This document shows positions 1 to 64,000 of a DNA stretch of 64,000 bases, piece after piece. Below the pieces are notes generated by a model, which did no database searches, had not been told where the DNA came from, and saw only the letters and a list, made by a program, of their open reading frames with translations. The translations under genes and the position numbers were made by a program. The stretch is from Akkermansia muciniphila. Its GTDB lineage: Bacteria; Verrucomicrobiota; Verrucomicrobiia; Verrucomicrobiales; Akkermansiaceae. Positions within the stretch are counted from its first letter, which is position 1; each line of letters starts with the position of its first letter. Where the stretch lies: the NCBI GenBank assembly GCA_945890645.1, contig CAMDCV010000001.1, positions 1 to 64,000 of the forward strand. Reading direction: 5' to 3'.

Positions 1-135
1 TGGGGTTGTGCACGATACATGCCACTCTGTTACGTGAGAGGTGCACGGATTTTTGCGACGAAATGTGCAATTCCGTGCATTTGTGTGAGGCAATCATGCC
101 AGCATCGATTGATAGCTAAAGGCTTTTCGCGTTAT

Positions 136-462
136 TCAGGAAGCTCTAATATAAACACAGTTTTGCTGGACTCGTGTCAGGTCCTTCACTTGCGTCACCT
201 TCATGGAAGTGCAGCGCTGCAAGAGTTCGGGCATTAGCCCCTTTCGAGTAGGGTCCAAATGTTGTACAATGACGAATGCCATGCCACATTTCTCGGGGAC
301 ATTCACCAGTAATTGTTCTAAGGCTTCAAATCCTCCTGCTGAGGCACCGATCCCGATGATCGGAAATGAGGTTGCTGCATGGATTTCAGGCAATTTCTCT
401 TCCACCGTTGGAGCGGATTTTCTGACCTCCTTATCCGGTGATGGAGTTTTTTTCATAGGCAT
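136..462 (-). pseudogene. CheB methylesterase N-terminal remnant
   Basis: About 108 residues match the start of the CheB chemotaxis methylesterase domain, as found alone or in CheB/CheR fusions. The sequence shows the catalytic-serine loop GIGASAGGFEAL and the histidine segment VIVQHLDP, followed by ELLQRCTSM and VTQVKDLTRVQQNCVYI. The frame then ends where intact CheB continues with the IPPN segment and the rest of the 180-190 residue domain, including the catalytic Asp. I translated onward in the other minus-strand frames and found no continuation. The start is placed at ATG 462 (or 456); a TTG at 504 also stays in frame. Because the catalytic triad cannot form, I read it as a decayed or truncated gene. 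A sequencing error is unlikely to explain it, since no frame resumes the domain in the 135 bp left of it. Confidence 0.65.
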
Positions 463-602
463 TGGCAACTCAATTTTCGAAGTTGCACCGATGCGACTAA
501 TCAAAAAATTTCTTCCGTAACAATGGATAAATTAGGCGATTTGAGCATAAATCGCAACTTATATTTCCGATATTTTACGTGCTTGCCAGGAAAAGCGAGT
601 TG

Positions 603-1235
603 TTAGTGCTTGAGTTTCAGTTTTTTTAACTTTGGCTCCACCACATACTTGCAATAGGGGTTTTTCGATTTGTTCTGCTCGTAGTAATTTTGATGATACT
701 TCTCTGCCGGATAGAAAGTGGCAGCAGCTGTGATTTCCGTAACGATGGGCTTATCGAAATTCTCTTGTGCCGCCTTTTTTGAGGCATCCGCGAGAGTTTT
801 TTGCGCTTCATTGTGATAAAAGATGGCCGAGCGATATTGAGGCCCCTCATCGGCACCTTGTTTGTTCAACGTGGTGGGATCGTGCAAGTCCCAGAACCAC
901 GCGAGAACGCGTTCGGCGCTGATTTTTTTGGGGTCGAACACCACCTGCACAACTTCAGCATGGCCGGTGGTCTTGGTGCAAATTTGCTCATAGGTGGGAT
1001 TTGCCACCGTGCCACCCATGTAACCGGAGGTGGCGAAATAGACTCCGTCCAGTTGTTTGTAAGCTGCTTCGATGCACCAAAAACAGCCAGCACCCAGAGT
1101 GATCACTTCGGCACCATCGGGGACTTTTGGCACTTCGGCAGGGGCATTTGCTTTGTCGTTCATCGCGGCGTCAGGTTCACAGCAGGCGAGAGCGGGGGCA
1201 AGAAAGAAAAGTAGCAGTTTGCGAAACATAAACAT
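603..1235 (-). CDS. msrA: Peptide methionine-S-sulfoxide reductase MsrA, probable lipoprotein
   Basis: Reduces methionine-S-sulfoxide in oxidised proteins. The family motif GCFWC is at residues 50-54, with Cys51 as the catalytic cysteine; further conserved segments are YMGGTVANPTYEQICTKTTGHAEVV, LAWFWDLHDPTT, and GPQYRSAIFYHN. The first 20 residues are a short hydrophobic signal ending in the lipobox ALAC (Cys18), so the enzyme is probably an exported lipoprotein that repairs envelope proteins; most cytoplasmic MsrA lack this. Length (210 residues) is the usual catalytic domain plus leader. An alternative Met at residue 3 is possible. It is transcribed away from the HtrA pair, sharing an 86-bp divergent intergenic region if the neighbour's TTG/GTG starts are ignored. 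Together with the redoxin near 23 kb it points to envelope thiol/oxidative repair. Confidence 0.93.
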   Translation of the reverse strand: MFMFRKLLLFFLAPALACCEPDAAMNDKANAPAEVPKVPDGAEVITLGAGCFWCIEAAYKQLDGVYFATSGYMGGTVANPTYEQICTKTTGHAEVVQVVFDPKKISAERVLAWFWDLHDPTTLNKQGADEGPQYRSAIFYHNEAQKTLADASKKAAQENFDKPIVTEITAAATFYPAEKYHQNYYEQNKSKNPYCKYVVEPKLKKLKLKH

Positions 1236-1304
1236 AAAATGAACGTATTCTTGGTGCTGTCAAATGAAAGATGCACGACCGCCCAAGCTTGTCAAAAGAC
1301 GTGC

Positions 1305-1333
1305 TTGTCATGGGCTAATGCGTGTGTTACATT
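1305..1333 (+). promoter_or_regulatory. Candidate sigma-70 promoter of the HtrA-like pair
   Basis: TTGTCA (1305-1310) and TACATT (1328-1333) are separated by 17 bp. The -10 hexamer lies about 18 bp before the ATG at 1352. This argues against the longer reading frame starting with GTG at 1322, which would lie inside the promoter. Match by eye only. Confidence 0.45.
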
Positions 1334-1351
1334 CGCTGTAACAATGAATCT

Positions 1352-2332
1352 ATGAAAATCCGGTTGTTTTTGTTATTTTTGGGTTTGATCACCATGGGCT
1401 TTTCTCAAGACCCGAAACGATTGCGCGTGAATGACAAAAAAGTCCCAGCGGGCACTGAGGACATGCTCGCCATCGAGGCTGCACTCAAAGGATCACTCCC
1501 CACCGCTCGTAATGCGACCGTATGTTTGGAACTCGGTCAAGGATCCGGTAGCGGTGTCATTATCTCGGCAGATGGTTTGATCCTCACAGCGGCCCACGTT
1601 ACCGGTGGTGTAGGGAAAGAAATCACCGCCATTCTCGCTGATGGACGCAAAGTAAAATGTGAGTCACTCGGGCTTAGCTCGGACTCCGATTGCGCGATGG
1701 CAAAAATCATCGACAAGGGTCCTTTCCCATTCGTGGAAGTGGATCGTGCCGATCTAACAAAATTGGGAGACTGGGTGTTTTCGTTAGGTCACTCGGGTGG
1801 TTATGATAAAAAGCGCGGGGCCGGTGTGCGCATTGGTCGATTGGTGAAAGTGGCCGATGCGACAGTGCAAAGCGATTGCACGCTGATCGGTGGTGACTCG
1901 GGTGGTCCTCTCTTTGACATGAATGGTCGACTGATTGCCATTCATTCGCGCGTGGGCGCTAATGTGCAACAAAACATGCACGTACCGATCCGTGAATTCC
2001 TGCGTCACTGGGATGCCATGCAGAAAGGCGAGTTTCTCGGCGAAGGACCATTTGCGAAGAAGCCCAAAAAGGGCAGTGGCTTTCTCGGCGTGGGCAGTGA
2101 AGACACTCCCGATGGCAAATTGCGCGTCAATAAAGTCGGTGGCGAATCACCGGCGGAAGTCGCAGGCGTCAAAGAAGGGGACTTCATTCTCAAAATCGAT
2201 GGCAAGGAAATGAAGAACAAAGATGCCATGCAAAAGCTACTGAAAGACAAAGCGGCCGATGACAAACTCGTGATGCTACTCTTGCGTGATGGCAAGGAAA
2301 TCGAAATCACCGTGCGCCTCGCTGCTCGATAA
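1352..2332 (+). CDS. Exported HtrA-like trypsin-type serine protease with one PDZ domain
   Basis: A 326-residue secreted protease of the S1C/HtrA type. A signal peptide (MKIRLFLLFLGLITMGFSQ) is followed by a trypsin fold with an intact triad: His in LILTAAHV (residue 82), Asp in SDSDCAMAKI (113) and Ser in GGDSGGPLFD (183). A PDZ domain covers roughly 242-323 (GFLGVGSEDTPDGKL, then AGVKEGDFILKIDGKEM). Typical HtrA proteins have the same order with one or two PDZ domains. The start is the ATG at 1352; a GTG 30 bp upstream is in frame but falls in the predicted promoter and would spoil the signal peptide. It is followed after 18 bp by a degenerate paralogue, so the two are probably co-transcribed. 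Likely role: periplasmic protein quality control; the substrate cannot be read from sequence. Confidence 0.88.
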   Translation: MKIRLFLLFLGLITMGFSQDPKRLRVNDKKVPAGTEDMLAIEAALKGSLPTARNATVCLELGQGSGSGVIISADGLILTAAHVTGGVGKEITAILADGRKVKCESLGLSSDSDCAMAKIIDKGPFPFVEVDRADLTKLGDWVFSLGHSGGYDKKRGAGVRIGRLVKVADATVQSDCTLIGGDSGGPLFDMNGRLIAIHSRVGANVQQNMHVPIREFLRHWDAMQKGEFLGEGPFAKKPKKGSGFLGVGSEDTPDGKLRVNKVGGESPAEVAGVKEGDFILKIDGKEMKNKDAMQKLLKDKAADDKLVMLLLRDGKEIEITVRLAAR

Positions 2333-2350
2333 TTTTTTCTCACAAATTTT

Positions 2351-3352
2351 ATGAAATGGAATATTCCGATTGCACTGCTGTTAGCTGGCACGATGTCGCT
2401 TTCTGGTTATGAAACTCTCGAGTCTGACTATCGATTGAACGGCACTTTGATGCATGCCGTGGTGGAACGAGCGCGCCAGTCTCTTCAGGAGTTCAGTGCG
2501 GTCGTCTATGAAGGACGCAAGGAAATCGCTTATGGTGTCGTTATGAGCGAGGATGGATACATCGTCACCAAATGGAGCGAAGTAAAAGACGCCAAGGAGC
2601 TGAAGTTGCGCATTGGTGAAACGTATTATGAAAATGTCAGTTTCGTAAGTGGCGATGCCCAGTGGGATATATGCGTATTGAAAATCGAAGCGTCGGAACT
2701 GAAGTCGGTGCTGTTTGCAGAAGACAGCCAAATCGACGAAGGCTCGTGGGTCATCGCGAATGGTGCGACGAGTCGCTCGGACCGCCGTCCCATGATTGGT
2801 ATTATCAGTGCTCCCTCGCGCGAAATCGAAGCAGAAGGGGGACCAGTTCTCGGTATTGAAATCATCGAAGAAAAAGGCACTTTGATTGCGGGTGAAATTC
2901 CAGAGGTTAGCGGAGCTTACAAAGCGGGCATTCGCAAAGGTGATAAAATTTTGAAACTCAATGATCAGAAAATCGCAAAGAGTGAGGACGTTGTTGCGTT
3001 TATGAAGGAGCGCAAGGTCGGTGAGGAAGTGGAAGTAAGTTATTCACGCAAAGGTAAGACGACGAAGGTAACTGTGAAGTTGCAAGGTCGTGCTGATATC
3101 TTTGGCATCGAGAAAACTCGCAATGATGAAATGAGCGGAGATTTTTCGAAACGTCGCAGTGGCTTTCCACGAGTCCTGCAGCACGACATTCCTGGAAACA
3201 GCCGAACGGTTGGTGGCCCCTTACTTGATCTTGAAGGTAAGTGCATCGGCATGAACATCGCCCGCGCCAATCGTGCAGAAAGTTTTGCCATTCCAATGGA
3301 AGAGATGCGTGAAGTCAGCCAGCGCTTGATCGAACAAGCGCGGTTGAAGTAG
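2351..3352 (+). CDS. HtrA-like pseudoprotease with internal PDZ domain
   Basis: 333 residues with a signal peptide (MKWNIPIALLLAGTMSLSGY). The trypsin-like fold is recognisable but two of three catalytic residues are replaced. At the His position the sequence reads GYIVTKWSEV (Trp75 in place of His), and at the Ser position TVGGPLLD (Val287 in place of Ser); Asp106 in WDICVLKI remains. The PDZ-like part (about 168-245: AGIRKGDKILKLNDQKI, VSYSRKGKTTKVTVKLQGR) sits between the Asp segment and the GGP segment, whereas in ordinary HtrA the PDZ follows the complete protease. It is therefore probably a non-catalytic partner or chaperone for the upstream protease, from which it is separated by 18 bp. 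Function is inference. Related planctomycete/verrucomicrobial PDZ proteins of unknown role may share the layout. Confidence 0.8.
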   Translation: MKWNIPIALLLAGTMSLSGYETLESDYRLNGTLMHAVVERARQSLQEFSAVVYEGRKEIAYGVVMSEDGYIVTKWSEVKDAKELKLRIGETYYENVSFVSGDAQWDICVLKIEASELKSVLFAEDSQIDEGSWVIANGATSRSDRRPMIGIISAPSREIEAEGGPVLGIEIIEEKGTLIAGEIPEVSGAYKAGIRKGDKILKLNDQKIAKSEDVVAFMKERKVGEEVEVSYSRKGKTTKVTVKLQGRADIFGIEKTRNDEMSGDFSKRRSGFPRVLQHDIPGNSRTVGGPLLDLEGKCIGMNIARANRAESFAIPMEEMREVSQRLIEQARLK

Positions 3353-3381
3353 TAGATGAATGTCGTCCGACGAATGGCGGC

Positions 3382-5412
3382 TCACCAAAACATGATGTAG
3401 AGAACGATCATCGCCACGATCACTGCTACGCCGCCGATTTTGGCAGTTTTAGAAGACTCTAGGACGATGGTGTCGGAAACCGGTAATTTCGCCGGTGTTT
3501 GAAGTGGGTTGAGGAGTGTAACGACTACACCAATGAAGATAATCGTAAGAAAGCAGATGCTCATGCGATCAAGAAAGGAAATTTCATTAGAGAACCACAA
3601 ACCGCGAGCGCACAGGAAGGGGCCAACAAACCACTTAATGCTGCCGTAGAGTGCGATATTCACCATAATACCCAGCCAGCCAAAGTAACGAGGTGTGCGC
3701 GGCGCGAGGAAGCCAAATAGGAACACTGCGAGAATACCGGGGCTGATGAAACCTTGGAATTCTTGAATAATGGTAAAGATTCCTCCAAAGGCGGGGTTGC
3801 CGAGAAACGGGGCAATAAGGCACGCGATCAGCACAAATAGTAATGTGAAGGACTTTCCAGCTCCGACTAACTGCGACTGCGTCGCATTCTTATTGAACTT
3901 CTGATAAATATCCATAGTCGCGATGGTGGCGGCCGAGTTTAGCATCGAAGCAAGCGATGATACCACGGCGCCGAAAATCGCAGCCAGCACAAACCAAGTG
4001 ATACCCGGTTTCATCAGATTGCGTAACAGGATGGGGAATGCAGCATCGTAGTCATAACCAATCAACTTGCTGCCCTTGGGTGCCTTGGTATCTGCGAGCA
4101 AGGCATTATTGGCTTCAAAAACACCAGCGGCAGAGCTGTCTGTGAGTGGTGTAGGGGTTATTCCTGCAATTTTTGCATTATGAGCATAGACCAGTAACGC
4201 CTGCTCGGGATTCGTTTTTACGTAGTTTTCTGCAAATGGATACACAAGCGTCGTGCCTTTGCCGATCTCTTCAATGGCAACGGCATTTTTCTTAGTGGCT
4301 TCTTCGGCAAGGTCACTCCTATAAAGGTTAAAGCACAAAATTCCCGGAATCACTACGATGAAGGGGATAATCAATTTTAACGCTGCGGCAAAAACGATGC
4401 CTTTCTGTCCCTCCGCAAGCGATTTGGAACCGAGTGTGCGCTGCACGATGTATTGATTGAGCCCCCAATAAAAGAAATTCGGAATCCACAAGCCTAATAC
4501 CAAGGCGGTCCATGGTATTGCTGGGTCGGTGATCGGACGTTTCATGTGGAGCTTGCCTCCTTCAAGATTTTCGCCAGCTGCGGCTACGGCTTCACCGTCT
4601 TTGCCATCATTGAGTAGGATAAATCGTTCATACGCACTTGCTTTTTCTAGATCCTCTACTGTCGCAGTGGAATTGTTCACTTTTGACAAAATCAAATCAG
4701 CAGGCTTTGCGTCTTTCATCGCTCCAAAAGCCAAAAACATGACAAGCGCACCACCAATAATCAGCGCAGCTCCCCAAATCAAATCTGTCCAAGCGCAGGC
4801 TTTTAACCCGCCGACAAACACATAGAGCGCTGCTGAGGCTCCGATGATCCAGCAGCCTACGGTGATCGAACCAAGATCAACTCCGAGCACTGATATGTCG
4901 TGAAAAAATACCGATACGACTTTGGCACCCGAATAAATGACCGAGGCGGTGGGTACGCCCACAAGAATAACCAGAGTGCTTACAGCCATCACAGATCGCG
5001 ACAGTACGCCGTAACGATATTCCAAAAATTCAGGAATTGTGTAGATTCCGCAGCGCAACAGTTTTGGTAAGAATACAAATGCGGTGACCACCAGTGTGAC
5101 TGCTGCCATCCATTCGTATGAAGCAATGGCCATACCGAGCCAGTCGGCAGCCTGTCCAGACATGCCCACGAACTGCTCTGTGGAAATGTTGGCAGCGATG
5201 AGAGAAAATCCAACTAACCACCATGTTAAACCGCGACCTGCAAGGAAGTAACCCGCAGCATCTCCAGACTTAACTTCATCAGCACTCTCTTTGTTCCCCT
5301 GACGTATGCCGAAAGCGATGACTCCGACAATTGCCACGAGAAACAGAACAATATCAAGGGTTCCCATGGTATTGGTACCTGTTTGAGCTAGTATAAATTG
5401 TAATTGATACAT
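3382..5412 (-). CDS. Sodium:solute symporter family transporter (sugar type)
   Basis: A 676-residue inner-membrane protein with about 14-15 hydrophobic segments. It is of the SSS/SGLT family: the N-terminal part shows YFLAGRGLTWWLVGFSLIAANIS, TEQFVGMSGQA, EWMAAVTLVVTAFVFLP and YTIPEFLEYRYG. The loop between about residues 240 and 300 is unusually long and charged, and a second soluble insertion (roughly 380-450) separates later helices. SSS proteins use the sodium gradient to import sugars, amino acids or other solutes. The gene follows the aldose 1-epimerase after 11 bp, so galactose or glucose is a reasonable substrate, as in other SSS-galM pairs. The ATG at 5412 is used; an internal ATG at residue 16 (MGTLDIVLF) would give a more typical N terminus. 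Confidence 0.9.
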   Translation of the reverse strand: MYQLQFILAQTGTNTMGTLDIVLFLVAIVGVIAFGIRQGNKESADEVKSGDAAGYFLAGRGLTWWLVGFSLIAANISTEQFVGMSGQAADWLGMAIASYEWMAAVTLVVTAFVFLPKLLRCGIYTIPEFLEYRYGVLSRSVMAVSTLVILVGVPTASVIYSGAKVVSVFFHDISVLGVDLGSITVGCWIIGASAALYVFVGGLKACAWTDLIWGAALIIGGALVMFLAFGAMKDAKPADLILSKVNNSTATVEDLEKASAYERFILLNDGKDGEAVAAAGENLEGGKLHMKRPITDPAIPWTALVLGLWIPNFFYWGLNQYIVQRTLGSKSLAEGQKGIVFAAALKLIIPFIVVIPGILCFNLYRSDLAEEATKKNAVAIEEIGKGTTLVYPFAENYVKTNPEQALLVYAHNAKIAGITPTPLTDSSAAGVFEANNALLADTKAPKGSKLIGYDYDAAFPILLRNLMKPGITWFVLAAIFGAVVSSLASMLNSAATIATMDIYQKFNKNATQSQLVGAGKSFTLLFVLIACLIAPFLGNPAFGGIFTIIQEFQGFISPGILAVFLFGFLAPRTPRYFGWLGIMVNIALYGSIKWFVGPFLCARGLWFSNEISFLDRMSICFLTIIFIGVVVTLLNPLQTPAKLPVSDTIVLESSKTAKIGGVAVIVAMIVLYIMFW

Positions 5413-5423
5413 AAATAACGTGA

Positions 5424-6635
5424 TTAGTTGGGTTTAGTGCTGAAGCGATGAATCATGCGATGTCGATACGTTTCTCCGGGCCGAAGCACCGCGCTTGGGA
5501 AAGCTGGGTGATTCGGGGCGTCGGGGAAATTTTGTGTTTCGAGACATAGCCCGGTGCGATGACCATAAGCGATGCCGTTCTTGCCGATGGCTTTGCCGTC
5601 GAGAAAATTGCCGCTGTAAAACTGGATGCCGGGTTGATCGGTGAACACTTCCATCGTGCGACCTGATGCCGGATCGCTGAGGCGTGCCGCGAGTCGCGTG
5701 CCAGTGCCGAAGTTCAGTACCCAACAATGATCGTAGCCGCCGGCGAAACGCAGGGCCTCGAAGTCGGCATTAATGCGTTGCCCAATGGAAGTGGCACTCG
5801 TGAAATCCATCGGTGTGCCGTTCACGGTGGCGAGTTCGCCAGTGGGAATCATGCCAACATTCGTGGGTAAAAATTTCTCTGCTTCAATCTGCAATTCGTG
5901 ATCGAGAATACTGCGCTGTGGCTCACCGCTGAGATTCCAATAGCTGTGATGCACGAGATTGATGATCGTAGGTGCATCGGTGGTAGCCGTCGCTTCCCAA
6001 ATCAGCTCATTGCGATCGGTGAGCGAATAGGTGACGGTGACATCGAGATTGCCAGGGTAACCTTCTTCGCCATCCACGGAACGATAACGGAAAACCACAG
6101 AATCACCGATGACTTCGCCCTTCCACAGCACTTTATCAAAGCCTGTTTTCCCTCCGTGCAAGTGACAGGGGATGCCGCCGGGTGTGTTGTTCGTGGCGAG
6201 TTGATAGTCTTTTCCATCAAGCGAAAATTTGCCCCCTGCGATCCGATTGGCGTAGCGTCCCACTGACGAGCCGAAATAGGAAGTATTGGTGAGCCATTGC
6301 TCGTGGGTGTCGTAGCCGAGTGTGACATCGGCGATTTTGCCATCACGGTCAGGGGCTTCTAACGAAACAAGAGTGGCGCCATATTCGGAAAACTTCGCAA
6401 TGAGTCCGTTGGGATTGTAAATAGTGAACAATTTCACCTCCCTCCCGTCAGTCATCTTTCCGTAAGTTTGTGTTTGTATAGACTTCACAACGATGGATTG
6501 AGGGGGAGATTTACGGCAACTAGGAAAACACAAAACAGCAATTAAGAGGATAATGGGTTTTCCGCTCACGAGTCGCCATTCTGTCAGGGGAATAGGCCTT
6601 GCCAAGAAAATTTTGTAGCTGTCCGCTTTGCCCAT
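5424..6635 (-). CDS. galM: Aldose 1-epimerase (galactose mutarotase), exported form
   Basis: Interconverts alpha and beta anomers of galactose or glucose. Diagnostic segments are present: GRYANRIAGGKF, HLHGGKTGFDK (His160, equivalent to the substrate-binding His), NLVHHSYWNLSG (His230, the catalytic acid) and CLETQNFPDAPNHPAFP (Glu366, the catalytic base). At 403 residues it is about 60 longer than cytoplasmic GalM because of an N-terminal extension with a hydrophobic stretch (KPIILLIAVLCFPSC). That resembles a signal or lipoprotein leader, so the enzyme may act in the periplasm before uptake. The downstream symporter starts 11 bp later; the upstream gene dnaB ends 9 bp before. An internal ATG at residue 61 would give a leaderless enzyme, but the hydrophobic leader argues for the long form. 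Confidence 0.9.
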   Translation of the reverse strand: MGKADSYKIFLARPIPLTEWRLVSGKPIILLIAVLCFPSCRKSPPQSIVVKSIQTQTYGKMTDGREVKLFTIYNPNGLIAKFSEYGATLVSLEAPDRDGKIADVTLGYDTHEQWLTNTSYFGSSVGRYANRIAGGKFSLDGKDYQLATNNTPGGIPCHLHGGKTGFDKVLWKGEVIGDSVVFRYRSVDGEEGYPGNLDVTVTYSLTDRNELIWEATATTDAPTIINLVHHSYWNLSGEPQRSILDHELQIEAEKFLPTNVGMIPTGELATVNGTPMDFTSATSIGQRINADFEALRFAGGYDHCWVLNFGTGTRLAARLSDPASGRTMEVFTDQPGIQFYSGNFLDGKAIGKNGIAYGHRTGLCLETQNFPDAPNHPAFPSAVLRPGETYRHRMIHRFSTKPN

Positions 6636-6644
6636 GTTCTCTCA

Positions 6645-8084
6645 TCAGCCGGCAGGTTCTTGGGCTGGTGCGCCGCTTTCGAATCGCATGAGCGGTGCGA
6701 TGAAGGTCAAAGGAACGGGACCCGTTTCACCGTTACGATTTTTGGCGAGCAGCAGTTCTGCTTTGCCTTCTTCTTCTTGGCGTTTCTCTTCATCTTCGGC
6801 GTAGTAGGCACTGCGATAGAGCAATCCGATCAAGTCGGCGTCTTGTTCGATCGATCCCGATTCACGAAGGTCGGACATGCGCGGAGTGCCGCCGGTGCGT
6901 GATTCCGGGCCACGGTTGAGCTGTGCGAGAACGATAATGGGGATGCCCAGCTCTTTCGCTAAGGCCTTGAGACCCGCAGAAATCTCCGCGATTTCCCGCT
7001 CGCGCGAATTGACCGCCTGTTTGCTGAGCGAGCGCAGAAGTTGCAAGTAGTCGACTGCGATCAATTGGATGTCTTCATCGCGTTTTTTGCGTCGCGCTTT
7101 AGCCCGCAGATCGTTGATGGTGATGCCGGGAGTGTCATCGATGAACAGCTTCGAGTTCGCGATTTCATCCGAGGCTCGCTTGATATTGATGAGATCTTTT
7201 TTCTGTGGCATCAAGCCTCTACCGATGTCGGAAAGTTTGTAACGGGCACGGGAAAATACCAGACGTTGCACGATCTGAAACGTGCTCATCTCGCACGAGA
7301 AGACCATGGCTGGTTTTTGTTGATCGATGCAGATGTGTTCGACGATGTTCATCATGAACGAGGTTTTGCCCATCGAGGGACGGGCGGCGATGATGAACAT
7401 TTCGCCCGGCTTGAGGCCGCTGCACATGCGGTCGAGCTCCTCGTAGCCCGTCATGTAGCCTTGGGATTTGACCTCCTTGTTGCAGAGGGCGGCAAAGTAT
7501 TCCATGACCTCACGCACGGCGGAATTGATCGTGACAGCTCGATTGACCTCAGAGTTTTCGCGGATGGCGAGCACGGCGGTTTCCACGCTATCGAGCAATT
7601 GCGGCACGTCTTCGGGACTTTCGAAAGCATGAGCAATGGCTTCGTTGCATGAATTGATAATCGAACGCAGGGTGAACTTGTCTTTGACAAAATTCAGGTG
7701 AGAACTGAAGTGTCCCGCGTTCGGCGCGTAGGAATACAATTCTGTGAGAGCGGCAGGCCCGCCGACACTCTCAAGCAGGCCTTTATCGATGAGTTTTTGC
7801 ACCAGCGAAACCAGTTCCACCTCTTGGCCTTTTTCGAAAAACTCCAAGAGAACTTCAAACACGATGCCGTGGGCAGGGAGGTAAAAGTGCTGTTTACTGA
7901 GCTTTTCTTCGATCGCGGTGCTGATGTGCTCGTGAGGATTTTGCAACATTGAGCTGAGAATTGACTTCTCCGGTCCGAGGGCGTGAGGCATCGCGCGCAT
8001 GACATCGTCCACCTTGGCATCGTTACCTTTTTGCAGGGAGAGATGGTTTTTGTCGGTGTTGGTTCCCTGTTCGGCAGCGATCAT
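6645..8084 (-). CDS. dnaB: Replicative DNA helicase DnaB
   Basis: The hexameric 5'-3' helicase of the replication fork, 479 residues, full length. The N-terminal domain starts near MPHALGPEKSILSSMLQNP, with YLPAHGIVFEVLLEFFEKG and the GGPAALTELYSYAPNAG hairpin. The RecA-like ATPase core has Walker A ARPSMGKTS (residues 234-242), the AVDYLQLL Walker B strand, and ISAGLKALAKELGIPIIVLAQLNRGPESR and MSDLRESGSIEQDAD, all classical DnaB blocks. The start is the ATG at 8084; a TTG at 8123 is in frame but adds an unlikely leader. No intein or insertion interrupts the motifs. galM follows after 9 bp, an odd partner for a replication gene, so co-transcription may be incidental. Confidence 0.97.
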   Translation of the reverse strand: MIAAEQGTNTDKNHLSLQKGNDAKVDDVMRAMPHALGPEKSILSSMLQNPHEHISTAIEEKLSKQHFYLPAHGIVFEVLLEFFEKGQEVELVSLVQKLIDKGLLESVGGPAALTELYSYAPNAGHFSSHLNFVKDKFTLRSIINSCNEAIAHAFESPEDVPQLLDSVETAVLAIRENSEVNRAVTINSAVREVMEYFAALCNKEVKSQGYMTGYEELDRMCSGLKPGEMFIIAARPSMGKTSFMMNIVEHICIDQQKPAMVFSCEMSTFQIVQRLVFSRARYKLSDIGRGLMPQKKDLINIKRASDEIANSKLFIDDTPGITINDLRAKARRKKRDEDIQLIAVDYLQLLRSLSKQAVNSREREIAEISAGLKALAKELGIPIIVLAQLNRGPESRTGGTPRMSDLRESGSIEQDADLIGLLYRSAYYAEDEEKRQEEEGKAELLLAKNRNGETGPVPLTFIAPLMRFESGAPAQEPAG

Positions 8085-8220
8085 GCGGCGCTCACTATGG
8101 CAAATGTCCCCCCGCAAAGTCAACGCTGGTTCTCGGCAGCCCCCGAAAATGAAGCGTATTTTTTCTCGAAAAAGCTCGCAGAGTCCCTAGCTTGTGGCGG
8201 AGCATCCTCCCGTTCCTGCC

Positions 8221-8913
8221 ATGATTCCTACCATTTTTTCCTGCGAACACGCCACCTGCGCCGTTCCCGAAGCTTACAAAGAAGCCCTGAGTAAGGACAT
8301 GGAACGCATCACTTCGCCCGAGGGATGGGATCTCGGGGCTTTGAATCTCGCTCAAGCGCTATCGATGAAATTCCGCACGCCTTTGGTGCACTGCGAAATC
8401 AGCCGATTGATCATCGACTGCCACTTGCAAGAATCGGAGCCAAGTCGTTGGAGCGATTGTTCGATGAAGCTGACCGAAGCGCAACGTGAGAAACTTCACG
8501 AACGCCAAGTATTGCTCCACTTGAGTTTATTGCGTCAGCGCATTTCCAATGAGTTGGAGAGAAACTCCTCTGTCCTTCATGTTTCCGTGCACACCTTTGA
8601 CCCGCAGCTCCATCCGGATTTGCATGTTTGTTTGTTGTATTCGGAAGGTCGTGTCGGTGAGTCTTCGCTCGCCTTGCAATGGCTGCAAGCGATGCAGGAG
8701 AAATTGCCGGCACTTACGATTAAGGGCAATGAGGTGTTTTATCCCGATCAAATCAAAACCTTGTTAGACACCCTGCGCAAAGAGCGCTCATCAGCAGAGT
8801 ATCAAGGCATTGAGTTGCAAGTCAGCAATCAGCTGTTTCTGGATGCCCAGCCGATGCGGTGGGACGCTTTTAAAAACGGTTTGATCGATTCGCTGCGAAC
8901 GGTGTTGCAGTAA
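8221..8913 (+). CDS. N-formylglutamate amidohydrolase-like protein
   Basis: 230 residues of the FGase family, metal-dependent hydrolases that include HutG-type N-formylglutamate deformylase. The conserved blocks are IFSCEHATCAVPEAY near the N terminus, GWDLGALNLAQALS, VHCEISRLIIDCHLQ (the family usually has an Arg/Asp/Asn pattern here) and VLHVSVHTFDPQ, where the His and Asp would help bind metal. No histidine-degradation genes are nearby, so the actual substrate is open; many such stand-alone members are annotated only by family. The start is ATG 8221; a GTG at 8194 is also in frame. It is divergent from dnaB and convergent with the epimerase gene, so it is probably a single-gene unit. Confidence 0.85.
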   Translation: MIPTIFSCEHATCAVPEAYKEALSKDMERITSPEGWDLGALNLAQALSMKFRTPLVHCEISRLIIDCHLQESEPSRWSDCSMKLTEAQREKLHERQVLLHLSLLRQRISNELERNSSVLHVSVHTFDPQLHPDLHVCLLYSEGRVGESSLALQWLQAMQEKLPALTIKGNEVFYPDQIKTLLDTLRKERSSAEYQGIELQVSNQLFLDAQPMRWDAFKNGLIDSLRTVLQ

Positions 8914-8918
8914 CTGTG

Positions 8919-9914
8919 TTAGGTTGCGGTGGCCCATACGCGGGCACCCATCGCGCGACGTTCCTTGGTGGCAAAAAAGCCTTCTAATCCCGGGCGCGCA
9001 AGTAAGTCCGCGATCATGGCCTCGGCCGTGCGATGACGCCAGCGAAAGCCCTCCTCTTCGAGTCGCAGCGGTCGCACCCAACGACTCTTGAGCACTAGTT
9101 CCGCTTCCGTGCGCAGTGCCCAGGCCCCGAGTTTTACCATCCATTGAGTGGCAGGTAGTCCGATGGGCATGGCTAGGGCTTCGCGTAAGAGTTGCTGCAA
9201 CCGGCGGTTGGTCGGTGCCTCGGGCGCGGTGAGGTTGAAAACGCCATCGAGCAGGGGATTGCCAACGAGGAAATCCAAAGCTGCCAACCAGTCTTCCATG
9301 TGCATCCAGGTGACCCGTTGGTTGCCGCTAGCTAGTGCTCCGCCGAGTCCACAACGAGTGATGCGACAGAAGACATCGAAGGCCGACTTGTTTTCATTTG
9401 CCATCACGATGCCAGTGCGCAACGCGATCTTGCGCGTGGCAGCGGGAGTTTTTTCGCGGAAGAATGTTTCCTCCCATGCTCGGGCGATGCCAACAGAAAA
9501 TCCTTCGCCCATCTCGCCGCGCCATTCATCTTGCGCTTGGTCTTCGGCATGACGGTAGATCGTGGCAGTGCTGGAATTCATCCACAGGGCGGGTGGTTTT
9601 TTGCACTGGCGAATCGCCCGGGCAATGGCACGAGTGCTATCAACGCGTGAATCTAAAATCTGCTTGCGGTTAGTTTCATCATAGCGGCAATCGACCGAAC
9701 GACCGCTAAGATTCACCACCACAGCAGCTCCTTCCAGCGCGAGTTCCCACGGGCCGCTGCTTTGACCATCCCAGGGGAGAAACATACCATCACCGCTCCA
9801 TCCTTCGCGGTGGCGGGCGATGGCTACAATTTCATATCCCTTGCGCGTCCAGTGACGGCAGAGATATCGTCCTAAAAATCCATTGGCTCCAAATATAACG
9901 GCGATCGGTTTCAT
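8919..9914 (-). CDS. TIGR01777-family NAD(P)-dependent epimerase/reductase
   Basis: 331 residues, an extended short-chain dehydrogenase of the TIGR01777 (YfcH/SulA-like) type. The Rossmann nucleotide loop is FGANGFLGRYLC near residue 8. AVVVNLSGRSVDCRY, RALAIGRTGIV-like ALRTGIVMANENKSAFDVF, and RVTWMHMEDWLAALDFLVGN are family blocks; the C-terminal 50 residues (GAWALRTEAELVLKSRWVRPLRLEEEGFRWRH, read in parts) match the DUF1731 tail. The substrate is unknown for nearly all members. Its ATG overlaps the stop of the upstream DCC-protein gene (ATGA, 9911-9914), so the two are translationally coupled and probably part of the GbsR-controlled unit. The longer frame that starts at 10013 lies inside the upstream gene and was not used. 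Confidence 0.88.
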   Translation of the reverse strand: MKPIAVIFGANGFLGRYLCRHWTRKGYEIVAIARHREGWSGDGMFLPWDGQSSGPWELALEGAAVVVNLSGRSVDCRYDETNRKQILDSRVDSTRAIARAIRQCKKPPALWMNSSTATIYRHAEDQAQDEWRGEMGEGFSVGIARAWEETFFREKTPAATRKIALRTGIVMANENKSAFDVFCRITRCGLGGALASGNQRVTWMHMEDWLAALDFLVGNPLLDGVFNLTAPEAPTNRRLQQLLREALAMPIGLPATQWMVKLGAWALRTEAELVLKSRWVRPLRLEEEGFRWRHRTAEAMIADLLARPGLEGFFATKERRAMGARVWATAT

Positions 9915-10420
9915 GGTGTAAATGTGTGAGTGGTTGCGGTGTTTTTTGCTTTGGCAAGGTAAGGAAGGGAAGGCGGTGTGTGAGAGGGCAATTGGCAAGT
10001 TCCAGTCTGACAAGTGTCATCATTGATTTGTGAAACGGCGTGCCAGAGTTGCCCCTCGCTTTTCAGGCCCATCAGTTGGGAAATTTTATGGCGTCGTGTG
10101 GAGAGCGCGTGAACGACTCTTTTCACCATCGGCTGCCACTGTGGTGCGGCCAGGCGGAACGACCATGCGCGATACTCGTAGGTCGTCCACAAGCAGACGA
10201 TCCAAGCTGGGCTGCCCTGCCACCAGCGACCATCATCGGCGAGAACTACGATGTCCTGATCGGCATGGAGTTGGCGGATACCCGGCATGCGCTGCTCGGC
10301 TTGTTCGGTGGCATAACCGACGAATTCCACACGCACGGATTTTTTCTGCCGCTCCAGCCAGAACCGGAAAGTCGTGCACAAACCGCAGTGCGGATCGTAA
10401 AAAATCGTCAGTGTGTTCAT
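9911..10420 (-). CDS. DCC-family thiol-disulfide oxidoreductase-like protein (DUF393)
   Basis: 169 residues. The N terminus carries the DxxCxxC signature that names the DCC family: FYDPHCGLCTTF, Asp9, Cys12 and Cys15, in a thioredoxin-like context. Next come VEFVGYATEQAEQRMPGI and DIVVLADDGRWWQGSPAW, also typical of DUF393. The C-terminal 40 residues are extra and contain a second cysteine pair (DTCQTGTC). The protein is small, soluble and without a signal peptide. It overlaps the epimerase start by 4 nt and lies 19 bp behind a small membrane protein. The biochemical role of the family is not established; redox chemistry is inferred from the CxxC only. Confidence 0.85.
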   Translation of the reverse strand: MNTLTIFYDPHCGLCTTFRFWLERQKKSVRVEFVGYATEQAEQRMPGIRQLHADQDIVVLADDGRWWQGSPAWIVCLWTTYEYRAWSFRLAAPQWQPMVKRVVHALSTRRHKISQLMGLKSEGQLWHAVSQINDDTCQTGTCQLPSHTPPSLPYLAKAKNTATTHTFTP

Positions 10421-10439
10421 GGTCGTGTAAGTGGTTAGA

Positions 10440-10844
10440 TTAGCGAGTGATCGTTCCAGTGGCTTCGACGGGCGGACCCATTTTTTCCCATGTCGCGCGT
10501 TTTCTGGTGCGAGTGAGAATGAAGAGGTTGAAGAAGTGCATTACGCCAAGGATGAGCATCACCACGCCGAGCTTACCACTGCAGGCTTCGAAGATGCCCT
10601 TGGTGTTGGCGACATCGAGATCGAGTTTCATGTAAAGAGCTACGAAGCCGATGTTGACGAGGTAAAATCCCACGACCAGCAAGTGGTTCACGCTGTCGGC
10701 GAGTTGTTCGTTGCCGTGAAAACAATCCACAAGAAAGATACGACCGCTTTTGTGCAGCGTGCGTGCGACCCAGATCGTGAGGGGGATGGCGATGCCGAGA
10801 TAGATGCCGTAGGCGATGACTGTTTGATGGGCGGTGTCGTTCAT
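10440..10844 (-). CDS. Small integral membrane protein, function unknown
   Basis: 134 residues with three or four likely membrane helices: about 12-26 (YGIYLGIAIPLTIWVA), 55-72 (LLVVGFYLVNIGFVALYM) and 88-108 (LGVVMLILGVMHFFNLFIL). The C terminus is short and basic (TRTRKRATWEK). I do not recognise a named family. It is the first gene after the GbsR-type regulator, with a regulator-like palindrome in between, and is followed 19 bp later by the DCC protein. The context suggests that it is a target of the regulator and acts with the DCC protein and epimerase at the membrane, but nothing in the sequence tells what it transports or senses. Confidence 0.75.
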   Translation of the reverse strand: MNDTAHQTVIAYGIYLGIAIPLTIWVARTLHKSGRIFLVDCFHGNEQLADSVNHLLVVGFYLVNIGFVALYMKLDLDVANTKGIFEACSGKLGVVMLILGVMHFFNLFILTRTRKRATWEKMGPPVEATGTITR

Positions 10845-10893
10845 GGTGTTGGTTTCTTACGTTGTGTTTTCTGTTGTTTCTGTTTGTTCTTTC

Positions 10894-10913
10894 TTTTCAG
10901 AAAATAATGAAAA
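10894..10913. promoter_or_regulatory. Palindrome, copy 1: probable GbsR-type operator
   Basis: A perfect inverted repeat TTTTCA-N8-TGAAAA in the 94-bp gap between the regulator gene and the small membrane protein gene. The 8-bp centre is GAAAATAA on the plus strand. When the second copy is reverse-complemented, 18 of 20 positions agree. Presence on both sides of the regulator gene is the usual picture for an autoregulated operator. Confidence 0.6.
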
Positions 10914-10938
10914 TATGTGCGAAAAAAAATGAAGGGGT

Positions 10939-11490
10939 TTAGCCGAGAAGTTTGGCGGCGAGTTGGATGGCAAAACCGTGTTTCATGCTGGAGACTTGAT
11001 CGGCGACTTTCGAAGCGAAGCTGACGAACTCCTCGAGTTGACGCATTTGTTTGTGAAAGGCTTTGGCTTCGGGGCTATCCCACTCGCGACTTTTCTCCAT
11101 GCAATCGCGCAACACTCCGAGAGCTGGCTCGATTTCCCGGCGCTTGCGTTCGCGGGCAACAGTACGGGCGATTTCCCACACATCCTTCTCTGCTTCAAAG
11201 TATTCCTTTCGTTCCCCACGAATCACCACCGTGCGGACAAGGCCCCAGGCGATGAGTTCCTTGACGTTGGTGTGGGCATTGCCACGGCTGATTTCCAACT
11301 CCTCCATGAGGTCATCGGTGGTGAGTGGCTTATCGACCGTCATCAGTAGCGCGTGGATTTGAGCCATGGTGCGATTGATGCCCCACTGCGATCCAAGAGC
11401 ACCCCACTGCGAAACAAATTCTTCGCGAGCGGCCTTTAAGGCGGCTTTCTCGGCGTTGAATTGTTCGGCTTTGCTGCTCACGATTTTCAT
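10939..11490 (-). CDS. GbsR/MarR-family transcriptional regulator
   Basis: 183 residues of the GbsR type, a winged-helix DNA-binding family related to MarR. The N-terminal part is charged (AEQFNAEKAALKAAREEFVSQWG) and leads into WGINRTMAQIHALLM, PLTTDDLMEELEISRGNAHTNVKELIAWGLVRTV (helix-turn-helix and recognition helix, about residues 55-90) and the wing RGERKEYFEAEKDVWEIARTV. The C terminus is helical and probably dimerises. In Bacillus the GbsR protein responds to choline; here no choline or betaine genes occur, so the ligand is unknown. The start codon at 11490 lies inside a palindrome that is repeated downstream of the gene, suggesting autoregulation. recJ ends 45 bp upstream on the same strand. 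Confidence 0.88.
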   Translation of the reverse strand: MKIVSSKAEQFNAEKAALKAAREEFVSQWGALGSQWGINRTMAQIHALLMTVDKPLTTDDLMEELEISRGNAHTNVKELIAWGLVRTVVIRGERKEYFEAEKDVWEIARTVARERKRREIEPALGVLRDCMEKSREWDSPEAKAFHKQMRQLEEFVSFASKVADQVSSMKHGFAIQLAAKLLG

Positions 11491-11503
11491 TTTATTCTGA
11501 AAA
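11484..11503. promoter_or_regulatory. Palindrome, copy 2: probable GbsR-type operator overlapping the regulator start codon
   Basis: TTTTCA-N8-TGAAAA again, here with centre TTTTATTC on the plus strand. The ATG of the regulator (complement of 11488-11490) falls inside it, so a bound dimer would block both promoter and start. It is the reverse-complement partner of the copy at 10894-10913 with two mismatches in the centre. Confidence 0.6.
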
Positions 11504-11535
11504 CTTCATAAAGCAACAATTATTTTGAGGTTTTT

Positions 11536-13236
11536 TTAGGATCGTGCCGCTCGCACATCGGTGATAACGACTTGCAGCGAGGTGACACCGCGAAAGGTGT
11601 TGCGGTCGATGGTGAAGGCGATGTCCCACGGTGGGTCGGGAAGTTGGCGTTCGCCGCCATTGAAGAACATCGCTGATTGCTCGTTGAGGCCGGCTTTGCC
11701 TTGGCGAAGAAATAAACGCAGATGTTTGTTTTTCAAATGCATGGGCGGACGGCTTAGATAGACATCACGGGCGAGAAACACGGGCTGCGGATTGCCGCTG
11801 CCGAAGGGTTGGAGGAGTTCGTAGGACTTGAGAAAATCGAGGGATAGCCACTCAAAGTTCAGCTCGGCATCAAGATAGATTTTCGGCAGTCGTTGCTCGG
11901 GGGTTGTGTGTTTGAGCACATGCCCCGCGAATAGCTGGCGGAAATCCGTTAGCATGCTTTCATTGATGGAAATACCAGCCGCCATCTCATGACCACCACC
12001 GGCGAGCAAGAGCGGACGACAATCATCAATGGCTGCCACCAGTGAGACGCCTTGGATCGAACGGCCGGAACCTTTGCCGATACCGTTTTCATCGATTGAA
12101 ACGATAAAGGTAGGTCGATGGTATTGACGCATTAGTCGCGAAGCCACGATGCCAACAACTCCCGGATGCCAATCGCGCGAGCCTAACACAATCACCGGAT
12201 CATTGAGATAATCCTTCATCATTTCGAGTGCTTCGCGACGTGTACGCTCTTCCATTGTCTGGCGTTCGCGATTGAAGTCATCGAGCATGGCGGCGAGTTC
12301 TTCTGCCTGCTCGGGGTCCTCGCACATCAAAGTGGCGAGTGCCATTTCTGGTTGATCCATGCGTCCCGCTGCATTGAGTCGCGGGCCAATGCGGAAGCCC
12401 ACATCCATCGAAGTTGCGCTGCCGTTCATGCCGACCGCTTTTTGCAAGGCACGCAGGCCGAGATTGTTGGTGTTAGGAAGCCGCTTCAATCCATGACGAA
12501 CAATCAACCGGTTTTCTCCAATCATCGGTACAATATCGGCAATGGTAGCCACGCTGACCAGATCTAACAGATTTTTCAAATCGTAGTCGGCGAGAGGTCG
12601 TGTTTTCAGCAAGGCGTGGGCCACTTTGAAGCAAACGCCTGCGGCACAGAGGTAGGGAAAGTCACTGCCGCACTTGGGATTCACCAATGCGGCACATTCC
12701 GGTCTTCCTCGTGGGCCGGGCTCGTGGTGGTCGAGAACGATCACTGCCACGCCCTTGGCAGTAAGAGTGGCGATTTCATCGATCGAGCTGGTGCCGCAAT
12801 CGACCGCAATCAAAAGATCCGGCAGGCCACATTCGCGTTCGAATCGCTCGAGCGCTGCCATGCTGAGACCATAGCCTTCGGCACTGCGCTGGGGCACAAA
12901 AAATTTCGGTTCAGCCCCATAGGCGCGGAGAATCGAGCGCATCACTGAGATCGAAGTCACGCCATCGACATCGTAGTCGCCAAAGATGCCAATTTTTTCC
13001 TTTCTATCGATCGCTTCAAAAAGCCGAGCAACGGCGATGTCCATGTCCGGCATGAGAAACGGATCGGCGAGGTCCTTGAGCTTCGGATCGAGGAAGCGTT
13101 CGATACTACTCAGCTCTGCAATATTGCGCTGGCGGATTAGGTGTGTGAGGATTGCGGGGAAATCATCATCAGCGCCATTTTCTTCCATTTGAAATGACTC
13201 TCCGCGAATGATCCACTCTATGTTTGATTCCCGCAT
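11536..13236 (-). CDS. recJ: Single-stranded-DNA-specific exonuclease RecJ
   Basis: A 566-residue 5'-3' ssDNA exonuclease of the DHH superfamily, acting in recombination and repair. The DHH phosphoesterase motifs are visible: IGIFGDYDVDGVTS (motif I), IAVDCGTSS (motif II), VIVLDHHEPG (motif III, DHH) and AALVNPKCGSDFPYLCAAGVCFKVA (motif IV region). The DHHA1 domain follows with GSRDWHPGVVGIVASRLM and GSGRSIQGVSLVAAIDDC, then the GGGHEMAAGISI motif. The C-terminal OB-fold begins near LDAELNFEWLSLDFL and includes LLQPFGSGNPQPVF. The length is normal. It lies 87 bp after a small membrane protein gene and 45 bp before the GbsR regulator. Confidence 0.97.
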   Translation of the reverse strand: MRESNIEWIIRGESFQMEENGADDDFPAILTHLIRQRNIAELSSIERFLDPKLKDLADPFLMPDMDIAVARLFEAIDRKEKIGIFGDYDVDGVTSISVMRSILRAYGAEPKFFVPQRSAEGYGLSMAALERFERECGLPDLLIAVDCGTSSIDEIATLTAKGVAVIVLDHHEPGPRGRPECAALVNPKCGSDFPYLCAAGVCFKVAHALLKTRPLADYDLKNLLDLVSVATIADIVPMIGENRLIVRHGLKRLPNTNNLGLRALQKAVGMNGSATSMDVGFRIGPRLNAAGRMDQPEMALATLMCEDPEQAEELAAMLDDFNRERQTMEERTRREALEMMKDYLNDPVIVLGSRDWHPGVVGIVASRLMRQYHRPTFIVSIDENGIGKGSGRSIQGVSLVAAIDDCRPLLLAGGGHEMAAGISINESMLTDFRQLFAGHVLKHTTPEQRLPKIYLDAELNFEWLSLDFLKSYELLQPFGSGNPQPVFLARDVYLSRPPMHLKNKHLRLFLRQGKAGLNEQSAMFFNGGERQLPDPPWDIAFTIDRNTFRGVTSLQVVITDVRAARS

Positions 13237-13323
13237 GTGCTACGCGCCACTATGGCGAGAATGCGCAAGCTGACAAGTGCGGATGATTTTTCTTTTTGCC
13301 TGAAGGGAAAAATGCATCACGCA

Positions 13324-13701
13324 TCATTGCGCATACCACCACTGCAGTGAGAAAAATATTTTTTCGAAAATACGACCCGACAACAAAGGCGATTGATGGG
13401 AGCATTGGCTCGTAGTAACACAGATCAAACTCAAAAAGCCAAGGCAGGCGAGTGGAATGGCAATCGCCACATGCCATGCAGCATGGGAGAAGTGACCATC
13501 GCGCTGCAAGCTCAGCAAGCTATAGGCAATCCACATCCACCACAGCAGCTCGACGCCGAAAAACAACAACACATAAGGCATCACATAGGGACATTGATAG
13601 GTCGTGGCCAATCCGCACAAGGCGAGAGCTAGCGCGCAAGCTGCCATGAGACAAGCGACCACCGCGTCCGCACGATTTCCCCATGATTCGGGTATGTCCA
13701 T
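13324..13701 (-). CDS. Hypothetical small membrane protein
   Basis: 125 residues with three or four hydrophobic stretches: about 10-32 (ADAVVACLMAACALALALCGLA), 40-62 (MPYVLLFFGVELLWWMWIAY) and 75-95 (AAWHVAIAIPLACLGFLSLI). It is rich in Trp, Cys and Leu. I do not recognise the family. It starts 37 bp behind pheA and its end lies 87 bp before recJ, on the same strand as both. An overlapping frame (13250-13477) carries only part of the same hydrophobic pattern and was rejected. Coding status is supported by its ATG, length and position in the run, not by homology. Confidence 0.5.
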   Translation of the reverse strand: MDIPESWGNRADAVVACLMAACALALALCGLATTYQCPYVMPYVLLFFGVELLWWMWIAYSLLSLQRDGHFSHAAWHVAIAIPLACLGFLSLICVTTSQCSHQSPLLSGRIFEKIFFSLQWWYAQ

Positions 13702-13738
13702 GGATGTTATAACGGACGGCGTGAAACTCTCTTAGAGA

Positions 13739-14809
13739 TTATTCGCCGGCATCGGGATAAGAACCCAACAATTTTACCAATGAGCAGTGATTGCGCAATT
13801 CCTTCAGTGCGTTACTGACCTTCGCGTCCTCACAATGTCCGCCGAGATCGACGTAGAATATGTATTCCCAGTCCTTTTGTTTCGACGGACGAGATTCAAT
13901 TTTCGACATATTGATTTCAAATTGATCGAATGACTGCAGGGCGCTCACCAGCGCGCCGGGTTTGTCTTGAATGGAAAACAAAATTGAAGTGCGGTCGTTG
14001 CCGGTGGGGGGGCAAGTTTTTTCGCCGATCACTAAGAAGCGTGTGGTATTCGTCGCACGGTCTTGGATCGAATGATCGAGAATGGTCAGTCCATGCAGCT
14101 CTGCGGCGAGTGCGCCACCAAGAGCGGCCGCACCGTGATCGGCATATTCTTGGGCGAGCTTGGCGGCCTTGGTGGTAGAGGAAACCTCAACCATATCAGC
14201 TTCAGGGAAATTTTTCAGAATCCAATTCCGGCATTGGCCGAAGACTTGCGGGTGCGAGTAGAGCGTTTTGATTTTCTCGCGCGGTATGGCCGCCATCAAG
14301 TTGTTTTCGATACGCAACAAAATCTGCGCGCAGATGTGGAGCGGGGAATCGACAAACAAATCGAGAGTGTGCGAAACGGCGCCTTCGGTGGAGTTTTCGA
14401 TGGGCACCACGCCGTAGTCAGCGCGGCGACGCGCAACTTGATCAAACACATCAGCGAAGTTTGGCTGCGAAGCGTAGGCGACGGAGTGACCGAATTTTTT
14501 GATCGCGGCCTGATGAGTCCAGGTGCCTTCCGGACCGAGGTAGGCGATTTTCAAATCATCTTCGAGCGCTAGGGCTGCCGACATGATTTCGCGGTAGATC
14601 GCGCGGATTGATTTTTCTGGCAGGCGTCCGTGGTTTTTTTCGAGTAATTTTTTCAGCAAGGCATCTTCACGCTCCGGTGCATAAATTTGCAGACCTTCCT
14701 GCTTCTTGATCACACCGACCTCATGCACCAGCTCGGCACGTGCGGACAGCAGATCCATGAGATTGGAATCTACTTCATCGATTTTTTTTCTAATGTCTTC
14801 TAAGCTCAC
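13739..14809 (-). CDS. pheA: Bifunctional chorismate mutase/prephenate dehydratase (P-protein)
   Basis: 356 residues, converting chorismate through prephenate to phenylpyruvate in phenylalanine synthesis. Residues 1-90 are an AroQ-type chorismate mutase (IRKKIDEVDSNLMDLLSARAELVHEVG, IYREIMSAALALE). The prephenate dehydratase domain starts at IAYLGPEGTWTHQAA and includes GVVPIENSTEGAVSHTLDLF, ILDHSIQDRATNTTRFLVIG with the catalytic TTRF-type motif. The ACT domain follows (TSILFSIQDKPGALVSAL, and the ESRP motif of phenylalanine binding), so feedback inhibition by Phe is expected. The start is GTG at 14809. It begins 12 bp after scpB ends, suggesting one transcript. Confidence 0.97.
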   Translation of the reverse strand: MSLEDIRKKIDEVDSNLMDLLSARAELVHEVGVIKKQEGLQIYAPEREDALLKKLLEKNHGRLPEKSIRAIYREIMSAALALEDDLKIAYLGPEGTWTHQAAIKKFGHSVAYASQPNFADVFDQVARRRADYGVVPIENSTEGAVSHTLDLFVDSPLHICAQILLRIENNLMAAIPREKIKTLYSHPQVFGQCRNWILKNFPEADMVEVSSTTKAAKLAQEYADHGAAALGGALAAELHGLTILDHSIQDRATNTTRFLVIGEKTCPPTGNDRTSILFSIQDKPGALVSALQSFDQFEINMSKIESRPSKQKDWEYIFYVDLGGHCEDAKVSNALKELRNHCSLVKLLGSYPDAGE

Positions 14810-14821
14810 GTTCCTGTCAGG

Positions 14822-15544
14822 TTATTCTTCTTCGCTTTGGTCTTCTTCGCTCACTGCGACAGCGGCTACAGTGGCAACCGCAGCTAGCGGTAATTGCTCG
14901 CTGTACTCCACGGTCTCACTCGCGGGTTCTGGCAATTTGACTTTGCGCAATTCGGCAGCGTTTGGCAAGTCATCGATGCTGCGTATCCCAAAGTGCTCAT
15001 AAAATAACTCGGTCGTCTCATAGAGTAGGGGACGTCCCGGCAGGTCTGCACGACCGCCAATGCGCACGAGATCGCGGTCGAGGAGTTTCTGCAACATGCC
15101 ATCGCAGGAAACCCCACGCACGGCTTCGATGGCAGCCTTGGTGATGGGTTGACGGTAAGCGACGATTGCCAAGGTCTCCATGGCTGGACCACTGAGGCGC
15201 TCGGGCTTCCGACCGGGGAAAAGCTGACGCACGAAATCCCCGTATTGCGCAGAGGTATAAAATTTCCAGCCCTTGGCGCGTTCGAGCAATGCAAAAGAAC
15301 GGCCACTTTCTAGATAAGAATCGTTGAGCTGCTGAATCGCGGCTAAGATTTCAGCGCTGTCCACTGTCGCCAGATGAGTCATCCAATCGGGCAGGGGAGC
15401 AGGGGCATCGCCATCGTCGGTTTCGCGTTGGTGCACGTCTTCGGCCTCGGCGACACGGGCGCGCACGAGGCGGGCCAATTCATCGGCGGATAGCGGCTCG
15501 CTCGAGGCGATCAACAGGGCTTCTACAATCAACGATAACTCCAT
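14822..15544 (-). CDS. scpB: Segregation and condensation protein B
   Basis: 240 residues; the kleisin-associated winged-helix subunit of the SMC-ScpAB condensin that organises and segregates chromosomes. Typical blocks are LSLIVEALLIASSEPLSADELARLV at the N terminus, GRSFALLERAKGWKFYTSAQYGDFVRQLF, then LSGPAMETLAIVAYRQPITKAAIEAVRGVSCDGMLQKLLDRDLVRIGGRADLPGRPLLYETT (read in parts), which is the most conserved region. The acidic C terminus (SEEDQSEEE) is common. The start is ATG 15544; the 16 codons upstream of it in frame are unlikely. No scpA is visible next to it in this window. pheA follows after 12 bp. Confidence 0.94.
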   Translation of the reverse strand: MELSLIVEALLIASSEPLSADELARLVRARVAEAEDVHQRETDDGDAPAPLPDWMTHLATVDSAEILAAIQQLNDSYLESGRSFALLERAKGWKFYTSAQYGDFVRQLFPGRKPERLSGPAMETLAIVAYRQPITKAAIEAVRGVSCDGMLQKLLDRDLVRIGGRADLPGRPLLYETTELFYEHFGIRSIDDLPNAAELRKVKLPEPASETVEYSEQLPLAAVATVAAVAVSEEDQSEEE

Positions 15545-15648
15545 AGTGCGGCGCAAGACTAAGAAGCTTCTCGTGGCGATGCAAGCCTGCAAAGAAATTC
15601 ATCAGGCATCAAATTAAGGAAATATTTTGTCAAAAACCATGTTTTCCC

Positions 15649-15677
15649 TTGCAGGTTGGCATAACGCCCGCTAATGA
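15649..15677 (+). promoter_or_regulatory. Candidate promoter of the dksA-like/rpmG/rpsR unit
   Basis: TTGCAG (15649-15654) and TAATGA (15672-15677) with a 17-bp spacer, about 70 bp upstream of the ATG at 15748. A G+C-rich alternating stretch (15684-15703) follows the predicted start site. Match by eye only. Confidence 0.3.
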
Positions 15678-15747
15678 GCATCGCCCGCGCGCGCGCCGCG
15701 AAGGGAATTTTTAACGATTCTATCAATCTTCATCCCCAATTACGACC

Positions 15748-16764
15748 ATGGCTGCAAAAAAAGCTGCAAAAAAAACAACCGCTAAGGTGCCCTCGAAACC
15801 AGTGGCCAAAAAAGCCGCAGCGAAGCCCGTGAAAAAAGCTCCCGCTAAGCCTGCCGCGAAAGCGCCAGTGAAAAAGGCCCCCGCAAAACCAATGGCCAAA
15901 AAGCTGGTGGCAAAAAAAACTGCGGTCGTTACCAAGAAAAAAGTCGCTCCCAAGCCCGTTGTCAAAAAGGCTGTGGCCAAAGCACCTGCTAAGCCCGTGA
16001 AAAAAGCTGTGGTTAAAGCGCCAGCGAAAAAAGCTCCCGCCACGCCTGTGAAAAAAGCTCCTGCGGCCCAACCTGTTAAGAAGGCAGCACCCGTCAAGCC
16101 CGTGGCACAAAAAGCAGCAGTCAAAGTACCGGCAAAGCCTGCGAAAGTGGAAGAGAAAAAAGTTGTGGTCGCTCCGGTAAAAGCCGCTCCAGCGCCACCA
16201 GCCAAAAAGATTGTCACGAAAAAGGCTCCGATTCGTTATACCCCGCCAACACCAGAACCTGTGATCATCGTCGAGCCGATCACCGATCCGAAATTCTTGG
16301 CCTTTGCTCAGAAACAAAAACAACGACTGCTTGATCTGCGCGATGGCATCGTCGATGCCATGACAGGTTCTGCACGCGAGGCCATCCGCAGTTCTCCCGA
16401 AGGCAGTGAAGCCTCTGGCAGCGGCATGCATCAAGGCGATGCCGGCAGCGATGCCTATGACCGCGACTTCGCTCTTAGCGTGCTCGCGAAAGATCAGGAC
16501 GCTCTTTACGAGATCGAAGAAGCTCTGTTGCGCATCAAAAAAGGCACCTACGGTCTGTGCGAAATGTCCGGCAAGCGTATCCCGATTCCTCGTCTCGAAG
16601 CCATTCCCTTTGCTCGACTCACCGTTGAGTGCCAGGCCCAGTGGGAAAAGGAATATGGCACGAAAAAATTCCGCCCCAGTGGCAGTGTCGGATTCAGCGG
16701 CGGAGGAATTTTTGACGAAGATGAAGATTCTGAGTCGATTTCGCTTGACGACGACGAAGATTAA
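15748..16764 (+). CDS. DksA/TraR-type protein with a long histone H1-like Lys/Ala/Pro tail
   Basis: 338 residues in two halves. Residues 1-163 are built from KKAPAKP-like units, about one third lysine, resembling the tail of histone H1-like bacterial proteins. Residues 180-300 resemble DksA/TraR: a coiled coil (FLAFAQKQKQRLLDLRDGI), DRDFALSVLAKDQDALYEIEEALLRIKKGTYGLCEMSG and RIPIPRLEAIPFARLTVECQ. DksA binds the RNA polymerase secondary channel. The usual C4 zinc site is incomplete: Cys271 and Cys295 remain, Ser274 and Thr292 replace the other two. The C terminus is acidic (DEDEDSES, DDDED). The tail may bind nucleic acid or chromatin-like DNA while the second half touches polymerase; this is inference. 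The gene lies 30 bp upstream of rpmG, so it is linked to ribosomal protein expression. Confidence 0.85.
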   Translation: MAAKKAAKKTTAKVPSKPVAKKAAAKPVKKAPAKPAAKAPVKKAPAKPMAKKLVAKKTAVVTKKKVAPKPVVKKAVAKAPAKPVKKAVVKAPAKKAPATPVKKAPAAQPVKKAAPVKPVAQKAAVKVPAKPAKVEEKKVVVAPVKAAPAPPAKKIVTKKAPIRYTPPTPEPVIIVEPITDPKFLAFAQKQKQRLLDLRDGIVDAMTGSAREAIRSSPEGSEASGSGMHQGDAGSDAYDRDFALSVLAKDQDALYEIEEALLRIKKGTYGLCEMSGKRIPIPRLEAIPFARLTVECQAQWEKEYGTKKFRPSGSVGFSGGGIFDEDEDSESISLDDDED

Positions 16765-16794
16765 TTTATTTTCCCCCTCCCATCACTCCAAGCC

Positions 16795-16968
16795 ATGCCA
16801 CGCGACATTATCATTCTCGAATGCACCGAAGCCAAAGCGGAAGGTAAACCTACCTCTCGCTATGTGACCACCCGTAACAAAAAGAGTCTCCGTACTCCGG
16901 GTCGTCTCGAAAAGGTGAAATTTAATCCTTTCCTTAAGCGCAGAACTCTTCACCGCGAACTTCGCTAA
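16795..16968 (+). CDS. rpmG: 50S ribosomal protein L33
   Basis: A 57-residue large-subunit protein. I translated it directly: [14 protein letters not shown] opens it, [10 protein letters not shown] and the conserved [19 protein letters not shown] close it, matching the L33 family. Only one cysteine (in ILECTEA) is left of the four that bind zinc in the C+ form, so this is the zinc-free type. It starts 30 bp after the DksA-like gene and ends 11 bp before rpsR. It is too short for common ORF cut-offs, which is why it can be missed. Confidence 0.96.
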
Positions 16969-16979
16969 CTCTAACGTAT

Positions 16980-17228
16980 ATGCAAGAAACCGAACCAAAA
17001 ACAGTCGAGCGTCGCATTGCTTTCCGTAAGGCGAACCGTCGCATGACCCGTCGTCGCCAGGACATTCCTGTGGACAAACTCTGCCACACCAATCCCGATC
17101 TTTTGTCGAAATTCACTTCGACCACCGGCAAAATTCTCCCACGTCGCGTGACTGGAGTTCCTGCCAAAGTGCATCGCAAGATCACTCGTGAGATCAAGCG
17201 CGCCCGCGCTCTGAACCTTGCGCCCTAA
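16980..17228 (+). CDS. rpsR: 30S ribosomal protein S18
   Basis: 82 residues of the small ribosomal subunit. The family core is clear: VDKLCHTNPDLLSKFTSTTGKILPRRVTGVPAKVHRKITREIKRARALNLAP (read in parts), corresponding to the LxxFxSExGKIxPRRxTG and IKRAR motifs. In many bacteria rpsR lies between rpsF/ssb and rplI; here it follows rpmG after 11 bp and is closed by a terminator. No SD precedes the ATG. Confidence 0.96.
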   Translation: MQETEPKTVERRIAFRKANRRMTRRRQDIPVDKLCHTNPDLLSKFTSTTGKILPRRVTGVPAKVHRKITREIKRARALNLAP

Positions 17229-17250
17229 GCTCTTGGATTTTTGATTTTCA

Positions 17251-17285
17251 GGGCTTGTCCGTCATCGACCGGGCAAGCCCTTTTC
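17251..17285 (+). terminator. Rho-independent terminator after rpsR
   Basis: GGGCTTGTCC (17251-17260) and GGGCAAGCCC (17271-17280) form a ten-base-pair stem with one G-T pair and a ten-base loop, followed by TTTT and CC TTTC. It separates the ribosomal genes from folE2, whose ATG is 35 bp further. Confidence 0.85.
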
Positions 17286-17314
17286 CTTTCCTGCTTTCTC
17301 ATTCGCATCGTTTC

Positions 17315-18094
17315 ATGCAAGAACTCACCGATACCCAAAACGAAAAGGACGACCGCAATTTGCCGATCGATCGCGTGGGCGTGAAAAGCCTGCGCTTCCC
17401 GGTAGAAGTCCGTGAAAAAAATGGCGGCACGCAAAAAACCATCGCCACGGTATCACTGGCCGTCGAGCTGCCACAACACTACAAGGGCACGCACATGAGC
17501 CGTTTCGTGGAAGTGCTTAATTCGCACGGGAATTGCCTCGACGTTCATACCATCAACTGCATTCCCAAAGAATTGCTCAATCGTCTCGATGCGCAACGCG
17601 CGCACGTCACGTTTCAGTTTCCATTCTTCATCAAAAAAGCCGCACCTGTCAGTGGCGGCGTCGGACTCGTCGATTACGAAGTGCGTTTCGAAATCGATTA
17701 CGAGCGCGATGGCAAAGTGGATTTCATCCTCACCACGTTCGTGCCCGTAGCGACCCTCTGCCCCTGCTCGAAAGCCATCAGCGAACGCGGCGCGCATAAC
17801 CAGCGCGGACTCGTAACCTATTCCATTCGCTCGAAAAAACCGATTTGGATCGAGGACCTCATCGCGTTAGTGGAGCGCTCCGCAAGCTGCGAGCTTTATA
17901 GTCTCCTCAAACGTCCCGACGAAAAATACGTCACCGAAAAAGCCTACGACAATCCCGTATTCGTCGAAGACCTCGTGCGCAACATCGCCTCACGCAGCAA
18001 CGCGCATGAGATGATCACCTGGTACCGCGTAGAAGCGGAAAACTACGAGTCGATCCACAATCACAATGCGTATGCGTTGATCGAGTCGAAATAG
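17315..18094 (+). CDS. folE2: GTP cyclohydrolase FolE2 (type IB)
   Basis: 259 residues. FolE2 makes 7,8-dihydroneopterin triphosphate from GTP, the first step to folate (and queuosine) precursors, and differs from FolE in metal use. Diagnostic blocks: NLPIDRVGVKSLRFPVEV, VSLAVELPQHYKGTHMSRFVEVL, and FVPVATLCPCSKAISERGAHNQRG with the catalytic cysteine pair, then EDLVRNIASRSNAHEMITWYRVEAENYESIHNHNAYA (read in parts). The start is ATG 17315, since the 20 codons upstream in frame overlap the terminator. No folE is visible in the window. FolE2 is often used when zinc is scarce; no Zur-like box was seen upstream, so its role here may be constitutive. Confidence 0.95.
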   Translation: MQELTDTQNEKDDRNLPIDRVGVKSLRFPVEVREKNGGTQKTIATVSLAVELPQHYKGTHMSRFVEVLNSHGNCLDVHTINCIPKELLNRLDAQRAHVTFQFPFFIKKAAPVSGGVGLVDYEVRFEIDYERDGKVDFILTTFVPVATLCPCSKAISERGAHNQRGLVTYSIRSKKPIWIEDLIALVERSASCELYSLLKRPDEKYVTEKAYDNPVFVEDLVRNIASRSNAHEMITWYRVEAENYESIHNHNAYALIESK

Positions 18095-18177
18095 ATTGGC
18101 ACCGCTACATTTATCATCGATTTCCTCCTTGTGCCGGGGTGGTATTTGGATTAATTTACTGATCCACTATTTTACGT

Positions 18178-19536
18178 ATGAATCGAAAATTTTACCCTAT
18201 TCTCATTCTTGCTTTGTTCACCCTGAGTTCTTGCAAAGAGGAAGAGGCTACCAAACAAAAAATCGTCGAGCTGGAGGAAAAAATCTCTAATCTCGAAAGC
18301 GAAAAAGTGGGGTTGGAATCCGATGTGATTCAGTTGAAAGCGCGCGATGTGGGGATGAATTCGGGCGATGCGAAGGCGTTGAAAGAACGCAGAGAAGCGT
18401 TAGAGATAGAAGTGAGGCGTCTATTGCCATTTGAAGCAAAGGTGAAGGAGCTAACGAAACAAAACGAGGATATGGCAGCGAAACTGGCCGCTGCAACGAT
18501 GACTTCATCGGCCGCTGCATCGACTGCTGGCGGTTCCTCAACCGCAGGAGCGGGGATCAGCAAGGCTGTGGAGGAGTCGTTCGTTTCGATTGAGGGCGAT
18601 CAACACACCAGTGGTGGATTTTTGGTGGCAGAGGACGGGAAGGTTTATCTTTACACAGCCGCGAGCGCTCTGGCTGGCAATCAAAAACTCACGATCCGCA
18701 CATCGGGTGGGCAAGCGCTGACAAAATTCGGAGCACTGGAATTATCCGAAGGAGTCGATGTTGCGCGCATGCAAGTAATGGATACCGTCACGCACCAGTT
18801 GGAGATGGCTCCGAGCGATGCCGTCATCACGGAACACATGCCGGTGTTAGCACTTGGAATGGCCAAGGATAGCCGCGTGATCTCGCCGGAAAAATCAACC
18901 ATTAACAAAGCCGCAGGCCCTTTCTATGAATTGGATAATAGTTCCCTGACAACATCGATCGGAGGACCGGTGATCCATGCTATATCAGGAAAAGTGTTAG
19001 GTGTGATTGGCAAGAAGTCGACCGTTCCTGTTCTGTGGCCGAACGAGAGCTATGAGGAAGTCACCGAAAAAGTGGTAGCGCGTTTGAACCAAAAGATGGA
19101 GTGGAGCGAACTCAAAATCGGCACGTTCTTGGGGGAGACGAAGCGTTTACTCGAGTTCGATGACGCCACACGGTTGGTGATGGCGGTTTCCAGCATAAGC
19201 GTTGGCGGTGCAACACCGCAGTTGGAGGGGATGGTGGGTGGCTCCACTTACACTGTGCGTCAGGTGCTGACGAAATATCAGGACAAGCCATTGGCGCAGA
19301 CGTTTCTTCAATGGAAAGGGGATGACCCTAACAAAAGAATTGCCGCCAGCGAGGCGGATCTTAATAAAAAGTGGCGAGGTGCTTTGGGTGATGCTGTATC
19401 ACTCGCCCAGCGCGGGGTGGCGGAAATGAAAGTGCCACAGTTGTCGTGGTATCATCGTCCATGGGCCGAGGCATCGCTCAAAGCTCGGGCAGATGTTTTG
19501 GAAAAAATCAACGAAGCAGTCGGGGAAATTAAATAA
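18178..19536 (+). CDS. Lipoprotein with coiled coil and inactive trypsin-like domain
   Basis: 452 residues. Signal peptide and lipobox LSSC (Cys19), then a coiled coil (about 24-105: KIVELEEKISNLESEKVGLESD and following), a low-complexity Ser/Ala/Gly linker, and a trypsin-like domain from about 130 to 310. The catalytic positions are changed: Ser163 replaces His in YLYTAASAL, Asp194 in GVDVARM remains, and Ile261 replaces the nucleophile in TSIGGPVI. The C-terminal 140 residues match nothing I know. It resembles the two HtrA-like proteins at the left of the window and is the second degenerate one. It lies alone between folE2 and a bidirectional terminator. Probable role: envelope scaffold, not proteolysis. 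Confidence 0.7.
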   Translation: MNRKFYPILILALFTLSSCKEEEATKQKIVELEEKISNLESEKVGLESDVIQLKARDVGMNSGDAKALKERREALEIEVRRLLPFEAKVKELTKQNEDMAAKLAAATMTSSAAASTAGGSSTAGAGISKAVEESFVSIEGDQHTSGGFLVAEDGKVYLYTAASALAGNQKLTIRTSGGQALTKFGALELSEGVDVARMQVMDTVTHQLEMAPSDAVITEHMPVLALGMAKDSRVISPEKSTINKAAGPFYELDNSSLTTSIGGPVIHAISGKVLGVIGKKSTVPVLWPNESYEEVTEKVVARLNQKMEWSELKIGTFLGETKRLLEFDDATRLVMAVSSISVGGATPQLEGMVGGSTYTVRQVLTKYQDKPLAQTFLQWKGDDPNKRIAASEADLNKKWRGALGDAVSLAQRGVAEMKVPQLSWYHRPWAEASLKARADVLEKINEAVGEIK

Positions 19537-19547
19537 CATCAGGGAGC

Positions 19548-19590
19548 AAAAAATACGACGATGTGCATCAGGCAGATCGTCGTTTTTTGT
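19548..19590. terminator. Bidirectional terminator between convergent genes
   Basis: AAAAAAT, then ACGACGAT (19555-19562), 13-base loop, ATCGTCGT (19576-19583), then TTTTT. An eight-base-pair perfect stem with an A tract on the left and T tract on the right serves both the lipoprotein gene (ends 19536) and phoH2 (ends 19608). Confidence 0.85.
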
Positions 19591-19607
19591 TAGAGTGAAT
19601 GGTTCAC

Positions 19608-21140
19608 TCACATCAGGCGCGCGCCCACATCGGCCAGCTCCGAACGCTCGCCGCGGGTAAGGGCGACGTGAGCGGTGAAGGACTGACCTTTCAGACGATT
19701 GCGGGTATACACCAGACCGTTGCTGCGACTGTCTACGTAGGGATTGTCGATCTGTGCAGGGTCACCGACCAGCACCAGTTTCGAGCCACGACTCATCCGG
19801 GTAACCACCGTTTTTGCTTCCTGCGGTGTGAGTTGCTGGGCTTCATCGAGGATGAAAAAACGGTTAGGAATCGAGCGACCGCGAATGTAGCAAAGTGCTT
19901 CAATTTCGATAATGCCCTGATCCATGAGCATCTCCCAAGGCTTTTTCACCTTCGGATCGGGGCTCTCTTTTTTCATCTGCTTGCGGCGTGGGCCTGGTGG
20001 CATGGTAGGACGCATCAACAAGTCGAGCGCATCATGAATGGGTTGCAACCAAGGGCGCATTTTTTCTTCCAGTGTTCCAGGTAGGAAGCCGAGTTGATCG
20101 CCCATGGCAACCACGGGACGGCTAATCGTAACACCATTGTAGCGGCGATTGAACATTTCGTGCAGACCCACTGCCACGGCGACGAGAGTCTTGCCAGTTC
20201 CGGCATGACCGTAACAAGTCACAAGTGAAATGTCGGGATTGAGTAGGGCATCAATGAGGCACTTTTGACCGAGGTTGAGCGGCTTGAGATTGTGGCCGTC
20301 AGGAATTTTCAGAACGTCGGGGCAGAGCAAGCGCACCAGCATGCCGTGGGCGTCAACGCGAGCGGGCATGTGATGTTGATCGCCGGCATCAAGCATGACG
20401 TATTCATTCACGCTCAGTCCTTCGATGCGACTTTCCTCAAGGTCCAGTTCACCGCTGCTAGCAAAACGTTGAAGCTCAGAGGCATCAACGGGGATGCGTT
20501 TGGTTTCGTAGTTCGCTACTTCCTCCGGGCGTACTTTATCGTTGAGGTAATCTTCGCAATGCAGACCTACGGCGCGTGCCTTGAGGTGCATATTGAGGTC
20601 TTTCGTTACTAGTATGACCGGAGCTTCATTGTATTGTGTGATCAGCAACACGCAGGCGAGGATGCGGTGATCCATCCGCTCGCGATCGGGGAAAATGCGA
20701 TGAAATTGATCGAGCCTTTCAGAGTTTTTCGCGCAGATTTGTGGGTCGTAAATCACCATGCGCACAGTGCCACCGCCAGCGGTAGGGACGCCCTGAGTTA
20801 CAGGGCTATCACCGGCAAACATTTCCATCAACATGCGATGGACTTTGCGCGCATTGGCTCCGCGCTCGGTTTGTTCGCTTTTGAATTTATCCAACTCCGC
20901 AAGAACATCCGCAGGTACGCAGATATGGTTGTCCTTGAATCGACCGAGGCAAGCGGGATCGTGCAACAATACATTCGTATCGAGCACGTAATTTTTCACG
21001 ACTTGTGAGGGGGCGACCAGACCGTAATCTTCAGGATCGGCGGTAAGGATGCGGTTTTTAGTGGTTTTGCTTCGTTTGGCTGACACGGCGATGGCTTCAG
21101 GGAACAATAATGTTTCGTTGGTTTCTTGGCGCTGGATCAT
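19608..21140 (-). CDS. PhoH2-type protein: PIN domain fused to PhoH ATPase
   Basis: 510 residues. The N-terminal half is a PIN nuclease domain (NYVLDTNVLLHDPACL, VPADVLAELDKFK, DHRILACVLL, and APVILVTKDLNMHLKARAVGL: the acidic residues of the metal site are visible). The C-terminal half is the PhoH P-loop ATPase (LVTCYGHAGTGKTLVAVAVGLHEM, then ISRPVVAMGDQLGFLPGTLEEKM, FFILDEAQQLTPQEAKTVVTRMSRGSKLVLVGDPAQID). Such fusions (PhoH2, YlaK-like) unwind and cut RNA in other bacteria; that is known for the family, not shown here. No antitoxin-like small ORF precedes it. The start is ATG 21140, with 307 bp of gene-poor DNA upstream shared with rpsT. Confidence 0.93.
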   Translation of the reverse strand: MIQRQETNETLLFPEAIAVSAKRSKTTKNRILTADPEDYGLVAPSQVVKNYVLDTNVLLHDPACLGRFKDNHICVPADVLAELDKFKSEQTERGANARKVHRMLMEMFAGDSPVTQGVPTAGGGTVRMVIYDPQICAKNSERLDQFHRIFPDRERMDHRILACVLLITQYNEAPVILVTKDLNMHLKARAVGLHCEDYLNDKVRPEEVANYETKRIPVDASELQRFASSGELDLEESRIEGLSVNEYVMLDAGDQHHMPARVDAHGMLVRLLCPDVLKIPDGHNLKPLNLGQKCLIDALLNPDISLVTCYGHAGTGKTLVAVAVGLHEMFNRRYNGVTISRPVVAMGDQLGFLPGTLEEKMRPWLQPIHDALDLLMRPTMPPGPRRKQMKKESPDPKVKKPWEMLMDQGIIEIEALCYIRGRSIPNRFFILDEAQQLTPQEAKTVVTRMSRGSKLVLVGDPAQIDNPYVDSRSNGLVYTRNRLKGQSFTAHVALTRGERSELADVGARLM

Positions 21141-21447
21141 TGTTTTTTTCTAGGATATGGCAAGCATGGATGGGAATTTTTTCCCTCGGCCCACCGGGTT
21201 GTGATGATAATAACGGAGAATTTTGTCTGATTAATTGTCAAGTTGTCCAAAGCATCACCAATTTTTTCGAGGAATCAATGCAAAAGTCGAATTTCGAGGA
21301 GGAAAATGGTGGCATTTTGGTCATGTTCATCTTTTTCGAAAAATTACCGCCTTTTTCTTGACATGGCGGGACAAAACGGTAGGTTTCTCGCCCCGCTCAC
21401 GCGGATATTGTTACCAAAGATCTCTTCACCACTGTCAATTTTTCATC
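21141..21447. other. Intergenic region between phoH2 and rpsT
   Basis: 307 bp with divergent genes at both ends. It contains the rpsT promoter candidate, several T-rich and A-rich stretches and no frame that I would call coding. The frames that cross it merely extend the rpsT frame upstream. Confidence 0.6.
21358..21385 (+). promoter_or_regulatory. Candidate sigma-70 promoter of rpsT
   Basis: A consensus TTGACA at 21358-21363 with TAGGTT at 21380-21385 after 16 bp, about 60 bp before the rpsT ATG. The 5' leader is long enough for S20 feedback at translation, as known in E. coli, but no specific structure was recognised. Confidence 0.5.
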
Positions 21448-21714
21448 ATGGCCCACACCAAATCTGCCCAAAAGCGCATCCGCCAAACTGAAGTTCGCAC
21501 CGAGCGCAACCGCGCTGCTAAGAGCCGCATCAGAACTCTTCGCAAAAAAGTGACCGATGCCGTCACCAGCGGTGACAAAGCAGCTGCTACCACAGCCGTG
21601 AGCGAATTGGCTTCCGCTGTCGACAAAGCCGCTAAGACCAATCTGATCCACAGCAACAAAGCTGCGAACATCAAGAGCAAAGCTGCCAAAGCATTGGCAA
21701 CCGCTAGCGCTTAA
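21448..21714 (+). CDS. rpsT: 30S ribosomal protein S20
   Basis: 88 residues, a primary rRNA-binding small-subunit protein. The family N terminus MAHTKSAQKRIRQTEVR, the RNRAAKSRIRTLRKKV segment and the LIHSNKAANIKSKAAKAL end are unmistakable. The start is ATG 21448; the in-frame extension upstream is the promoter region. It carries no SD. A terminator-like hairpin follows 25 bp after the stop. Confidence 0.97.
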   Translation: MAHTKSAQKRIRQTEVRTERNRAAKSRIRTLRKKVTDAVTSGDKAAATTAVSELASAVDKAAKTNLIHSNKAANIKSKAAKALATASA

Positions 21715-21738
21715 TCGTCCTACACTCTCTCACTAAAG

Positions 21739-21768
21739 CGGACTTGGTGATGCCTTGTCCGTTTTTTT
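21739..21768 (+). terminator. Terminator after rpsT
   Basis: CGGAC (21739-21743) pairs with GTCCG (21757-21761), with GG/CC pairs further in after a TT/TT bulge, and seven T follow (21762-21768). The next gene's ATG is 21 bp further, so some read-through is possible. Confidence 0.65.
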
Positions 21769-21789
21769 ATGTCCAAATTTTGTAATCTT

Positions 21790-22014
21790 ATGAACGCACC
21801 CGAGTCCCGACAGGAAAAAGCGCTGAAAATCGCTGCCAATGCCACTTCGTATAAAGTGTGTGAAGGCTGTGATTCGATCGTCGGCATCCGCACGGTATTG
21901 TGTCCAAATTGCCACTCGTTCCGCTTCGATGAATCACCGCTGCGTGTGATCACTCAAGCAAAACTGTTAGGGGTTCGCGAACAAAGCTCGGTGACGGCTA
22001 GCGATCTGCTTTGA
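21790..22014 (+). CDS. Small zinc-ribbon protein, function unknown
   Basis: 74 residues. Two CxxC knuckles are visible: VCEGCDSIV and LCPNCHSFR (Cys24, 27, 38 and 41 counting from ATG 21790), which would bind one zinc ion, followed by FRFDESPLRVITQAKLLG. An ATG 21 bp upstream (21769) is also in frame but overlaps the rpsT terminator. The segment SYRVCEGC-like and CPNCHSFRFD looks conserved in character (basic, with Phe) and could bind RNA or a protein partner. I do not recognise the family. It sits between rpsT and the DsbD-alpha-like gene and could be read from the rpsT promoter. Confidence 0.7.
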   Translation: MNAPESRQEKALKIAANATSYKVCEGCDSIVGIRTVLCPNCHSFRFDESPLRVITQAKLLGVREQSSVTASDLL

Positions 22015-22069
22015 GTTTGATGCGAGTATTTTTTCGCTGCAGGCCAAGGAATCAATGCTATGATGCGAC

Positions 22070-22855
22070 ATGCGTAAATGGTTCCTTTTTCTTTTTCTCA
22101 TGATTCATCCCCTTCAGTCGGAAGAAAATGGTCGTGCCCGTGCGGAATTGATCATCTCACATACCTCGATCCAAGCAGGGCAATCGATACCTGCCGCGAT
22201 ACGCATGGTTTATGAAAAAGGTTGGCACGGTTATTGGATCAATCCCGGTGAAAGTGGCATGCGCACCGAGGTTGAGTGGCAATTGCCCGCTGGATGGACT
22301 GCCGGTCCGTTACAGTTTCCCGCGCCCAAACGTTTCGTCACTGGTGAACTCGCCAGTTATGGCTATGAGGGTGAGCTGTTGATTCCCTTGATTCTCACGG
22401 CGCCAGCCTCGATTGAGGGAGCGCACACGATCCAAGGTTCAGTGAGCTGGCTGGCCTGCAATGATAAAAGCTGTGTTTCAGGAGAAGCAACGGTGCAGGT
22501 GGAACTCGCTACGGGCAAGGCGCTGCCCTCATCCCAAGCGGCAGTCATCGACGCAGCCATGGCAAAGTTGCCGACGGTCGATCAATCCTTGCAACTTACA
22601 GTGACGCAGGCGGGCGATGTCGTGAACCTTACTCTGACAGGGGCGGCACATCTTGATTTACGAGAGGCTGAATTTTTCCCCGTTACCGAACAGGCACTTG
22701 ACCCAGGTGAGGTTCTCGTTTGGAAGAAAACCGCTACGGGCTATGAAGCGCGTGCAAAGAAAAATGAATACGCGGACAAGGAGCTTTCGCAACTAAGCCT
22801 CGTCATAGTGCCGAAATCTCCCCTGCGCGCATTTTTAGTCGAGTGGAAAAAATAG
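22070..22855 (+). CDS. DsbD N-terminal (alpha) domain-like exported protein
   Basis: 261 residues. A signal peptide (MRKWFLFLFLMIHPLQS) is followed by a domain resembling the periplasmic alpha domain of thiol:disulfide interchange protein DsbD: YEKGWHGYWINPGESG, TEVEWQLPAGWTAGPLQFPAPKRF, ASYGYEGELLIPL and VSWLACNDKSCVSG, where Cys130 and Cys135 would be the redox pair. The membrane and thioredoxin domains of DsbD are absent; the protein ends at residue 261. Such stand-alone members occur in verrucomicrobial and other genomes. The redoxin gene begins 99 bp downstream on the same strand, so both probably belong to a periplasmic disulfide/peroxide system. Partner and electron source are unknown. 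Confidence 0.8.
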   Translation: MRKWFLFLFLMIHPLQSEENGRARAELIISHTSIQAGQSIPAAIRMVYEKGWHGYWINPGESGMRTEVEWQLPAGWTAGPLQFPAPKRFVTGELASYGYEGELLIPLILTAPASIEGAHTIQGSVSWLACNDKSCVSGEATVQVELATGKALPSSQAAVIDAAMAKLPTVDQSLQLTVTQAGDVVNLTLTGAAHLDLREAEFFPVTEQALDPGEVLVWKKTATGYEARAKKNEYADKELSQLSLVIVPKSPLRAFLVEWKK

Positions 22856-22954
22856 TCAATTTTCCCATTGGACAGAACCATGATCTGCGCCAATTTTGCC
22901 ATTGTTCCAAACGTTTTGTTTGGATTCATTATTAACTCCAACCAAAAAATTACG

Positions 22955-23560
22955 ATGATCACAGCAAAAAATATGTTCGCCGCGATGGTTAGCGCCATCT
23001 CTATCTCTATCACCGCTCATGCTGCTGAAGTCGGCAAGGCTGCCCCTGATTTCTCCGCGAAGGATGCGAAAGGTGCAGAAGTTTCCCTCGCTGCTCTCAA
23101 AGGCAAGGTAGTAGTCCTCGAGTGGGTTAATCATGGTTGTCCTTTTGTAGTGAAACACTATGGATCGAACAACATGCAAAAACTCCAAGAAACCTACACC
23201 GGCAAAGGAGTCGTATGGATCACGATCAATTCGGGTTCGAAGGCTAGCGGGAGCTACACCGACGACGAAAAATTCCTCAAGATTTCTGCGGAAAAAGGCA
23301 GCAAGTCGAGCCACCTCATCGCTGATGAAAGCGGCACGATCGGCAAGGCCTACAGCGCCAAGACCACTCCCCACATGTTTGTAATTAACAAGGAAGGTGT
23401 GCTCGTCTACAACGGTGCCATCGACTCGAAAAAAACCACGAAAGCGGAAGACATCGAGGGGGCTGAAAACTATGTTGCCAAGGCCCTCGATGCTGTCCTT
23501 GAAGGCAAAGCTGTCGCCACGCCGATGACTGAGCCTTACGGCTGCGGTGTGAAATACTAA
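22955..23560 (+). CDS. Exported redoxin (AhpC/TSA-type, single N-terminal Cys)
   Basis: 201 residues. A signal peptide ends near ITAHAAEV. The thioredoxin-fold domain starts with GKAAPDFSAKDAKG and has the active-site segment WVNHGCPFVVKHYG: only one cysteine (Cys62), not the CxxC of thioredoxin, so it is peroxiredoxin-like. A second cysteine lies four residues before the end in PYGCGVKY (Cys197) and may be the resolving one. TTPHMFVINKEGVLVYNGAID is the usual cis-proline and strand segment. Paralogues with the same CPF and PYGC pattern are common in Verrucomicrobiota and Planctomycetota. The start is ATG 22955; a frame begins 87 bp earlier without a signal peptide. Confidence 0.88.
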   Translation: MITAKNMFAAMVSAISISITAHAAEVGKAAPDFSAKDAKGAEVSLAALKGKVVVLEWVNHGCPFVVKHYGSNNMQKLQETYTGKGVVWITINSGSKASGSYTDDEKFLKISAEKGSKSSHLIADESGTIGKAYSAKTTPHMFVINKEGVLVYNGAIDSKKTTKAEDIEGAENYVAKALDAVLEGKAVATPMTEPYGCGVKY

Positions 23561-23944
23561 TCTGATATACGCGGTATTCAGCCGCGCGTAATAGCATTCA
23601 ACATGAACTTCGCTGAAGCGATCTGTGCTACAACACAGTTGCCAAGGCGGAGGTCATTTTATTGGGCAAGTGGCTCTCAGGAGACTTAGGATTCTCCGCC
23701 CGAGCGCTTTCACAGTTCAAGAGCATCACAGCTATTCAAGTACGGATAAGGAGTTAGTGTGTGCTTATCATGGTGGTGAGAAATCTTGTTGCTTCAGTGG
23801 CAGATCATATAGAACGAGCTTTAAGAAACAATGGCCAGTTTGAGGTGGAGGGGCTAGACGCTGGGGAAGAAGAGATGAAGGAATTGAAACATGGTTCAAC
23901 TTCCTTAATAGACGTGCTCATTTTGTTAGGCTATCATTTCAACA
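23561..23944. other. Gene-poor stretch between redoxin and pseudopilin-like gene
   Basis: 384 bp. A hairpin with the stem CGCGG/CCGCG (23570-23586) lies just after the redoxin stop and could act as an mRNA end or stabiliser; it has no T tract. The rest has no recognisable gene. One frame from 23770 to 23955 is described separately as a weak candidate. Confidence 0.5.
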
Positions 23945-23955
23945 ATGGAAGGTAA
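23770..23955 (+). CDS. Possible small protein (weak candidate)
   Basis: 61 residues from ATG 23770 (a GTG at 23761 also in frame): charged, with an amphipathic helix-rich look (VASVADHIERALRNNGQFEVEGLDAGEEEMKELK, read in parts). Its stop lies 11 nt inside the next gene, in another frame, which would fit translational coupling. No family is recognised and the length is close to chance, so coding status is open. Confidence 0.25.
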   Translation: MVVRNLVASVADHIERALRNNGQFEVEGLDAGEEEMKELKHGSTSLIDVLILLGYHFNNGR

Positions 23956-24667
23956 GGAAATTCCTTTTGAGGAAGAATGTCAGCGTCGTGCCGCGAAACG
24001 TTGGCATGCTTACAAGTGTATCGCTCTGGTTTTTGTAATTTCATCTCTGTTTTTGTTGAAACACTTTATGTTGATGCCTGCGGCAAGAAAAACGGATATG
24101 ACACACGCAATTTCAAATGCCAAATATGTACATTCGATTATGTTAGAATTTGAAGCAGATTATGGTCATTTTCCCGACGACGTCAGTGCCACACAGAATT
24201 CAACTCTCAACGGCTTCGTGGGCAATTATTCCAATGATTATTTCGGCCAATTAATTGCAGGTGGTTATATCACGACGGAAGAGAGTTTTTACGCCAAAGA
24301 CAAACGCTACAGAAAAGGCGTTGGGGATAATGTGATAGCGCCTGACTCAAAAATTTTAGAAAAGCACGAATGTGGATTGTCCTATGTGATGGTAGAGGAA
24401 AATGGCAAACGTCGTGGACTAAGCTCAAAAGATCATAGTCACATACCGGTTTTGGTTTCTCCACTGGCAAATCAATGGGGTTCATGTGAGAAAATCAGCT
24501 ACAACATGCGCGGCGTCTATATTCGCGTTGATGGCTCGGCTCGTTCGCAACGGTTGCGCGAGACTGATCAGAAAATACAAATTGGCAGGGGAAAGACCTT
24601 ATTCGATACCGGACCCGATACAGTTTGGGGCGACTTGAAGCCGGTGATCTTGTTGCCAGAACGATGA
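23945..24667 (+). CDS. Pseudopilin-like membrane-anchored protein
   Basis: 240 residues. An N-terminal cytoplasmic segment (MEGKEIPFEEECQRRAAKRWHAY) precedes one membrane helix (CIALVFVISSLFLLKHFML). The region after it reads like the G/H-type pseudopilins common in this phylum: ISNAKYVHSIMLEFEADYGHFPDDVSA, then YFGQLIAGGYITTEESFY and VLVSPLANQWGS. The classical prepilin cleavage site (Gly-Phe-Thr-Leu-x-Glu) is missing, so it is probably anchored rather than assembled into a pilus. It may be a relative that lost the leader. No secretion-system genes are nearby. The first 11 nt overlap the end of a weak small frame. Confidence 0.65.
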   Translation: MEGKEIPFEEECQRRAAKRWHAYKCIALVFVISSLFLLKHFMLMPAARKTDMTHAISNAKYVHSIMLEFEADYGHFPDDVSATQNSTLNGFVGNYSNDYFGQLIAGGYITTEESFYAKDKRYRKGVGDNVIAPDSKILEKHECGLSYVMVEENGKRRGLSSKDHSHIPVLVSPLANQWGSCEKISYNMRGVYIRVDGSARSQRLRETDQKIQIGRGKTLFDTGPDTVWGDLKPVILLPER

Positions 24668-24677
24668 CCTCAGCCGA

Positions 24678-24713
24678 AGGCCTTGGACTGCGGTGAGAAT
24701 CACCGCTTTGGTT
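24678..24713 (+). repeat. REP-like element, copy A
   Basis: A 36-bp element with a conserved flank (AGGCCTTGGACT) and a hairpin GCGGTGA-GAA-TCACCGC, seven base pairs with a three-base loop. It recurs at 46293 with one substitution, in the loop, and in inverted, covarying form at 24771. It lies between the pseudopilin-like gene and guaB, outside coding DNA. Confidence 0.75.
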
Positions 24714-24770
24714 CGCTCATCAATGAGCAATTAGAGGTTATCCTTGTTGTCACATTGTATCACCGACCGG

Positions 24771-24802
24771 AAAGCTGCGATGCTCGCATCAGTCCAAGGC
24801 GG
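24771..24802 (-). repeat. REP-like element, inverted partner (copy B)
   Basis: On the minus strand this copy has the same flank (GCCTTGGACTG) and a hairpin of the same size and position, but the stem is TGCGA/TCGCA instead of GGTGA/TCACC. Two base pairs have changed on both sides at once, which keeps the pairing. It faces copy A at a distance of about 60 bp, as REP doublets do. Confidence 0.6.
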
Positions 24803-24889
24803 CTCACGTCGCTGAAGGGTGGGCATCAATTTTTCTTCTCGCCCCATATTTTCACTTGTCAATGGAGGGGAATTTCGATTGCATCGCTC

Positions 24890-26344
24890 ATGGCAGACTT
24901 CCCTTTAGCTTTTTCCTTTGACGATGTCCTGCTGGTGCCTGCGCGCAGTGCCATTTTGCCTGCGGATGCGGAAATTAGCACCATGCTGACGGCGGATATT
25001 TCTCTGCGCATTCCGGTAGTTTCGGCGGCAATGGATACGGTTTCGGAAGCCGAACTCGCCATTGCTCTGGCTCGCGAGGGCGGCATGGGGGTGATCCATC
25101 GCGCTTGTACGATCGAAGAAGAAGCGGCGATGGTTTCGCGGGTGAAGCGCTCGGAAAACGCGGTGATTCTCAAGCCGTACACATTTCGCAAGGAGCAGTC
25201 GGTCGATGAAGTGCGTCGGGTCATGGATGAGCAGGGATTTTCGGGATTTCCGGTCGTCGACGTCGAGGGCCATCTCGAAGGCATGGTAACGGGTCGCGAC
25301 GTTCGCTACATCGAACGCACGGATGTTTTAGTCGCCGATGTCATGACGCCGCGTGATCGTCTGGTCACTGCGGCACCATCCATGGAGCTCGAAGAAGCAC
25401 GCCGTATTCTTTACAAAAATCGCATCGAGAAGCTGCCACTCGTCGATAGTGAAAATCGCTTGGTCGGTTTAATTACAGGCTCGGACATCGAAAAACGCAT
25501 TACATTTACTAACGCCGCGAAAGACCCGAATGGACAACTCCGTTGCGGTGCTGCTGTGGGGGTGGGACCAGAATTCATCGAGCGCGCACAAGCGGTGATC
25601 GCAGCGGGTGCCGATGCCTTGTTCATCGATGCCGCCACAGGTCACACGACGCGGGTGATGGAAGTGATTGCCAAGTTGCGCGAACTTTCTGATCGTCCGG
25701 TGATCGCCGGTAACGTAGTCACCGAGGCTGGTGCACGAGATCTCGTGGCGGCAGGAGCTGCTGCGATCAAAGTGGGCGTAGGTCCCGGTTCGATCTGCAC
25801 CACTCGGGTCATTTCGGGCGTGGGCATGCCGCAGTTCACCGCGATTCGCAATGTGGCCGATTACTGCCACGAGCACGGCGTGAAAGTCATTGCTGATGGT
25901 GGCATTCGTTACTCGGGAGATATCGTCAAAGCGCTTGCTGCCGGTGCGGATCTCGTGATGCTCGGTTCTTTGCTCGCAGGCACGCGCGAAAGTCCGGGGC
26001 AGACAGTTCACTCACAAGGTCGTCGTTTTAAAACGTATCGTGGCATGGGATCGCTCGGTGCCATGCGCAAAGGGTCAGGCGACCGCTACGGTCAGAACAG
26101 CTCAGGAAAATTAGTGCCGGAAGGCGTGGAAGCACGCGTGCCATACAAAGGCCCTTTGTCCGATGTGGTGTTCCAGCTCATGGGAGGTCTGCGTTCTGGT
26201 ATGGGCTATGTGGGCGCGGCGAATCTCGATGAGCTGCAGCGCAACGCGGAGTTTGTTCGCATCACCACCGGTGGCTTGCGCGAAAGCCATGTGCATGACG
26301 TGGTGCTCACAGAGGAGCCAACCAATTACCAGCCGATGAGCTGA
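24890..26344 (+). CDS. guaB: Inosine-5'-monophosphate dehydrogenase
   Basis: 484 residues; NAD-dependent oxidation of IMP to XMP, the committed step to GMP. The TIM-barrel begins [17 protein letters not shown] and [25 protein letters not shown]. Two CBS domains occupy about residues 95-205 ([47 protein letters not shown]). The catalytic loop is [13 protein letters not shown] with Cys303, followed by [22 protein letters not shown] and the flap [13 protein letters not shown]. The start is ATG 24890, matching the family length (488); the frame opens 207 bp earlier through the REP pair. guaA follows after 27 bp, so the two form a GMP operon. Confidence 0.97.
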
Positions 26345-26371
26345 GTTGATGAATTTTTTGTTAGATCGTAT

Positions 26372-27895
26372 ATGAAAGAGTTTCACCACGTTGCCGTTTT
26401 GGATTTTGGTTCGCAGTACACGCAATTGATCGTGCGGAAAGTGCGGGAGTTGGGCTACTTTGCGAAATTGTATGCACCGGAGGATATCGCTGAAATCGGT
26501 GAGCCAGGAGCGATCATTCTTTCGGGTGGACCACGCAGTACCAGCGAGCCGGATGCTCCTGATATTGACTTCGAAAAACTGCAATCGTTCGGTTGTCCAG
26601 TGCTAGGCGTGTGCTATGGCATGCAATTGCTCAATATCAAATTCGGCGGCACGGTGCATGCGAGCAATCGACGAGAGTATGGGCCAGCAGCATTGACGCC
26701 ACAAGTCCGCGAAGGATTGTATGAAGGTCTCTCGGCTTCCTCACAAGTGTGGATGAGTCACTCGGATACTGTCGATGTCTTGCCATCCGGCACCAAAGTG
26801 CTGGCAGTGAATCAGCACGGTACGCCAGTATCTCTGCAATGGTGCGACCGTTTCTACGGCATCCAATTTCATCCCGAGGTAACGCACAGTCATGAGGGCC
26901 TGCGCATCTTGCACAACTTCCTGCTAACCGCTAAAGAACTGCAACCCTTCCACATCGAAGATTTTAAACGTGAGATGATCGAAGGCATTCGCCAGACCGT
27001 CGGCGATCGACAAGTCGTGTGCGGTGTTTCCGGTGGTGTCGATAGCACTGTGCTCGCCGTTCTGCTCAAAGAAGCAGGGGTCAAAGTGCGCGCAATCTTT
27101 GTCGATCATGGCTTGATGCGCATGAACGAAGGCGATGAAGTGCGCAACAACTTCCATCGCATGGGTGTGGAAATCGAAACCGTCGACTGCGCGGATTTAT
27201 TTCTCGGCAAACTCGCTGGTGTCGATGATCCAGAAGCGAAACGCAAGATCATCGGCAACTTGTTCATCGATGTGTTCTGGGACACCGTGGGCAATGCCGA
27301 GATGCTGGCGCAAGGCACGCTTTATCCCGATGTGATCGAGAGTGCGTCGAATGCGAAATCAAAAGCTTCCAAAATCAAAACGCACCACAATCGCGTGGAT
27401 CGCATTCTTGAACTGCAAGCGCAGGGAAAAGTGTTAGAGCCATTGGCCGAGTTGTTTAAAGACGAAGTGCGTGAATTAGGAAAATCGTTAGGCATTGCCG
27501 AAGACATTTTGCAACGCCATCCTTTCCCCGGTCCGGGTCTGGCCGTACGATGCCCCGGTGAAGTGACTCCCGAGCGTCTGCGCATCATCCGCGAGTGCGA
27601 TGCGATTTTCATCAATCAGCTCAAAGAAGACGGTTGGTATGATCGCGTCTGGCAAGCTTATGCCGGCTTGATTCCCGTGAAAACGGTCGGCGTGAAAGGG
27701 GATGAACGTTCTTACGAATGGGCGACCAATTTACGCGCCGTGATCAGTGAAGACGCGATGACAGCCGACTGGGTCGATCTCCCGTATAGTTTGCTGCGCA
27801 AGGCGAGTCATCGGATCTTGAACGAAGTCAAAGGCATCAACCGCGTGCTTTATGATATTTCCACGAAGCCACCGGCGAGTATTGAGTGGGAATAA
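26372..27895 (+). CDS. guaA: GMP synthase (glutamine-hydrolysing)
   Basis: 507 residues; converts XMP, ATP and glutamine to GMP. The class I amidotransferase domain has the triad Cys81 in LGVCYGMQ, and His167/Glu169 in FHPEV. The ATP pyrophosphatase domain begins at residue 214 with the PP-loop VSGGVDST (SGGVDS at 220-225), followed by VFVDHGLMR-like IFVDHGLMRMNEGDEV. The C-terminal dimerisation domain includes RHPFPGPGLAVRCPGEVTPERLRIIRECD and ends KPPASIEWE. The XMP-binding and linker segments are complete. It follows guaB by 27 bp without a hairpin between them. Confidence 0.98.
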   Translation: MKEFHHVAVLDFGSQYTQLIVRKVRELGYFAKLYAPEDIAEIGEPGAIILSGGPRSTSEPDAPDIDFEKLQSFGCPVLGVCYGMQLLNIKFGGTVHASNRREYGPAALTPQVREGLYEGLSASSQVWMSHSDTVDVLPSGTKVLAVNQHGTPVSLQWCDRFYGIQFHPEVTHSHEGLRILHNFLLTAKELQPFHIEDFKREMIEGIRQTVGDRQVVCGVSGGVDSTVLAVLLKEAGVKVRAIFVDHGLMRMNEGDEVRNNFHRMGVEIETVDCADLFLGKLAGVDDPEAKRKIIGNLFIDVFWDTVGNAEMLAQGTLYPDVIESASNAKSKASKIKTHHNRVDRILELQAQGKVLEPLAELFKDEVRELGKSLGIAEDILQRHPFPGPGLAVRCPGEVTPERLRIIRECDAIFINQLKEDGWYDRVWQAYAGLIPVKTVGVKGDERSYEWATNLRAVISEDAMTADWVDLPYSLLRKASHRILNEVKGINRVLYDISTKPPASIEWE

Positions 27896-27974
27896 TCGTT
27901 CTGATTAATCGTGGGTAATCGACGTAGTATCTCTGTCACGGAGAGTGGCAAAGAAAGCCATTTCGTATAACTTT

Positions 27975-28003
27975 TTGATGAGTTCGTGCAACTGCAATAA
28001 GAT
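27975..28003 (+). promoter_or_regulatory. Candidate promoter of the beta-strand repeat protein gene
   Basis: TTGATG (27975-27980) and TAAGAT (27998-28003), spacer 17 bp. The predicted leader is about 100 nt long. The guaA stop is 80 bp upstream, and no clear terminator lies between. Confidence 0.35.
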
Positions 28004-28109
28004 GACGTACTAGCATAGTGGAGTAACTTACCCACGTAACCCATTTTAAACCCACGGCATCTTAGCAACTCGGAACGAGTGTCGCTAGTGCTCCCAACCT
28101 ACGTCTATT

Positions 28110-30677
28110 ATGAAACCCAAATTCTTTGCCTTACCGCTTAAAGTCGTCCTTACCTATTCCGCCGTTCTGACGGGCCTTGCTCCCATCAGTGCCAACGCCG
28201 TAGACTATACGTGGGGTGGTGGCACCAGTTCCGACTGGACATTACCTGCCAACTGGACAACGGGCTCGGCTCCTATCTATGGGACGAACTATGCTGCCGA
28301 TACCCTTCGAATTGCCAATGGAGCCGGTTCAGGTGCGGTTTACGATCCCGGTAGCGCACTCACTACTACATTCAGTTCCGGACGTGCTTTCGTTCTCGGT
28401 TCCACGACCGCGGGTAGCCTCACGGTAACCAGCGGCACACTTGCTGCCGCCAGAGGCAATAATTTCGGCAGTGAACCGATCATGGCCAACGGCGCCAACG
28501 CAAGCATCTTGATCAATGGCGGTAATTTAGACTTCTCGCAACACTTCAACAATTTCTTGTTTCTTAACGGGGGCACAGGAAATACCAGTAACTTAACGAT
28601 CAGCAGCGGCTCTTTCTCCTCTAATGGATTTAATTTGCAACAAGCAGGCACTGGTGTGGGAACCATCAACCTGGATGGTGGATCCATGGCCGTGACTCTT
28701 TTCACCCGACCCGCAACAGCAGGTTCAACCACCTTTAACCTCGACGGTGGCACCCTCCGGGCCCGCGGTGCCTCCACAAGTTTTCTTCCGGCCCTCGCCG
28801 GCCTGCAAACCATCGTGGAAGACGGTGGCGCAGTCATCGATACAGCTGGTTTCAACATCACCATTGCTGAGGTCCTCGAGCACGATACCAGTCTCGGAAC
28901 TAGCCCCGACGGTGGCCTCACCAAAAATAGTGCCGGGACACTGACCCTCTCCGGCACCAACACCTTCAATGGGCCCGTGACCATCAATGCCGGAACTGCC
29001 TTGGTAACACCGAGCAGACTCATCCTTGCTAACGACAGCGCGGCTGGCATCGGAGCAATCACTATGGCGGGTTCCTACACGGATATCCAAGTCAATAGCA
29101 CGCGCAACATCGCCAACTCCATCACCATCTCCAACACCGGCGATGAGAAAACGCTGCTTTTGCCATCACCTGGCGGCGGCAACTTCGCTGGTGCGACATT
29201 TTCCGGCCCGATCACTATCAATGAAACCAATATCGATCACTTCCAACTGCGTGCGGATGATAACTGCTTTCTTACACTCTCCGGAAAAGTCAGCGGCGTA
29301 GGTGGTGTCTATAAGTATCAAAACGGAGTCGTCACGCTCTCGAATCCTGCGAACGACTTCACGGGTGGCGCGAAGATCACTGCGGGAACTCTTTCCTTTT
29401 TCACTGGCGGTCTGGGCACCAGCGGGTCCATCCTGATGGACGGTGGCGCACTCCGTTGGAACCCGTCGAACGATGAAGATGTTTCCAGCCGAATCGTCAT
29501 GGTAAACGGTAAGGCTGCCACCTTCAACTTGATGGAGCAGGCAGCTCCCTATGATGTTGCCAACGTCACCTTTGCGAATGCGATCGGCAGCAGTTCCACT
29601 GCTTCACTCGTTAAAATCGGACCTGGCACCCTTATTCTCACTCAGGCCAGCAGCTACAGTGGCGGCACAACTCTCACGCAGGGTAATCTCGAATTTGTCA
29701 ACGACGGCCTCGGCACCTCGGGTTCCATCACAATGAACGGCGGAATTCTCCGTTGGGCGGCGGGAAACACTCAAGATATTTCTTCCCGCACTGTCATGGT
29801 GGACGCCAAATCCGCTGTATTTTCCACCAACGGCAACAATGTTACATTCGCCAACGCCATCGGCAATTCGTCGACCGGCAGCTTCGTTAAAACCAACACA
29901 CTTGGCACCCTCACTCTCAACGGCACCAACACCTACACCGGCACTACTTCCGTCGGTGGCGGCACACTCAAGCTCGCCGCAGGTGCGACCATTGTGACTA
30001 GTTCGGTTTCTCTTGGCGATGCCGCTACGCTCGATACCAGCGATCATGCGACCTACAGTGTGCCAGCCGGCCAGCCGATTGCTTTTGGAATCAATGCCGA
30101 CGGTAGTGGCTCCGCTGGGAAAATTGCTGCAGCTGGGCTCAATGTAAGCAATGCCACAGTTACCTACAACATTACCGGCACGCTCGACGATGCTGTTTAC
30201 GTCTTGGCCACATACACTGGCACTCTTACGGGCACGTTCCTGTCTGTGCCGAGCGCTCCCACTGGTTACACCCTCAAGTACAACCACGAGGGGAACAAGA
30301 TCGCCTTGGTGGCAGAAACAGGGGGCTACTCTGGTTGGCAATCGGCGAATTTCACAGCAGGTATGATTGATGCGGATCACGACAATGATGGCGTTTCTAA
30401 CGGAGTAGAATACTTCCTCTTTGGCACCACAAACACCACCGGATTCACCACAGTGCCCTCGATTGACCCTGATACGCTCAGTATCACATGGGTGAAGTCG
30501 GATGGGTTCGTCGGAAACTATGGCACTCATTTCGTTGTGGAAACCTCCACCACACTGCAGCCGCCTTGGACAACCGAAAGTCTCGGAGTGAACGTCACCG
30601 TCACCGGAAACACCGTCAAATATACGTTCCCTTCAGGCACCAAAAACTTTGCACGCCTCAAGATCATCGCCCCGTGA
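28110..30677 (+). CDS. Exported autotransporter-associated beta-strand repeat protein
   Basis: 855 residues. A signal peptide ends near ISANAVDY, then a beta-helix built from repeats of the PATR type (TIGR02601): GTLTLSGTNTFNGPVTINAGTAL, TLILTQASSYSGGTTLTQGNLEF, GTLTLNGTNTYTGTTSVGGGTLKLAAG and further degenerate units between residues 100 and 640. The DNA of two units around 29420 and 29710 is similar (GGCACC-G-GGGTCCATC motif), which suggests recent duplication. The C-terminal 140 residues form a separate domain with DADHDNDGVSNGVEYFLFG, typical for exported proteins of this phylum. There is no transmembrane barrel, so it is not a classical autotransporter; nor is a PEP-CTERM tail present. 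It is probably a cell-surface adhesin or glycan-binding protein. The esterase gene overlaps its stop. Confidence 0.82.
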   Translation: MKPKFFALPLKVVLTYSAVLTGLAPISANAVDYTWGGGTSSDWTLPANWTTGSAPIYGTNYAADTLRIANGAGSGAVYDPGSALTTTFSSGRAFVLGSTTAGSLTVTSGTLAAARGNNFGSEPIMANGANASILINGGNLDFSQHFNNFLFLNGGTGNTSNLTISSGSFSSNGFNLQQAGTGVGTINLDGGSMAVTLFTRPATAGSTTFNLDGGTLRARGASTSFLPALAGLQTIVEDGGAVIDTAGFNITIAEVLEHDTSLGTSPDGGLTKNSAGTLTLSGTNTFNGPVTINAGTALVTPSRLILANDSAAGIGAITMAGSYTDIQVNSTRNIANSITISNTGDEKTLLLPSPGGGNFAGATFSGPITINETNIDHFQLRADDNCFLTLSGKVSGVGGVYKYQNGVVTLSNPANDFTGGAKITAGTLSFFTGGLGTSGSILMDGGALRWNPSNDEDVSSRIVMVNGKAATFNLMEQAAPYDVANVTFANAIGSSSTASLVKIGPGTLILTQASSYSGGTTLTQGNLEFVNDGLGTSGSITMNGGILRWAAGNTQDISSRTVMVDAKSAVFSTNGNNVTFANAIGNSSTGSFVKTNTLGTLTLNGTNTYTGTTSVGGGTLKLAAGATIVTSSVSLGDAATLDTSDHATYSVPAGQPIAFGINADGSGSAGKIAAAGLNVSNATVTYNITGTLDDAVYVLATYTGTLTGTFLSVPSAPTGYTLKYNHEGNKIALVAETGGYSGWQSANFTAGMIDADHDNDGVSNGVEYFLFGTTNTTGFTTVPSIDPDTLSITWVKSDGFVGNYGTHFVVETSTTLQPPWTTESLGVNVTVTGNTVKYTFPSGTKNFARLKIIAP

Positions 30678-32200
30678 AATTGATAGTTTACTTGTTCTCT
30701 GCGCTTTTACTAGCTCCTTTAGCTAGTAGCGCGGAGAGCAATTTAACAATTTCCGCGTTGTTCGCGGATCACATGGTGCTTCAACGCGATCAGCCCGTCC
30801 CAGTGTGGGGCTTGGCAAAATCGGGCGATCAAGTCACCATTACCTTCGCCGACCAAAAGAAAACTGTCATCGCCGATGCTGATGGTAAATGGGTCGTGAA
30901 ACTCGATGCACTCAAGGCGAGTGCCACGGGTCGCGAAATGATCGTAAAATCCGCTAACGCATCAGAGGCTAAGATTGCGGATGTTCTCGTCGGGGATGTT
31001 TGGCTGTGTTCTGGGCAATCGAACATGCATTTTCAGATGAAATCCGTCGAAAAAGCTCCGCAACAAATTGCCCGCATGAATGCTCCCGCTGTGCGATTTT
31101 TCACGGTAAAACAAAATTTCGGACAGGCCCCCTTGAACCAAACTGTTGGCACATGGAAGCCGATTACACCCACCACTGCGGCCGAGTGCTCCGCTGTCGC
31201 TTGTTACTTTGGATTGGCACTCCATCAAAAGCAAGAGGTTCCCATCGGACTGCTCGTTAGCTCCGTCGGTGGCACACGCATCGAGTCATGGATGCGTCGC
31301 GAAACGCTCGCCGCCACGGGAGAATCATTGACGCTTATCGAAAAATGGAAAAGCGTGTTACCGGAAGAGTTTGAGAAAATTGGAGTGGCCTATAGTAAGT
31401 TTCAATACGAGCGCGATTTCCTCCATCCCAAGGCAGTTAAAGTAGCGAAAGAGCAAGGTAAGACCGCGCCTCCTGCTCCCATCGCACCGAAGCAACGCTG
31501 CCACGATTGTCCCAGCGCTTTGCACAACGGAATGATCGCTCCCCTACAGCCTTTTGCAATCCGCGGTGCCATTTGGTATCAGGGGGAATCAAATGCCGGC
31601 CAGCCAAAACCTTACGAAAAACTTCTCCCTGCGCTGATCGCTGATTGGCGCCATGTTTGGGGAAAAGAGTTACCTTTTCTCTTTGTACAAATTGCTCCTC
31701 ACAACAGCATCCATCCATCCTTTCGCGAATCGCAGCATCGCATTTGGCAAAATACTCCTCACACCGCGATGGTTGTCACTACGGATGTTGGTAACGCGAA
31801 TAACATTCATCCCACGCGTAAACAACCGGTCGGTGAACGACTTGCCATCGCCGCCCGCGCGGTAGCTTATGGAGAGACCATCGTTTCTTCCGGACCGATT
31901 TTTGATAGCCTAAAAATTCAAGGAAACCACGTTGTCATTTCCTTTGCGCATGTGGGTGGGGGACTCATGGCAAATGACAGTGAACTCAAAGGCTTCACGA
32001 TCGCAGGAGATGAGGGGAAATTTCTGCCAGCCAACGCGAAGATTGAAGGCAACACTGTCATTGTCAATTCTGACAAAGTCAGCAAACCCGCAGTCGTTCG
32101 CTACAATTGGTCAATATCGCCGGATGGAAATCTCTTCAATCGTGAAGGGTTACCCGCTGCCCCGTTTCGTAGTGATCAATCCAAAGACGCAAGCCGTTGA
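30674..32200 (+). CDS. Sialate O-acetylesterase-type (SASA/CE6-like) esterase
   Basis: 508 residues; removes acetyl groups from sugars (sialic acid, xylan or other glycans). A signal peptide (VKLIVYLFSALLLAPLASSAE) precedes an N-terminal beta domain (NLTISALFADHMVLQRDQPVPVWGLA). The SGNH hydrolase part starts at VGDVWLCSGQSNMHFQ with the nucleophile Ser116, and includes SSVGGTRIESWM, AIWYQGESNAG and a His in the HPTRKQPVGERLA segment. The start is GTG 30674, overlapping the TGA of the previous gene (GTGA), so the two are translationally coupled. Linked with the surface repeat proteins on either side, it probably de-acetylates extracellular polysaccharide or mucin-like glycans. A frame starting at 30488 lies in the previous gene. 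Confidence 0.9.
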   Translation: MKLIVYLFSALLLAPLASSAESNLTISALFADHMVLQRDQPVPVWGLAKSGDQVTITFADQKKTVIADADGKWVVKLDALKASATGREMIVKSANASEAKIADVLVGDVWLCSGQSNMHFQMKSVEKAPQQIARMNAPAVRFFTVKQNFGQAPLNQTVGTWKPITPTTAAECSAVACYFGLALHQKQEVPIGLLVSSVGGTRIESWMRRETLAATGESLTLIEKWKSVLPEEFEKIGVAYSKFQYERDFLHPKAVKVAKEQGKTAPPAPIAPKQRCHDCPSALHNGMIAPLQPFAIRGAIWYQGESNAGQPKPYEKLLPALIADWRHVWGKELPFLFVQIAPHNSIHPSFRESQHRIWQNTPHTAMVVTTDVGNANNIHPTRKQPVGERLAIAARAVAYGETIVSSGPIFDSLKIQGNHVVISFAHVGGGLMANDSELKGFTIAGDEGKFLPANAKIEGNTVIVNSDKVSKPAVVRYNWSISPDGNLFNREGLPAAPFRSDQSKDASR

Positions 32201-32368
32201 TGAACTGCGCTGCCGAGAGTTTTACGATAGTGCAAATCGGCAACTTCTTGATTGGATTGTGCAACTTCAATCATTAGGCAAAAGAGCGTTGAGAAAGTAG
32301 AATTTTCTCGCTCTAGAAAACCCTTACGCCGAACGCTGGCAACTTGCTATTCGTAACCCATCATAAAA

Positions 32369-33979
32369 ATGAAACCCAATTTCTCTTTAAATTCATGTCT
32401 CGTGGGCTGCACGCTTTTCGCTGCGAGCAATCTTTATGCAGTGACCAGTTACACGGGATTGACTGATAGTTGGGGTACTCCAAGCAATTGGTCGGGAGGC
32501 TCTGTTCCCTCCGGAACTTTTAATCAGCGCATCAACGTCAATTCCGGAACTACCGTGACATTTGGCTCCGGTGAGGGCACGGTGGACATTGGTTCAAACA
32601 CAGCGGGTGCTGATTTGCGCGCTTTTTTATTAGCTCCCACCGCAGGCACCGCCACTCTTAACATCACTGGTGGAACACTACAGGCAAAAGGAACGGGTGG
32701 ACCGACGGGCGTTTCGCTGGTTGGTTCGAATGTTAGCGGTTCTATCGGCGTTCTCGATATCAGCGGCGGTGTTTTGGACCTTACGCCCTCAGACGGCGCT
32801 AACGGAAAAGTTCTCGCGATTGGACTCAATGCAGCAACAGCCGCGGTGATACAAGGCACAGTTACCGTGTCGGGCACTGGTACACTCAAAGTGAGCGAAT
32901 TCCGATTCAATGAATCCGCATCGAATCCTTCAACGGGCAGTGTCACAGGCGTCCTTAACCTGAACTCCGGCGGCACCGTCGAAGTCGGAGTGATCCGAGA
33001 AGGTCCCAGCGGCTTTGATCAAACAAACACCTCATCCACCATAAATTTTAACGGAGGTCTATTAAAACTCACCTCATCATCAGGTGGCATTAGTAACTCC
33101 ATCACGACTGCGACGGTATTGAGTGGAGGTGCGATCATCGATGTCGCCACCAGCCTCAACGCTCCTGTAGCCGAAGCTCTGACCGCTGGCTCTCCCTCTG
33201 GCGGGTTGACCAAGCAGGGCGATGGCACTCTGACTCTATCTGCTACCAATACCTACACCGGTAAAACGGCTGTCAGCAACGGCACTTTGGCACTCTCGGC
33301 AAATGGCTCTATCGCCAATAGCTCAGCGATCACTGTAGATTCTGGTGCAACACTGAGTATCACAGGAATCAGTTCCTCTACTTTTACCGTCGGTGCTTCC
33401 CAAACTCTAGGCGGAAACGGCACGCTACTCGCTACGGGTAAAACCGTCGTGGCCAATGGAACACTCTCTCCAGGAAATAGTCCCGGAACATTTACGCAAG
33501 ATGCTGGCGTTTTTCAATTTGGAGCCAACGGCGATCTGAATTGGCAGATATACGACGCAGAGGGTCCCTCCGGTGTGAGTGGCTATGACACGATCAACCT
33601 TACCAATGGCGCGGTGCTTGATTTCGCGCTGCTCAACATATCGAATCCCTATAACATCAATCTCTGGAGTCTATCGGGAATCGGACCCGATGCGAACGGT
33701 AATGCGATCAGCTTTGATAACACACAGAATTATTCCTGGACCTTGTTTTCACAAGACACGGCAATCTCTGAATTTGATTCGTCCCTTTTTGCGATCAATA
33801 TTGGTGCAAACAATGGAACTAGTGGCTTTTCGAATGATTTGGGTGGTGGCATCTTCAGTGTGGATTTAGGCAACTCTAACAATAGTATTGTTCTTAAATT
33901 TACCGCAGTGCCTGAACCCTCTGCCGCGCTTCTTAGCGGTCTCGGTCTGCTTGCGATTTTCCGTCGCCGACGTCACTGA
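32369..33979 (+). CDS. Beta-strand repeat protein with PEP-CTERM sorting signal
   Basis: 536 residues. A signal peptide ends near LYAVTSY. The passenger has PATR-like repeats (GTLTLSATNTYTGKTAVSNGTLAL at about 285-310, FNGGLLKLTSSSG and others) and a later region with NGTLSPGNSPGTFTQDAG, a common pattern before the C terminus. The last 23 residues are VPEPSAALLSGLGLLAIFRRRRH: the PEP motif, a hydrophobic helix and an arginine cluster, that is, a PEP-CTERM sorting signal processed by exosortase (gene not in this window). The protein is thus destined for the outer surface or the exopolysaccharide matrix. It follows the esterase gene after 168 bp and is convergent with the sugar operon. Confidence 0.9.
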   Translation: MKPNFSLNSCLVGCTLFAASNLYAVTSYTGLTDSWGTPSNWSGGSVPSGTFNQRINVNSGTTVTFGSGEGTVDIGSNTAGADLRAFLLAPTAGTATLNITGGTLQAKGTGGPTGVSLVGSNVSGSIGVLDISGGVLDLTPSDGANGKVLAIGLNAATAAVIQGTVTVSGTGTLKVSEFRFNESASNPSTGSVTGVLNLNSGGTVEVGVIREGPSGFDQTNTSSTINFNGGLLKLTSSSGGISNSITTATVLSGGAIIDVATSLNAPVAEALTAGSPSGGLTKQGDGTLTLSATNTYTGKTAVSNGTLALSANGSIANSSAITVDSGATLSITGISSSTFTVGASQTLGGNGTLLATGKTVVANGTLSPGNSPGTFTQDAGVFQFGANGDLNWQIYDAEGPSGVSGYDTINLTNGAVLDFALLNISNPYNINLWSLSGIGPDANGNAISFDNTQNYSWTLFSQDTAISEFDSSLFAINIGANNGTSGFSNDLGGGIFSVDLGNSNNSIVLKFTAVPEPSAALLSGLGLLAIFRRRRH

Positions 33980-34116
33980 TTTTTTCAGAGGATATTGGGT
34001 TTCTTCTGAACGAATAAATCATCGACTTACGGTCGGTGGTTTTAAATTTTGCAGCGTTTTGCAAATCTGCTTAGGAGAAAACGCCTGTGAGCATTGGATC
34101 CAGATCACATGTATGC

Positions 34117-37100
34117 TCAATTCTGGCTGGCTGTGGCACGAAAGAATATCTTTTCTTCAGATCGATTCGAAACGGCGGTGACTGTAGTTGTATTTTGTAT
34201 CGTCTGAGACGTTATAGTGACGCGTGCTCCCCCTACAGGCCCATCCACGCCGTTCCCCACATACCAAGTGGTGAGATTTGGCGACCATTGATAACTGATG
34301 CTAAGATTTGTCGGCAAGTTCGGGTTGCGTGGATGGGTGAAGGTGGTTGTATGAGTTTCTGGATTGGTGCTCAGCGCGTTAATGCCCGTGTTAGATTCAC
34401 CGGGATGCGTTCCGAAAAATGCCTCGATGCCATTTTGGAGTCCGTCGCCATCGGGGTCGTCGTTAAAACCTTTTTCATTCACGTTAAGGCTATAGACAGG
34501 ATTGTTTACGTAGTCGATGAAGTTAGAGTCGTTGTCGATGATCGTTGCGGTAACTCCTTGAATCGCAAGGCCGCCAAAGGATAAATCACTGCTGGTAAGA
34601 CTGTGATTGATCGAACCCGAGTGGTTTGATTCTACCACAACGTCGTTGACTGCGGTCACTGTGACGGTTTGTGCTGTATTCCAATTGCTCGTTGTAAAGG
34701 TTAGGCTGGATGGTGATGCGCTCACTTGAGAGTCTGTTGTGATATGGATTGTGACATTTGCGGATGGTGCGCGAGTGAGAGTGACAGCATAGGTGTCCGT
34801 GGTGCCGCTTTCGGCGATATGCGTGGTTCCGCCAGATTCTGCAACTAGCACTCCTGAGTCGAGTCGTGAGATCGCTGCATCAGCAAAACGTTCCCCCAGC
34901 AACAACTGCCCCGCAGTGTCATAATGAACCCCAGTGGCACCCCAGTCATCAACGGTCATCACGCTTAGGCCATTTGTTCCATCGACGGTGAATACATTCG
35001 CGTCTGCTGTAGCCACGGCGTTTTGAGCATTGATCACCGTCTGGCGAAAGGCAGTGGTATTTCTTACTGTCCCGACAAATACATCCAGCTCGTTCCAGGA
35101 AGTTGCAGAACGTGTCATCTTGCCTCCACTGGTGGTTGCGATGGTTCCAATGTCCGTGCGCAGGGAGGAAATGAACTCGGTAAGGTTGGCTTGGTAGGCG
35201 GATGCGTTTGATGCCGTGGCATCGCTCTCACCCTGCATCCAGATCACGCCTCTGATGTTGAGCACTTGTCCTGCGGGTAAGTTGTTAACGGCACCCTGTA
35301 TCGTTGAAATGAGTTTGTCATATTGATTGATCCGCCCGCCATCATTGGGGTCGTAATCTCTCCAGATGTTGTTGGTTTGTTCGATGGATGGTGCGATCGA
35401 TGTTGATCCTCGGGCATACTTGATGAGAGCAATCGGAGCAGCGAGCTGGCTTTGCACATCAAAACCAAAGGCAAGTTCCGGTCCGAAACGAAGTCCGCTT
35501 TCATTGCCTCTACCGTTGCCCCAATCATAGGCTAGTCCCTCGTGTGCGGTCATAGAGTGCCAAGCATCCCGAGGAGGCAGGGACAATCCTGCGGAGCTAG
35601 GGACTCCGTTTCCTTCATTGGTTCCCTGAAACATTTGGATGTTATTGTGAGTTACATTGAGCTCGCTGCGTCCGATGGAAGAGAGAGTGCTGGCGGGAGC
35701 TAAACCGGAGACTGGACTTTCCGTGATTCCATAGCCCTCTGCATTGGATTGGCCGGCAATGATCCAAGTTTCGAAAATCTGTGGCCCACTCACATCGATG
35801 ACAGTTACAGTTACGCTTTGATCATCGCTAAGGCTTCCGTCGCTGACGCGCACGGTGAAATTGTAGGTTCTGGGGCCTTGAGTTTCTGTGGGTGTCCAGG
35901 TGAATACGCCGCTACTATTCTGGATCAATGCACCGCTGGGCGCTCCCACAAGGCTGTAGGTCAGAGTATTTTGTGGTTGATCGGCATCAGTGGCACTGGC
36001 GGTAAAGGTTAATAGGTTGCCTTCGGTGACGGATTGGGACGGGATAGTCGCGAGAACAGGAGGGGTATTTTCTGCTATGGCAGGCGAGACAAAACGCCAT
36101 TTAAAATCATCCGTGGATCCTGTGCCCGACCCATGCACTGGTATATTACTCGGGTTCATTCGCAACCGTGCGCTGGTTTGGGGGTGTTGTAAAAAATACC
36201 AACCGTATTGATCGGGCACTAGGCGCCATTCGCTTTGAGCAGTGAGATTGTCGGCAGGAGCCATACCGACGTAGGTACCAGACCAGTAGCGCAGGCGTCG
36301 TTGGTCGAGCGTAGAAACAATGCGAACCGTGTCAGCTGTCGTTCCCGGAATCAAAATCCATTGATTGCCATTCGCGGCAATTTCGGGAGAGACAGAAGTG
36401 ATCAAGTCAGTTGATGACGGGTTCTGCACGCGGCGGTATTGTTGCTTGTTATGCAGGTGATAGTTTTTATGATTCTCCACATTGGTGACGCCATCCCAAC
36501 CGGCGTAGAGTTGTCCGAAGGCGGTGAGTGTGCCATCTGCATTGCGGGTGTTCGAGCGAGGAGCGCTAGCGTTGTCGTTGCCACTGCCGCCACCTTCCGA
36601 ATACTGGAATAGTGAGTAGCGTTGCAACCAAGGAAGTGATTCAGCACGCCACATAAATTCGGCGAGAAAGTTATAGTTGCTCGCTTTGGTCCAATTTCCT
36701 GTGCCGTTCCAGTCAACTACAGAAAATTCGGTTAACCAGATCGGCTTACCGTAGGCTTCGTAAATGTCTTGAAGACGGTTGATAAGGCTAGAAGCGTCTG
36801 GATTGGCATACCAATGCACGGCATTGCGGTCGCGGCGGTAGCCCAATGCGTTGGCCTGAGTGGCAAAGTCTGACATCCAACCGGAAGCGGGGACCGCAGG
36901 AGAGACAGCAGAATTTACTTCAATCGAGGCTGGGACGGGCGCCACGAGAGGCGCATCGAGAGCTTCGAGACGAGGCCATCGGCGGATTGCTTCACTGACG
37001 GAGATCACTCCTTGGCCCTCCTTCTCTGGCTCGTTGAAACCCATCACATAAACTGGCTTTGCGTTTGATTGGATGTCGGGGCGAAGTAAGTCTAAGGGAC

Positions 37101-38859
37101 CAGCTACACCGTGAGTCCAGTTAAAGTCACCCCATTGCATCGGATTAAAGCTATGGTTCTCATTCATGTAGGGGAAGGTATCGCTGGACTGACGGCCCCA
37201 GCTATAACTCCATGAAGCGTGGAAAATCAGTGGATAGGAGTTATTCATCCAAGTTTCGGTTCCCCAAGGCACAGTTTTTCCTGCATCGGTGTTATGAGTA
37301 GCGGCGATGCCTTTTTTCGGGTGAATCATGGGCGTTTGCGTATACCAGCGCTGGAGACTGGAACCATCAATCGGGCGTACGACCATGGGATTGCCTGCAG
37401 TCCAGTTTCCGAAGCGGGTCTGAAGTGCCATACCGGAGTAGGCGTTGACAATGCGGAAGTAGGTCGAGTCAATCGCTTGAACAAACCAATCCTGATGGGG
37501 CATGGCAGAGTAATCCTCGAGAACTACGATGTTTTGATCTACGTTCGAAATTTGGCTTAACGCGAGGCATTTTCCGGTGGCATTGTGGCGGATCCGGTAA
37601 CTTCCATCGCGATGATTCAGGAGCAATTGCCAACCGAGAGCATCGCGATTCAACACGCTTGTGGAAAAGCGAACAGCATTGTTGTCATAGCCGAGAAAGC
37701 GTCCGTCAGTGATGCCACAGCGCAGTAGGTAGCTGCTGTCTGAGTAATCATCCCACTTGGCGGTGGGCGGTGCACCGATGCTTGCATCCTGTCCGAGCGG
37801 GTAGCCGCCGGCACGAGGAGGGAAAAGCAATAATTCGCGAACTCTGGCGTAATTGGCACTGGTCGTACGGTAGCGGATTTTCGTTGTGGTAACGGGGGAA
37901 GTGAAGGGAATCACCAAACTTGTATTGGCATTGGTGGTATAGCTGGCTCCGGGGATAGTCTGCCATGTTGCACCATCCCAGTATTCCAAAACGAATTGCT
38001 GAGCGGCATTGGAGATCGGGGTAGTGCCCGACCCACTGTATAGGTGCGCACTACCCACGACGTGGGAGTCGATCAAATCGATCTCTAAAGTATCTCCGGC
38101 GGTGGTTGCAGGGCTTAACCAACGAGATCCATCATGGACATAACCATCCACTGCATTTTTAGGATAATTGGTAGCGCTGAAGGATGATGCGACAGTGGGA
38201 CGCTTGTAGCCAAGGCTCAGTCGAACATCCGTGCTGAGCGGGAAACCTTGTTCAACGGCGGCGACAAGGTTGGGCGGGAACAATGCTATCTCGCGGATGG
38301 TGCGGGATCCATTATCGTCGGAGTAGAGACGGAAGCGATTCGAGGTGACAGCGGAGCTGAAAATGACGGATCGCTCGGCTGTCGTGTTTGCCGTCACAGT
38401 AGAACCTGGGATATCGATCCAAGCGGTGCCATTATGATACTGGAATTTGAAGTTTACTAAGCCTCCTTGCAAAAGATCGTTATTTAATCCCAGGTATACG
38501 TGAGCGCTTCCGATCGCAAGCTCACGTGAGTAGGTAAGCTCTAGCCAGTGAGGATTGTTAGTAGTGTTAGTGCGGAATGAATGGAAATTACTAGCAATCC
38601 CATCCACAGCAAGATCAGGACCATAGGAACTCGTCTGACCGCTTGCCGTGACTGTTTGATAGGTCGCAAAATTTACGCGCTGTGCAAAAGCGATGGGAAC
38701 GAAAGCTACGAGAGAAATAGCCACGGTGAGCTTGCCAGGAATGCGGCATCTTGCATTTGCGCTGAAGGCTCTGGCTTGCGCTCCAATCAGATTCGAAAAG
38801 ACAGCCCTACCGGGAGAAATCAGACTGTTTTGGCTTTTATCAGAGCGGGATTTAAACAT
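34117..38859 (-). CDS. Exported multidomain glycosidase (GH128-like) and carbohydrate esterase (SASA/CE6-like)
   Basis: 1580 residues from ATG 38859 (a TTG at 38886 overlaps the upstream stop and is also possible). Order of modules, residues from this ATG: long N-region with a hydrophobic signal (41-60), two discoidin (F5/8 C)-like domains (about 62-196 and 211-348), a ricin-type lectin domain (376-508), a glycosidase domain of the Asl1/GH128 type (511-790, acid/base Glu610 in MGFNEPE and nucleophile Glu711 in WLTEFS), a second lectin-like region (830-925), a cadherin/Ig-like domain (930-1025), a SASA/SGNH esterase domain (Ser1038 in AGQSNAEGYG, Glu1211 in MQGESD, His1312 in GVHYDTAG), a beta-sandwich and a C-terminal domain with GDGLQNGIEAFFGTHPGES. 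It is the last gene of the sugar operon. It probably cuts beta-1,3-glucan- or similar-type chains and removes acetyl groups. Substrate is inferred only from family names. Confidence 0.75.
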   Translation of the reverse strand: MFKSRSDKSQNSLISPGRAVFSNLIGAQARAFSANARCRIPGKLTVAISLVAFVPIAFAQRVNFATYQTVTASGQTSSYGPDLAVDGIASNFHSFRTNTTNNPHWLELTYSRELAIGSAHVYLGLNNDLLQGGLVNFKFQYHNGTAWIDIPGSTVTANTTAERSVIFSSAVTSNRFRLYSDDNGSRTIREIALFPPNLVAAVEQGFPLSTDVRLSLGYKRPTVASSFSATNYPKNAVDGYVHDGSRWLSPATTAGDTLEIDLIDSHVVGSAHLYSGSGTTPISNAAQQFVLEYWDGATWQTIPGASYTTNANTSLVIPFTSPVTTTKIRYRTTSANYARVRELLLFPPRAGGYPLGQDASIGAPPTAKWDDYSDSSYLLRCGITDGRFLGYDNNAVRFSTSVLNRDALGWQLLLNHRDGSYRIRHNATGKCLALSQISNVDQNIVVLEDYSAMPHQDWFVQAIDSTYFRIVNAYSGMALQTRFGNWTAGNPMVVRPIDGSSLQRWYTQTPMIHPKKGIAATHNTDAGKTVPWGTETWMNNSYPLIFHASWSYSWGRQSSDTFPYMNENHSFNPMQWGDFNWTHGVAGPLDLLRPDIQSNAKPVYVMGFNEPEKEGQGVISVSEAIRRWPRLEALDAPLVAPVPASIEVNSAVSPAVPASGWMSDFATQANALGYRRDRNAVHWYANPDASSLINRLQDIYEAYGKPIWLTEFSVVDWNGTGNWTKASNYNFLAEFMWRAESLPWLQRYSLFQYSEGGGSGNDNASAPRSNTRNADGTLTAFGQLYAGWDGVTNVENHKNYHLHNKQQYRRVQNPSSTDLITSVSPEIAANGNQWILIPGTTADTVRIVSTLDQRRLRYWSGTYVGMAPADNLTAQSEWRLVPDQYGWYFLQHPQTSARLRMNPSNIPVHGSGTGSTDDFKWRFVSPAIAENTPPVLATIPSQSVTEGNLLTFTASATDADQPQNTLTYSLVGAPSGALIQNSSGVFTWTPTETQGPRTYNFTVRVSDGSLSDDQSVTVTVIDVSGPQIFETWIIAGQSNAEGYGITESPVSGLAPASTLSSIGRSELNVTHNNIQMFQGTNEGNGVPSSAGLSLPPRDAWHSMTAHEGLAYDWGNGRGNESGLRFGPELAFGFDVQSQLAAPIALIKYARGSTSIAPSIEQTNNIWRDYDPNDGGRINQYDKLISTIQGAVNNLPAGQVLNIRGVIWMQGESDATASNASAYQANLTEFISSLRTDIGTIATTSGGKMTRSATSWNELDVFVGTVRNTTAFRQTVINAQNAVATADANVFTVDGTNGLSVMTVDDWGATGVHYDTAGQLLLGERFADAAISRLDSGVLVAESGGTTHIAESGTTDTYAVTLTRAPSANVTIHITTDSQVSASPSSLTFTTSNWNTAQTVTVTAVNDVVVESNHSGSINHSLTSSDLSFGGLAIQGVTATIIDNDSNFIDYVNNPVYSLNVNEKGFNDDPDGDGLQNGIEAFFGTHPGESNTGINALSTNPETHTTTFTHPRNPNLPTNLSISYQWSPNLTTWYVGNGVDGPVGGARVTITSQTIQNTTTVTAVSNRSEEKIFFRATASQN

Positions 38860-38882
38860 CAGAAAATGAGTTAGGAATGATT

Positions 38883-41159
38883 TCAAGCAAACACCCGAAT
38901 CTGGAACACCGCTGCTGGTGTGCCATGGGTGCTGTGGATTTGGAGCTTGAGCTTGGAAGTTGAAATACTTGTCTCAAACGTATGCACGAAGCGAGCCGAG
39001 TGATTATCACGGACTTCCACTAGAATATAGCCTGCTTCATCGATAAGGTCGAAATCTTTTACGAGAAAAGGTACTGTTTCCTCCGGATGCGTCATGAGCA
39101 CGGATTCCATCGGATGATCCCAGTCCGGATCGAATTCGATCTGAATGCGCGCGATGCTTTTTGGTGTGCTCCATGTCAGCTGCAGCTCTGGATTTTTGTC
39201 CGTAGGATCGGCAACCCAAGCGTTGGGCGAATTTACGGGACGAGCTGGACCGCCGATGACATTAGCGGGGGAGAATGCATCGATGGCTGGATCGAAAGTC
39301 ATGGCGAGATTGAGACCTTGCGGGCGGCGCTTGGGCAACCAGAACTCGAAGCGGTCAATGCCAATGCCTGCCGGTGGCTCTTGCACACTTGACTTGGCGA
39401 CGGCCTTGTTGAACGCCGTAGTGACGCACAGCACGCCACTGAGGCGGAGGTCGCTGAGTCGGACTTTGATCGATGGATCTTCACAAAGTTTCACGAAATA
39501 GTAGGCATCTTTTTCGATCGGTGCTTGGAAGTGGGCCGTGACGCGCGAGCTGCCTTGGGTGAGGGGGATTTCGATAGACTCGAGCAATTCCTCTGGTGTA
39601 AAATTACCTAGTTTCAGCGAACGCAGGAGTTCCATTCGCAGAGTTTTCTTTTCTTCCACTGAGACTTCAATTGAGAAAACGGGTGGCTTGCCGACAGTGA
39701 GCGGGACCAGCATGGCACAGGAGCTTTCTAAGGGCATCCAGGTGTCATTGGCGGGTAACTCGGTTAACACGCAATGCGAGCTCGCGCTGGCGGTCGCCTG
39801 CGCGGCGAGGTCGTCGGGGTCGGTGATGATTTTGTTGGGCAAGAATTGTCCATCGCGTTGCAAGCAAAGTTGTAACTCACTGAGCTTCTCGCCTGATGAG
39901 AAAGCAGCGGGAAGGCATTTGTGTTTAAGGCAAAGGGCAGCTGCTGTGCCGACGGCTTGACCGCCTGCGGCACATGTGGCCATCACACGAGTGGAGCCGA
40001 AGGCGACATGGGTCGCACTGATAATGCGCCCCGCGAGCATCAGATTGGAAATATTATGGCTATAGTAGCAACGCCACGGGATACCATACACGCCTTTCGA
40101 ATGCCATTGGGTGCAGCCGCTTTTTTCGGAATAAACACCATCGGCAGGATGCAGGTCCACGGCCCAACCGCCATGGGCGACGACGTCGTCAAAATAAGTC
40201 TGATCAACCACGTCTTGCTGGCGGATGATGTAGTCACCTTCGAAACGTCGGCTCTCGCGCTTGCCCGGAACGTGTCCCACCCACTCAAGTGTCATCGTTT
40301 CCGCTTCGGGGAAGTTGCCAGAATTTTTGATGTAATCCCACACGCCATAGACGACTTTCCAAAGCTCCCACTTGATTTCTTCGGTCTGGTGAATGGTATC
40401 AAGGCGGCCGCCGTATTCGAGCCACCAAAAATTGCAGCCCTGCATGTTCGTATTAAACTGACGATAGCGCGGGATTTTTGTGATGTCTTTTAACGCCCAG
40501 CTCGGCGGTACGAACTTGACCGGCACGCCGACGTCTTTGGTAGAGAAATACATCGAGTGACCTAACAGTTGTCCATATTCAGCATCCGGCGCGAAGCCTT
40601 CTCCAAATTCTTCTTTTGATTCAGCGCCCATGCGGAAGGCAGCGCCGGCCATGAAGCCGACCAATCCATCACCGGAAGCATCGCAGAACAATGGTGCGCG
40701 CAGTAGATAGCGGGTGGAGTTTTGTGGGCAAAACGCGTGGACGGCAGAGATGGTGTCAGGATCGCTTTTTTCGATATCGAATGCCGCGGTGTTGAGTAGC
40801 AACGTGAGGTTTTTCTCGACGATGCATTTTTCTAACAGAATGGTGTCGAAGATCAGACCGTTCCCTTGATGATTACGATAAAGATTTTCCTCAAGGATTT
40901 CATTGAGGATGCCACCCTCGCGCGACCAGCGGTTGTTGTTGCCGAGGTGTGAGGTAGCGCCTAAGACCCAGAGTCGAACCTCACTCGAGGCATTACCACC
41001 AAGAACAGGGCGGTCTTGGACAAGCACGGTTTTCACTCCGTGGCGCGCTGCGGCGATGGCGGCACAAACGCCGGCCAGACCGCCGCCGATGACAACGAAG
41101 TCAGTGTTGATTTCTGCCGTGTTTAGTTCGCGGCGATTGGTGGCATGTTCGATGATCAT
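38883..41159 (-). CDS. FAD-dependent oxidoreductase (PF12831 type)
   Basis: 758 residues without a signal peptide. The N-terminal flavin-binding loop is FVVIGGGLAGVCAAIAAARHG (read in parts), followed by VLGGNASSEVRLWVLGAT, the segment typical for this family. The middle part contains FCDASGDGLVGFMAGAAFRMG and the end of the flavoprotein half is MLAGRIISATHVAFGSTRVMATCAAGGQAVGTAAALC. The last 280 residues look like beta-sandwich modules (carbohydrate-binding-like) rather than oxidoreductase. Such proteins are frequent in verrucomicrobial and planctomycete sugar operons, where the reaction is not settled (oxidation of a sugar or of an uronic acid is assumed). It lies 21 bp behind the MFS transporter and overlaps the TTG of the next gene. 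Confidence 0.85.
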   Translation of the reverse strand: MIIEHATNRRELNTAEINTDFVVIGGGLAGVCAAIAAARHGVKTVLVQDRPVLGGNASSEVRLWVLGATSHLGNNNRWSREGGILNEILEENLYRNHQGNGLIFDTILLEKCIVEKNLTLLLNTAAFDIEKSDPDTISAVHAFCPQNSTRYLLRAPLFCDASGDGLVGFMAGAAFRMGAESKEEFGEGFAPDAEYGQLLGHSMYFSTKDVGVPVKFVPPSWALKDITKIPRYRQFNTNMQGCNFWWLEYGGRLDTIHQTEEIKWELWKVVYGVWDYIKNSGNFPEAETMTLEWVGHVPGKRESRRFEGDYIIRQQDVVDQTYFDDVVAHGGWAVDLHPADGVYSEKSGCTQWHSKGVYGIPWRCYYSHNISNLMLAGRIISATHVAFGSTRVMATCAAGGQAVGTAAALCLKHKCLPAAFSSGEKLSELQLCLQRDGQFLPNKIITDPDDLAAQATASASSHCVLTELPANDTWMPLESSCAMLVPLTVGKPPVFSIEVSVEEKKTLRMELLRSLKLGNFTPEELLESIEIPLTQGSSRVTAHFQAPIEKDAYYFVKLCEDPSIKVRLSDLRLSGVLCVTTAFNKAVAKSSVQEPPAGIGIDRFEFWLPKRRPQGLNLAMTFDPAIDAFSPANVIGGPARPVNSPNAWVADPTDKNPELQLTWSTPKSIARIQIEFDPDWDHPMESVLMTHPEETVPFLVKDFDLIDEAGYILVEVRDNHSARFVHTFETSISTSKLKLQIHSTHGTPAAVFQIRVFA

Positions 41160-41180
41160 GATTATTTATCTTTGAGTGAT

Positions 41181-42569
41181 TTAACTGTGAGCGATGGTTG
41201 GTTTAGCGGTGCGCGAGATGCCACCTAACCAGATAAAGAGTAAAGCGATCGGATGGAGAAACGCCATCGCAACAAACCAAGGGCCATAGCCTTGACCGGA
41301 AACCATTTCCAGTAAAGGACCTAACAACTTTTGGAAACCGATATCAAGAAATCCGGCAGGTTTTGATGAGGGACCTGAGACCATCGCTGCTACGATCATA
41401 TTCATGATGATGCCGCCGATGGTGCTTCCTGCTGCCACGACGCTGAAGATGGTTCCGAGCGAGTGTTTGGGTGATACATCAACAATGAGTGCGCTGATGT
41501 TGATCAACCAGGAGAGCGAAGCGAAGACCGCGATACTAGTGAATACCATGGTCAACGGCAAGCCGCTGACACTCGCAATGAGTGGTGAGAGAGGAGTAAG
41601 ACAGGCGCATCCGAACATGACAAATAGGCGCGCTTTCACGGGAGACATGCCGCGTTTGATAAGGAGTCCAGAGAACCAACCACCAGCGAGTGATCCCACA
41701 CCTGCTGCTGCATAAACAACCCAAGTTATGGTGAGATCCGCCTGAGCAACGGCGCGGTCAGTATTCAAATACTTCGCGAACCAGAATTGATAAAAATACC
41801 ACACAGGATCGGTGAGCAGCCTTCCGATCAGGAGCAGCCAGAGTGGTTTAAAACTCAGCACTTTTCCCCATGACCATGCTTTTTCTGTTGTCTCCGGGGA
41901 CTCGACAATGCCGTCTTCGATGAGTTCTCGCTCTTCTTGCGTGATGAATTTGCTTTCCTGCGGCTTGCGGTAAAGTATGAGCCATGGAATGACCCAAATA
42001 AAACCCAAGAAGCCCGTGATGAGGAATGCCATGCGCCAACCAGTGCCGTGACCGAAAAGCGAATTGACCCAAGGCATGTTACCCGCGAAGTCATACGTCG
42101 CCAGAGGTATGACAATGTAAGGAGCAATTGTGGCACCGATGGTGGCGCCCATGGTGTAGAAACCGATGGCGAGCGCACGCTCGCGGGACGGGAACCACTC
42201 GGATACAATTTTCGATGCGGCTGGCCAGATGCCCGCTTCACCGAGGCCTAACGAAAAACGAATCGCACTCATAGAGCGCATGCCTTGAGCCCATGCCGTG
42301 GCGATATTCGACATCGACCACCAGACGACGAACAGGAGCGTGCTTTTGCGCGTACCGATACGGTCCACTAATTTTCCCGAGACAAGATAGGCTAGGGTAT
42401 AGGCGATGAGGAAAATATTGAGAATGTTCGCGTAGTCACGGTCATCGAGACCCAAATCTTTTTGAATGGTAGGTGCCAATGCGGAGAGCGTTTGACGATC
42501 CACATAGTTTAGCACAGCGGCGAGAAACACCAGCACTACAATCCACCAACGCATTCCTTTAATTTTCAT
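41181..42569 (-). CDS. MFS transporter, anion:cation symporter (hexuronate/sugar acid) type
   Basis: 462 residues with 12 membrane helices. The N terminus is WWIVVLVFLAAVLNYVDRQTLSALAPTIQKDLGL, a pattern typical of the ACS family (ExuT, GudP, DgoT). The motif-A equivalent is GKLVDRIGTRKSTLLF, and RFSLGLGEAGIWPAASKIVSEWFPSRERALAIGFYTMGATIGATIAPYIVIPLA (read in parts) is highly characteristic. Known members import hexuronates, galactonate or glucarate. In this operon, with a galactanase-like enzyme upstream and a flavoprotein downstream, a sugar acid or oxidised sugar is a plausible substrate. It starts 3 bp after the GH43 gene. Confidence 0.92.
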   Translation of the reverse strand: MKIKGMRWWIVVLVFLAAVLNYVDRQTLSALAPTIQKDLGLDDRDYANILNIFLIAYTLAYLVSGKLVDRIGTRKSTLLFVVWWSMSNIATAWAQGMRSMSAIRFSLGLGEAGIWPAASKIVSEWFPSRERALAIGFYTMGATIGATIAPYIVIPLATYDFAGNMPWVNSLFGHGTGWRMAFLITGFLGFIWVIPWLILYRKPQESKFITQEERELIEDGIVESPETTEKAWSWGKVLSFKPLWLLLIGRLLTDPVWYFYQFWFAKYLNTDRAVAQADLTITWVVYAAAGVGSLAGGWFSGLLIKRGMSPVKARLFVMFGCACLTPLSPLIASVSGLPLTMVFTSIAVFASLSWLINISALIVDVSPKHSLGTIFSVVAAGSTIGGIIMNMIVAAMVSGPSSKPAGFLDIGFQKLLGPLLEMVSGQGYGPWFVAMAFLHPIALLFIWLGGISRTAKPTIAHS

Positions 42570-42572
42570 CTG

Positions 42573-45290
42573 TTATGGGTTTGGAGTGGTTTTCAATTGA
42601 TTAAACTGTAGGTAGGCGAGACTGATGCACCAGGCAGAACCGTAATTCACCCATCCTTCAGGGTGGCGGTATTTGCCCTCGGGATTAAAGGGAAACATTT
42701 CGCTGCCAGGAGCAGAGGAAATCGAGCCACGGCAAAGCTCAAGGCGCGCGCAGACATCGAGTTTGTAATGTTCGGGCCAGCCGCGTTCGATGTCAGGAAA
42801 ATCATTTTCCGGATTGGCCGGAGCAGCGGCCATACGTGGATTGCGACCGAAGATATGATCAATCGTAGCAGTGGCAATTTCTTCAAGGCGAGCTTTTTTC
42901 GTAGGGTCATCCATCACCCAACTAGCGGCTGTGGCGATGCCGGGAAAGGATGCCAAATTGCCTACGTCGTTGAGTTTCGGGATCGACCAGTGATCCTTCA
43001 GATCATACCTGCGATAATCCCACAGATTATCCGATCGGCTGATGGCTACATCCGCCCAAGCGTTGATTTTTTCTTTCAAACCTGCGGGTGCCTGTTGGGG
43101 GTATTTTTGTAATAGCCAGACGAGATTGGGAATGGTGCGGTGCTCGCTCATGCGATGGCCCTTGGTGGTGCGAGGGTCATTCCAATCGAGGTTTTTAATG
43201 CACCACTCGGCTTGCTTGACAGCGGCATCGATATACAACGCGGCGTCGGCACGGCCTTCACGTTTTGCGACCTCATGCATGAGGAGATTCGGCACGATGG
43301 AGTGTCCCGGCGCGTGGCGGCCTTTGAAGGGATGGAGCAAGCCACCCATTGGGTTGCCTTCCGTGAGGTCTTCCGGTGTGAGATAGGTTTTGGTTTCCCA
43401 CCATGAGCTGATGCCAAGAGAGGGGCTCCAATGGGCGAAACAAAAGTCGCGGCATTTCTGATAGAATGACTCTGGCAACCACTGTTTGAGAGAAGGCCAA
43501 GCCCACACGACATAAGCGACTTGCTCGACCGTTTGAGCATGGATTTTTCGCTTGTCAGGATCTTTTGACGGGTCATGGGTTGCTGGATTCACGAGATAAA
43601 ATCCCGCTCCCCAGTGAATCAATTTTACGAGATCAGGAGCACCTGCGGCGGGCGCTTCGAGCTGGTAGTAGGCCGCTACTGATTTCATGAAATCTTTGGC
43701 CCCGGGGTCTTTGTCGTGGAATTTGAAATCAGGTGCTAAGACGCGTCGTTTATCCGCGGCCCAATCAATCTGTTTCGGCATGGCTGCGGCGCGTTTGGTG
43801 TCGGCAAGATAAAACAGCACGAGCGAGGGAATGATGGCATCATAATAAGTGCCATCGCGCCAAGGACTGCCGCCGAAGGCGCTGGGGTGGGTGCCGATGG
43901 CCGATCGCGAGTCGATGAGGAAATCCACTGCCGATTGCCAGAATTTTTCTTGGTAGAGATTCGACTGAATCAGAAAAGGATCGCTGATGCTCGGCTTGAG
44001 CGAGCCGCCGCTCACTTCAATCACGTATTCACCTTCGGATGCTTTGACGGTCGTGAAGTCGCCGATGTTTCCGCGCACCGTCGATCGAAATACAGCTTCG
44101 CCCCCAGACGCCGGACGCACGGTAAATGGCGTGCCATCATCGGAGAGGGGAGCGGTGAAACGTTTGGCGCGAGCCGTTTCATAGCCGACTTGATTCACGG
44201 CGATGAGGTGCGCATCGCGTGGGATTCCGAGACTTGATTTCCACTCCGTTTCCCAGCGGATCACGGGTTGATCCTTTTCGAAACGAAGAGGTAGCCAAAT
44301 GTAGCCGGCATTGATGGGCTCCTTGGGATTCCAGATGTCGAACATCGCGATCCATTCATCGGGTTTGCCTGGCGCAGGCATCACGAAGGTGCTCTGTCCG
44401 CCAAACGTTTTCTCAGGACCCAGCTTGTTGTGAGGATTGATGCCTTGGCAGGGATTGCCTAAGGACTTGTATGGCCCGACAATGGTGTCCGCCACGAATA
44501 TCCGAGCGGGGTTGGGATTCCATCCGGTGCTGCCAGAGCCGAGTAGGTAGTATTTTCCGTTTCGTTTAAATAAAGCGGGAGCTTCTGTGGCATGCGTGAT
44601 GCCTTCCATCACGGTGTAGGCTCCTTCCGGCCGCAATCCATCCTTGCTCATGCGGCCACAGACCAGCGCCTTGTCCGGTTTGCGCACGGCGACGTGATAG
44701 ACGGAGCCGTCATCATCCGGAAAAATTGCGAAATCTCCCGAACCGGAGGGGCTGCCGGCACCGGTAAATTTTCCCTCATACTGAAATTGTCCTGTTGGTT
44801 CGCTGGAGGAAGCCACACCGACATAAGCGACATCCGTGCCCACCGTGTTACCCGCGGCACCCGGCGGGTAGAGCTTAAAATACATGAGGTATTTTTTGGT
44901 GGCCGGATGATAAATCACCTTCGGACGATCCAAGATTCCCGCGTCTCTCACATCCGCATGTTGACCATCCGCCGTTACCGAAAACACCAAGCCAGCGTTG
45001 CTCCACTCTAACAAATCAGAGCTCACATAACAGCGCACACCTGCTTCGTTTTTCTCCGATTCCGTTTTACCTTCAATCTTGTGCGAGCCATACCAATAAA
45101 ATTTGTCCGCGATCTTGAGAATATTGTAGCCGTGGGCATTGATGGGCTTGCCATCCCTGTCGAGCCATGGTTGACCGGGCCGGAAAGCCATGGGTTTGGC
45201 GTGAGCCGCAGTCAATAGACAGCAAAGGGCCAACCATATCAATGAATGGATTTTTTTCCACTGACGGCAATTTGGGTTTCTGGTTGTCAT
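42573..45290 (-). CDS. Exported GH43-like glycosidase fused to cellulase-Ig and alpha-barrel modules
   Basis: 905 residues. The signal peptide ends at AAHAKPM. The first 340 residues form a five-bladed beta-propeller of the GH43 type, with the N-terminal segment KPINAHGYNILKIADKFYWYGSHK that resembles exo-beta-1,3-galactanase subfamilies (GH43_24/34) and DGITHATEAPALFKRNGKYYLL-like EGITHATEAPALFKRNGKYY. In GH43_24 the usual catalytic Asp base is missing; here too Asn/His occupy that place. Residues 365-455 resemble a cellulase N-terminal Ig-like domain (LIAVNQVGYETARAKRF, DFTTVKASEGEYVIEVSGG). The last 440 residues are all-alpha and show GTHPSAFGGSPWRDGTYYDAIIPSLVLFYL and CKNLDWNDPRTT-like segments; this could be a GH9-like (alpha/alpha)6 barrel, but I do not see its acid/base with confidence. 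It is the first gene of the operon. Confidence 0.7.
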   Translation of the reverse strand: MTTRNPNCRQWKKIHSLIWLALCCLLTAAHAKPMAFRPGQPWLDRDGKPINAHGYNILKIADKFYWYGSHKIEGKTESEKNEAGVRCYVSSDLLEWSNAGLVFSVTADGQHADVRDAGILDRPKVIYHPATKKYLMYFKLYPPGAAGNTVGTDVAYVGVASSSEPTGQFQYEGKFTGAGSPSGSGDFAIFPDDDGSVYHVAVRKPDKALVCGRMSKDGLRPEGAYTVMEGITHATEAPALFKRNGKYYLLGSGSTGWNPNPARIFVADTIVGPYKSLGNPCQGINPHNKLGPEKTFGGQSTFVMPAPGKPDEWIAMFDIWNPKEPINAGYIWLPLRFEKDQPVIRWETEWKSSLGIPRDAHLIAVNQVGYETARAKRFTAPLSDDGTPFTVRPASGGEAVFRSTVRGNIGDFTTVKASEGEYVIEVSGGSLKPSISDPFLIQSNLYQEKFWQSAVDFLIDSRSAIGTHPSAFGGSPWRDGTYYDAIIPSLVLFYLADTKRAAAMPKQIDWAADKRRVLAPDFKFHDKDPGAKDFMKSVAAYYQLEAPAAGAPDLVKLIHWGAGFYLVNPATHDPSKDPDKRKIHAQTVEQVAYVVWAWPSLKQWLPESFYQKCRDFCFAHWSPSLGISSWWETKTYLTPEDLTEGNPMGGLLHPFKGRHAPGHSIVPNLLMHEVAKREGRADAALYIDAAVKQAEWCIKNLDWNDPRTTKGHRMSEHRTIPNLVWLLQKYPQQAPAGLKEKINAWADVAISRSDNLWDYRRYDLKDHWSIPKLNDVGNLASFPGIATAASWVMDDPTKKARLEEIATATIDHIFGRNPRMAAAPANPENDFPDIERGWPEHYKLDVCARLELCRGSISSAPGSEMFPFNPEGKYRHPEGWVNYGSAWCISLAYLQFNQLKTTPNP

Positions 45291-45343
45291 AATGACGACT
45301 CAAGTCTGACATGAAAGTGCCTCTTTGTCCTTGAATTCCATTT

Positions 45344-45377
45344 GCATGTTTTATACTTTTATTTATACATTTCATGC
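45344..45377. promoter_or_regulatory. Repeat region between AraC regulator and sugar operon, probable regulator site
   Basis: GCATG (45344-45348) and CATGC (45373-45377) enclose an A+T-rich block with two direct repeats TTTATAC (45350-45356 and 45362-45368), spaced 12 bp start to start. On the minus strand these read GTATAAA and could instead be two -10 boxes for the GH43 gene. Direct repeats are typical for AraC-type binding. Confidence 0.4.
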
Positions 45378-45383
45378 TATTTC

Positions 45384-45412
45384 TTGACGAGCAATGTAGC
45401 CCGATTTAAACC
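45384..45412 (+). promoter_or_regulatory. Candidate promoter of the AraC-type regulator
   Basis: TTGACG (45384-45389), 17-bp spacer, TAAACC (45407-45412); the ATG is 10 bp further on, so the mRNA would be nearly leaderless. The -10 match is poor. Confidence 0.3.
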
Positions 45413-45421
45413 ATCTATGCA

Positions 45422-46288
45422 ATGGTGTATCGCAATTGGCTCAACCTCAATCTTCACCTGCTTTGGTGTCACAATCGCTATGTAGTGGAGGGGTCGCGTT
45501 CTACAAGCGAGATCCTACAATTTACCGAATACACCAATAGTGCCGCGTGGCTGGTGCACGAAGGATGGGCGCAAGTGGAACACGAGGGTCATTGCCACAC
45601 CGCCCACCCCGGTCAGTGGTTGATCGTGCGACCCGGTGATCGGGTGCAAACTTTTTCACGCGAAACGCGCATGCTTTCGATCGCCTTCGAAGCACGCTGG
45701 CCCGATGGCTCACACCTCTTTCAAGAGGGCTTGAGTCTTGTGATCGATGCGCACAAAGTGCCTGCTCTTGAGAAAAAAGTGCAGCCCATTCTGCAGACAG
45801 TGATGAACATTGCCCCGGGCACATGGGATCTGCGCGATCACAAAGCCGATCTGCGTTGTTTCCTGAATCTCGAAAGCCTTCTTTGTGAATGGTTGTTAGA
45901 GCTTGCAGAAATTCTCGATGCTCATGGCATCCAACATGCCGGGCATTTTGGGATCGATGAACGAGTGCGCCATGCGGTGGATCTTCTTCATACGCGAGAT
46001 TTAGCCGCGCCACTTGCAGTGGAGCAATTGGCAGCACAAGTCCATATCAGCCCGAATCATTTGACCCGATTGTTTCGCAAAGACCTTCAAGTCACGCCCA
46101 ATCAATTCTGGGATCGACTACGCATCGAGCACGCCCGCAGTCGTCTCCGTCAGCCCGACATCCGCATCAAGGAGGTAGCCATCGATCTCGGCTTCAAACA
46201 CCTCTCGCATTTTTCCAAGTGGTTCAAACGGCACACGGGCGGCTGTCCCCAAGTAGCACGTGACGGAGCACAAGGTCAAAAATCATAG
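45422..46288 (+). CDS. AraC-family transcriptional regulator
   Basis: 288 residues. The N-terminal half is a cupin-like sensor domain (HEGWAQVEHEGHCHTAHPGQWLIVRPGDRVQTF), as in regulators that bind a sugar. The C-terminal half carries two helix-turn-helix units (PLAVEQLAAQVHISPNHLTRLFRKDLQVTPNQFW and IRIKEVAIDLGFKHLSHFSKWFKRHTGGCPQ), the AraC/XylS signature. It is divergent from the GH43/MFS/oxidoreductase/GH128 operon, 131 bp away, and is therefore its probable activator; the ligand would be a breakdown product of the operon's substrate. The start is ATG 45422; another ATG 5 bp upstream is out of frame. A REP-like element lies 5 bp behind its stop. Confidence 0.93.
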   Translation: MVYRNWLNLNLHLLWCHNRYVVEGSRSTSEILQFTEYTNSAAWLVHEGWAQVEHEGHCHTAHPGQWLIVRPGDRVQTFSRETRMLSIAFEARWPDGSHLFQEGLSLVIDAHKVPALEKKVQPILQTVMNIAPGTWDLRDHKADLRCFLNLESLLCEWLLELAEILDAHGIQHAGHFGIDERVRHAVDLLHTRDLAAPLAVEQLAAQVHISPNHLTRLFRKDLQVTPNQFWDRLRIEHARSRLRQPDIRIKEVAIDLGFKHLSHFSKWFKRHTGGCPQVARDGAQGQKS

Positions 46289-46292
46289 CTGC

Positions 46293-46328
46293 AGGCCTTG
46301 GACTGCGGTGAGGATCACCGCTTTGGTT
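46293..46328 (+). repeat. REP-like element, copy C
   Basis: Same 36-bp element as at 24678, 35 of 36 positions identical; the only change is in the hairpin loop (GGA for GAA). It sits 5 bp after the AraC gene and may stabilise its mRNA end. No inverted partner was seen here. Confidence 0.75.
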
Positions 46329-46394
46329 AGATCACGAGTCATCGCACTCAGGGCAGTTGCTTGACTCATGGAGGTGTGATGGTATTTTGAAATC

Positions 46395-47711
46395 GTGTCT
46401 GGAAAAAAACTCGCGATCATGGGTATTGGCCTAGTCATCGTGGCATGGGCGGTGTTTCAGTTTTTGGACCATGATGCACCTGCGCTGGTAACCGATCAGC
46501 CAGAAATGACCACCGAGCAGAAGGATACTCCACTATCGGAATCTCAAATCGCCCGAAAAAATCTGGAAGAAGTTTTATCCAGAAAACGCAAAGAGCCGGA
46601 CTCTCAGAATTTCGAGGCGCGCACACGCTACTGGAACTTGACTCAAAAATGGTTGGCCGACTTGTCTCTTTCAGATTGCATAGGCTTGATTGAATTTTGT
46701 GAAACGCCACGGCGTTACCATCATCTCTTAGATAGATTGTATAAGCGTTATGGTGAGTTAGATCATAAAAGCGCGTTTGATCGCATAGATAAAGATAACA
46801 CGAGAGATGCGTCATCAAAATCCGCTCAGATTTCTTATGTGATTATCGGTTGGGGACGAGTTCAACCAGCTGAGGCTTGGGCTTATTTTACTGACTTAGA
46901 CAAAGAGAAAGTGCTTAGGGAAAATACCTATAGAGATATTGCATCAGAAATATTTGGATCATGGGTGAAACTTGATCCTGATCAAGCGCATCAACATCTT
47001 CTCAAGACTGAAGGAGATTGCTTCTACGCCGGATCAGCAGCGTACTATTATGGCTTGCCTCAAACAGCCGATTTTCGGAAAGAAGCTTCAAAAATGGAGG
47101 ATGCTATAAAAAATCAAAGATATTTTAGCGGCCCTACGATGAATCATTTTGGCGTGAAGTGGAGTGCGCAAGTAATTGTGTCATCTCAATTTGCGAGTTC
47201 TTGGGCAAGTGTAGATGCAGACGCTGCGATTGCGTGGTTGTTAAAGGTTTCGACCGACTCTGAAGAGATGAAAGCCCATGCTGAGTGGCGTGCTTATCGT
47301 CTTGGTTTCCTTGTCGCCTCATGGGTCGGTATCCATATCCCATACGATCCTGATCCAGCCATTCGCTGGCTTTCAGCGAATTTAGATATCCTCCAGAGTG
47401 ATGAATTCCAAAAAATTGCACTGCCAAGCCTGGCAAAACATCGTCCCAAAGAAACGATGGAATTGATTCGCAAAATTGAGTCAATTGATCAACAGGCTTA
47501 CCGGGTAGCACAATTAGTTAGTTCGCCAGTTCCGTTTACTGGGAAATATGGTATATATGATATCGCTGGGGTAGTTGAGCCAGATATCGTGGAATCGGTT
47601 TTGGATACTTTTTCTTTTGATGTTGATCAACGTAAGCGTGTGATCAATGCCATTCGAGAGCGTCGCGCATACGAAGCGAAACAACCCGCACCTCCGCCAT
47701 CGGATTGGTAG
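46395..47711 (+). CDS. Membrane-anchored protein with DP-x-x-A repeats, function unknown
   Basis: 438 residues from GTG 46395. One N-terminal helix (LAIMGIGLVIVAWAVFQFL) anchors it; the rest is presumably periplasmic and helical. Repeated units with a Trp, a DP or related turn, and Ala recur every 30-50 residues: GWGRVQPAEAWAYFTDL, FGSWVKLDPDQAHQHLL, SSWASVDADAAIAWLLKV and DPDPAIRWLSANL. The same unit type is found in the lipoprotein at the right end of the window, so this is probably a family of HEAT/TPR-like solenoids. I do not know its function. It is a single gene between a REP element and a convergent methyltransferase gene. Confidence 0.7.
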   Translation: MSGKKLAIMGIGLVIVAWAVFQFLDHDAPALVTDQPEMTTEQKDTPLSESQIARKNLEEVLSRKRKEPDSQNFEARTRYWNLTQKWLADLSLSDCIGLIEFCETPRRYHHLLDRLYKRYGELDHKSAFDRIDKDNTRDASSKSAQISYVIIGWGRVQPAEAWAYFTDLDKEKVLRENTYRDIASEIFGSWVKLDPDQAHQHLLKTEGDCFYAGSAAYYYGLPQTADFRKEASKMEDAIKNQRYFSGPTMNHFGVKWSAQVIVSSQFASSWASVDADAAIAWLLKVSTDSEEMKAHAEWRAYRLGFLVASWVGIHIPYDPDPAIRWLSANLDILQSDEFQKIALPSLAKHRPKETMELIRKIESIDQQAYRVAQLVSSPVPFTGKYGIYDIAGVVEPDIVESVLDTFSFDVDQRKRVINAIRERRAYEAKQPAPPPSDW

Positions 47712-47786
47712 GGTGGAGGGAATCGATGGTTGCGTTAGATTTTCAGATTCGCGAATCTTGGAGGCAGAGAAGTGATATGCCGTGAC

Positions 47787-48677
47787 TCAACACTCTACCC
47801 ACACGGATTTCAGATATGGTGCATCGGTGAAGTCGGGGGGCATGGGGGTGTGGTTGAATTGGCTGCTTCTGGGTAAAGCGGCGCGGAGTTGGCGTTCGAA
47901 GTCTTTGGGGTGGAGTTTGTGGCAGTTGGTGGAGCAGAGCAACCAACCGCCGGGTTGCAGGCATCGATGCGCCAAACTGGCGAGTGCGCCATAGTCGTTT
48001 TCGACGCGGAAGACGATGCCTTTTTCATCGCGGGAAAAGGTCGGTGGGTCGAGGATGATGCCGTGAAATTTGCGACCTTGTTTTTCGAAGCGACGCAACC
48101 AGTGGAAGGTATCGCCTTTGCAAAAGTAATGTTGCTGCGGGTCGAGTTGGTTGTGAGTGAAATTGCGTTTGGCCCAATCGAGATACGGTTGTGAGAGATC
48201 GAGTGTGGTGGTCTGTGCGCCACCGAGTGCGGCAAAAACGGAGAAGACTCCGGTGTAGGCGAAGGTGTTGAGAATCGTTTCGCCGGACGTGACGCGTTCG
48301 CGCACGCGTTGGCGGTTGTCGCGCTGGTCGAGGAAAATTCCTTGAGAGTAGCCGCTGTGGAAGGAGATCTCGAAGTTGACGCCGTTTTCACGCGCGAGAA
48401 AGGGGGCGTCGATCCTTGGTCCGTGAATGTGTCGTGGCGATTCTTTCTGCTGCTGGCTGAGGCATTTGTGATAGATGCTGCGTGGTTGTTGTTGCAGCCA
48501 AGTCGCAACAGGTGCGGGAATGGTGGCACTGGTGGTGGAGACGAGCCAGTGATCGGCAAAGCTTTCTAGATAGACGCCCGGTAAGCCATCGCCTGCACCG
48601 TCGATCAAACGCAGGGCATTGGTGTTCGCGGAGGCGAAAGATTGTCGTTTCGCTAGGGTTTGGGAGAAGATCGACAT
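47787..48677 (-). CDS. Class I SAM-dependent methyltransferase, RlmI/RlmK-like (probable rRNA)
   Basis: 296 residues. The SAM-binding core is ETILNTFAYTGVFSVFAALGGAQTTTLDLSQPYLDWAKRNF (read in parts), preceded by HSGYSQGIFLDQRDNR, and the catalytic region is IILDPPTFSRDEKG with the DPP motif, as in 23S rRNA m5C1962 methyltransferase RlmI and related enzymes. ALRLIDGAGDGLPGVYLESFADHWL near the start is the usual EEHVE-type linker. The N-terminal PUA domain is missing, so the member may be shortened or belong to a related subgroup. The start is ATG 48677; the frame extends far upstream into plsX and was cut. It begins 8 bp after plsX ends, in the argC-argJ-plsX run. Confidence 0.85.
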   Translation of the reverse strand: MSIFSQTLAKRQSFASANTNALRLIDGAGDGLPGVYLESFADHWLVSTTSATIPAPVATWLQQQPRSIYHKCLSQQQKESPRHIHGPRIDAPFLARENGVNFEISFHSGYSQGIFLDQRDNRQRVRERVTSGETILNTFAYTGVFSVFAALGGAQTTTLDLSQPYLDWAKRNFTHNQLDPQQHYFCKGDTFHWLRRFEKQGRKFHGIILDPPTFSRDEKGIVFRVENDYGALASLAHRCLQPGGWLLCSTNCHKLHPKDFERQLRAALPRSSQFNHTPMPPDFTDAPYLKSVWVEC

Positions 48678-48685
48678 GGCGCAAA

Positions 48686-49687
48686 TCAGTGCGCGGGTGC
48701 GAGCGCGCTGCGGATGGCGTCGTTGACTTTGTTCTCTGCGGTTTCCATGCCGACGCGCAGGGCGTTTTGGATGGCTAGGGCGCTGGAGGAGCCGTGGGCG
48801 ATGATTACGACTCCATTGACACCGAGTAGGGGGCAACCGCCGTAGCTTTCGTAGGAAGATTTTGCTTTGAGGGCTTTGAAGGCACCTTTTGCCATCGCGG
48901 CACCGAGCGTGCGCAGAGGATTCGCGGTGAGTTCTTGTTTGAGCCATTTGCCCATCGCCTTGGCGGTCGCTTCGCAGGATTTCAGCACGATGTTGCCGGT
49001 GAAACCATCGCACAATACAACATGCAGCGGTGTTTCAAAAAGGTCGTGACCCTCGACATTGCCGATGAAATGAATGCCGGAAGTTTCCTTGAGCAGGGCA
49101 AATGTTTCTTTAGTGAACGTCGTGCCTTTTTCGTCTTCCTCACCATTCGACATCAAGCCGACGAGTGGGTCTGCGACACCTAACACATGCTTCGCAAAGG
49201 CAGTGCCCATGATGGCGTAGGCGACGAGGTGTTGAGGTTTCGCTTCGGGGTTGGCACCGGCATCGAGGATGTTGCAAACGCCGTGTTCGTTCGGCAATGG
49301 CGAGGCGATGCCAGCGCGATCGATGCCGTCGATGAGGCGGAGTTTGATCGTAGCCGCTGCCACGCAAGCGCCTGTATTTCCTGCGGAGATGAAAGCATCG
49401 GCGTCGCCGGATTTCACCAAGTCCATGGCGATATTGATCGACGAATTTTTTTTGCGTCGAACAGTTTTGGCACCTGGCTCCGCCATGCCGATCACTTCTG
49501 AAGCGTGGACGATGGTGATGCGAGTTGTTTCGAGTTCATGCTTTTTGCATTCGGCTTCGAGCGTGGGGCCATCACCGACGAGGAAGATTTTTTGGATTTT
49601 GGGATTGAGTTCGAGCGCGGCCTTGGCGCCGAGGATGTTGACCGAAGGGGCGTGGTCTCCGCCCATGGCATCGAGTGCGAGTTTCAT
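48686..49687 (-). CDS. plsX: Phosphate acyltransferase PlsX
   Basis: 333 residues; makes acyl-phosphate from acyl-ACP for phospholipid synthesis. The N terminus LALDAMGGDHAPSVNILGA, and the segments AFISAGNTGACVAAATIKL, GVCNILDAGANPEAKPQHLVAYAIMG, LLSNGEEDEKGT-like GLMSNGEEDEKGT, VLCDGFTGNIVLKSCEATAKAM and LLGVNGVVIIAHGSSSALAIQNAL are all typical. Usually plsX follows rpmF (L32); here it lies behind argJ, 8 bp after its stop, and before a methyltransferase gene. The ATG at 49687 lacks an SD. Confidence 0.97.
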   Translation of the reverse strand: MKLALDAMGGDHAPSVNILGAKAALELNPKIQKIFLVGDGPTLEAECKKHELETTRITIVHASEVIGMAEPGAKTVRRKKNSSINIAMDLVKSGDADAFISAGNTGACVAAATIKLRLIDGIDRAGIASPLPNEHGVCNILDAGANPEAKPQHLVAYAIMGTAFAKHVLGVADPLVGLMSNGEEDEKGTTFTKETFALLKETSGIHFIGNVEGHDLFETPLHVVLCDGFTGNIVLKSCEATAKAMGKWLKQELTANPLRTLGAAMAKGAFKALKAKSSYESYGGCPLLGVNGVVIIAHGSSSALAIQNALRVGMETAENKVNDAIRSALAPAH

Positions 49688-49695
49688 AAAAGTTG

Positions 49696-50949
49696 TTAGA
49701 TCAGGCCGTCTTTGCGGGCTTGTTTCCAGTAGGCGTATTCGCTGCGATTGAAGTCGATGTATTCCGGTGAGAGGTCGCTGGTGTACATCGTGTAAGTTGC
49801 CTCACCCTGGTTGAGGTTGATTTCGACGGTGAATTCCGGCTTGGCGGCGATGGCGCGTAGGTCATCCATTGGTGTAGGGGCCTGCAAGCCACCGAGGCAC
49901 GCGGCTTTGCCATTGAGAAAAATGTCCACGAGTTCTTCGCGGATGCGGGCGCGTGAGTAGCCGACGGCGTGGATGATGCGGCCCCAGTTCGGGTCGCCAC
50001 CGTTCCAGGATGATTTCACGAGGGCTGATTTGCTGACAGCCTCGGCAACTTTCTTCGCATCGAGATAGGTGCGGGCGCCTTTGACTTCCACGGTGACAAA
50101 CTTTGTGACGCGTTCGCCATCGCGCACGACGGCTTTTGCGAGTTCGAGCATGACGTATTGCAGCGCAGCACGAAAGATTTTGCAGGCCTGTGAGTTGCGG
50201 CGAATGACAGGCATGCCTGAGCCACCGTTGGCGAGCACGATGACAGTGTCGTTGGTGCTCATATCGCCATCAATGGTGATGCGGTTAAAAGATTCTTCGA
50301 CCATTTCGAGCGTACATTTGCGCAAGCAGTCAGAGGTGAGATTGGCATCAGTGGTGATGAAGCAGAGCATGGTAGCCATGCTGGGGCTGATCATGCCCGC
50401 GCCTTTGACACAGCCGCCCATGCGGACCTTATAGCCATCAATGTCGAAAGAGATTGCGACTTCTTTGGTGTGGGTGTCCGAGGTGATGATCGCAGCCGCG
50501 ACGTCCGGTCCATTCTTTGAGCCGAGTTTTTTCACAAGCTCGGGGATGCGTGGTTCGATGCGCGACATTGGCATGGGCAAACCGATGACACCGGTCGAGC
50601 AAACGCCGACTTCCGAGACGTTGAGCTTAAGTTCCTTAGCGGCGGCTTGACACATCGACTTCGCATCGCGGATGCCGACCACGCCGGTGCAGGCATTGGC
50701 GTTGCCGGAATTGGCGATGATGCAACGCAGGTCGCCGCGGCGAAGGTGAGCTTGTGAAAGCTTCACTGGTGCGGCCTTTACGCGATTGGTGGTGAAGGTG
50801 CCTGCTGAGGCGCAGGGAGTTTCTGACACGATCAGCGCGAGGTCGAGACGGGTCGCGTCTGGATTTTTGATCCCACAGGAAATGGCTGAAGTGAGAAAGC
50901 CCAAGGGGGCACCGACGCCGCCTTTGATTTTAGTGAAGTGTGGATCCAT
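49696..50949 (-). CDS. argJ: Bifunctional ornithine acetyltransferase/N-acetylglutamate synthase
   Basis: 417 residues. ArgJ recycles the acetyl group from N-acetylornithine to glutamate and in the bifunctional form also starts the pathway with acetyl-CoA. The self-cleavage site is SPSMATMLCFITTDA, with Thr193 as the new N-terminal nucleophile. LALIVSETPCASAGTFTTNRVKAAPV, ANSGNANACTGV, GVCSTGVIGLPMPM and RSELVDIFLN-like SRARIREELVDIF are family blocks. Since no separate argA or argB is seen here, mono- versus bifunctionality cannot be told. It starts 29 bp after argC and ends 8 bp before plsX. Confidence 0.97.
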   Translation of the reverse strand: MDPHFTKIKGGVGAPLGFLTSAISCGIKNPDATRLDLALIVSETPCASAGTFTTNRVKAAPVKLSQAHLRRGDLRCIIANSGNANACTGVVGIRDAKSMCQAAAKELKLNVSEVGVCSTGVIGLPMPMSRIEPRIPELVKKLGSKNGPDVAAAIITSDTHTKEVAISFDIDGYKVRMGGCVKGAGMISPSMATMLCFITTDANLTSDCLRKCTLEMVEESFNRITIDGDMSTNDTVIVLANGGSGMPVIRRNSQACKIFRAALQYVMLELAKAVVRDGERVTKFVTVEVKGARTYLDAKKVAEAVSKSALVKSSWNGGDPNWGRIIHAVGYSRARIREELVDIFLNGKAACLGGLQAPTPMDDLRAIAAKPEFTVEINLNQGEATYTMYTSDLSPEYIDFNRSEYAYWKQARKDGLI

Positions 50950-50978
50950 GTCAGCGAGGCGAAGTCTTTATCCTGTGA

Positions 50979-52022
50979 TTACACGGATTGCAATCCCGCT
51001 TTTTCATCGAGTCCGAAAATCAGGTTAAATGATTGCACGGCCTGGCCACCGGCACCCTTAACGACGTTGTCTTCGGCACTGGTGAGGATGAGTCGGTCCG
51101 TGCGGGTATCGAGATGCCAGCCGATATCGATGAAGTTCGTGCGCGTGACATTTTTCGTATCGGCACAAACGCCCGCGCCGAGCAAGCGCACGAAGGGTTT
51201 ATCCGCATAGGCTTTGTGCAAGGCCGCGCCAACTTGGTCGAGGTCAACGCCCTCGTGAATGTTCGCCGTGATGGCACTGTGAATGCCTGTATTCACTGGC
51301 ACGAGGTGAGGAATGAAGGTGATGCAAACGGACTCACCCGCGGCGATGGAGAGCTCCTGCTCGATCTCCGCGAGATGGCGATGCTTCGGCAGACCATAGG
51401 CGCGCAGGCTTTCATTGCATTCGCAAAACAGATAGGCAGTGTCGGCCTTTTTCCCTGCACCACTGACGCCGCTCATCGAGTTGGCGATGATGCTGTGGGG
51501 ATCGATGAGATTTTCGCGTAGCAGGGGGATGAGCGGCAACAGGATACTCGTCGGGTAACAGCCGGGCGATGCCACTAATGATGCGGTGGCGATTTCTTTG
51601 TCGTAAATTTCCGCCAGCCCATAGACCGAACGCTCTAACAGAATCGGAGCAGGGTGGGGGTGTTGGTAGAATTCTTGATAGACGTGGGCATCGTGAATGC
51701 GGAAGTCGGCACTGAGGTCGATGACTTTAATACCACGCTCTAACAGCGCGTTGGCAATTTCGGCAGCGACGCCGTGCGGCAAGGCGAGAAAGGCGACCCG
51801 TGCGCCCGTGGAGGCGATGGTGTCAGGATCAGGCTCGATGAATTTCAGTTCCGAACCGGGCAAACCACGATAGCGAGGGAAGAGTGAAGCGATGGTCTTG
51901 CCGGCTTCTTGACGAGAGGTAACTGCACAGAGATTGACATCGGGGTGTTGGAGTAGGAGGCGCAACAATTCACTTCCCGTGTATCCACTGGCTCCGACGA
52001 CGGCTGTTTTGATGCGTTGCAT
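50979..52022 (-). CDS. argC: N-acetyl-gamma-glutamyl-phosphate reductase
   Basis: 347 residues, reducing N-acetylglutamyl phosphate with NADPH in arginine synthesis. The nucleotide-binding start is IKTAVVGASGYTGSELLRLLLQHPDV. The catalytic cysteine is Cys155 in VASPGCYPTSILL. ANSMSGVSGAGKKADTAYLFCECNESLRAYGLPKHRHLAEIEQEL and FIPHLVPVNTGI follow, all family blocks. The gene is first in the argC-argJ-plsX-methyltransferase run and is divergent from tRNA-Pro. The ATG at 52022 is preceded by a C-rich stretch and no SD. Confidence 0.97.
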   Translation of the reverse strand: MQRIKTAVVGASGYTGSELLRLLLQHPDVNLCAVTSRQEAGKTIASLFPRYRGLPGSELKFIEPDPDTIASTGARVAFLALPHGVAAEIANALLERGIKVIDLSADFRIHDAHVYQEFYQHPHPAPILLERSVYGLAEIYDKEIATASLVASPGCYPTSILLPLIPLLRENLIDPHSIIANSMSGVSGAGKKADTAYLFCECNESLRAYGLPKHRHLAEIEQELSIAAGESVCITFIPHLVPVNTGIHSAITANIHEGVDLDQVGAALHKAYADKPFVRLLGAGVCADTKNVTRTNFIDIGWHLDTRTDRLILTSAEDNVVKGAGGQAVQSFNLIFGLDEKAGLQSV

Positions 52023-52196
52023 GAGGGGGCACAGTGGCAGGAAGGGGCCTGTTTGCCAATGCTCAAATCGAAATTATCGGTTGCTTATGCGCAATATTCC
52101 ACAAGCCTTGATTCAACAGAAAATGTAGGTTTTGAAAAATTCTATGCTTGCCAAGTTCTGGTTCCTCTGTTTTTCTTCGCGCCCGTTCATTATGTT

Positions 52197-52273
52197 CGGG
52201 CTGTAGCGCAGCCTGGTAGCGCACTTGCCTGGGGGGCAAGGGGTCGTGGGTTCGAATCCCGCCAGCCCGACCA
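52197..52273 (+). tRNA. tRNA-Pro (anticodon GGG)
   Basis: A complete 77-nt cloverleaf with encoded CCA. The acceptor stem CGGGCTG pairs with CAGCCCG, the D-arm carries the AGCGCAGCCTGGTAGCGC pattern, the anticodon stem CTTGC/GCAAG encloses the seven-base loop CTGGGGG with anticodon GGG, and the T-arm shows GTGGG-TTCGAAT-CCCGC. GGG reads CCC and CCU. The gene stands alone, 174 bp upstream of and divergent from argC. Confidence 0.98.
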
Positions 52274-52699
52274 CTACTAACTCATAGTTGGTTATCTGAA
52301 AAATGCCAGCTGATCAGGTCATAGGGGAGTCATCCAGATAGACTTAGGGGTGCTGATTATTTATGAAAAAGCTGCTTCTTAGATCATGGAGTCAGCGCAC
52401 CTGCGGTAAATGGTTAGATTGCGATGGGTGCATCTAAAATGCAATTGAGCTGGCATCAGCGGGCTTTCTGTAGAGTACAAACAAAGCTTTCTGGAAGGCT
52501 GATCAAGAACACTAATAAAATATCTTTACACTGCGAATCGTACGGATAGTTTTCAGAAATGATATTCCCTCATTGTATCTCAAATTCCCATTTTGCTGAG
52601 AACTCTGAAGATGCAGATCAAGTGATGAATCGCTGCTGTATACTGCGCTAATCAAGAGCTTCTTGTTAATATTTTTTAAAAACCTAGATCCTTGCCTTT
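52274..52699. other. Intergenic region before the giant metalloprotease gene
   Basis: 426 bp, A+T-richer than its surroundings, without a recognisable gene. A TATACT (around 52638) and the element TTGTTA-16 bp-TAGATC just before the ATG are possible promoter parts of the large gene, neither strong. No tRNA remnant, attachment-site duplicate or repeat of the tRNA 3' end was seen. Confidence 0.5.
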
Positions 52700-55600
52700 A
52701 TGAAATTGAAAACCCCAAAATCAGTTAAAAGTAAAAAACCGTTATTAGGGATGCTAATCATAGCGCTGAGCGTTGTGATTTGGAATTGGCCGACTACTCC
52801 AGAGTCCTTGCTGCAAACAAGCCATCAAAAATCGTCAAGTTCACGGGCGAAAGAAATGGAGATAAGCGTTCCTGAGACTGTTAGAGAGGCCGTTACTCCA
52901 GTTGCGGCGGCTCCCAGCGCCGACCCGCAACGCGTGATGGCTGAAGTGGTCGATTTCCGAAATTGGGCGAATTCGTATCTCGCCGCTCCCCTAGATCAGC
53001 GAGCAGCGATGCTGAAGAATGGGGAAGAATTTGCAAAAATGCACACGCAGCGGATCGCGGAAATGATTCGTCTCGATCCCGAGCAGGCGATCGCGAATGC
53101 CGTGCCTATGGTGATCCGTCAGGATCTTCCGCCGAGCATCGTTGAGCTGCTTGAGAAACGTGTGAATTTGAAGGCGGCACTGACCGTAAATGGCAACGCA
53201 CCGCTTCCCGGACAGGAAAATTCACCAGACTTCAAACCTTACACCCGCCTGGTCTCCACGGAAGATGGCGACCATTGGAATGCTTATGTCTATGGAAAGC
53301 GCGGTCAACAACGTAGCTTGGACTCTACTTACATCAACGGTATTTCCGTAGGTTATGATATGGCGGTGGCGGATTCCACTGTCCGTCAACTGGAAGTGGG
53401 CGAGCGCCCGGTTCCTGGTGATCGTGAGGTCGTCGAGAGCTGCCCTGTTTCTAAGGAGGAAACGGTTGTCGCAAGAACGGATAGCGGAACGCTTCCTCCT
53501 GTCACGGCAGAGACGCCCGCTTTTGAAACAGCAGAGCGCGTGATTTATGTATGCTCCGGTGGTCACATCGAACAGGTCGCCGATGAATACGCAACCGAAG
53601 AAGAACGCGCCCACTGGGAAGCCCGTGGTGCTACCTTAAATGCGGGCGCTGGCTCTGGTGCGCCCACCGGTCCTATCAGCGCCATCCCTGGTGGCGCGAC
53701 CACAGGACATCGCAAATTGCTCTATATCCGTGTGACATTTCCGGACCATATGATCGATCCGCAGTCCGAGGCGGAATGCCACGATTCTCTGAGGCAGTTG
53801 GCCGATTACATTTCCAAGACCAGCTATGGTCGTTGTTATTTCACCTACACAGTAGCTCCGTTGATTGTTCTGCCATATCCTGAGAGTTGGTATGTCCAAC
53901 ATCAAAATGATGGTGCTGCTGGCGATTCGATCCTAAGAAATCACGCGATCACACTCGCACGCGCCGCAGGGTATGATAACCTCGCTTATAATAACGAAGT
54001 GATCCGTTGGAATGGTGCCGTCGGATCCTACGGTGGCTCCGCGGGTGTTGGTGGTCGCAACATGAATTTAAAGACGAACTCGGTAGGGACACTCTTGCAT
54101 GAGCTTGGTCACAACCTCGGGCTATGGCATGCGAATTACTGGCAAACCAATCCGCCCAGCTCCATCGGACCGGGAAGTAACGGTGAATATGGCAATACCT
54201 TCGATCTGTTGGGAAACAGTGGTAGCATGGGGCAATTTACATCCTATTTCAAAAGCGCCATGGGGTGGCTTCCAAATGATAACCATTGGACAGTGAACAG
54301 CCCTGGACTCTATCGCATCCATCAGTTCGACTACCCAATCGCTGATCCCTCATTCCGCTACGCGATCCGCATCAGGAAGGATAACGAAAGAGATTACTGG
54401 GCCGAGTTCCGCCAGCTTCACACCACGAATACCGGCTTCATGAACGGCCTGATGCTCACATGGGATCGTTGGGGCCAAGGCAACATCGGCGGCAGCGGTG
54501 GCGCTCCCGGAAATGGCAGCAACGGCGGTGCTCAACTGCTCGATATGACACCCGGATCTTTCGGTCACGGCATCACCGATACACGCAACGACTCTGCCCT
54601 CTGGGTGGGGCGAACCTTCAGTGATACGGATGCCAATATCCACATCACTCCCGTTGCGAAAAATACTTCTACGGTTCCGCCATCGATGGATGTTTACATT
54701 TATACGGGCGATGTCTCAGGTAATGACGCTCCGACTCTTTCCATCGCTGCAAGTAACACCTCAGTTGCGACCAACACCAGCATTACGCTAACAGCTACCG
54801 CGACCGACCCGAACGGCGATGCTTTGGCCTATGCTTGGGTTTTCAATGATGGCACCTACTCCACGAATAATAGTTCCGTGCAGACAAAATCTTGGACTAC
54901 CGCTGGATTCTATCAGGTGCTTTGCACCGCGAGTGACATGAAAGGAAAACGCACCACACGTGCAATCCTCATCTCCGTTGGATCGCCTAATACATTTACG
55001 GTAAGTGGAAACATCACCGGCCCCGATTCACTTCCTCTCGAAGGCGTCTATGTTGCCAGTCACGCACCTTCCAATGGCACGAGTCACCCGAGCAGCTCCA
55101 CTTTTAAAGGTACATGGACAGACAGTGATGGCAACTACACGCTCACTGGACTCACTGCTGCTAGCTACACGATCAGCCCCAATCTTTATCCGAATGTTTT
55201 CACTGCCTCGGGCTTCTCCAATCCCGTAGTTGTCGGTCCTAGCACGACTGGGAAAAATTTCACCAGCACTTCCTTGCCCACCATCGCAATCAACATCACC
55301 GACGCAATCGCAAACGAAGGTACTGCACCCGGAACTGGGACTATCCGCATCGAACGCAGCGGCAGTACGGCGAGTGCTCTCTCCGTCCAGATCTTCAATT
55401 CGAACAGCGGTACTGCGACTCGAAATACCGACTACTCACTGTCTCCAGCGCCCACCGCCTCGACAGCTGGTGGTGGCAGCGGTACTTCCGAATACATTAT
55501 TCCGGCGGGCGCTTCTTTCCTCGATATCACCGTCACGCCCGTGAACGACAGCACAGCGGAAGGTATCGAATACGCGGCGCTCGATTTCGCTAACACCAGT

Positions 55601-58600
55601 GGGGGATACATCCTCGCCGGTTCAGCGGTTGCTAATGTAGAAATCATAGACGATGAAAATTCGAACCTGCCTGTCGTTAAACTTACCCAACTCGACAACG
55701 TCGCATCTGAGACTGGCTTTGACACCGCTACGCTCAAGCTTGAGCGCAATGGTTCCACTACTGCCAATCTTACGGTCAACCTAACGATGACAGGCACCGC
55801 CACGAACGGAACCGACTACACGATTCCGTCATCAGTAATTATCCCCGCAGGAAGTGCCACCGTGAATTTCACTATCACACCGATTGATGATGTAGCGCAA
55901 GAAAGCACCGAGACTTGCATCGTCACCATCGCCACCAACGCCGCCTATGCGCGTGATACGCTATCGAATAATCAAACCGTGACCATCCACGATAATGATT
56001 TGCCGGTGCTCACCATCGCTGCGACCGATGCAACTCTAACGGAAACAGCGGGGGATAAAGGTGTTTTCACCATCACGCGAGCAGGTGGAAATCCCTATCA
56101 AGAACTCATAGTCGACTATGCTATTTCAGGCCGAGCCGTGCATGGTGCAGACTACCGCCGCCTTGAAGGACGCTCGATCATTCCTGCCGGTGCCTCCACG
56201 ACCACGGTGGAAATTTATCCTTATGATGACGCAGTGGACGAGGGCATTCAAGATGTCATCCTTCAGCTTCGCAGCACAACCGCTTATTCCATCGGCGGCA
56301 GCGGAACTGCCACCATGAGCATCACCGACAACGATGACTCACAGGTCTATGTGAAACTCACACAAAGCGGAGTCATCGAGCCTGCTACTGGTTCGGTTAC
56401 CGCCGTAGCATATCAAATCATTCGCCCGATCAGCGGTGCCGCTATCATGGTCAATTATGCCATGAGCGGCACAGCCATCAATGGTGTGGACTATACCACG
56501 CTGCCCGGCACCATCGCCTTTGCTGCTGGTGATACCACAAAGACCATCAATGTTTCAGCACTGGCTGATAGCGTTTTTGAAGATGCAGAATCGGTCACCC
56601 TCACTTTGTTGCCGGGCACTGGCTATACACTCATGACCAGCCAAATTCCGAGTGCTACAGGAACCATCGTAGATGGCGATCAACCCACTCTGGATGTCTC
56701 CGCTGCTAATACCGTAACCACGCTTACTACCCAAGGATCCGAAACATCGGCAAGCCTTCGCTTCATCATCTCGCGTGACGTTACCGTCGCCAGCGATCTG
56801 ATCGTCAACTACACCATGAGCGGCACCGCGACCGAAGGCGTGGACTACACCGGCACCACGGGCACTGCTACGATTCTCGCAGGAACGGCTAGTGTTTATA
56901 TCACCATCGTGCCTGTCAATGACACCATTGCCGAGGGGGTGGAAAACATCGTCATGAACATCACGCCAGCTACAGGCACATATGGTCTGCGCACTCCGGT
57001 CGCTACCATGCTACTGGGTGATAATGATGCGTTCACCAGTGGCGCGGTCGCATTCGCCGCAACTACCAGCACTACGAACGAAGCGGCAGGCTCGCACAAT
57101 GTCGCGGTCAATGTCACTGGCACTCCTGCCGGCATCATCACGGTGGGCTATCGCCTCAGCGCAGGCACCGCAACGGGTGGTGGTTATGATTTTAGTTATT
57201 CCAATGGCACGCTCACATTCCCACCGGGCACCACCACTCAGAATATTCCCTTTACGATTCATCCTGATCTGTTGGCGGAACCAGCGGAAACCATCGTGAT
57301 TCAACTTTACAATGTCATTGGCGCAAACCTTGGCACCAGCACACACACTGTCACACTCAACAACCTGTCCATGCCAGAGGCATTCACTGATGCCGCCACC
57401 AACCTCCTTGCGAACAGCGTCACAATCAATGGCCGTGTGTTGCCAAATGCCTTGGCGACAAATGCTTGGTTCGAGTATGGTCCGACCTCTGCTTACGGAA
57501 GTTCTACTGCGCCGCAGTCCATCGGCATCGGCACCACCAGCGTGAGTGTGAACGCAGCCCTCTCCGGTTTTGCTCCGGGCGGCTATCATTATCGCTGTGT
57601 TGCTCAGAACAGCGCGGGCACCACTTATGGTATCAATCAAGTGGTTTCCTCTAGCAATGCCAATCTTGCGGCTATTGTGACGAGCTCCGGAACCTTCACC
57701 CCGGCCTTCGATACCGCTACGTTGGTTTACTCCGTCATGGTGCCACCAGAAATCACTGCGGTGACTGTCACTCCAACCGTTGCCCAAGCGAATGCCTCTG
57801 TGAAAGTAAATGGCGTGACCACTAATTCCGGCAGCCCCAGCCAATCCATAGTGCTCGGTGCTGGCACTACGCAGATTGATGTGGTTGTCACGGCGCAGGA
57901 TGGCATCACCACTAAGTCTTATACGCTCAATGTTGCTGTGCAAACTACTGGTGCTCCGCAGACCATTACTTTCGGTTCTTTACCCCCCAAAGCTTTCGGC
58001 GACCCGCCCTTCGCCCTAGCTGCCGCTGCTTCCTCCGGTCTGCCTGTTTCTTATGCTAGCTCCAATCCTGCTGTGGCTACTGTTTCCGGTTCTACTGTAA
58101 CTATCATCGCTGCGGGCAATACAACTTTCACTGCCACGCAGGCAGGCAATGGCACCTATGCCGCTGCCCCGCCAGTGAATCAAACACTGACGGTCAATCC
58201 AGCATCGCAAACTATCACATTCGGTGCGCTATCATCGGTGCCTGATGATGCCGCGCCATTCGCGCTGACAGCATCGGCTAGCTCGGGTCTAACGGTTTCC
58301 TTTGCCAGTTCCGACCCAGCAGTCGCTACTGTTTCCGGAAACACCCTCACGGTTGTTGGCATGGGCACGACCATCATCACAGCTTCGCAAAGCGGAAACA
58401 GTAACTACAATGCCGCGACTCCTGTGCCACAAACGCTCACCGTCGTCCGCGCCAATCCGCTCGCAGTCGCCGGTGGTCCTTACAACATTGTGATCAATCA
58501 ATCTCTCTCTCTCAATGGTTCCGCTTCCCTTGCGTCACATGGGGAAACGATTTCCTCTTATGAGTGGGACTTGAACAATGACAGCACTTTCGGCGATGCC

Positions 58601-61600
58601 ATCGGTGCCACTCCATCTGCCATCAGCTTCGCTAATCTTACGGGATCTTGGGGTATGATCCAAGGCGCTAACACGATCCAACTGAAGGTTACCGACACTG
58701 CTGGAAAAACCTCCACCATATCGGCAACCGTGCAAATCCTCACTGGACTTACATGGGATGCAAATGGCACGACTGCAGGACAAACCAATGGCGCGGGCGC
58801 ATGGCTCGGTGCCAATTTTTGGTGGAACGGCTCGTCCAATCAAGCGTGGGCTTCTGGCTCAAATGCTACCTTCGGCGGCCTCAACACCGCAGGTGGTGCG
58901 GTCACACTCGGTAGCCCGACGAGTGTGAATTTCATCAACTTCAATACCTTCACCGGCACCTATACGGTCGGCACGACAGGGCAAGAGTTAACGATCAACG
59001 GCGGCATCAGCAAAGCGGCAACATCCGCTGCAGTCACGTTTGTGAGCCCCGTCGCTGTTGGGGCTGATCAGACATGGTCCAACAATTCGACCGGCTTGCT
59101 CTCCTTAAACGCGGCTGTGAACAATAACGGCTACACACTTACCTTTGATGGTAGCGGAACCACTTCCTTGGCTGCGAATGTCAACAGCGTTATTACAGGC
59201 GCTGGCGGCATTATCATGAACGGCACTGGCAGACTCCAGTTAGGTTCAGGTCAAGTGCCAATACACACATACAGTGGCGCTACCATCCTCAATGCGGGTG
59301 TAACCATGGTTTCTAACAACAACCTCGGCACCGGCAACCTCACCCTGAACGGTGGTGTGATCGAAAGCTATTGGGCGACCAATTTTATCCGCGGCCTCGG
59401 CGCGGGAGCAGGGGAGATGCAGCTCACCGGTGGAGCCAGTGGCTTCGCTGTGAACGGCAGCACGGGCGCAAGCGTCATCCTCGGCAACAATGCTGCCAAC
59501 GAAGCGGTTTGGGGCAGTGCTTATTTCAATCCAAGCATCTTAGTTCTCCAAACACCATACTCTCAAGGCACTTCGACGATCACTTTCCAGAACAAGATCG
59601 ATCTCAACGGCACCACCCGCATCATTGAAACATCGGGCGGCGTTTCGGGTTCTGCGACATCCACTATTTCTGGCGTCATCCGCAACAGCACGGGCACTGC
59701 GGGGATCATCAAGAACGGCAATGGCCTGTTGATCCTATCCGGGGCCAATACCTACAATGGCACGACTACTGTGAACTCGGGCATCCTCGATTTCGCCGCA
59801 GCCAGCCTCGGATTTGGCAGTGGATCGGGCCGTAGCATAAGCGTTGCCGCAGGTGCCGCCGTGAAGCGCAATGCTCTCGATAACGCCTTCTTGAGCCGCA
59901 TCATCGAAACACCTGATGAGTTCGCTCTGATGACGAACGCCACGAACAACAATCTCGACTTCAGTGGTGGTGCAGGTGCTAACGTGCCTAATGCTTTCCT
60001 CGGAAACTGGGCGAGCAACGGCGCAAAGACAGAATACGGTGGTCTCATCACACCCGGCGGTGGCAACTACCGCATCGGAGCCAAAGGTAGTTCCGGACTG
60101 CTAGCAATCGTCGGCACCAACAGGCTCACAGGTTCTAACAATCTTGTTGTCGGTGGCACAGGTGCGAATGGCATTCGCGTCATGGTAGCTGGAGCGAACA
60201 ATTTTAGCGGTGAAACGGTCATCAACAGTGGCGCAAAATTGACTCTCGGCAATAACCTGGCCCTCCAGAATAGCGTTCTGAACCTCGGTTCTGCTGGTGG
60301 CAGCTTCGCCCTCAACACTGCGGGAACTGTCACTGGTGCCACTATCGCTGCCAGTCCGACGTTCGGCGGACTGAGTGGTAGTCGCAACCTATTGACTGCC
60401 TTTACCAATTCCGGTGGGAATAATGAGAGCAACCTCGCTGCCACTGCGGTCACAGGTTTCACCGTGAATCCTGGCACAGGTCTAACAGTTTCCTACTCAG
60501 GCAGCATCGTTGATTTCGCGGCGGGGACCACGCTGACTAAATCGGGCCTTGGTACGCAAATTCTCGCTGGAGTAAACACTTTTACCGGTGCGACTAACAT
60601 CAATGAAGGCACTCTTCTGATCGACGGGAGCCTCAGCAACTTCGCCGCATCACTTAACGTAAATGCTGGAGCCACACTCGGCGGTACCGGCACCATCGGT
60701 CGCAACGTATCAATCGCAGATGGCGGCAAGCTAGAATTCAATATCAGCACGACGTCCGTCAGCCATAACTCGCTCGCGATCTCTGCCGGGAGATCATTTG
60801 ATTTCATCGGTTCATCAGAACTCACCATCACCTCAAGTGGCAGTGCAGTGCCCGGCACTTACACACTAATCAGCGGCGGCAATATTATCACCGGAGCCGC
60901 GCCCACTACAGTCAACTTACCGGAGAATTGGGTGGCCACGGTTTCGGTGTCTGGAAACAGCTTGTTGCTGAATCTAATTTCTACGAGTGGCGACATCATC
61001 CCACCCGCACTCGTTGACATCGTCGATGACAAAGGTGGCGCTGCTATTCTTGTCAACACCCAGGTCACCTACACTATAACCTTCAGCGAGGACATTGATG
61101 ACACAACAGTCATAGCCGCCGATTTCGGTAATGCTGGCACTGCGGTGGGTGTCATTGAAAGCGTCACTGAAACCACTCCCGGTGTCTTCCTCGTCTCGGT
61201 CACTCCTATCACCTCCGGAAGCCTCCGACTCAAAGTCAACGCCGGTGCCGTGATCAACGATGTCGCTGGAAATGCCATGAACACCGCTTCTGACATCACC
61301 GATGACACAATCATCACCGTGATGCCTCTCAATACTGCACCAATGGCAAATTCGCAGAGCGTCACCACTGCAGAGGATACGGCACTGCCGATCACGCTCA
61401 CTGGCAGCGATGCGGAACTCGACCCTCTCAGTTTTACGATTGTCAGTTTGCCTTCGAATGGCACGTTGAGTGGCAATGTCCCGAACCTTACTTACACTCC
61501 TTCCGCTAATTTCAATGGCTCGGACAGCTTCACGTTCACCGTAAACGATGGCACGCTCGAATCCGCATTAGCTACCGTCTCACTCAATGTTAGCGCTGTC

Positions 61601-63247
61601 AACGACACCCCCGATGCCATCGCCCAAAACGTTAGCACACCAGAGGATACGGCAAAAGCCATCAATCTCGCAGGCACCGATGTTGATCTCAACACGTTAA
61701 CTTATATCATCGTCAGTCAACCCGCAAATGGCACTCTCAGTGGTTCAGGACCTAATGTGACATTCAACCCCACCGCGGACTACAACGGTTCCGATAGCTT
61801 CACCTTCAAGGTAAACGACGGCACCATCGACTCGGCAATTGCCGTGGTCTCGATCAATGTCACAGCAGTGAATGATGCACCTGTAGCCATCGCTCAAAGC
61901 TTTAGCACGGCGGAAGACACGGCGAAGGCGATTACTCTCTCTGGCACTGATGTCGATCTTAACTCATTGACTTATGTCATTATCAGCCAACCGGGGAACG
62001 GCACCCTCAGTGGCAGCGTTCCGAACCTAACTTATATGCCCACCGCGGACTACAATGGTTCCGATAGCTTCACCTTCAAGGTCAACGACGGCACGATCGA
62101 CTCGGCGCTTGTCACGGTTTCCATCACCGTGACTGCCGTCAACGATACACCAGTCGCCATCGCCCAGAGCGTGTCCACAGACGAAGACGCTGCAGTGCCC
62201 ATTACCCTTACGGGCACCGATGCGGAAAATAGTATGCTCACTTATGCCATCGTCAGTCAGCCGACAAATGGCACCCTCAGTGGCAGCGCTCCGAACCTAA
62301 CTTATACGCCCACCGCGGACTACAACGGTTCCGATAGCTTCACCTTCAAGATAAACGACGGCACCATCGACTCATCGGTTGCCACTGTCTCCATCAACGT
62401 GGATGCCGTTAATGACACTCCGGCATTCATCACCAATCCCATCATCGCAGCCGGTGCTGCCGAAGGCATTTCCTATAGCGGCGAGACTCTTGCTGGCAGA
62501 GTCAACGATAGCGATACCGGCGATACCATCACTTACACGAAAGTCAGCGGCCCCGCATGGCTTGCCGTCGCTGGGAATGGAGCTCTCTCCGGTACACCGC
62601 CCGCTGGTAGCAGTGGACTGAACTCGTTTGTCGTTCGTGCGGCTGATAGTGCCTCCGCCACCGCCGATGCTACATTGGAAATAACCGTGACAGGCCTTCC
62701 ATTGCCATGGATTTCTACTGACATCGGCACAGGGATGCTCGCAGGTTCTACTACATTTAATGCGGGCACCTTCACCCAAGCGGGTTCGGGAGTAATCGGT
62801 GGCACCAGTGACAGACTGCGTTACACCTATCAGACGCTTACGGGCGACGGTGAAATCCGAGTTCGTATTAGTGGGTTGCAAAACACGGGTAGTGCTGCTC
62901 GTGTCGGTGTGATGATTCGTGATAGTCTTGCACCTAATTCGAAAGAAATATTCATGGGAATGACCAATTCCAATGCTTACCGATGGGTTCGCCGCACTGC
63001 TACAGGAGGCAACACTTCCAGTAGCAACAGCAACAACGGCACTGTCCCTAACACTTGGGTGCGTCTGGTCCGCAGTGGCACAACTATCACTGCCTACAAG
63101 AGCACCAACGGCACCTCATGGACCACTGTCGGAAGCACGACGAATACGACCTTCTCCGCCACTTGCTATATCGGTCTAGCCGTGGGTAGCGGTAGTGTCA
63201 CTACTCTGAATACCTCCCAATTTAGTAATGTCAGCGTTACACCCTGA
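52700..63247 (+). CDS. Giant exported metalloprotease with PKD, Calx-beta, beta-strand repeat and cadherin-like modules
   Basis: 3515 residues. A membrane-type signal (LLGMLIIALSVVIWNW) is followed by a DP-x-x-A helical stretch (about 75-155), then a zinc protease with HELGHNLGLWH: zinc ligands His467, His471, His477 and catalytic Glu468. The extended HExxHxxGxxH motif is metzincin-like, closest in look to gametolysin (M11). Modules after it, approximate: PKD (690-770), carboxypeptidase-regulatory-like (775-850), six Calx-beta-like (857-1560), FN3-like (1560-1650), cadherin-like beta-sandwich (1654-1750), Big-type Ig (1755-1920), PKD (1920-2010), PATR-type beta-helix (2015-2770), Ig-like (2775-2875), four 90-residue tandem repeats (2877-3236), putative Ig (3237-3330), and a concanavalin-like/DUF1349 end (3335-3515). 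It probably works at the cell surface as an adhesive protease. No PEP-CTERM or T9SS tail is seen, so its export and anchoring are open. Confidence 0.8.
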   Translation: MKLKTPKSVKSKKPLLGMLIIALSVVIWNWPTTPESLLQTSHQKSSSSRAKEMEISVPETVREAVTPVAAAPSADPQRVMAEVVDFRNWANSYLAAPLDQRAAMLKNGEEFAKMHTQRIAEMIRLDPEQAIANAVPMVIRQDLPPSIVELLEKRVNLKAALTVNGNAPLPGQENSPDFKPYTRLVSTEDGDHWNAYVYGKRGQQRSLDSTYINGISVGYDMAVADSTVRQLEVGERPVPGDREVVESCPVSKEETVVARTDSGTLPPVTAETPAFETAERVIYVCSGGHIEQVADEYATEEERAHWEARGATLNAGAGSGAPTGPISAIPGGATTGHRKLLYIRVTFPDHMIDPQSEAECHDSLRQLADYISKTSYGRCYFTYTVAPLIVLPYPESWYVQHQNDGAAGDSILRNHAITLARAAGYDNLAYNNEVIRWNGAVGSYGGSAGVGGRNMNLKTNSVGTLLHELGHNLGLWHANYWQTNPPSSIGPGSNGEYGNTFDLLGNSGSMGQFTSYFKSAMGWLPNDNHWTVNSPGLYRIHQFDYPIADPSFRYAIRIRKDNERDYWAEFRQLHTTNTGFMNGLMLTWDRWGQGNIGGSGGAPGNGSNGGAQLLDMTPGSFGHGITDTRNDSALWVGRTFSDTDANIHITPVAKNTSTVPPSMDVYIYTGDVSGNDAPTLSIAASNTSVATNTSITLTATATDPNGDALAYAWVFNDGTYSTNNSSVQTKSWTTAGFYQVLCTASDMKGKRTTRAILISVGSPNTFTVSGNITGPDSLPLEGVYVASHAPSNGTSHPSSSTFKGTWTDSDGNYTLTGLTAASYTISPNLYPNVFTASGFSNPVVVGPSTTGKNFTSTSLPTIAINITDAIANEGTAPGTGTIRIERSGSTASALSVQIFNSNSGTATRNTDYSLSPAPTASTAGGGSGTSEYIIPAGASFLDITVTPVNDSTAEGIEYAALDFANTSGGYILAGSAVANVEIIDDENSNLPVVKLTQLDNVASETGFDTATLKLERNGSTTANLTVNLTMTGTATNGTDYTIPSSVIIPAGSATVNFTITPIDDVAQESTETCIVTIATNAAYARDTLSNNQTVTIHDNDLPVLTIAATDATLTETAGDKGVFTITRAGGNPYQELIVDYAISGRAVHGADYRRLEGRSIIPAGASTTTVEIYPYDDAVDEGIQDVILQLRSTTAYSIGGSGTATMSITDNDDSQVYVKLTQSGVIEPATGSVTAVAYQIIRPISGAAIMVNYAMSGTAINGVDYTTLPGTIAFAAGDTTKTINVSALADSVFEDAESVTLTLLPGTGYTLMTSQIPSATGTIVDGDQPTLDVSAANTVTTLTTQGSETSASLRFIISRDVTVASDLIVNYTMSGTATEGVDYTGTTGTATILAGTASVYITIVPVNDTIAEGVENIVMNITPATGTYGLRTPVATMLLGDNDAFTSGAVAFAATTSTTNEAAGSHNVAVNVTGTPAGIITVGYRLSAGTATGGGYDFSYSNGTLTFPPGTTTQNIPFTIHPDLLAEPAETIVIQLYNVIGANLGTSTHTVTLNNLSMPEAFTDAATNLLANSVTINGRVLPNALATNAWFEYGPTSAYGSSTAPQSIGIGTTSVSVNAALSGFAPGGYHYRCVAQNSAGTTYGINQVVSSSNANLAAIVTSSGTFTPAFDTATLVYSVMVPPEITAVTVTPTVAQANASVKVNGVTTNSGSPSQSIVLGAGTTQIDVVVTAQDGITTKSYTLNVAVQTTGAPQTITFGSLPPKAFGDPPFALAAAASSGLPVSYASSNPAVATVSGSTVTIIAAGNTTFTATQAGNGTYAAAPPVNQTLTVNPASQTITFGALSSVPDDAAPFALTASASSGLTVSFASSDPAVATVSGNTLTVVGMGTTIITASQSGNSNYNAATPVPQTLTVVRANPLAVAGGPYNIVINQSLSLNGSASLASHGETISSYEWDLNNDSTFGDAIGATPSAISFANLTGSWGMIQGANTIQLKVTDTAGKTSTISATVQILTGLTWDANGTTAGQTNGAGAWLGANFWWNGSSNQAWASGSNATFGGLNTAGGAVTLGSPTSVNFINFNTFTGTYTVGTTGQELTINGGISKAATSAAVTFVSPVAVGADQTWSNNSTGLLSLNAAVNNNGYTLTFDGSGTTSLAANVNSVITGAGGIIMNGTGRLQLGSGQVPIHTYSGATILNAGVTMVSNNNLGTGNLTLNGGVIESYWATNFIRGLGAGAGEMQLTGGASGFAVNGSTGASVILGNNAANEAVWGSAYFNPSILVLQTPYSQGTSTITFQNKIDLNGTTRIIETSGGVSGSATSTISGVIRNSTGTAGIIKNGNGLLILSGANTYNGTTTVNSGILDFAAASLGFGSGSGRSISVAAGAAVKRNALDNAFLSRIIETPDEFALMTNATNNNLDFSGGAGANVPNAFLGNWASNGAKTEYGGLITPGGGNYRIGAKGSSGLLAIVGTNRLTGSNNLVVGGTGANGIRVMVAGANNFSGETVINSGAKLTLGNNLALQNSVLNLGSAGGSFALNTAGTVTGATIAASPTFGGLSGSRNLLTAFTNSGGNNESNLAATAVTGFTVNPGTGLTVSYSGSIVDFAAGTTLTKSGLGTQILAGVNTFTGATNINEGTLLIDGSLSNFAASLNVNAGATLGGTGTIGRNVSIADGGKLEFNISTTSVSHNSLAISAGRSFDFIGSSELTITSSGSAVPGTYTLISGGNIITGAAPTTVNLPENWVATVSVSGNSLLLNLISTSGDIIPPALVDIVDDKGGAAILVNTQVTYTITFSEDIDDTTVIAADFGNAGTAVGVIESVTETTPGVFLVSVTPITSGSLRLKVNAGAVINDVAGNAMNTASDITDDTIITVMPLNTAPMANSQSVTTAEDTALPITLTGSDAELDPLSFTIVSLPSNGTLSGNVPNLTYTPSANFNGSDSFTFTVNDGTLESALATVSLNVSAVNDTPDAIAQNVSTPEDTAKAINLAGTDVDLNTLTYIIVSQPANGTLSGSGPNVTFNPTADYNGSDSFTFKVNDGTIDSAIAVVSINVTAVNDAPVAIAQSFSTAEDTAKAITLSGTDVDLNSLTYVIISQPGNGTLSGSVPNLTYMPTADYNGSDSFTFKVNDGTIDSALVTVSITVTAVNDTPVAIAQSVSTDEDAAVPITLTGTDAENSMLTYAIVSQPTNGTLSGSAPNLTYTPTADYNGSDSFTFKINDGTIDSSVATVSINVDAVNDTPAFITNPIIAAGAAEGISYSGETLAGRVNDSDTGDTITYTKVSGPAWLAVAGNGALSGTPPAGSSGLNSFVVRAADSASATADATLEITVTGLPLPWISTDIGTGMLAGSTTFNAGTFTQAGSGVIGGTSDRLRYTYQTLTGDGEIRVRISGLQNTGSAARVGVMIRDSLAPNSKEIFMGMTNSNAYRWVRRTATGGNTSSSNSNNGTVPNTWVRLVRSGTTITAYKSTNGTSWTTVGSTTNTTFSATCYIGLAVGSGSVTTLNTSQFSNVSVTP
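61328..62407 (+). repeat. Four exact-length 270-bp tandem repeats inside the giant gene
   Basis: Units start at 61328, 61598, 61868 and 62138. Each encodes a 90-residue cadherin-like (tandem-95/VCBS-like) domain with the anchors VND-P-AIAQ, NGTLSG, NGSDSFTF and VNDGT. Units 2-4 share long stretches of identical DNA around CACCGCGGACTACAA (61771, 62041, 62311); unit 1 has diverged. No unit differs in length. Confidence 0.9.
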
Positions 63248-64000
63248 TGTCTCGTCTATTCCTAATTCTCGGGTCCTGCCTGTTGTTGGTTTGCTGCGAC
63301 AAGCAGGGCTCATCTAAAGTCAGTAATGCCTCGCCGGCATCTCCTACGCAAAGTCCGCGGCGCAGTCTTACCGCAAGAGACGCAACAGTTGATAACCCGA
63401 GGCATCTGCGCGATTTGATGGATCAAGCCGAAACTCTAGATCCCGTCGAGCGTGAAAAGACACTTGCTGCCATAGTATGGACTGCTATGGAGCTCGATCC
63501 TAAAATTGCTCACGAAGCATTTGTAAAAATGGCACCCGGCAGCTCGGAAAAAATTCGCTTGATACAGCACTATGCCAACAGCATGGCCGCGCAAAACATC
63601 GAAGAAGCCATCATATGGGCTACTGAATTTATCAACGAGACGGAAAAATCAGCAGCTCTATGTCAAATCGCTGTTAGCCTTGCTGAGACTGATCCGGAGC
63701 AAGCGGCAGACATCCTCACCGAATCTGAAATTCCCGGGCGCGACTTTGATGTCGCAGTCGTGCAGGTCATTCAGCGTTGGGCTGCTCAAGATCCCGCAGA
63801 AGTTTCGGCCTGGGTATCGATGTTTCCGCAGAGTCCCGCCCGCGAGGCGGGGATCAAAATTATTGCTGAGCGATGGCTGCCAGTCGATGCGCCCGCCGCC
63901 TTGGCATGGTTGGAAAGTTTGCAAGATACAACTCTGCGCCAAGAAACCGCGCGCGCCATGGAAGGTGTGATCCTGCAACAAACGGCAGGCACCCGCACCG
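63247..64000 (+). CDS. DP-repeat lipoprotein (partial, runs off the window)
   Basis: 251 codons from ATG 63247 stay open to the end of the window; I translated it by hand. A lipoprotein signal (MSRLFLILGSCLLLVCCDK, lipobox LLVCC) precedes a Ser/Pro-rich linker and helical repeats with Trp, a DP turn and Ala: MELDPKIAHEAFVKM, SLAETDPEQAADILTES, WAAQDPAEVSAWVSMF and WLPVDAPAALAWLESL. They match the repeats in the protein at 46395 and resemble the N-terminal part of the giant protease. Its ATG overlaps the giant gene's TGA by one nucleotide (TGATG), so translation is coupled. A partner or anchor role for the giant protein is plausible but inferred. Confidence 0.75.
   Translation, partial: MSRLFLILGSCLLLVCCDKQGSSKVSNASPASPTQSPRRSLTARDATVDNPRHLRDLMDQAETLDPVEREKTLAAIVWTAMELDPKIAHEAFVKMAPGSSEKIRLIQHYANSMAAQNIEEAIIWATEFINETEKSAALCQIAVSLAETDPEQAADILTESEIPGRDFDVAVVQVIQRWAAQDPAEVSAWVSMFPQSPAREAGIKIIAERWLPVDAPAALAWLESLQDTTLRQETARAMEGVILQQTAGTRT

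Follow-up and report, generated by a model that had tools for sequence, protein, structure and literature searches.

In the part of PMC6207618 considered here, the four studied members of the GbsR family that are named are repressors, and the contexts given for the family are osmostress and cytochrome bd, together with an unassigned remainder; the main text of that article has no words starting with fatty, thiol or epimerase. In the corresponding part of PMC7396694, the operator of GbsR is described as an inverted repeat, AT-rich and with 4 bp between its halves, that lies downstream of the start site and works as a roadblock, and OpcR is described as blocking the -35 region.

The locus compared with these systems lies in a 64,000-nucleotide stretch of DNA (the window, meaning the whole stretch analysed) and contains a gene for a GbsR-type regulator with a palindrome on either side. 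This regulator is likely to be an autorepressor of a membrane-lipid and thiol-oxidoreductase regulon, which it would control through these operators both at adjacent genes and in trans. No description of such a regulon was found among the titles and abstract openings of the open-access articles searched.

Two probable operators at the regulator gene

The two palindromes reported in the initial annotation were confirmed. TTTTCA-N8-TGAAAA is present at 10894-10913 and at 11484-11503 with identical half-sites, and the two sites agree at 14 of 20 positions in the same orientation, a figure that rises to 18 of 20 once one of them is inverted. From base composition, 0.003 exact motifs are expected per 64 kb; in 300 dinucleotide shuffles of the window the mean was 0.017 and the largest number 1, and the pair was obtained in 0 of 300. 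The palindrome pair is real and above chance. With 2 mismatches, 3 places were found in the window against 4.1 expected, so that conclusions have to be drawn from the exact motif or its extended form. Both palindromes are very probably operators of the GbsR-type regulator: the predicted operator of the regulator gene (UP site, 11484..11503, minus strand, TTTTCAGAATAAAATGAAAA on the coding strand) and that of the adjacent memb-dcc-epi operon (DN site, 10894..10913, minus strand, TTTTCATTATTTTCTGAAAA on the coding strand), each an exact palindrome.

Conservation was followed in 81 loci, comprising the window and the best 80 of 382 loci in relatives, which are related to one another. The UP site has at most 2 of 12 half-site mismatches in 78 of the 81 loci (best counts of 0, 1, 2 and 3 mismatches in 40, 21, 17 and 3 loci), compared with 21,857 control windows from the same loci, in which 0 mismatches were never reached, 1 in 0.03%, 2 in 0.3% and 3 in 3.1%. 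The DN site just past the regulator, also with at most 2 mismatches, is present in 55 of 81 loci, with a search window of 130 bp for DN and 100 bp for the controls. Both sites are thus conserved in relatives that keep the gene order; their loss there would have counted against the initial annotation. A second set of 40 loci in relatives, which overlaps the first (L109 and G004, for example, share contigs) and is not independent of it, gave at most 2 mismatches at the UP site in 34 of 40 loci, down to a regulator identity of 47% (G038). Poor UP sites in this set were those of G023 (4 mismatches), G010 (3) and G026 (7, at a contig edge), and in distant relatives those of G053 (5), G036b (4) and G054 (4); G011, with a regulator 37% identical, has 2 mismatches yet a different palindrome, TTTTCTGAAATTTCAGAAAA. 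G005 and G008, both from the genus of the window, have a degraded UP site (2 mismatches) and lack a DN site, and there is no memb-dcc-epi run behind their regulator. In the site profile, built from the 78 of 81 loci remaining after three with 3 mismatches were dropped, the inner positions of the half-sites carry nearly the maximal information and the flanks carry little, apart from T residues at 13 bp and 7 bp upstream of the site, and the consensus is close to TTTTCAGTAWWTACTGAAAA, a palindrome longer than 6+6.

A TTG begins 11-17 bp upstream of the palindrome in 74 of 77 loci (one further locus with short upstream sequence being dropped), versus 10.9% of control positions, and in the window it belongs to a putative -35 element, TTGCTT (11511..11516, minus strand). 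The AT-rich centre of the site contains a -10-like hexamer, TATAAT in L109 and L111 and TAAAAT in the window, where its position in site-aligned promoters makes it the candidate -10 element (11489..11494, minus strand). The palindrome would then overlie the -10 of the regulator promoter; a scan for consensus promoters made no call here. In 73 of 78 loci, the earliest start codon in frame comes 1-4 nt downstream of the palindrome. Of the five exceptions, two (L117 and L168) stem from a tied site away from the start that the script picked. In L114 the ATG within the palindrome is out of frame. The spacing and the L114 case favour GTG at 11479-11481 as the most likely regulator start, rather than ATG 11490 inside the site, from which the longest ORF (183 aa) begins. 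The second palindrome had been described as covering the start codon, which is correct for the ATG of the 183-residue ORF, but the likely GTG start merely abuts the site. The probable true coding sequence, which would give a protein of 180 residues, is 10939..11481 (minus strand), based on the Pfam and MJ223/1ku9 matches and the start-codon spacing. Since transcription starting about 7 nt past the putative -10 would coincide with the start codon, the regulator message is probably leaderless.

The first palindrome does precede the run of membrane protein, DCC protein and epimerase genes, as the DN site lies upstream of memb-dcc-epi. The first operon gene, memb (10440..10844, minus strand), encodes a small membrane protein with no significant family (nothing below E 0.099 in Pfam and no family in NCBIfam); its alignment of 16 sequences has a mean column identity of 72%, and its structure model (pLDDT 62) was left out of the fold search. 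The gene dcc (9911..10420, minus strand), encoding a DCC1-like thiol-disulfide oxidoreductase (Pfam PF04134, E 2.3e-13), overlaps by 4 bases with epi (8919..9914, minus strand), encoding a TIGR01777-family SDR epimerase (TIGR01777 at 207.6 bits with a cut-off of 207.35; PF01370 (Epimerase) and PF08338 (DUF1731)). Where at least 43 bp separate regulator and target, 53 of 59 loci have the DN site, and where no more than 28 bp do, 0 of 17 have it, an effect that is partly trivial, as a 20-bp site cannot fit a very short gap, but the search spanned 130 bp downstream. The other five of the 81 loci are L144 (site, no recognised target), one locus that has a site but whose gap to mboat comes out negative by extrapolation, and three (L116, L117, L178) with neither DN site nor recognised target. 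At the level of sequence, there is approximately one operator per transcription unit.

Probable operators before relocated target genes

The genome of the window (3.82 Mb, 66 contigs) contains six exact motif places, against 0.16 expected from base composition and about 1 from the shuffle mean scaled up, so the motif is not at random frequency genome-wide, a check set beforehand. Two of the places are those in the window, one precedes an operon on contig C34, and three lack regulon-type neighbours: that on C3 lies within a T2SSE-family gene, and those on C17 and C37 have different centres. These three are probably chance occurrences or other elements. Ten of the weaker candidates listed for a fourth site in this genome were inspected, and none lies before a regulon-type gene. 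The site on C34 (C34:12233-12252) ends 17 nt upstream of the ATG of dcc2, encoding a second DCC protein, followed by mA and mB (small membrane proteins) and mboat (an MBOAT_2 wax-synthase-like acyltransferase). With this third operator before dcc2-mA-mB-mboat and more unlinked targets in relatives, the regulon is not self-contained, contrary to the initial annotation; autoregulation with control of a small operon is consistent with the non-random motif and with sites conserved along with the gene order, but the regulon would extend beyond that operon.

In relatives, dcc2 is found within the cluster of the regulator in G017, G029, G019, G034, G016, G028, G032 and G020, several of them also with mA, mB and mboat, and dcc2 directly behind the regulator occurs in other genera. 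Where dcc2 or memb-dcc is unlinked to the regulator, the site is kept in 8 of 11 loci, in a survey that leaves out three weak DCC matches without a locus: before dcc2 in G000, G001, G003, G005, G008, G030 and G042, and before memb-dcc in G031. The three loci without a site are those of G049 (regulator match 42% identical), G025 (no regulator match) and G036 (DCC protein 30% identical). Across related Verrucomicrobia the same sites recur before genes of the same types, including genes that have been relocated.

A strict palindrome, TTTCAGWAWWTWCTGAAA, was searched more widely. It occurs at 25 sites in 17 of 57 relatives, the reversed pattern giving 0 in every genome, and in 80 of 244 family genomes, the reversed control giving 0 in all; it is stricter than the three sites of the window genome, which therefore scores 0, and it was also absent from 7 of 9 searched congeners. 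Thirteen of the 25 sites are at the regulator and 12 elsewhere. The latter are beside a DCC gene (G012), a fatty-acid desaturase gene (G015), memb-dcc (G031), a DUF2071 gene in a divergent intergene (G030), dcc2 operons (G030, G008, G005), mA-mB-mboat (G014), genes for a protein without known family and then a PEMT-DCC protein (G017), an SDR-photolyase run (G030) and a TetR-ABC1 run (G030), with one (G019:C7) lacking a recognised target. Forty further loci, chosen by the authors among the family-scan matches listed, comprise 16 regulator-linked and 24 unlinked ones; 16 of the unlinked sites precede dcc2/mA/mB/mboat, memb-dcc, epi or PEMT-DCC genes, and 8 are off the lipid theme or without recognised target (polyprenyl synthetase, 2; TetR-ABC1 or SDR-photolyase, 2; no assignment, 4). 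The target families are DCC1-like, MBOAT_2, FA_desaturase, DUF2071, Polyketide_cyc2 and PEMT, with matches below the Pfam cut-off for FA_desaturase in L042, Polyketide_cyc2 in L056 and L071, the DCC part in L213 and L265, and PEMT in L240. Since most of the recurring targets are lipid- and membrane-type proteins, the function is not wholly obscure, and the original wording, a small operon of unknown function, can be narrowed to a partly inferable role.

Several other occurrences were recorded. In L253 and L255, from two genomes, the strict palindrome stands beside a polyprenyl synthetase gene, and in two g10 genomes (L210:4629-8385 and L256:4196-6524), the only ones in which photolyase was seen behind the site, the operator is followed by an SDR gene and then a DPRP-type photolyase gene. 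Photolyase is not supported as a general target, as 0 of 30 loci from other relatives had a site adjoining the gene (32 matches in 38 genomes; 1.5 kb covered on each side); three stray places with 1-2 mismatches (L279, L296, L299) are either within the gene or a long way upstream of it. Rejected too was a match to DUF2071 in L225, with 26% identity, which lies about 2 kb from the candidate site with another gene in between. In G042 (contig C16, a genome of another family, f6; L082 and L220), dcc2-mA-mB-mboat has a 2-mismatch operator and a dcc2 that is 77% identical, with a weak regulator match, and this operon is possibly a transfer or a misbinned contig. In addition, an 18-mer, ATTCTGAAAATTCTGAAA, is present on either strand at 8 places on 8 contigs of G000 (C6, C17, C21, C23, C28, C29, C34, C53), forming some sort of dispersed repeat, and does not occur in the window even if 2 mismatches are allowed. 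L008:1364-1512 (G000 C37) holds several TTTCAC...GTGAAA-type palindromes in about 150 bp, which look like the operator cluster of a different regulator.

The regulator, its predicted action and the alternatives

The 183-residue ORF encodes a MarR-type winged-helix protein (Pfam MarR_2, E 1.9e-8, above the cut-off), and its best of four matches by sequence is MJ223 (1ku9; E 6.1e-18). The AlphaFold2 model of the monomer (pLDDT 89.8) also gave MJ223/1ku9 as the best match in the fold search (E 9.6e-10); other MarR structures match as well, and FabT (6jbx) matches weakly (E 6.5e-3). The MarR-fold winged helix and MJ223 (1ku9) as the closest solved relative are both features of the GbsR family, for which MJ223 commonly serves as template. 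It is fold and sequence, rather than features of a subgroup, that support membership of that family. Another GbsR-like gene, more distant and with 20% identity to the window regulator, is present at G000:C13:25483-25926, and a second weak match is also present in many of the relatives searched.

The regulator, presumably as a dimer, would repress its own gene by covering the -10 of the promoter, and it would also repress the adjacent memb-dcc-epi operon and, in trans, the C34 operon dcc2-mA-mB-mboat. Elsewhere in the family, this operator is found ahead of genes for fatty-acid desaturase, DUF2071, PEMT-DCC and epimerase proteins. A small molecule or redox signal may release the repressor, by which membrane-lipid and envelope-thiol modification would be switched on. 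This role, held to be likely, is suggested by the family names of the targets, namely acyltransferase, desaturase, PEMT-DCC, lipid-transport-type Polyketide_cyc2, small membrane proteins and DCC. The proposal builds on what can be read from the sequences, namely that the sites exist and are conserved, that the regulator start codon follows them at a constant position, that each transcription unit has about one operator and that some targets are unlinked. What we infer is that this regulator binds the sites, that they overlap the -10, that the effect is to repress and not to activate, that the message is leaderless, and what the signal and the role in lipids would be.

The sites could be operators of another transcription factor, with the GbsR-type gene merely one of its targets. 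The site is present without a detected orthologous regulator in G042 (best match E 1.6e-8, 93% complete) and G012 (no match, 69% complete), and a TetR-type gene also bears a site in two genus g10 genomes (L212, L248). However, 78 of 81 loci have the site fixed at the promoter of the GbsR-type regulator itself, as is usual under autoregulation, and G025, with no regulator match, has a dcc2 homologue without a site; genus g3 (one member compared, G011, regulator 37% identical) also lacks the strict site, although the strict pattern misses the window genome too. This explanation is considered quite unlikely. It is extremely improbable that the palindromes act as terminators or other RNA hairpins, or that they are AT-rich repeats arisen by chance: one site does lie 25 bp past the regulator stop codon, and the C34 site has a more stable fold than shuffled sequences (-4.6 kcal/mol, z -4.7), as any palindrome would, but folding is weak for the two sites in the window (-1.6 and -2.5 kcal/mol), neither was called as a terminator, and the same sequence occurs at promoters too and not just behind genes. 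Chance repeats are excluded by the conservation across loci.

Two further explanations keep a GbsR-type regulator acting at the sites and change what it would serve. Osmostress regulation as for GbsR, OpuAR and OpcR is very unlikely, as the kinship in sequence seen with the CudC choline regulator model (NCBIfam NF047500, E 1.9e-14) reaches 53.8 bits and falls short of the equivalog cut-off of 218 bits. No osmoprotectant synthesis or Opu gene was found in the window (regulator and six neighbours) or among the neighbours named in relatives, the checks in relatives covering those neighbours given a family name; no choline, betaine or Opu gene is among the families named beside the sites, and no cydAB genes, which would be expected beside a regulator of the CydE subgroup, are among the genes named in the window and relatives. 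A response to redox or photo-oxidative stress, rather than lipid remodelling as such, with Cys130 as the sensor, would fit the presence of Cys130 in 105 of 108 regulator sequences, the frequency of DCC thiol-disulfide oxidoreductases among the targets and the operator before the SDR-photolyase (DPRP) run in two g10 genomes (L210, L256). A cysteine switch via Cys130 is possible, but in L124 and G013 (L071) a Tyr replaces Cys130 and the operator is still kept, and the 0 of 30 photolyase loci with an adjoining site (1.5 kb on each side) argue against the wider claim, which is regarded as doubtful.

Membrane-lipid and envelope-thiol modification under a GbsR-type autorepressor is the preferred reading. 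A bolder version of it, held only as a speculation with rather low probability, would be a new GbsR-type branch in Verrucomicrobiota with a modular lipid/envelope-redox regulon, in which the operator is the -10 of a leaderless autoregulated promoter, Cys130 senses the membrane or oxidative state, and targets are reshuffled keeping the operator.

Comparison with known regulators

With a defined operator and regulator, the gene runs with DCC, DUF1731, MBOAT_2 and DUF2071 become one testable regulon, and since the operator marks the targets, it can be used for finding more genes of the same pathway. The GbsR family would gain a setting outside osmostress and cytochrome bd.

FabT is a MarR-superfamily repressor of lipid genes. 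The system predicted here resembles it in the MarR fold, the palindromic operators and the lipid-type targets, and differs in that the regulator fold is far closer to MJ223 than to FabT and in that the target genes are different.

The regulator is alike to the GbsR family, as represented by GbsR, OpcR, OpuAR and CydE in parts of PMC6207618 and PMC7396694, in a MarR-type winged helix closest to MJ223 (1ku9), in AT-rich inverted repeats, here as predicted operators, and in a regulator gene adjoining its probable targets, and the studied members repress. The targets are unlike, being DCC, membrane, acyltransferase and epimerase genes here and osmoprotectant or cytochrome bd genes in the members covered there. 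The half-sites of the GbsR operator as described are 4 bp apart, whereas here 8 bp separate 6-bp half-sites over the putative -10. An operator in that place differs from both the GbsR roadblock and the OpcR block of the -35, and the window operator would work like that of a classical autorepressor.
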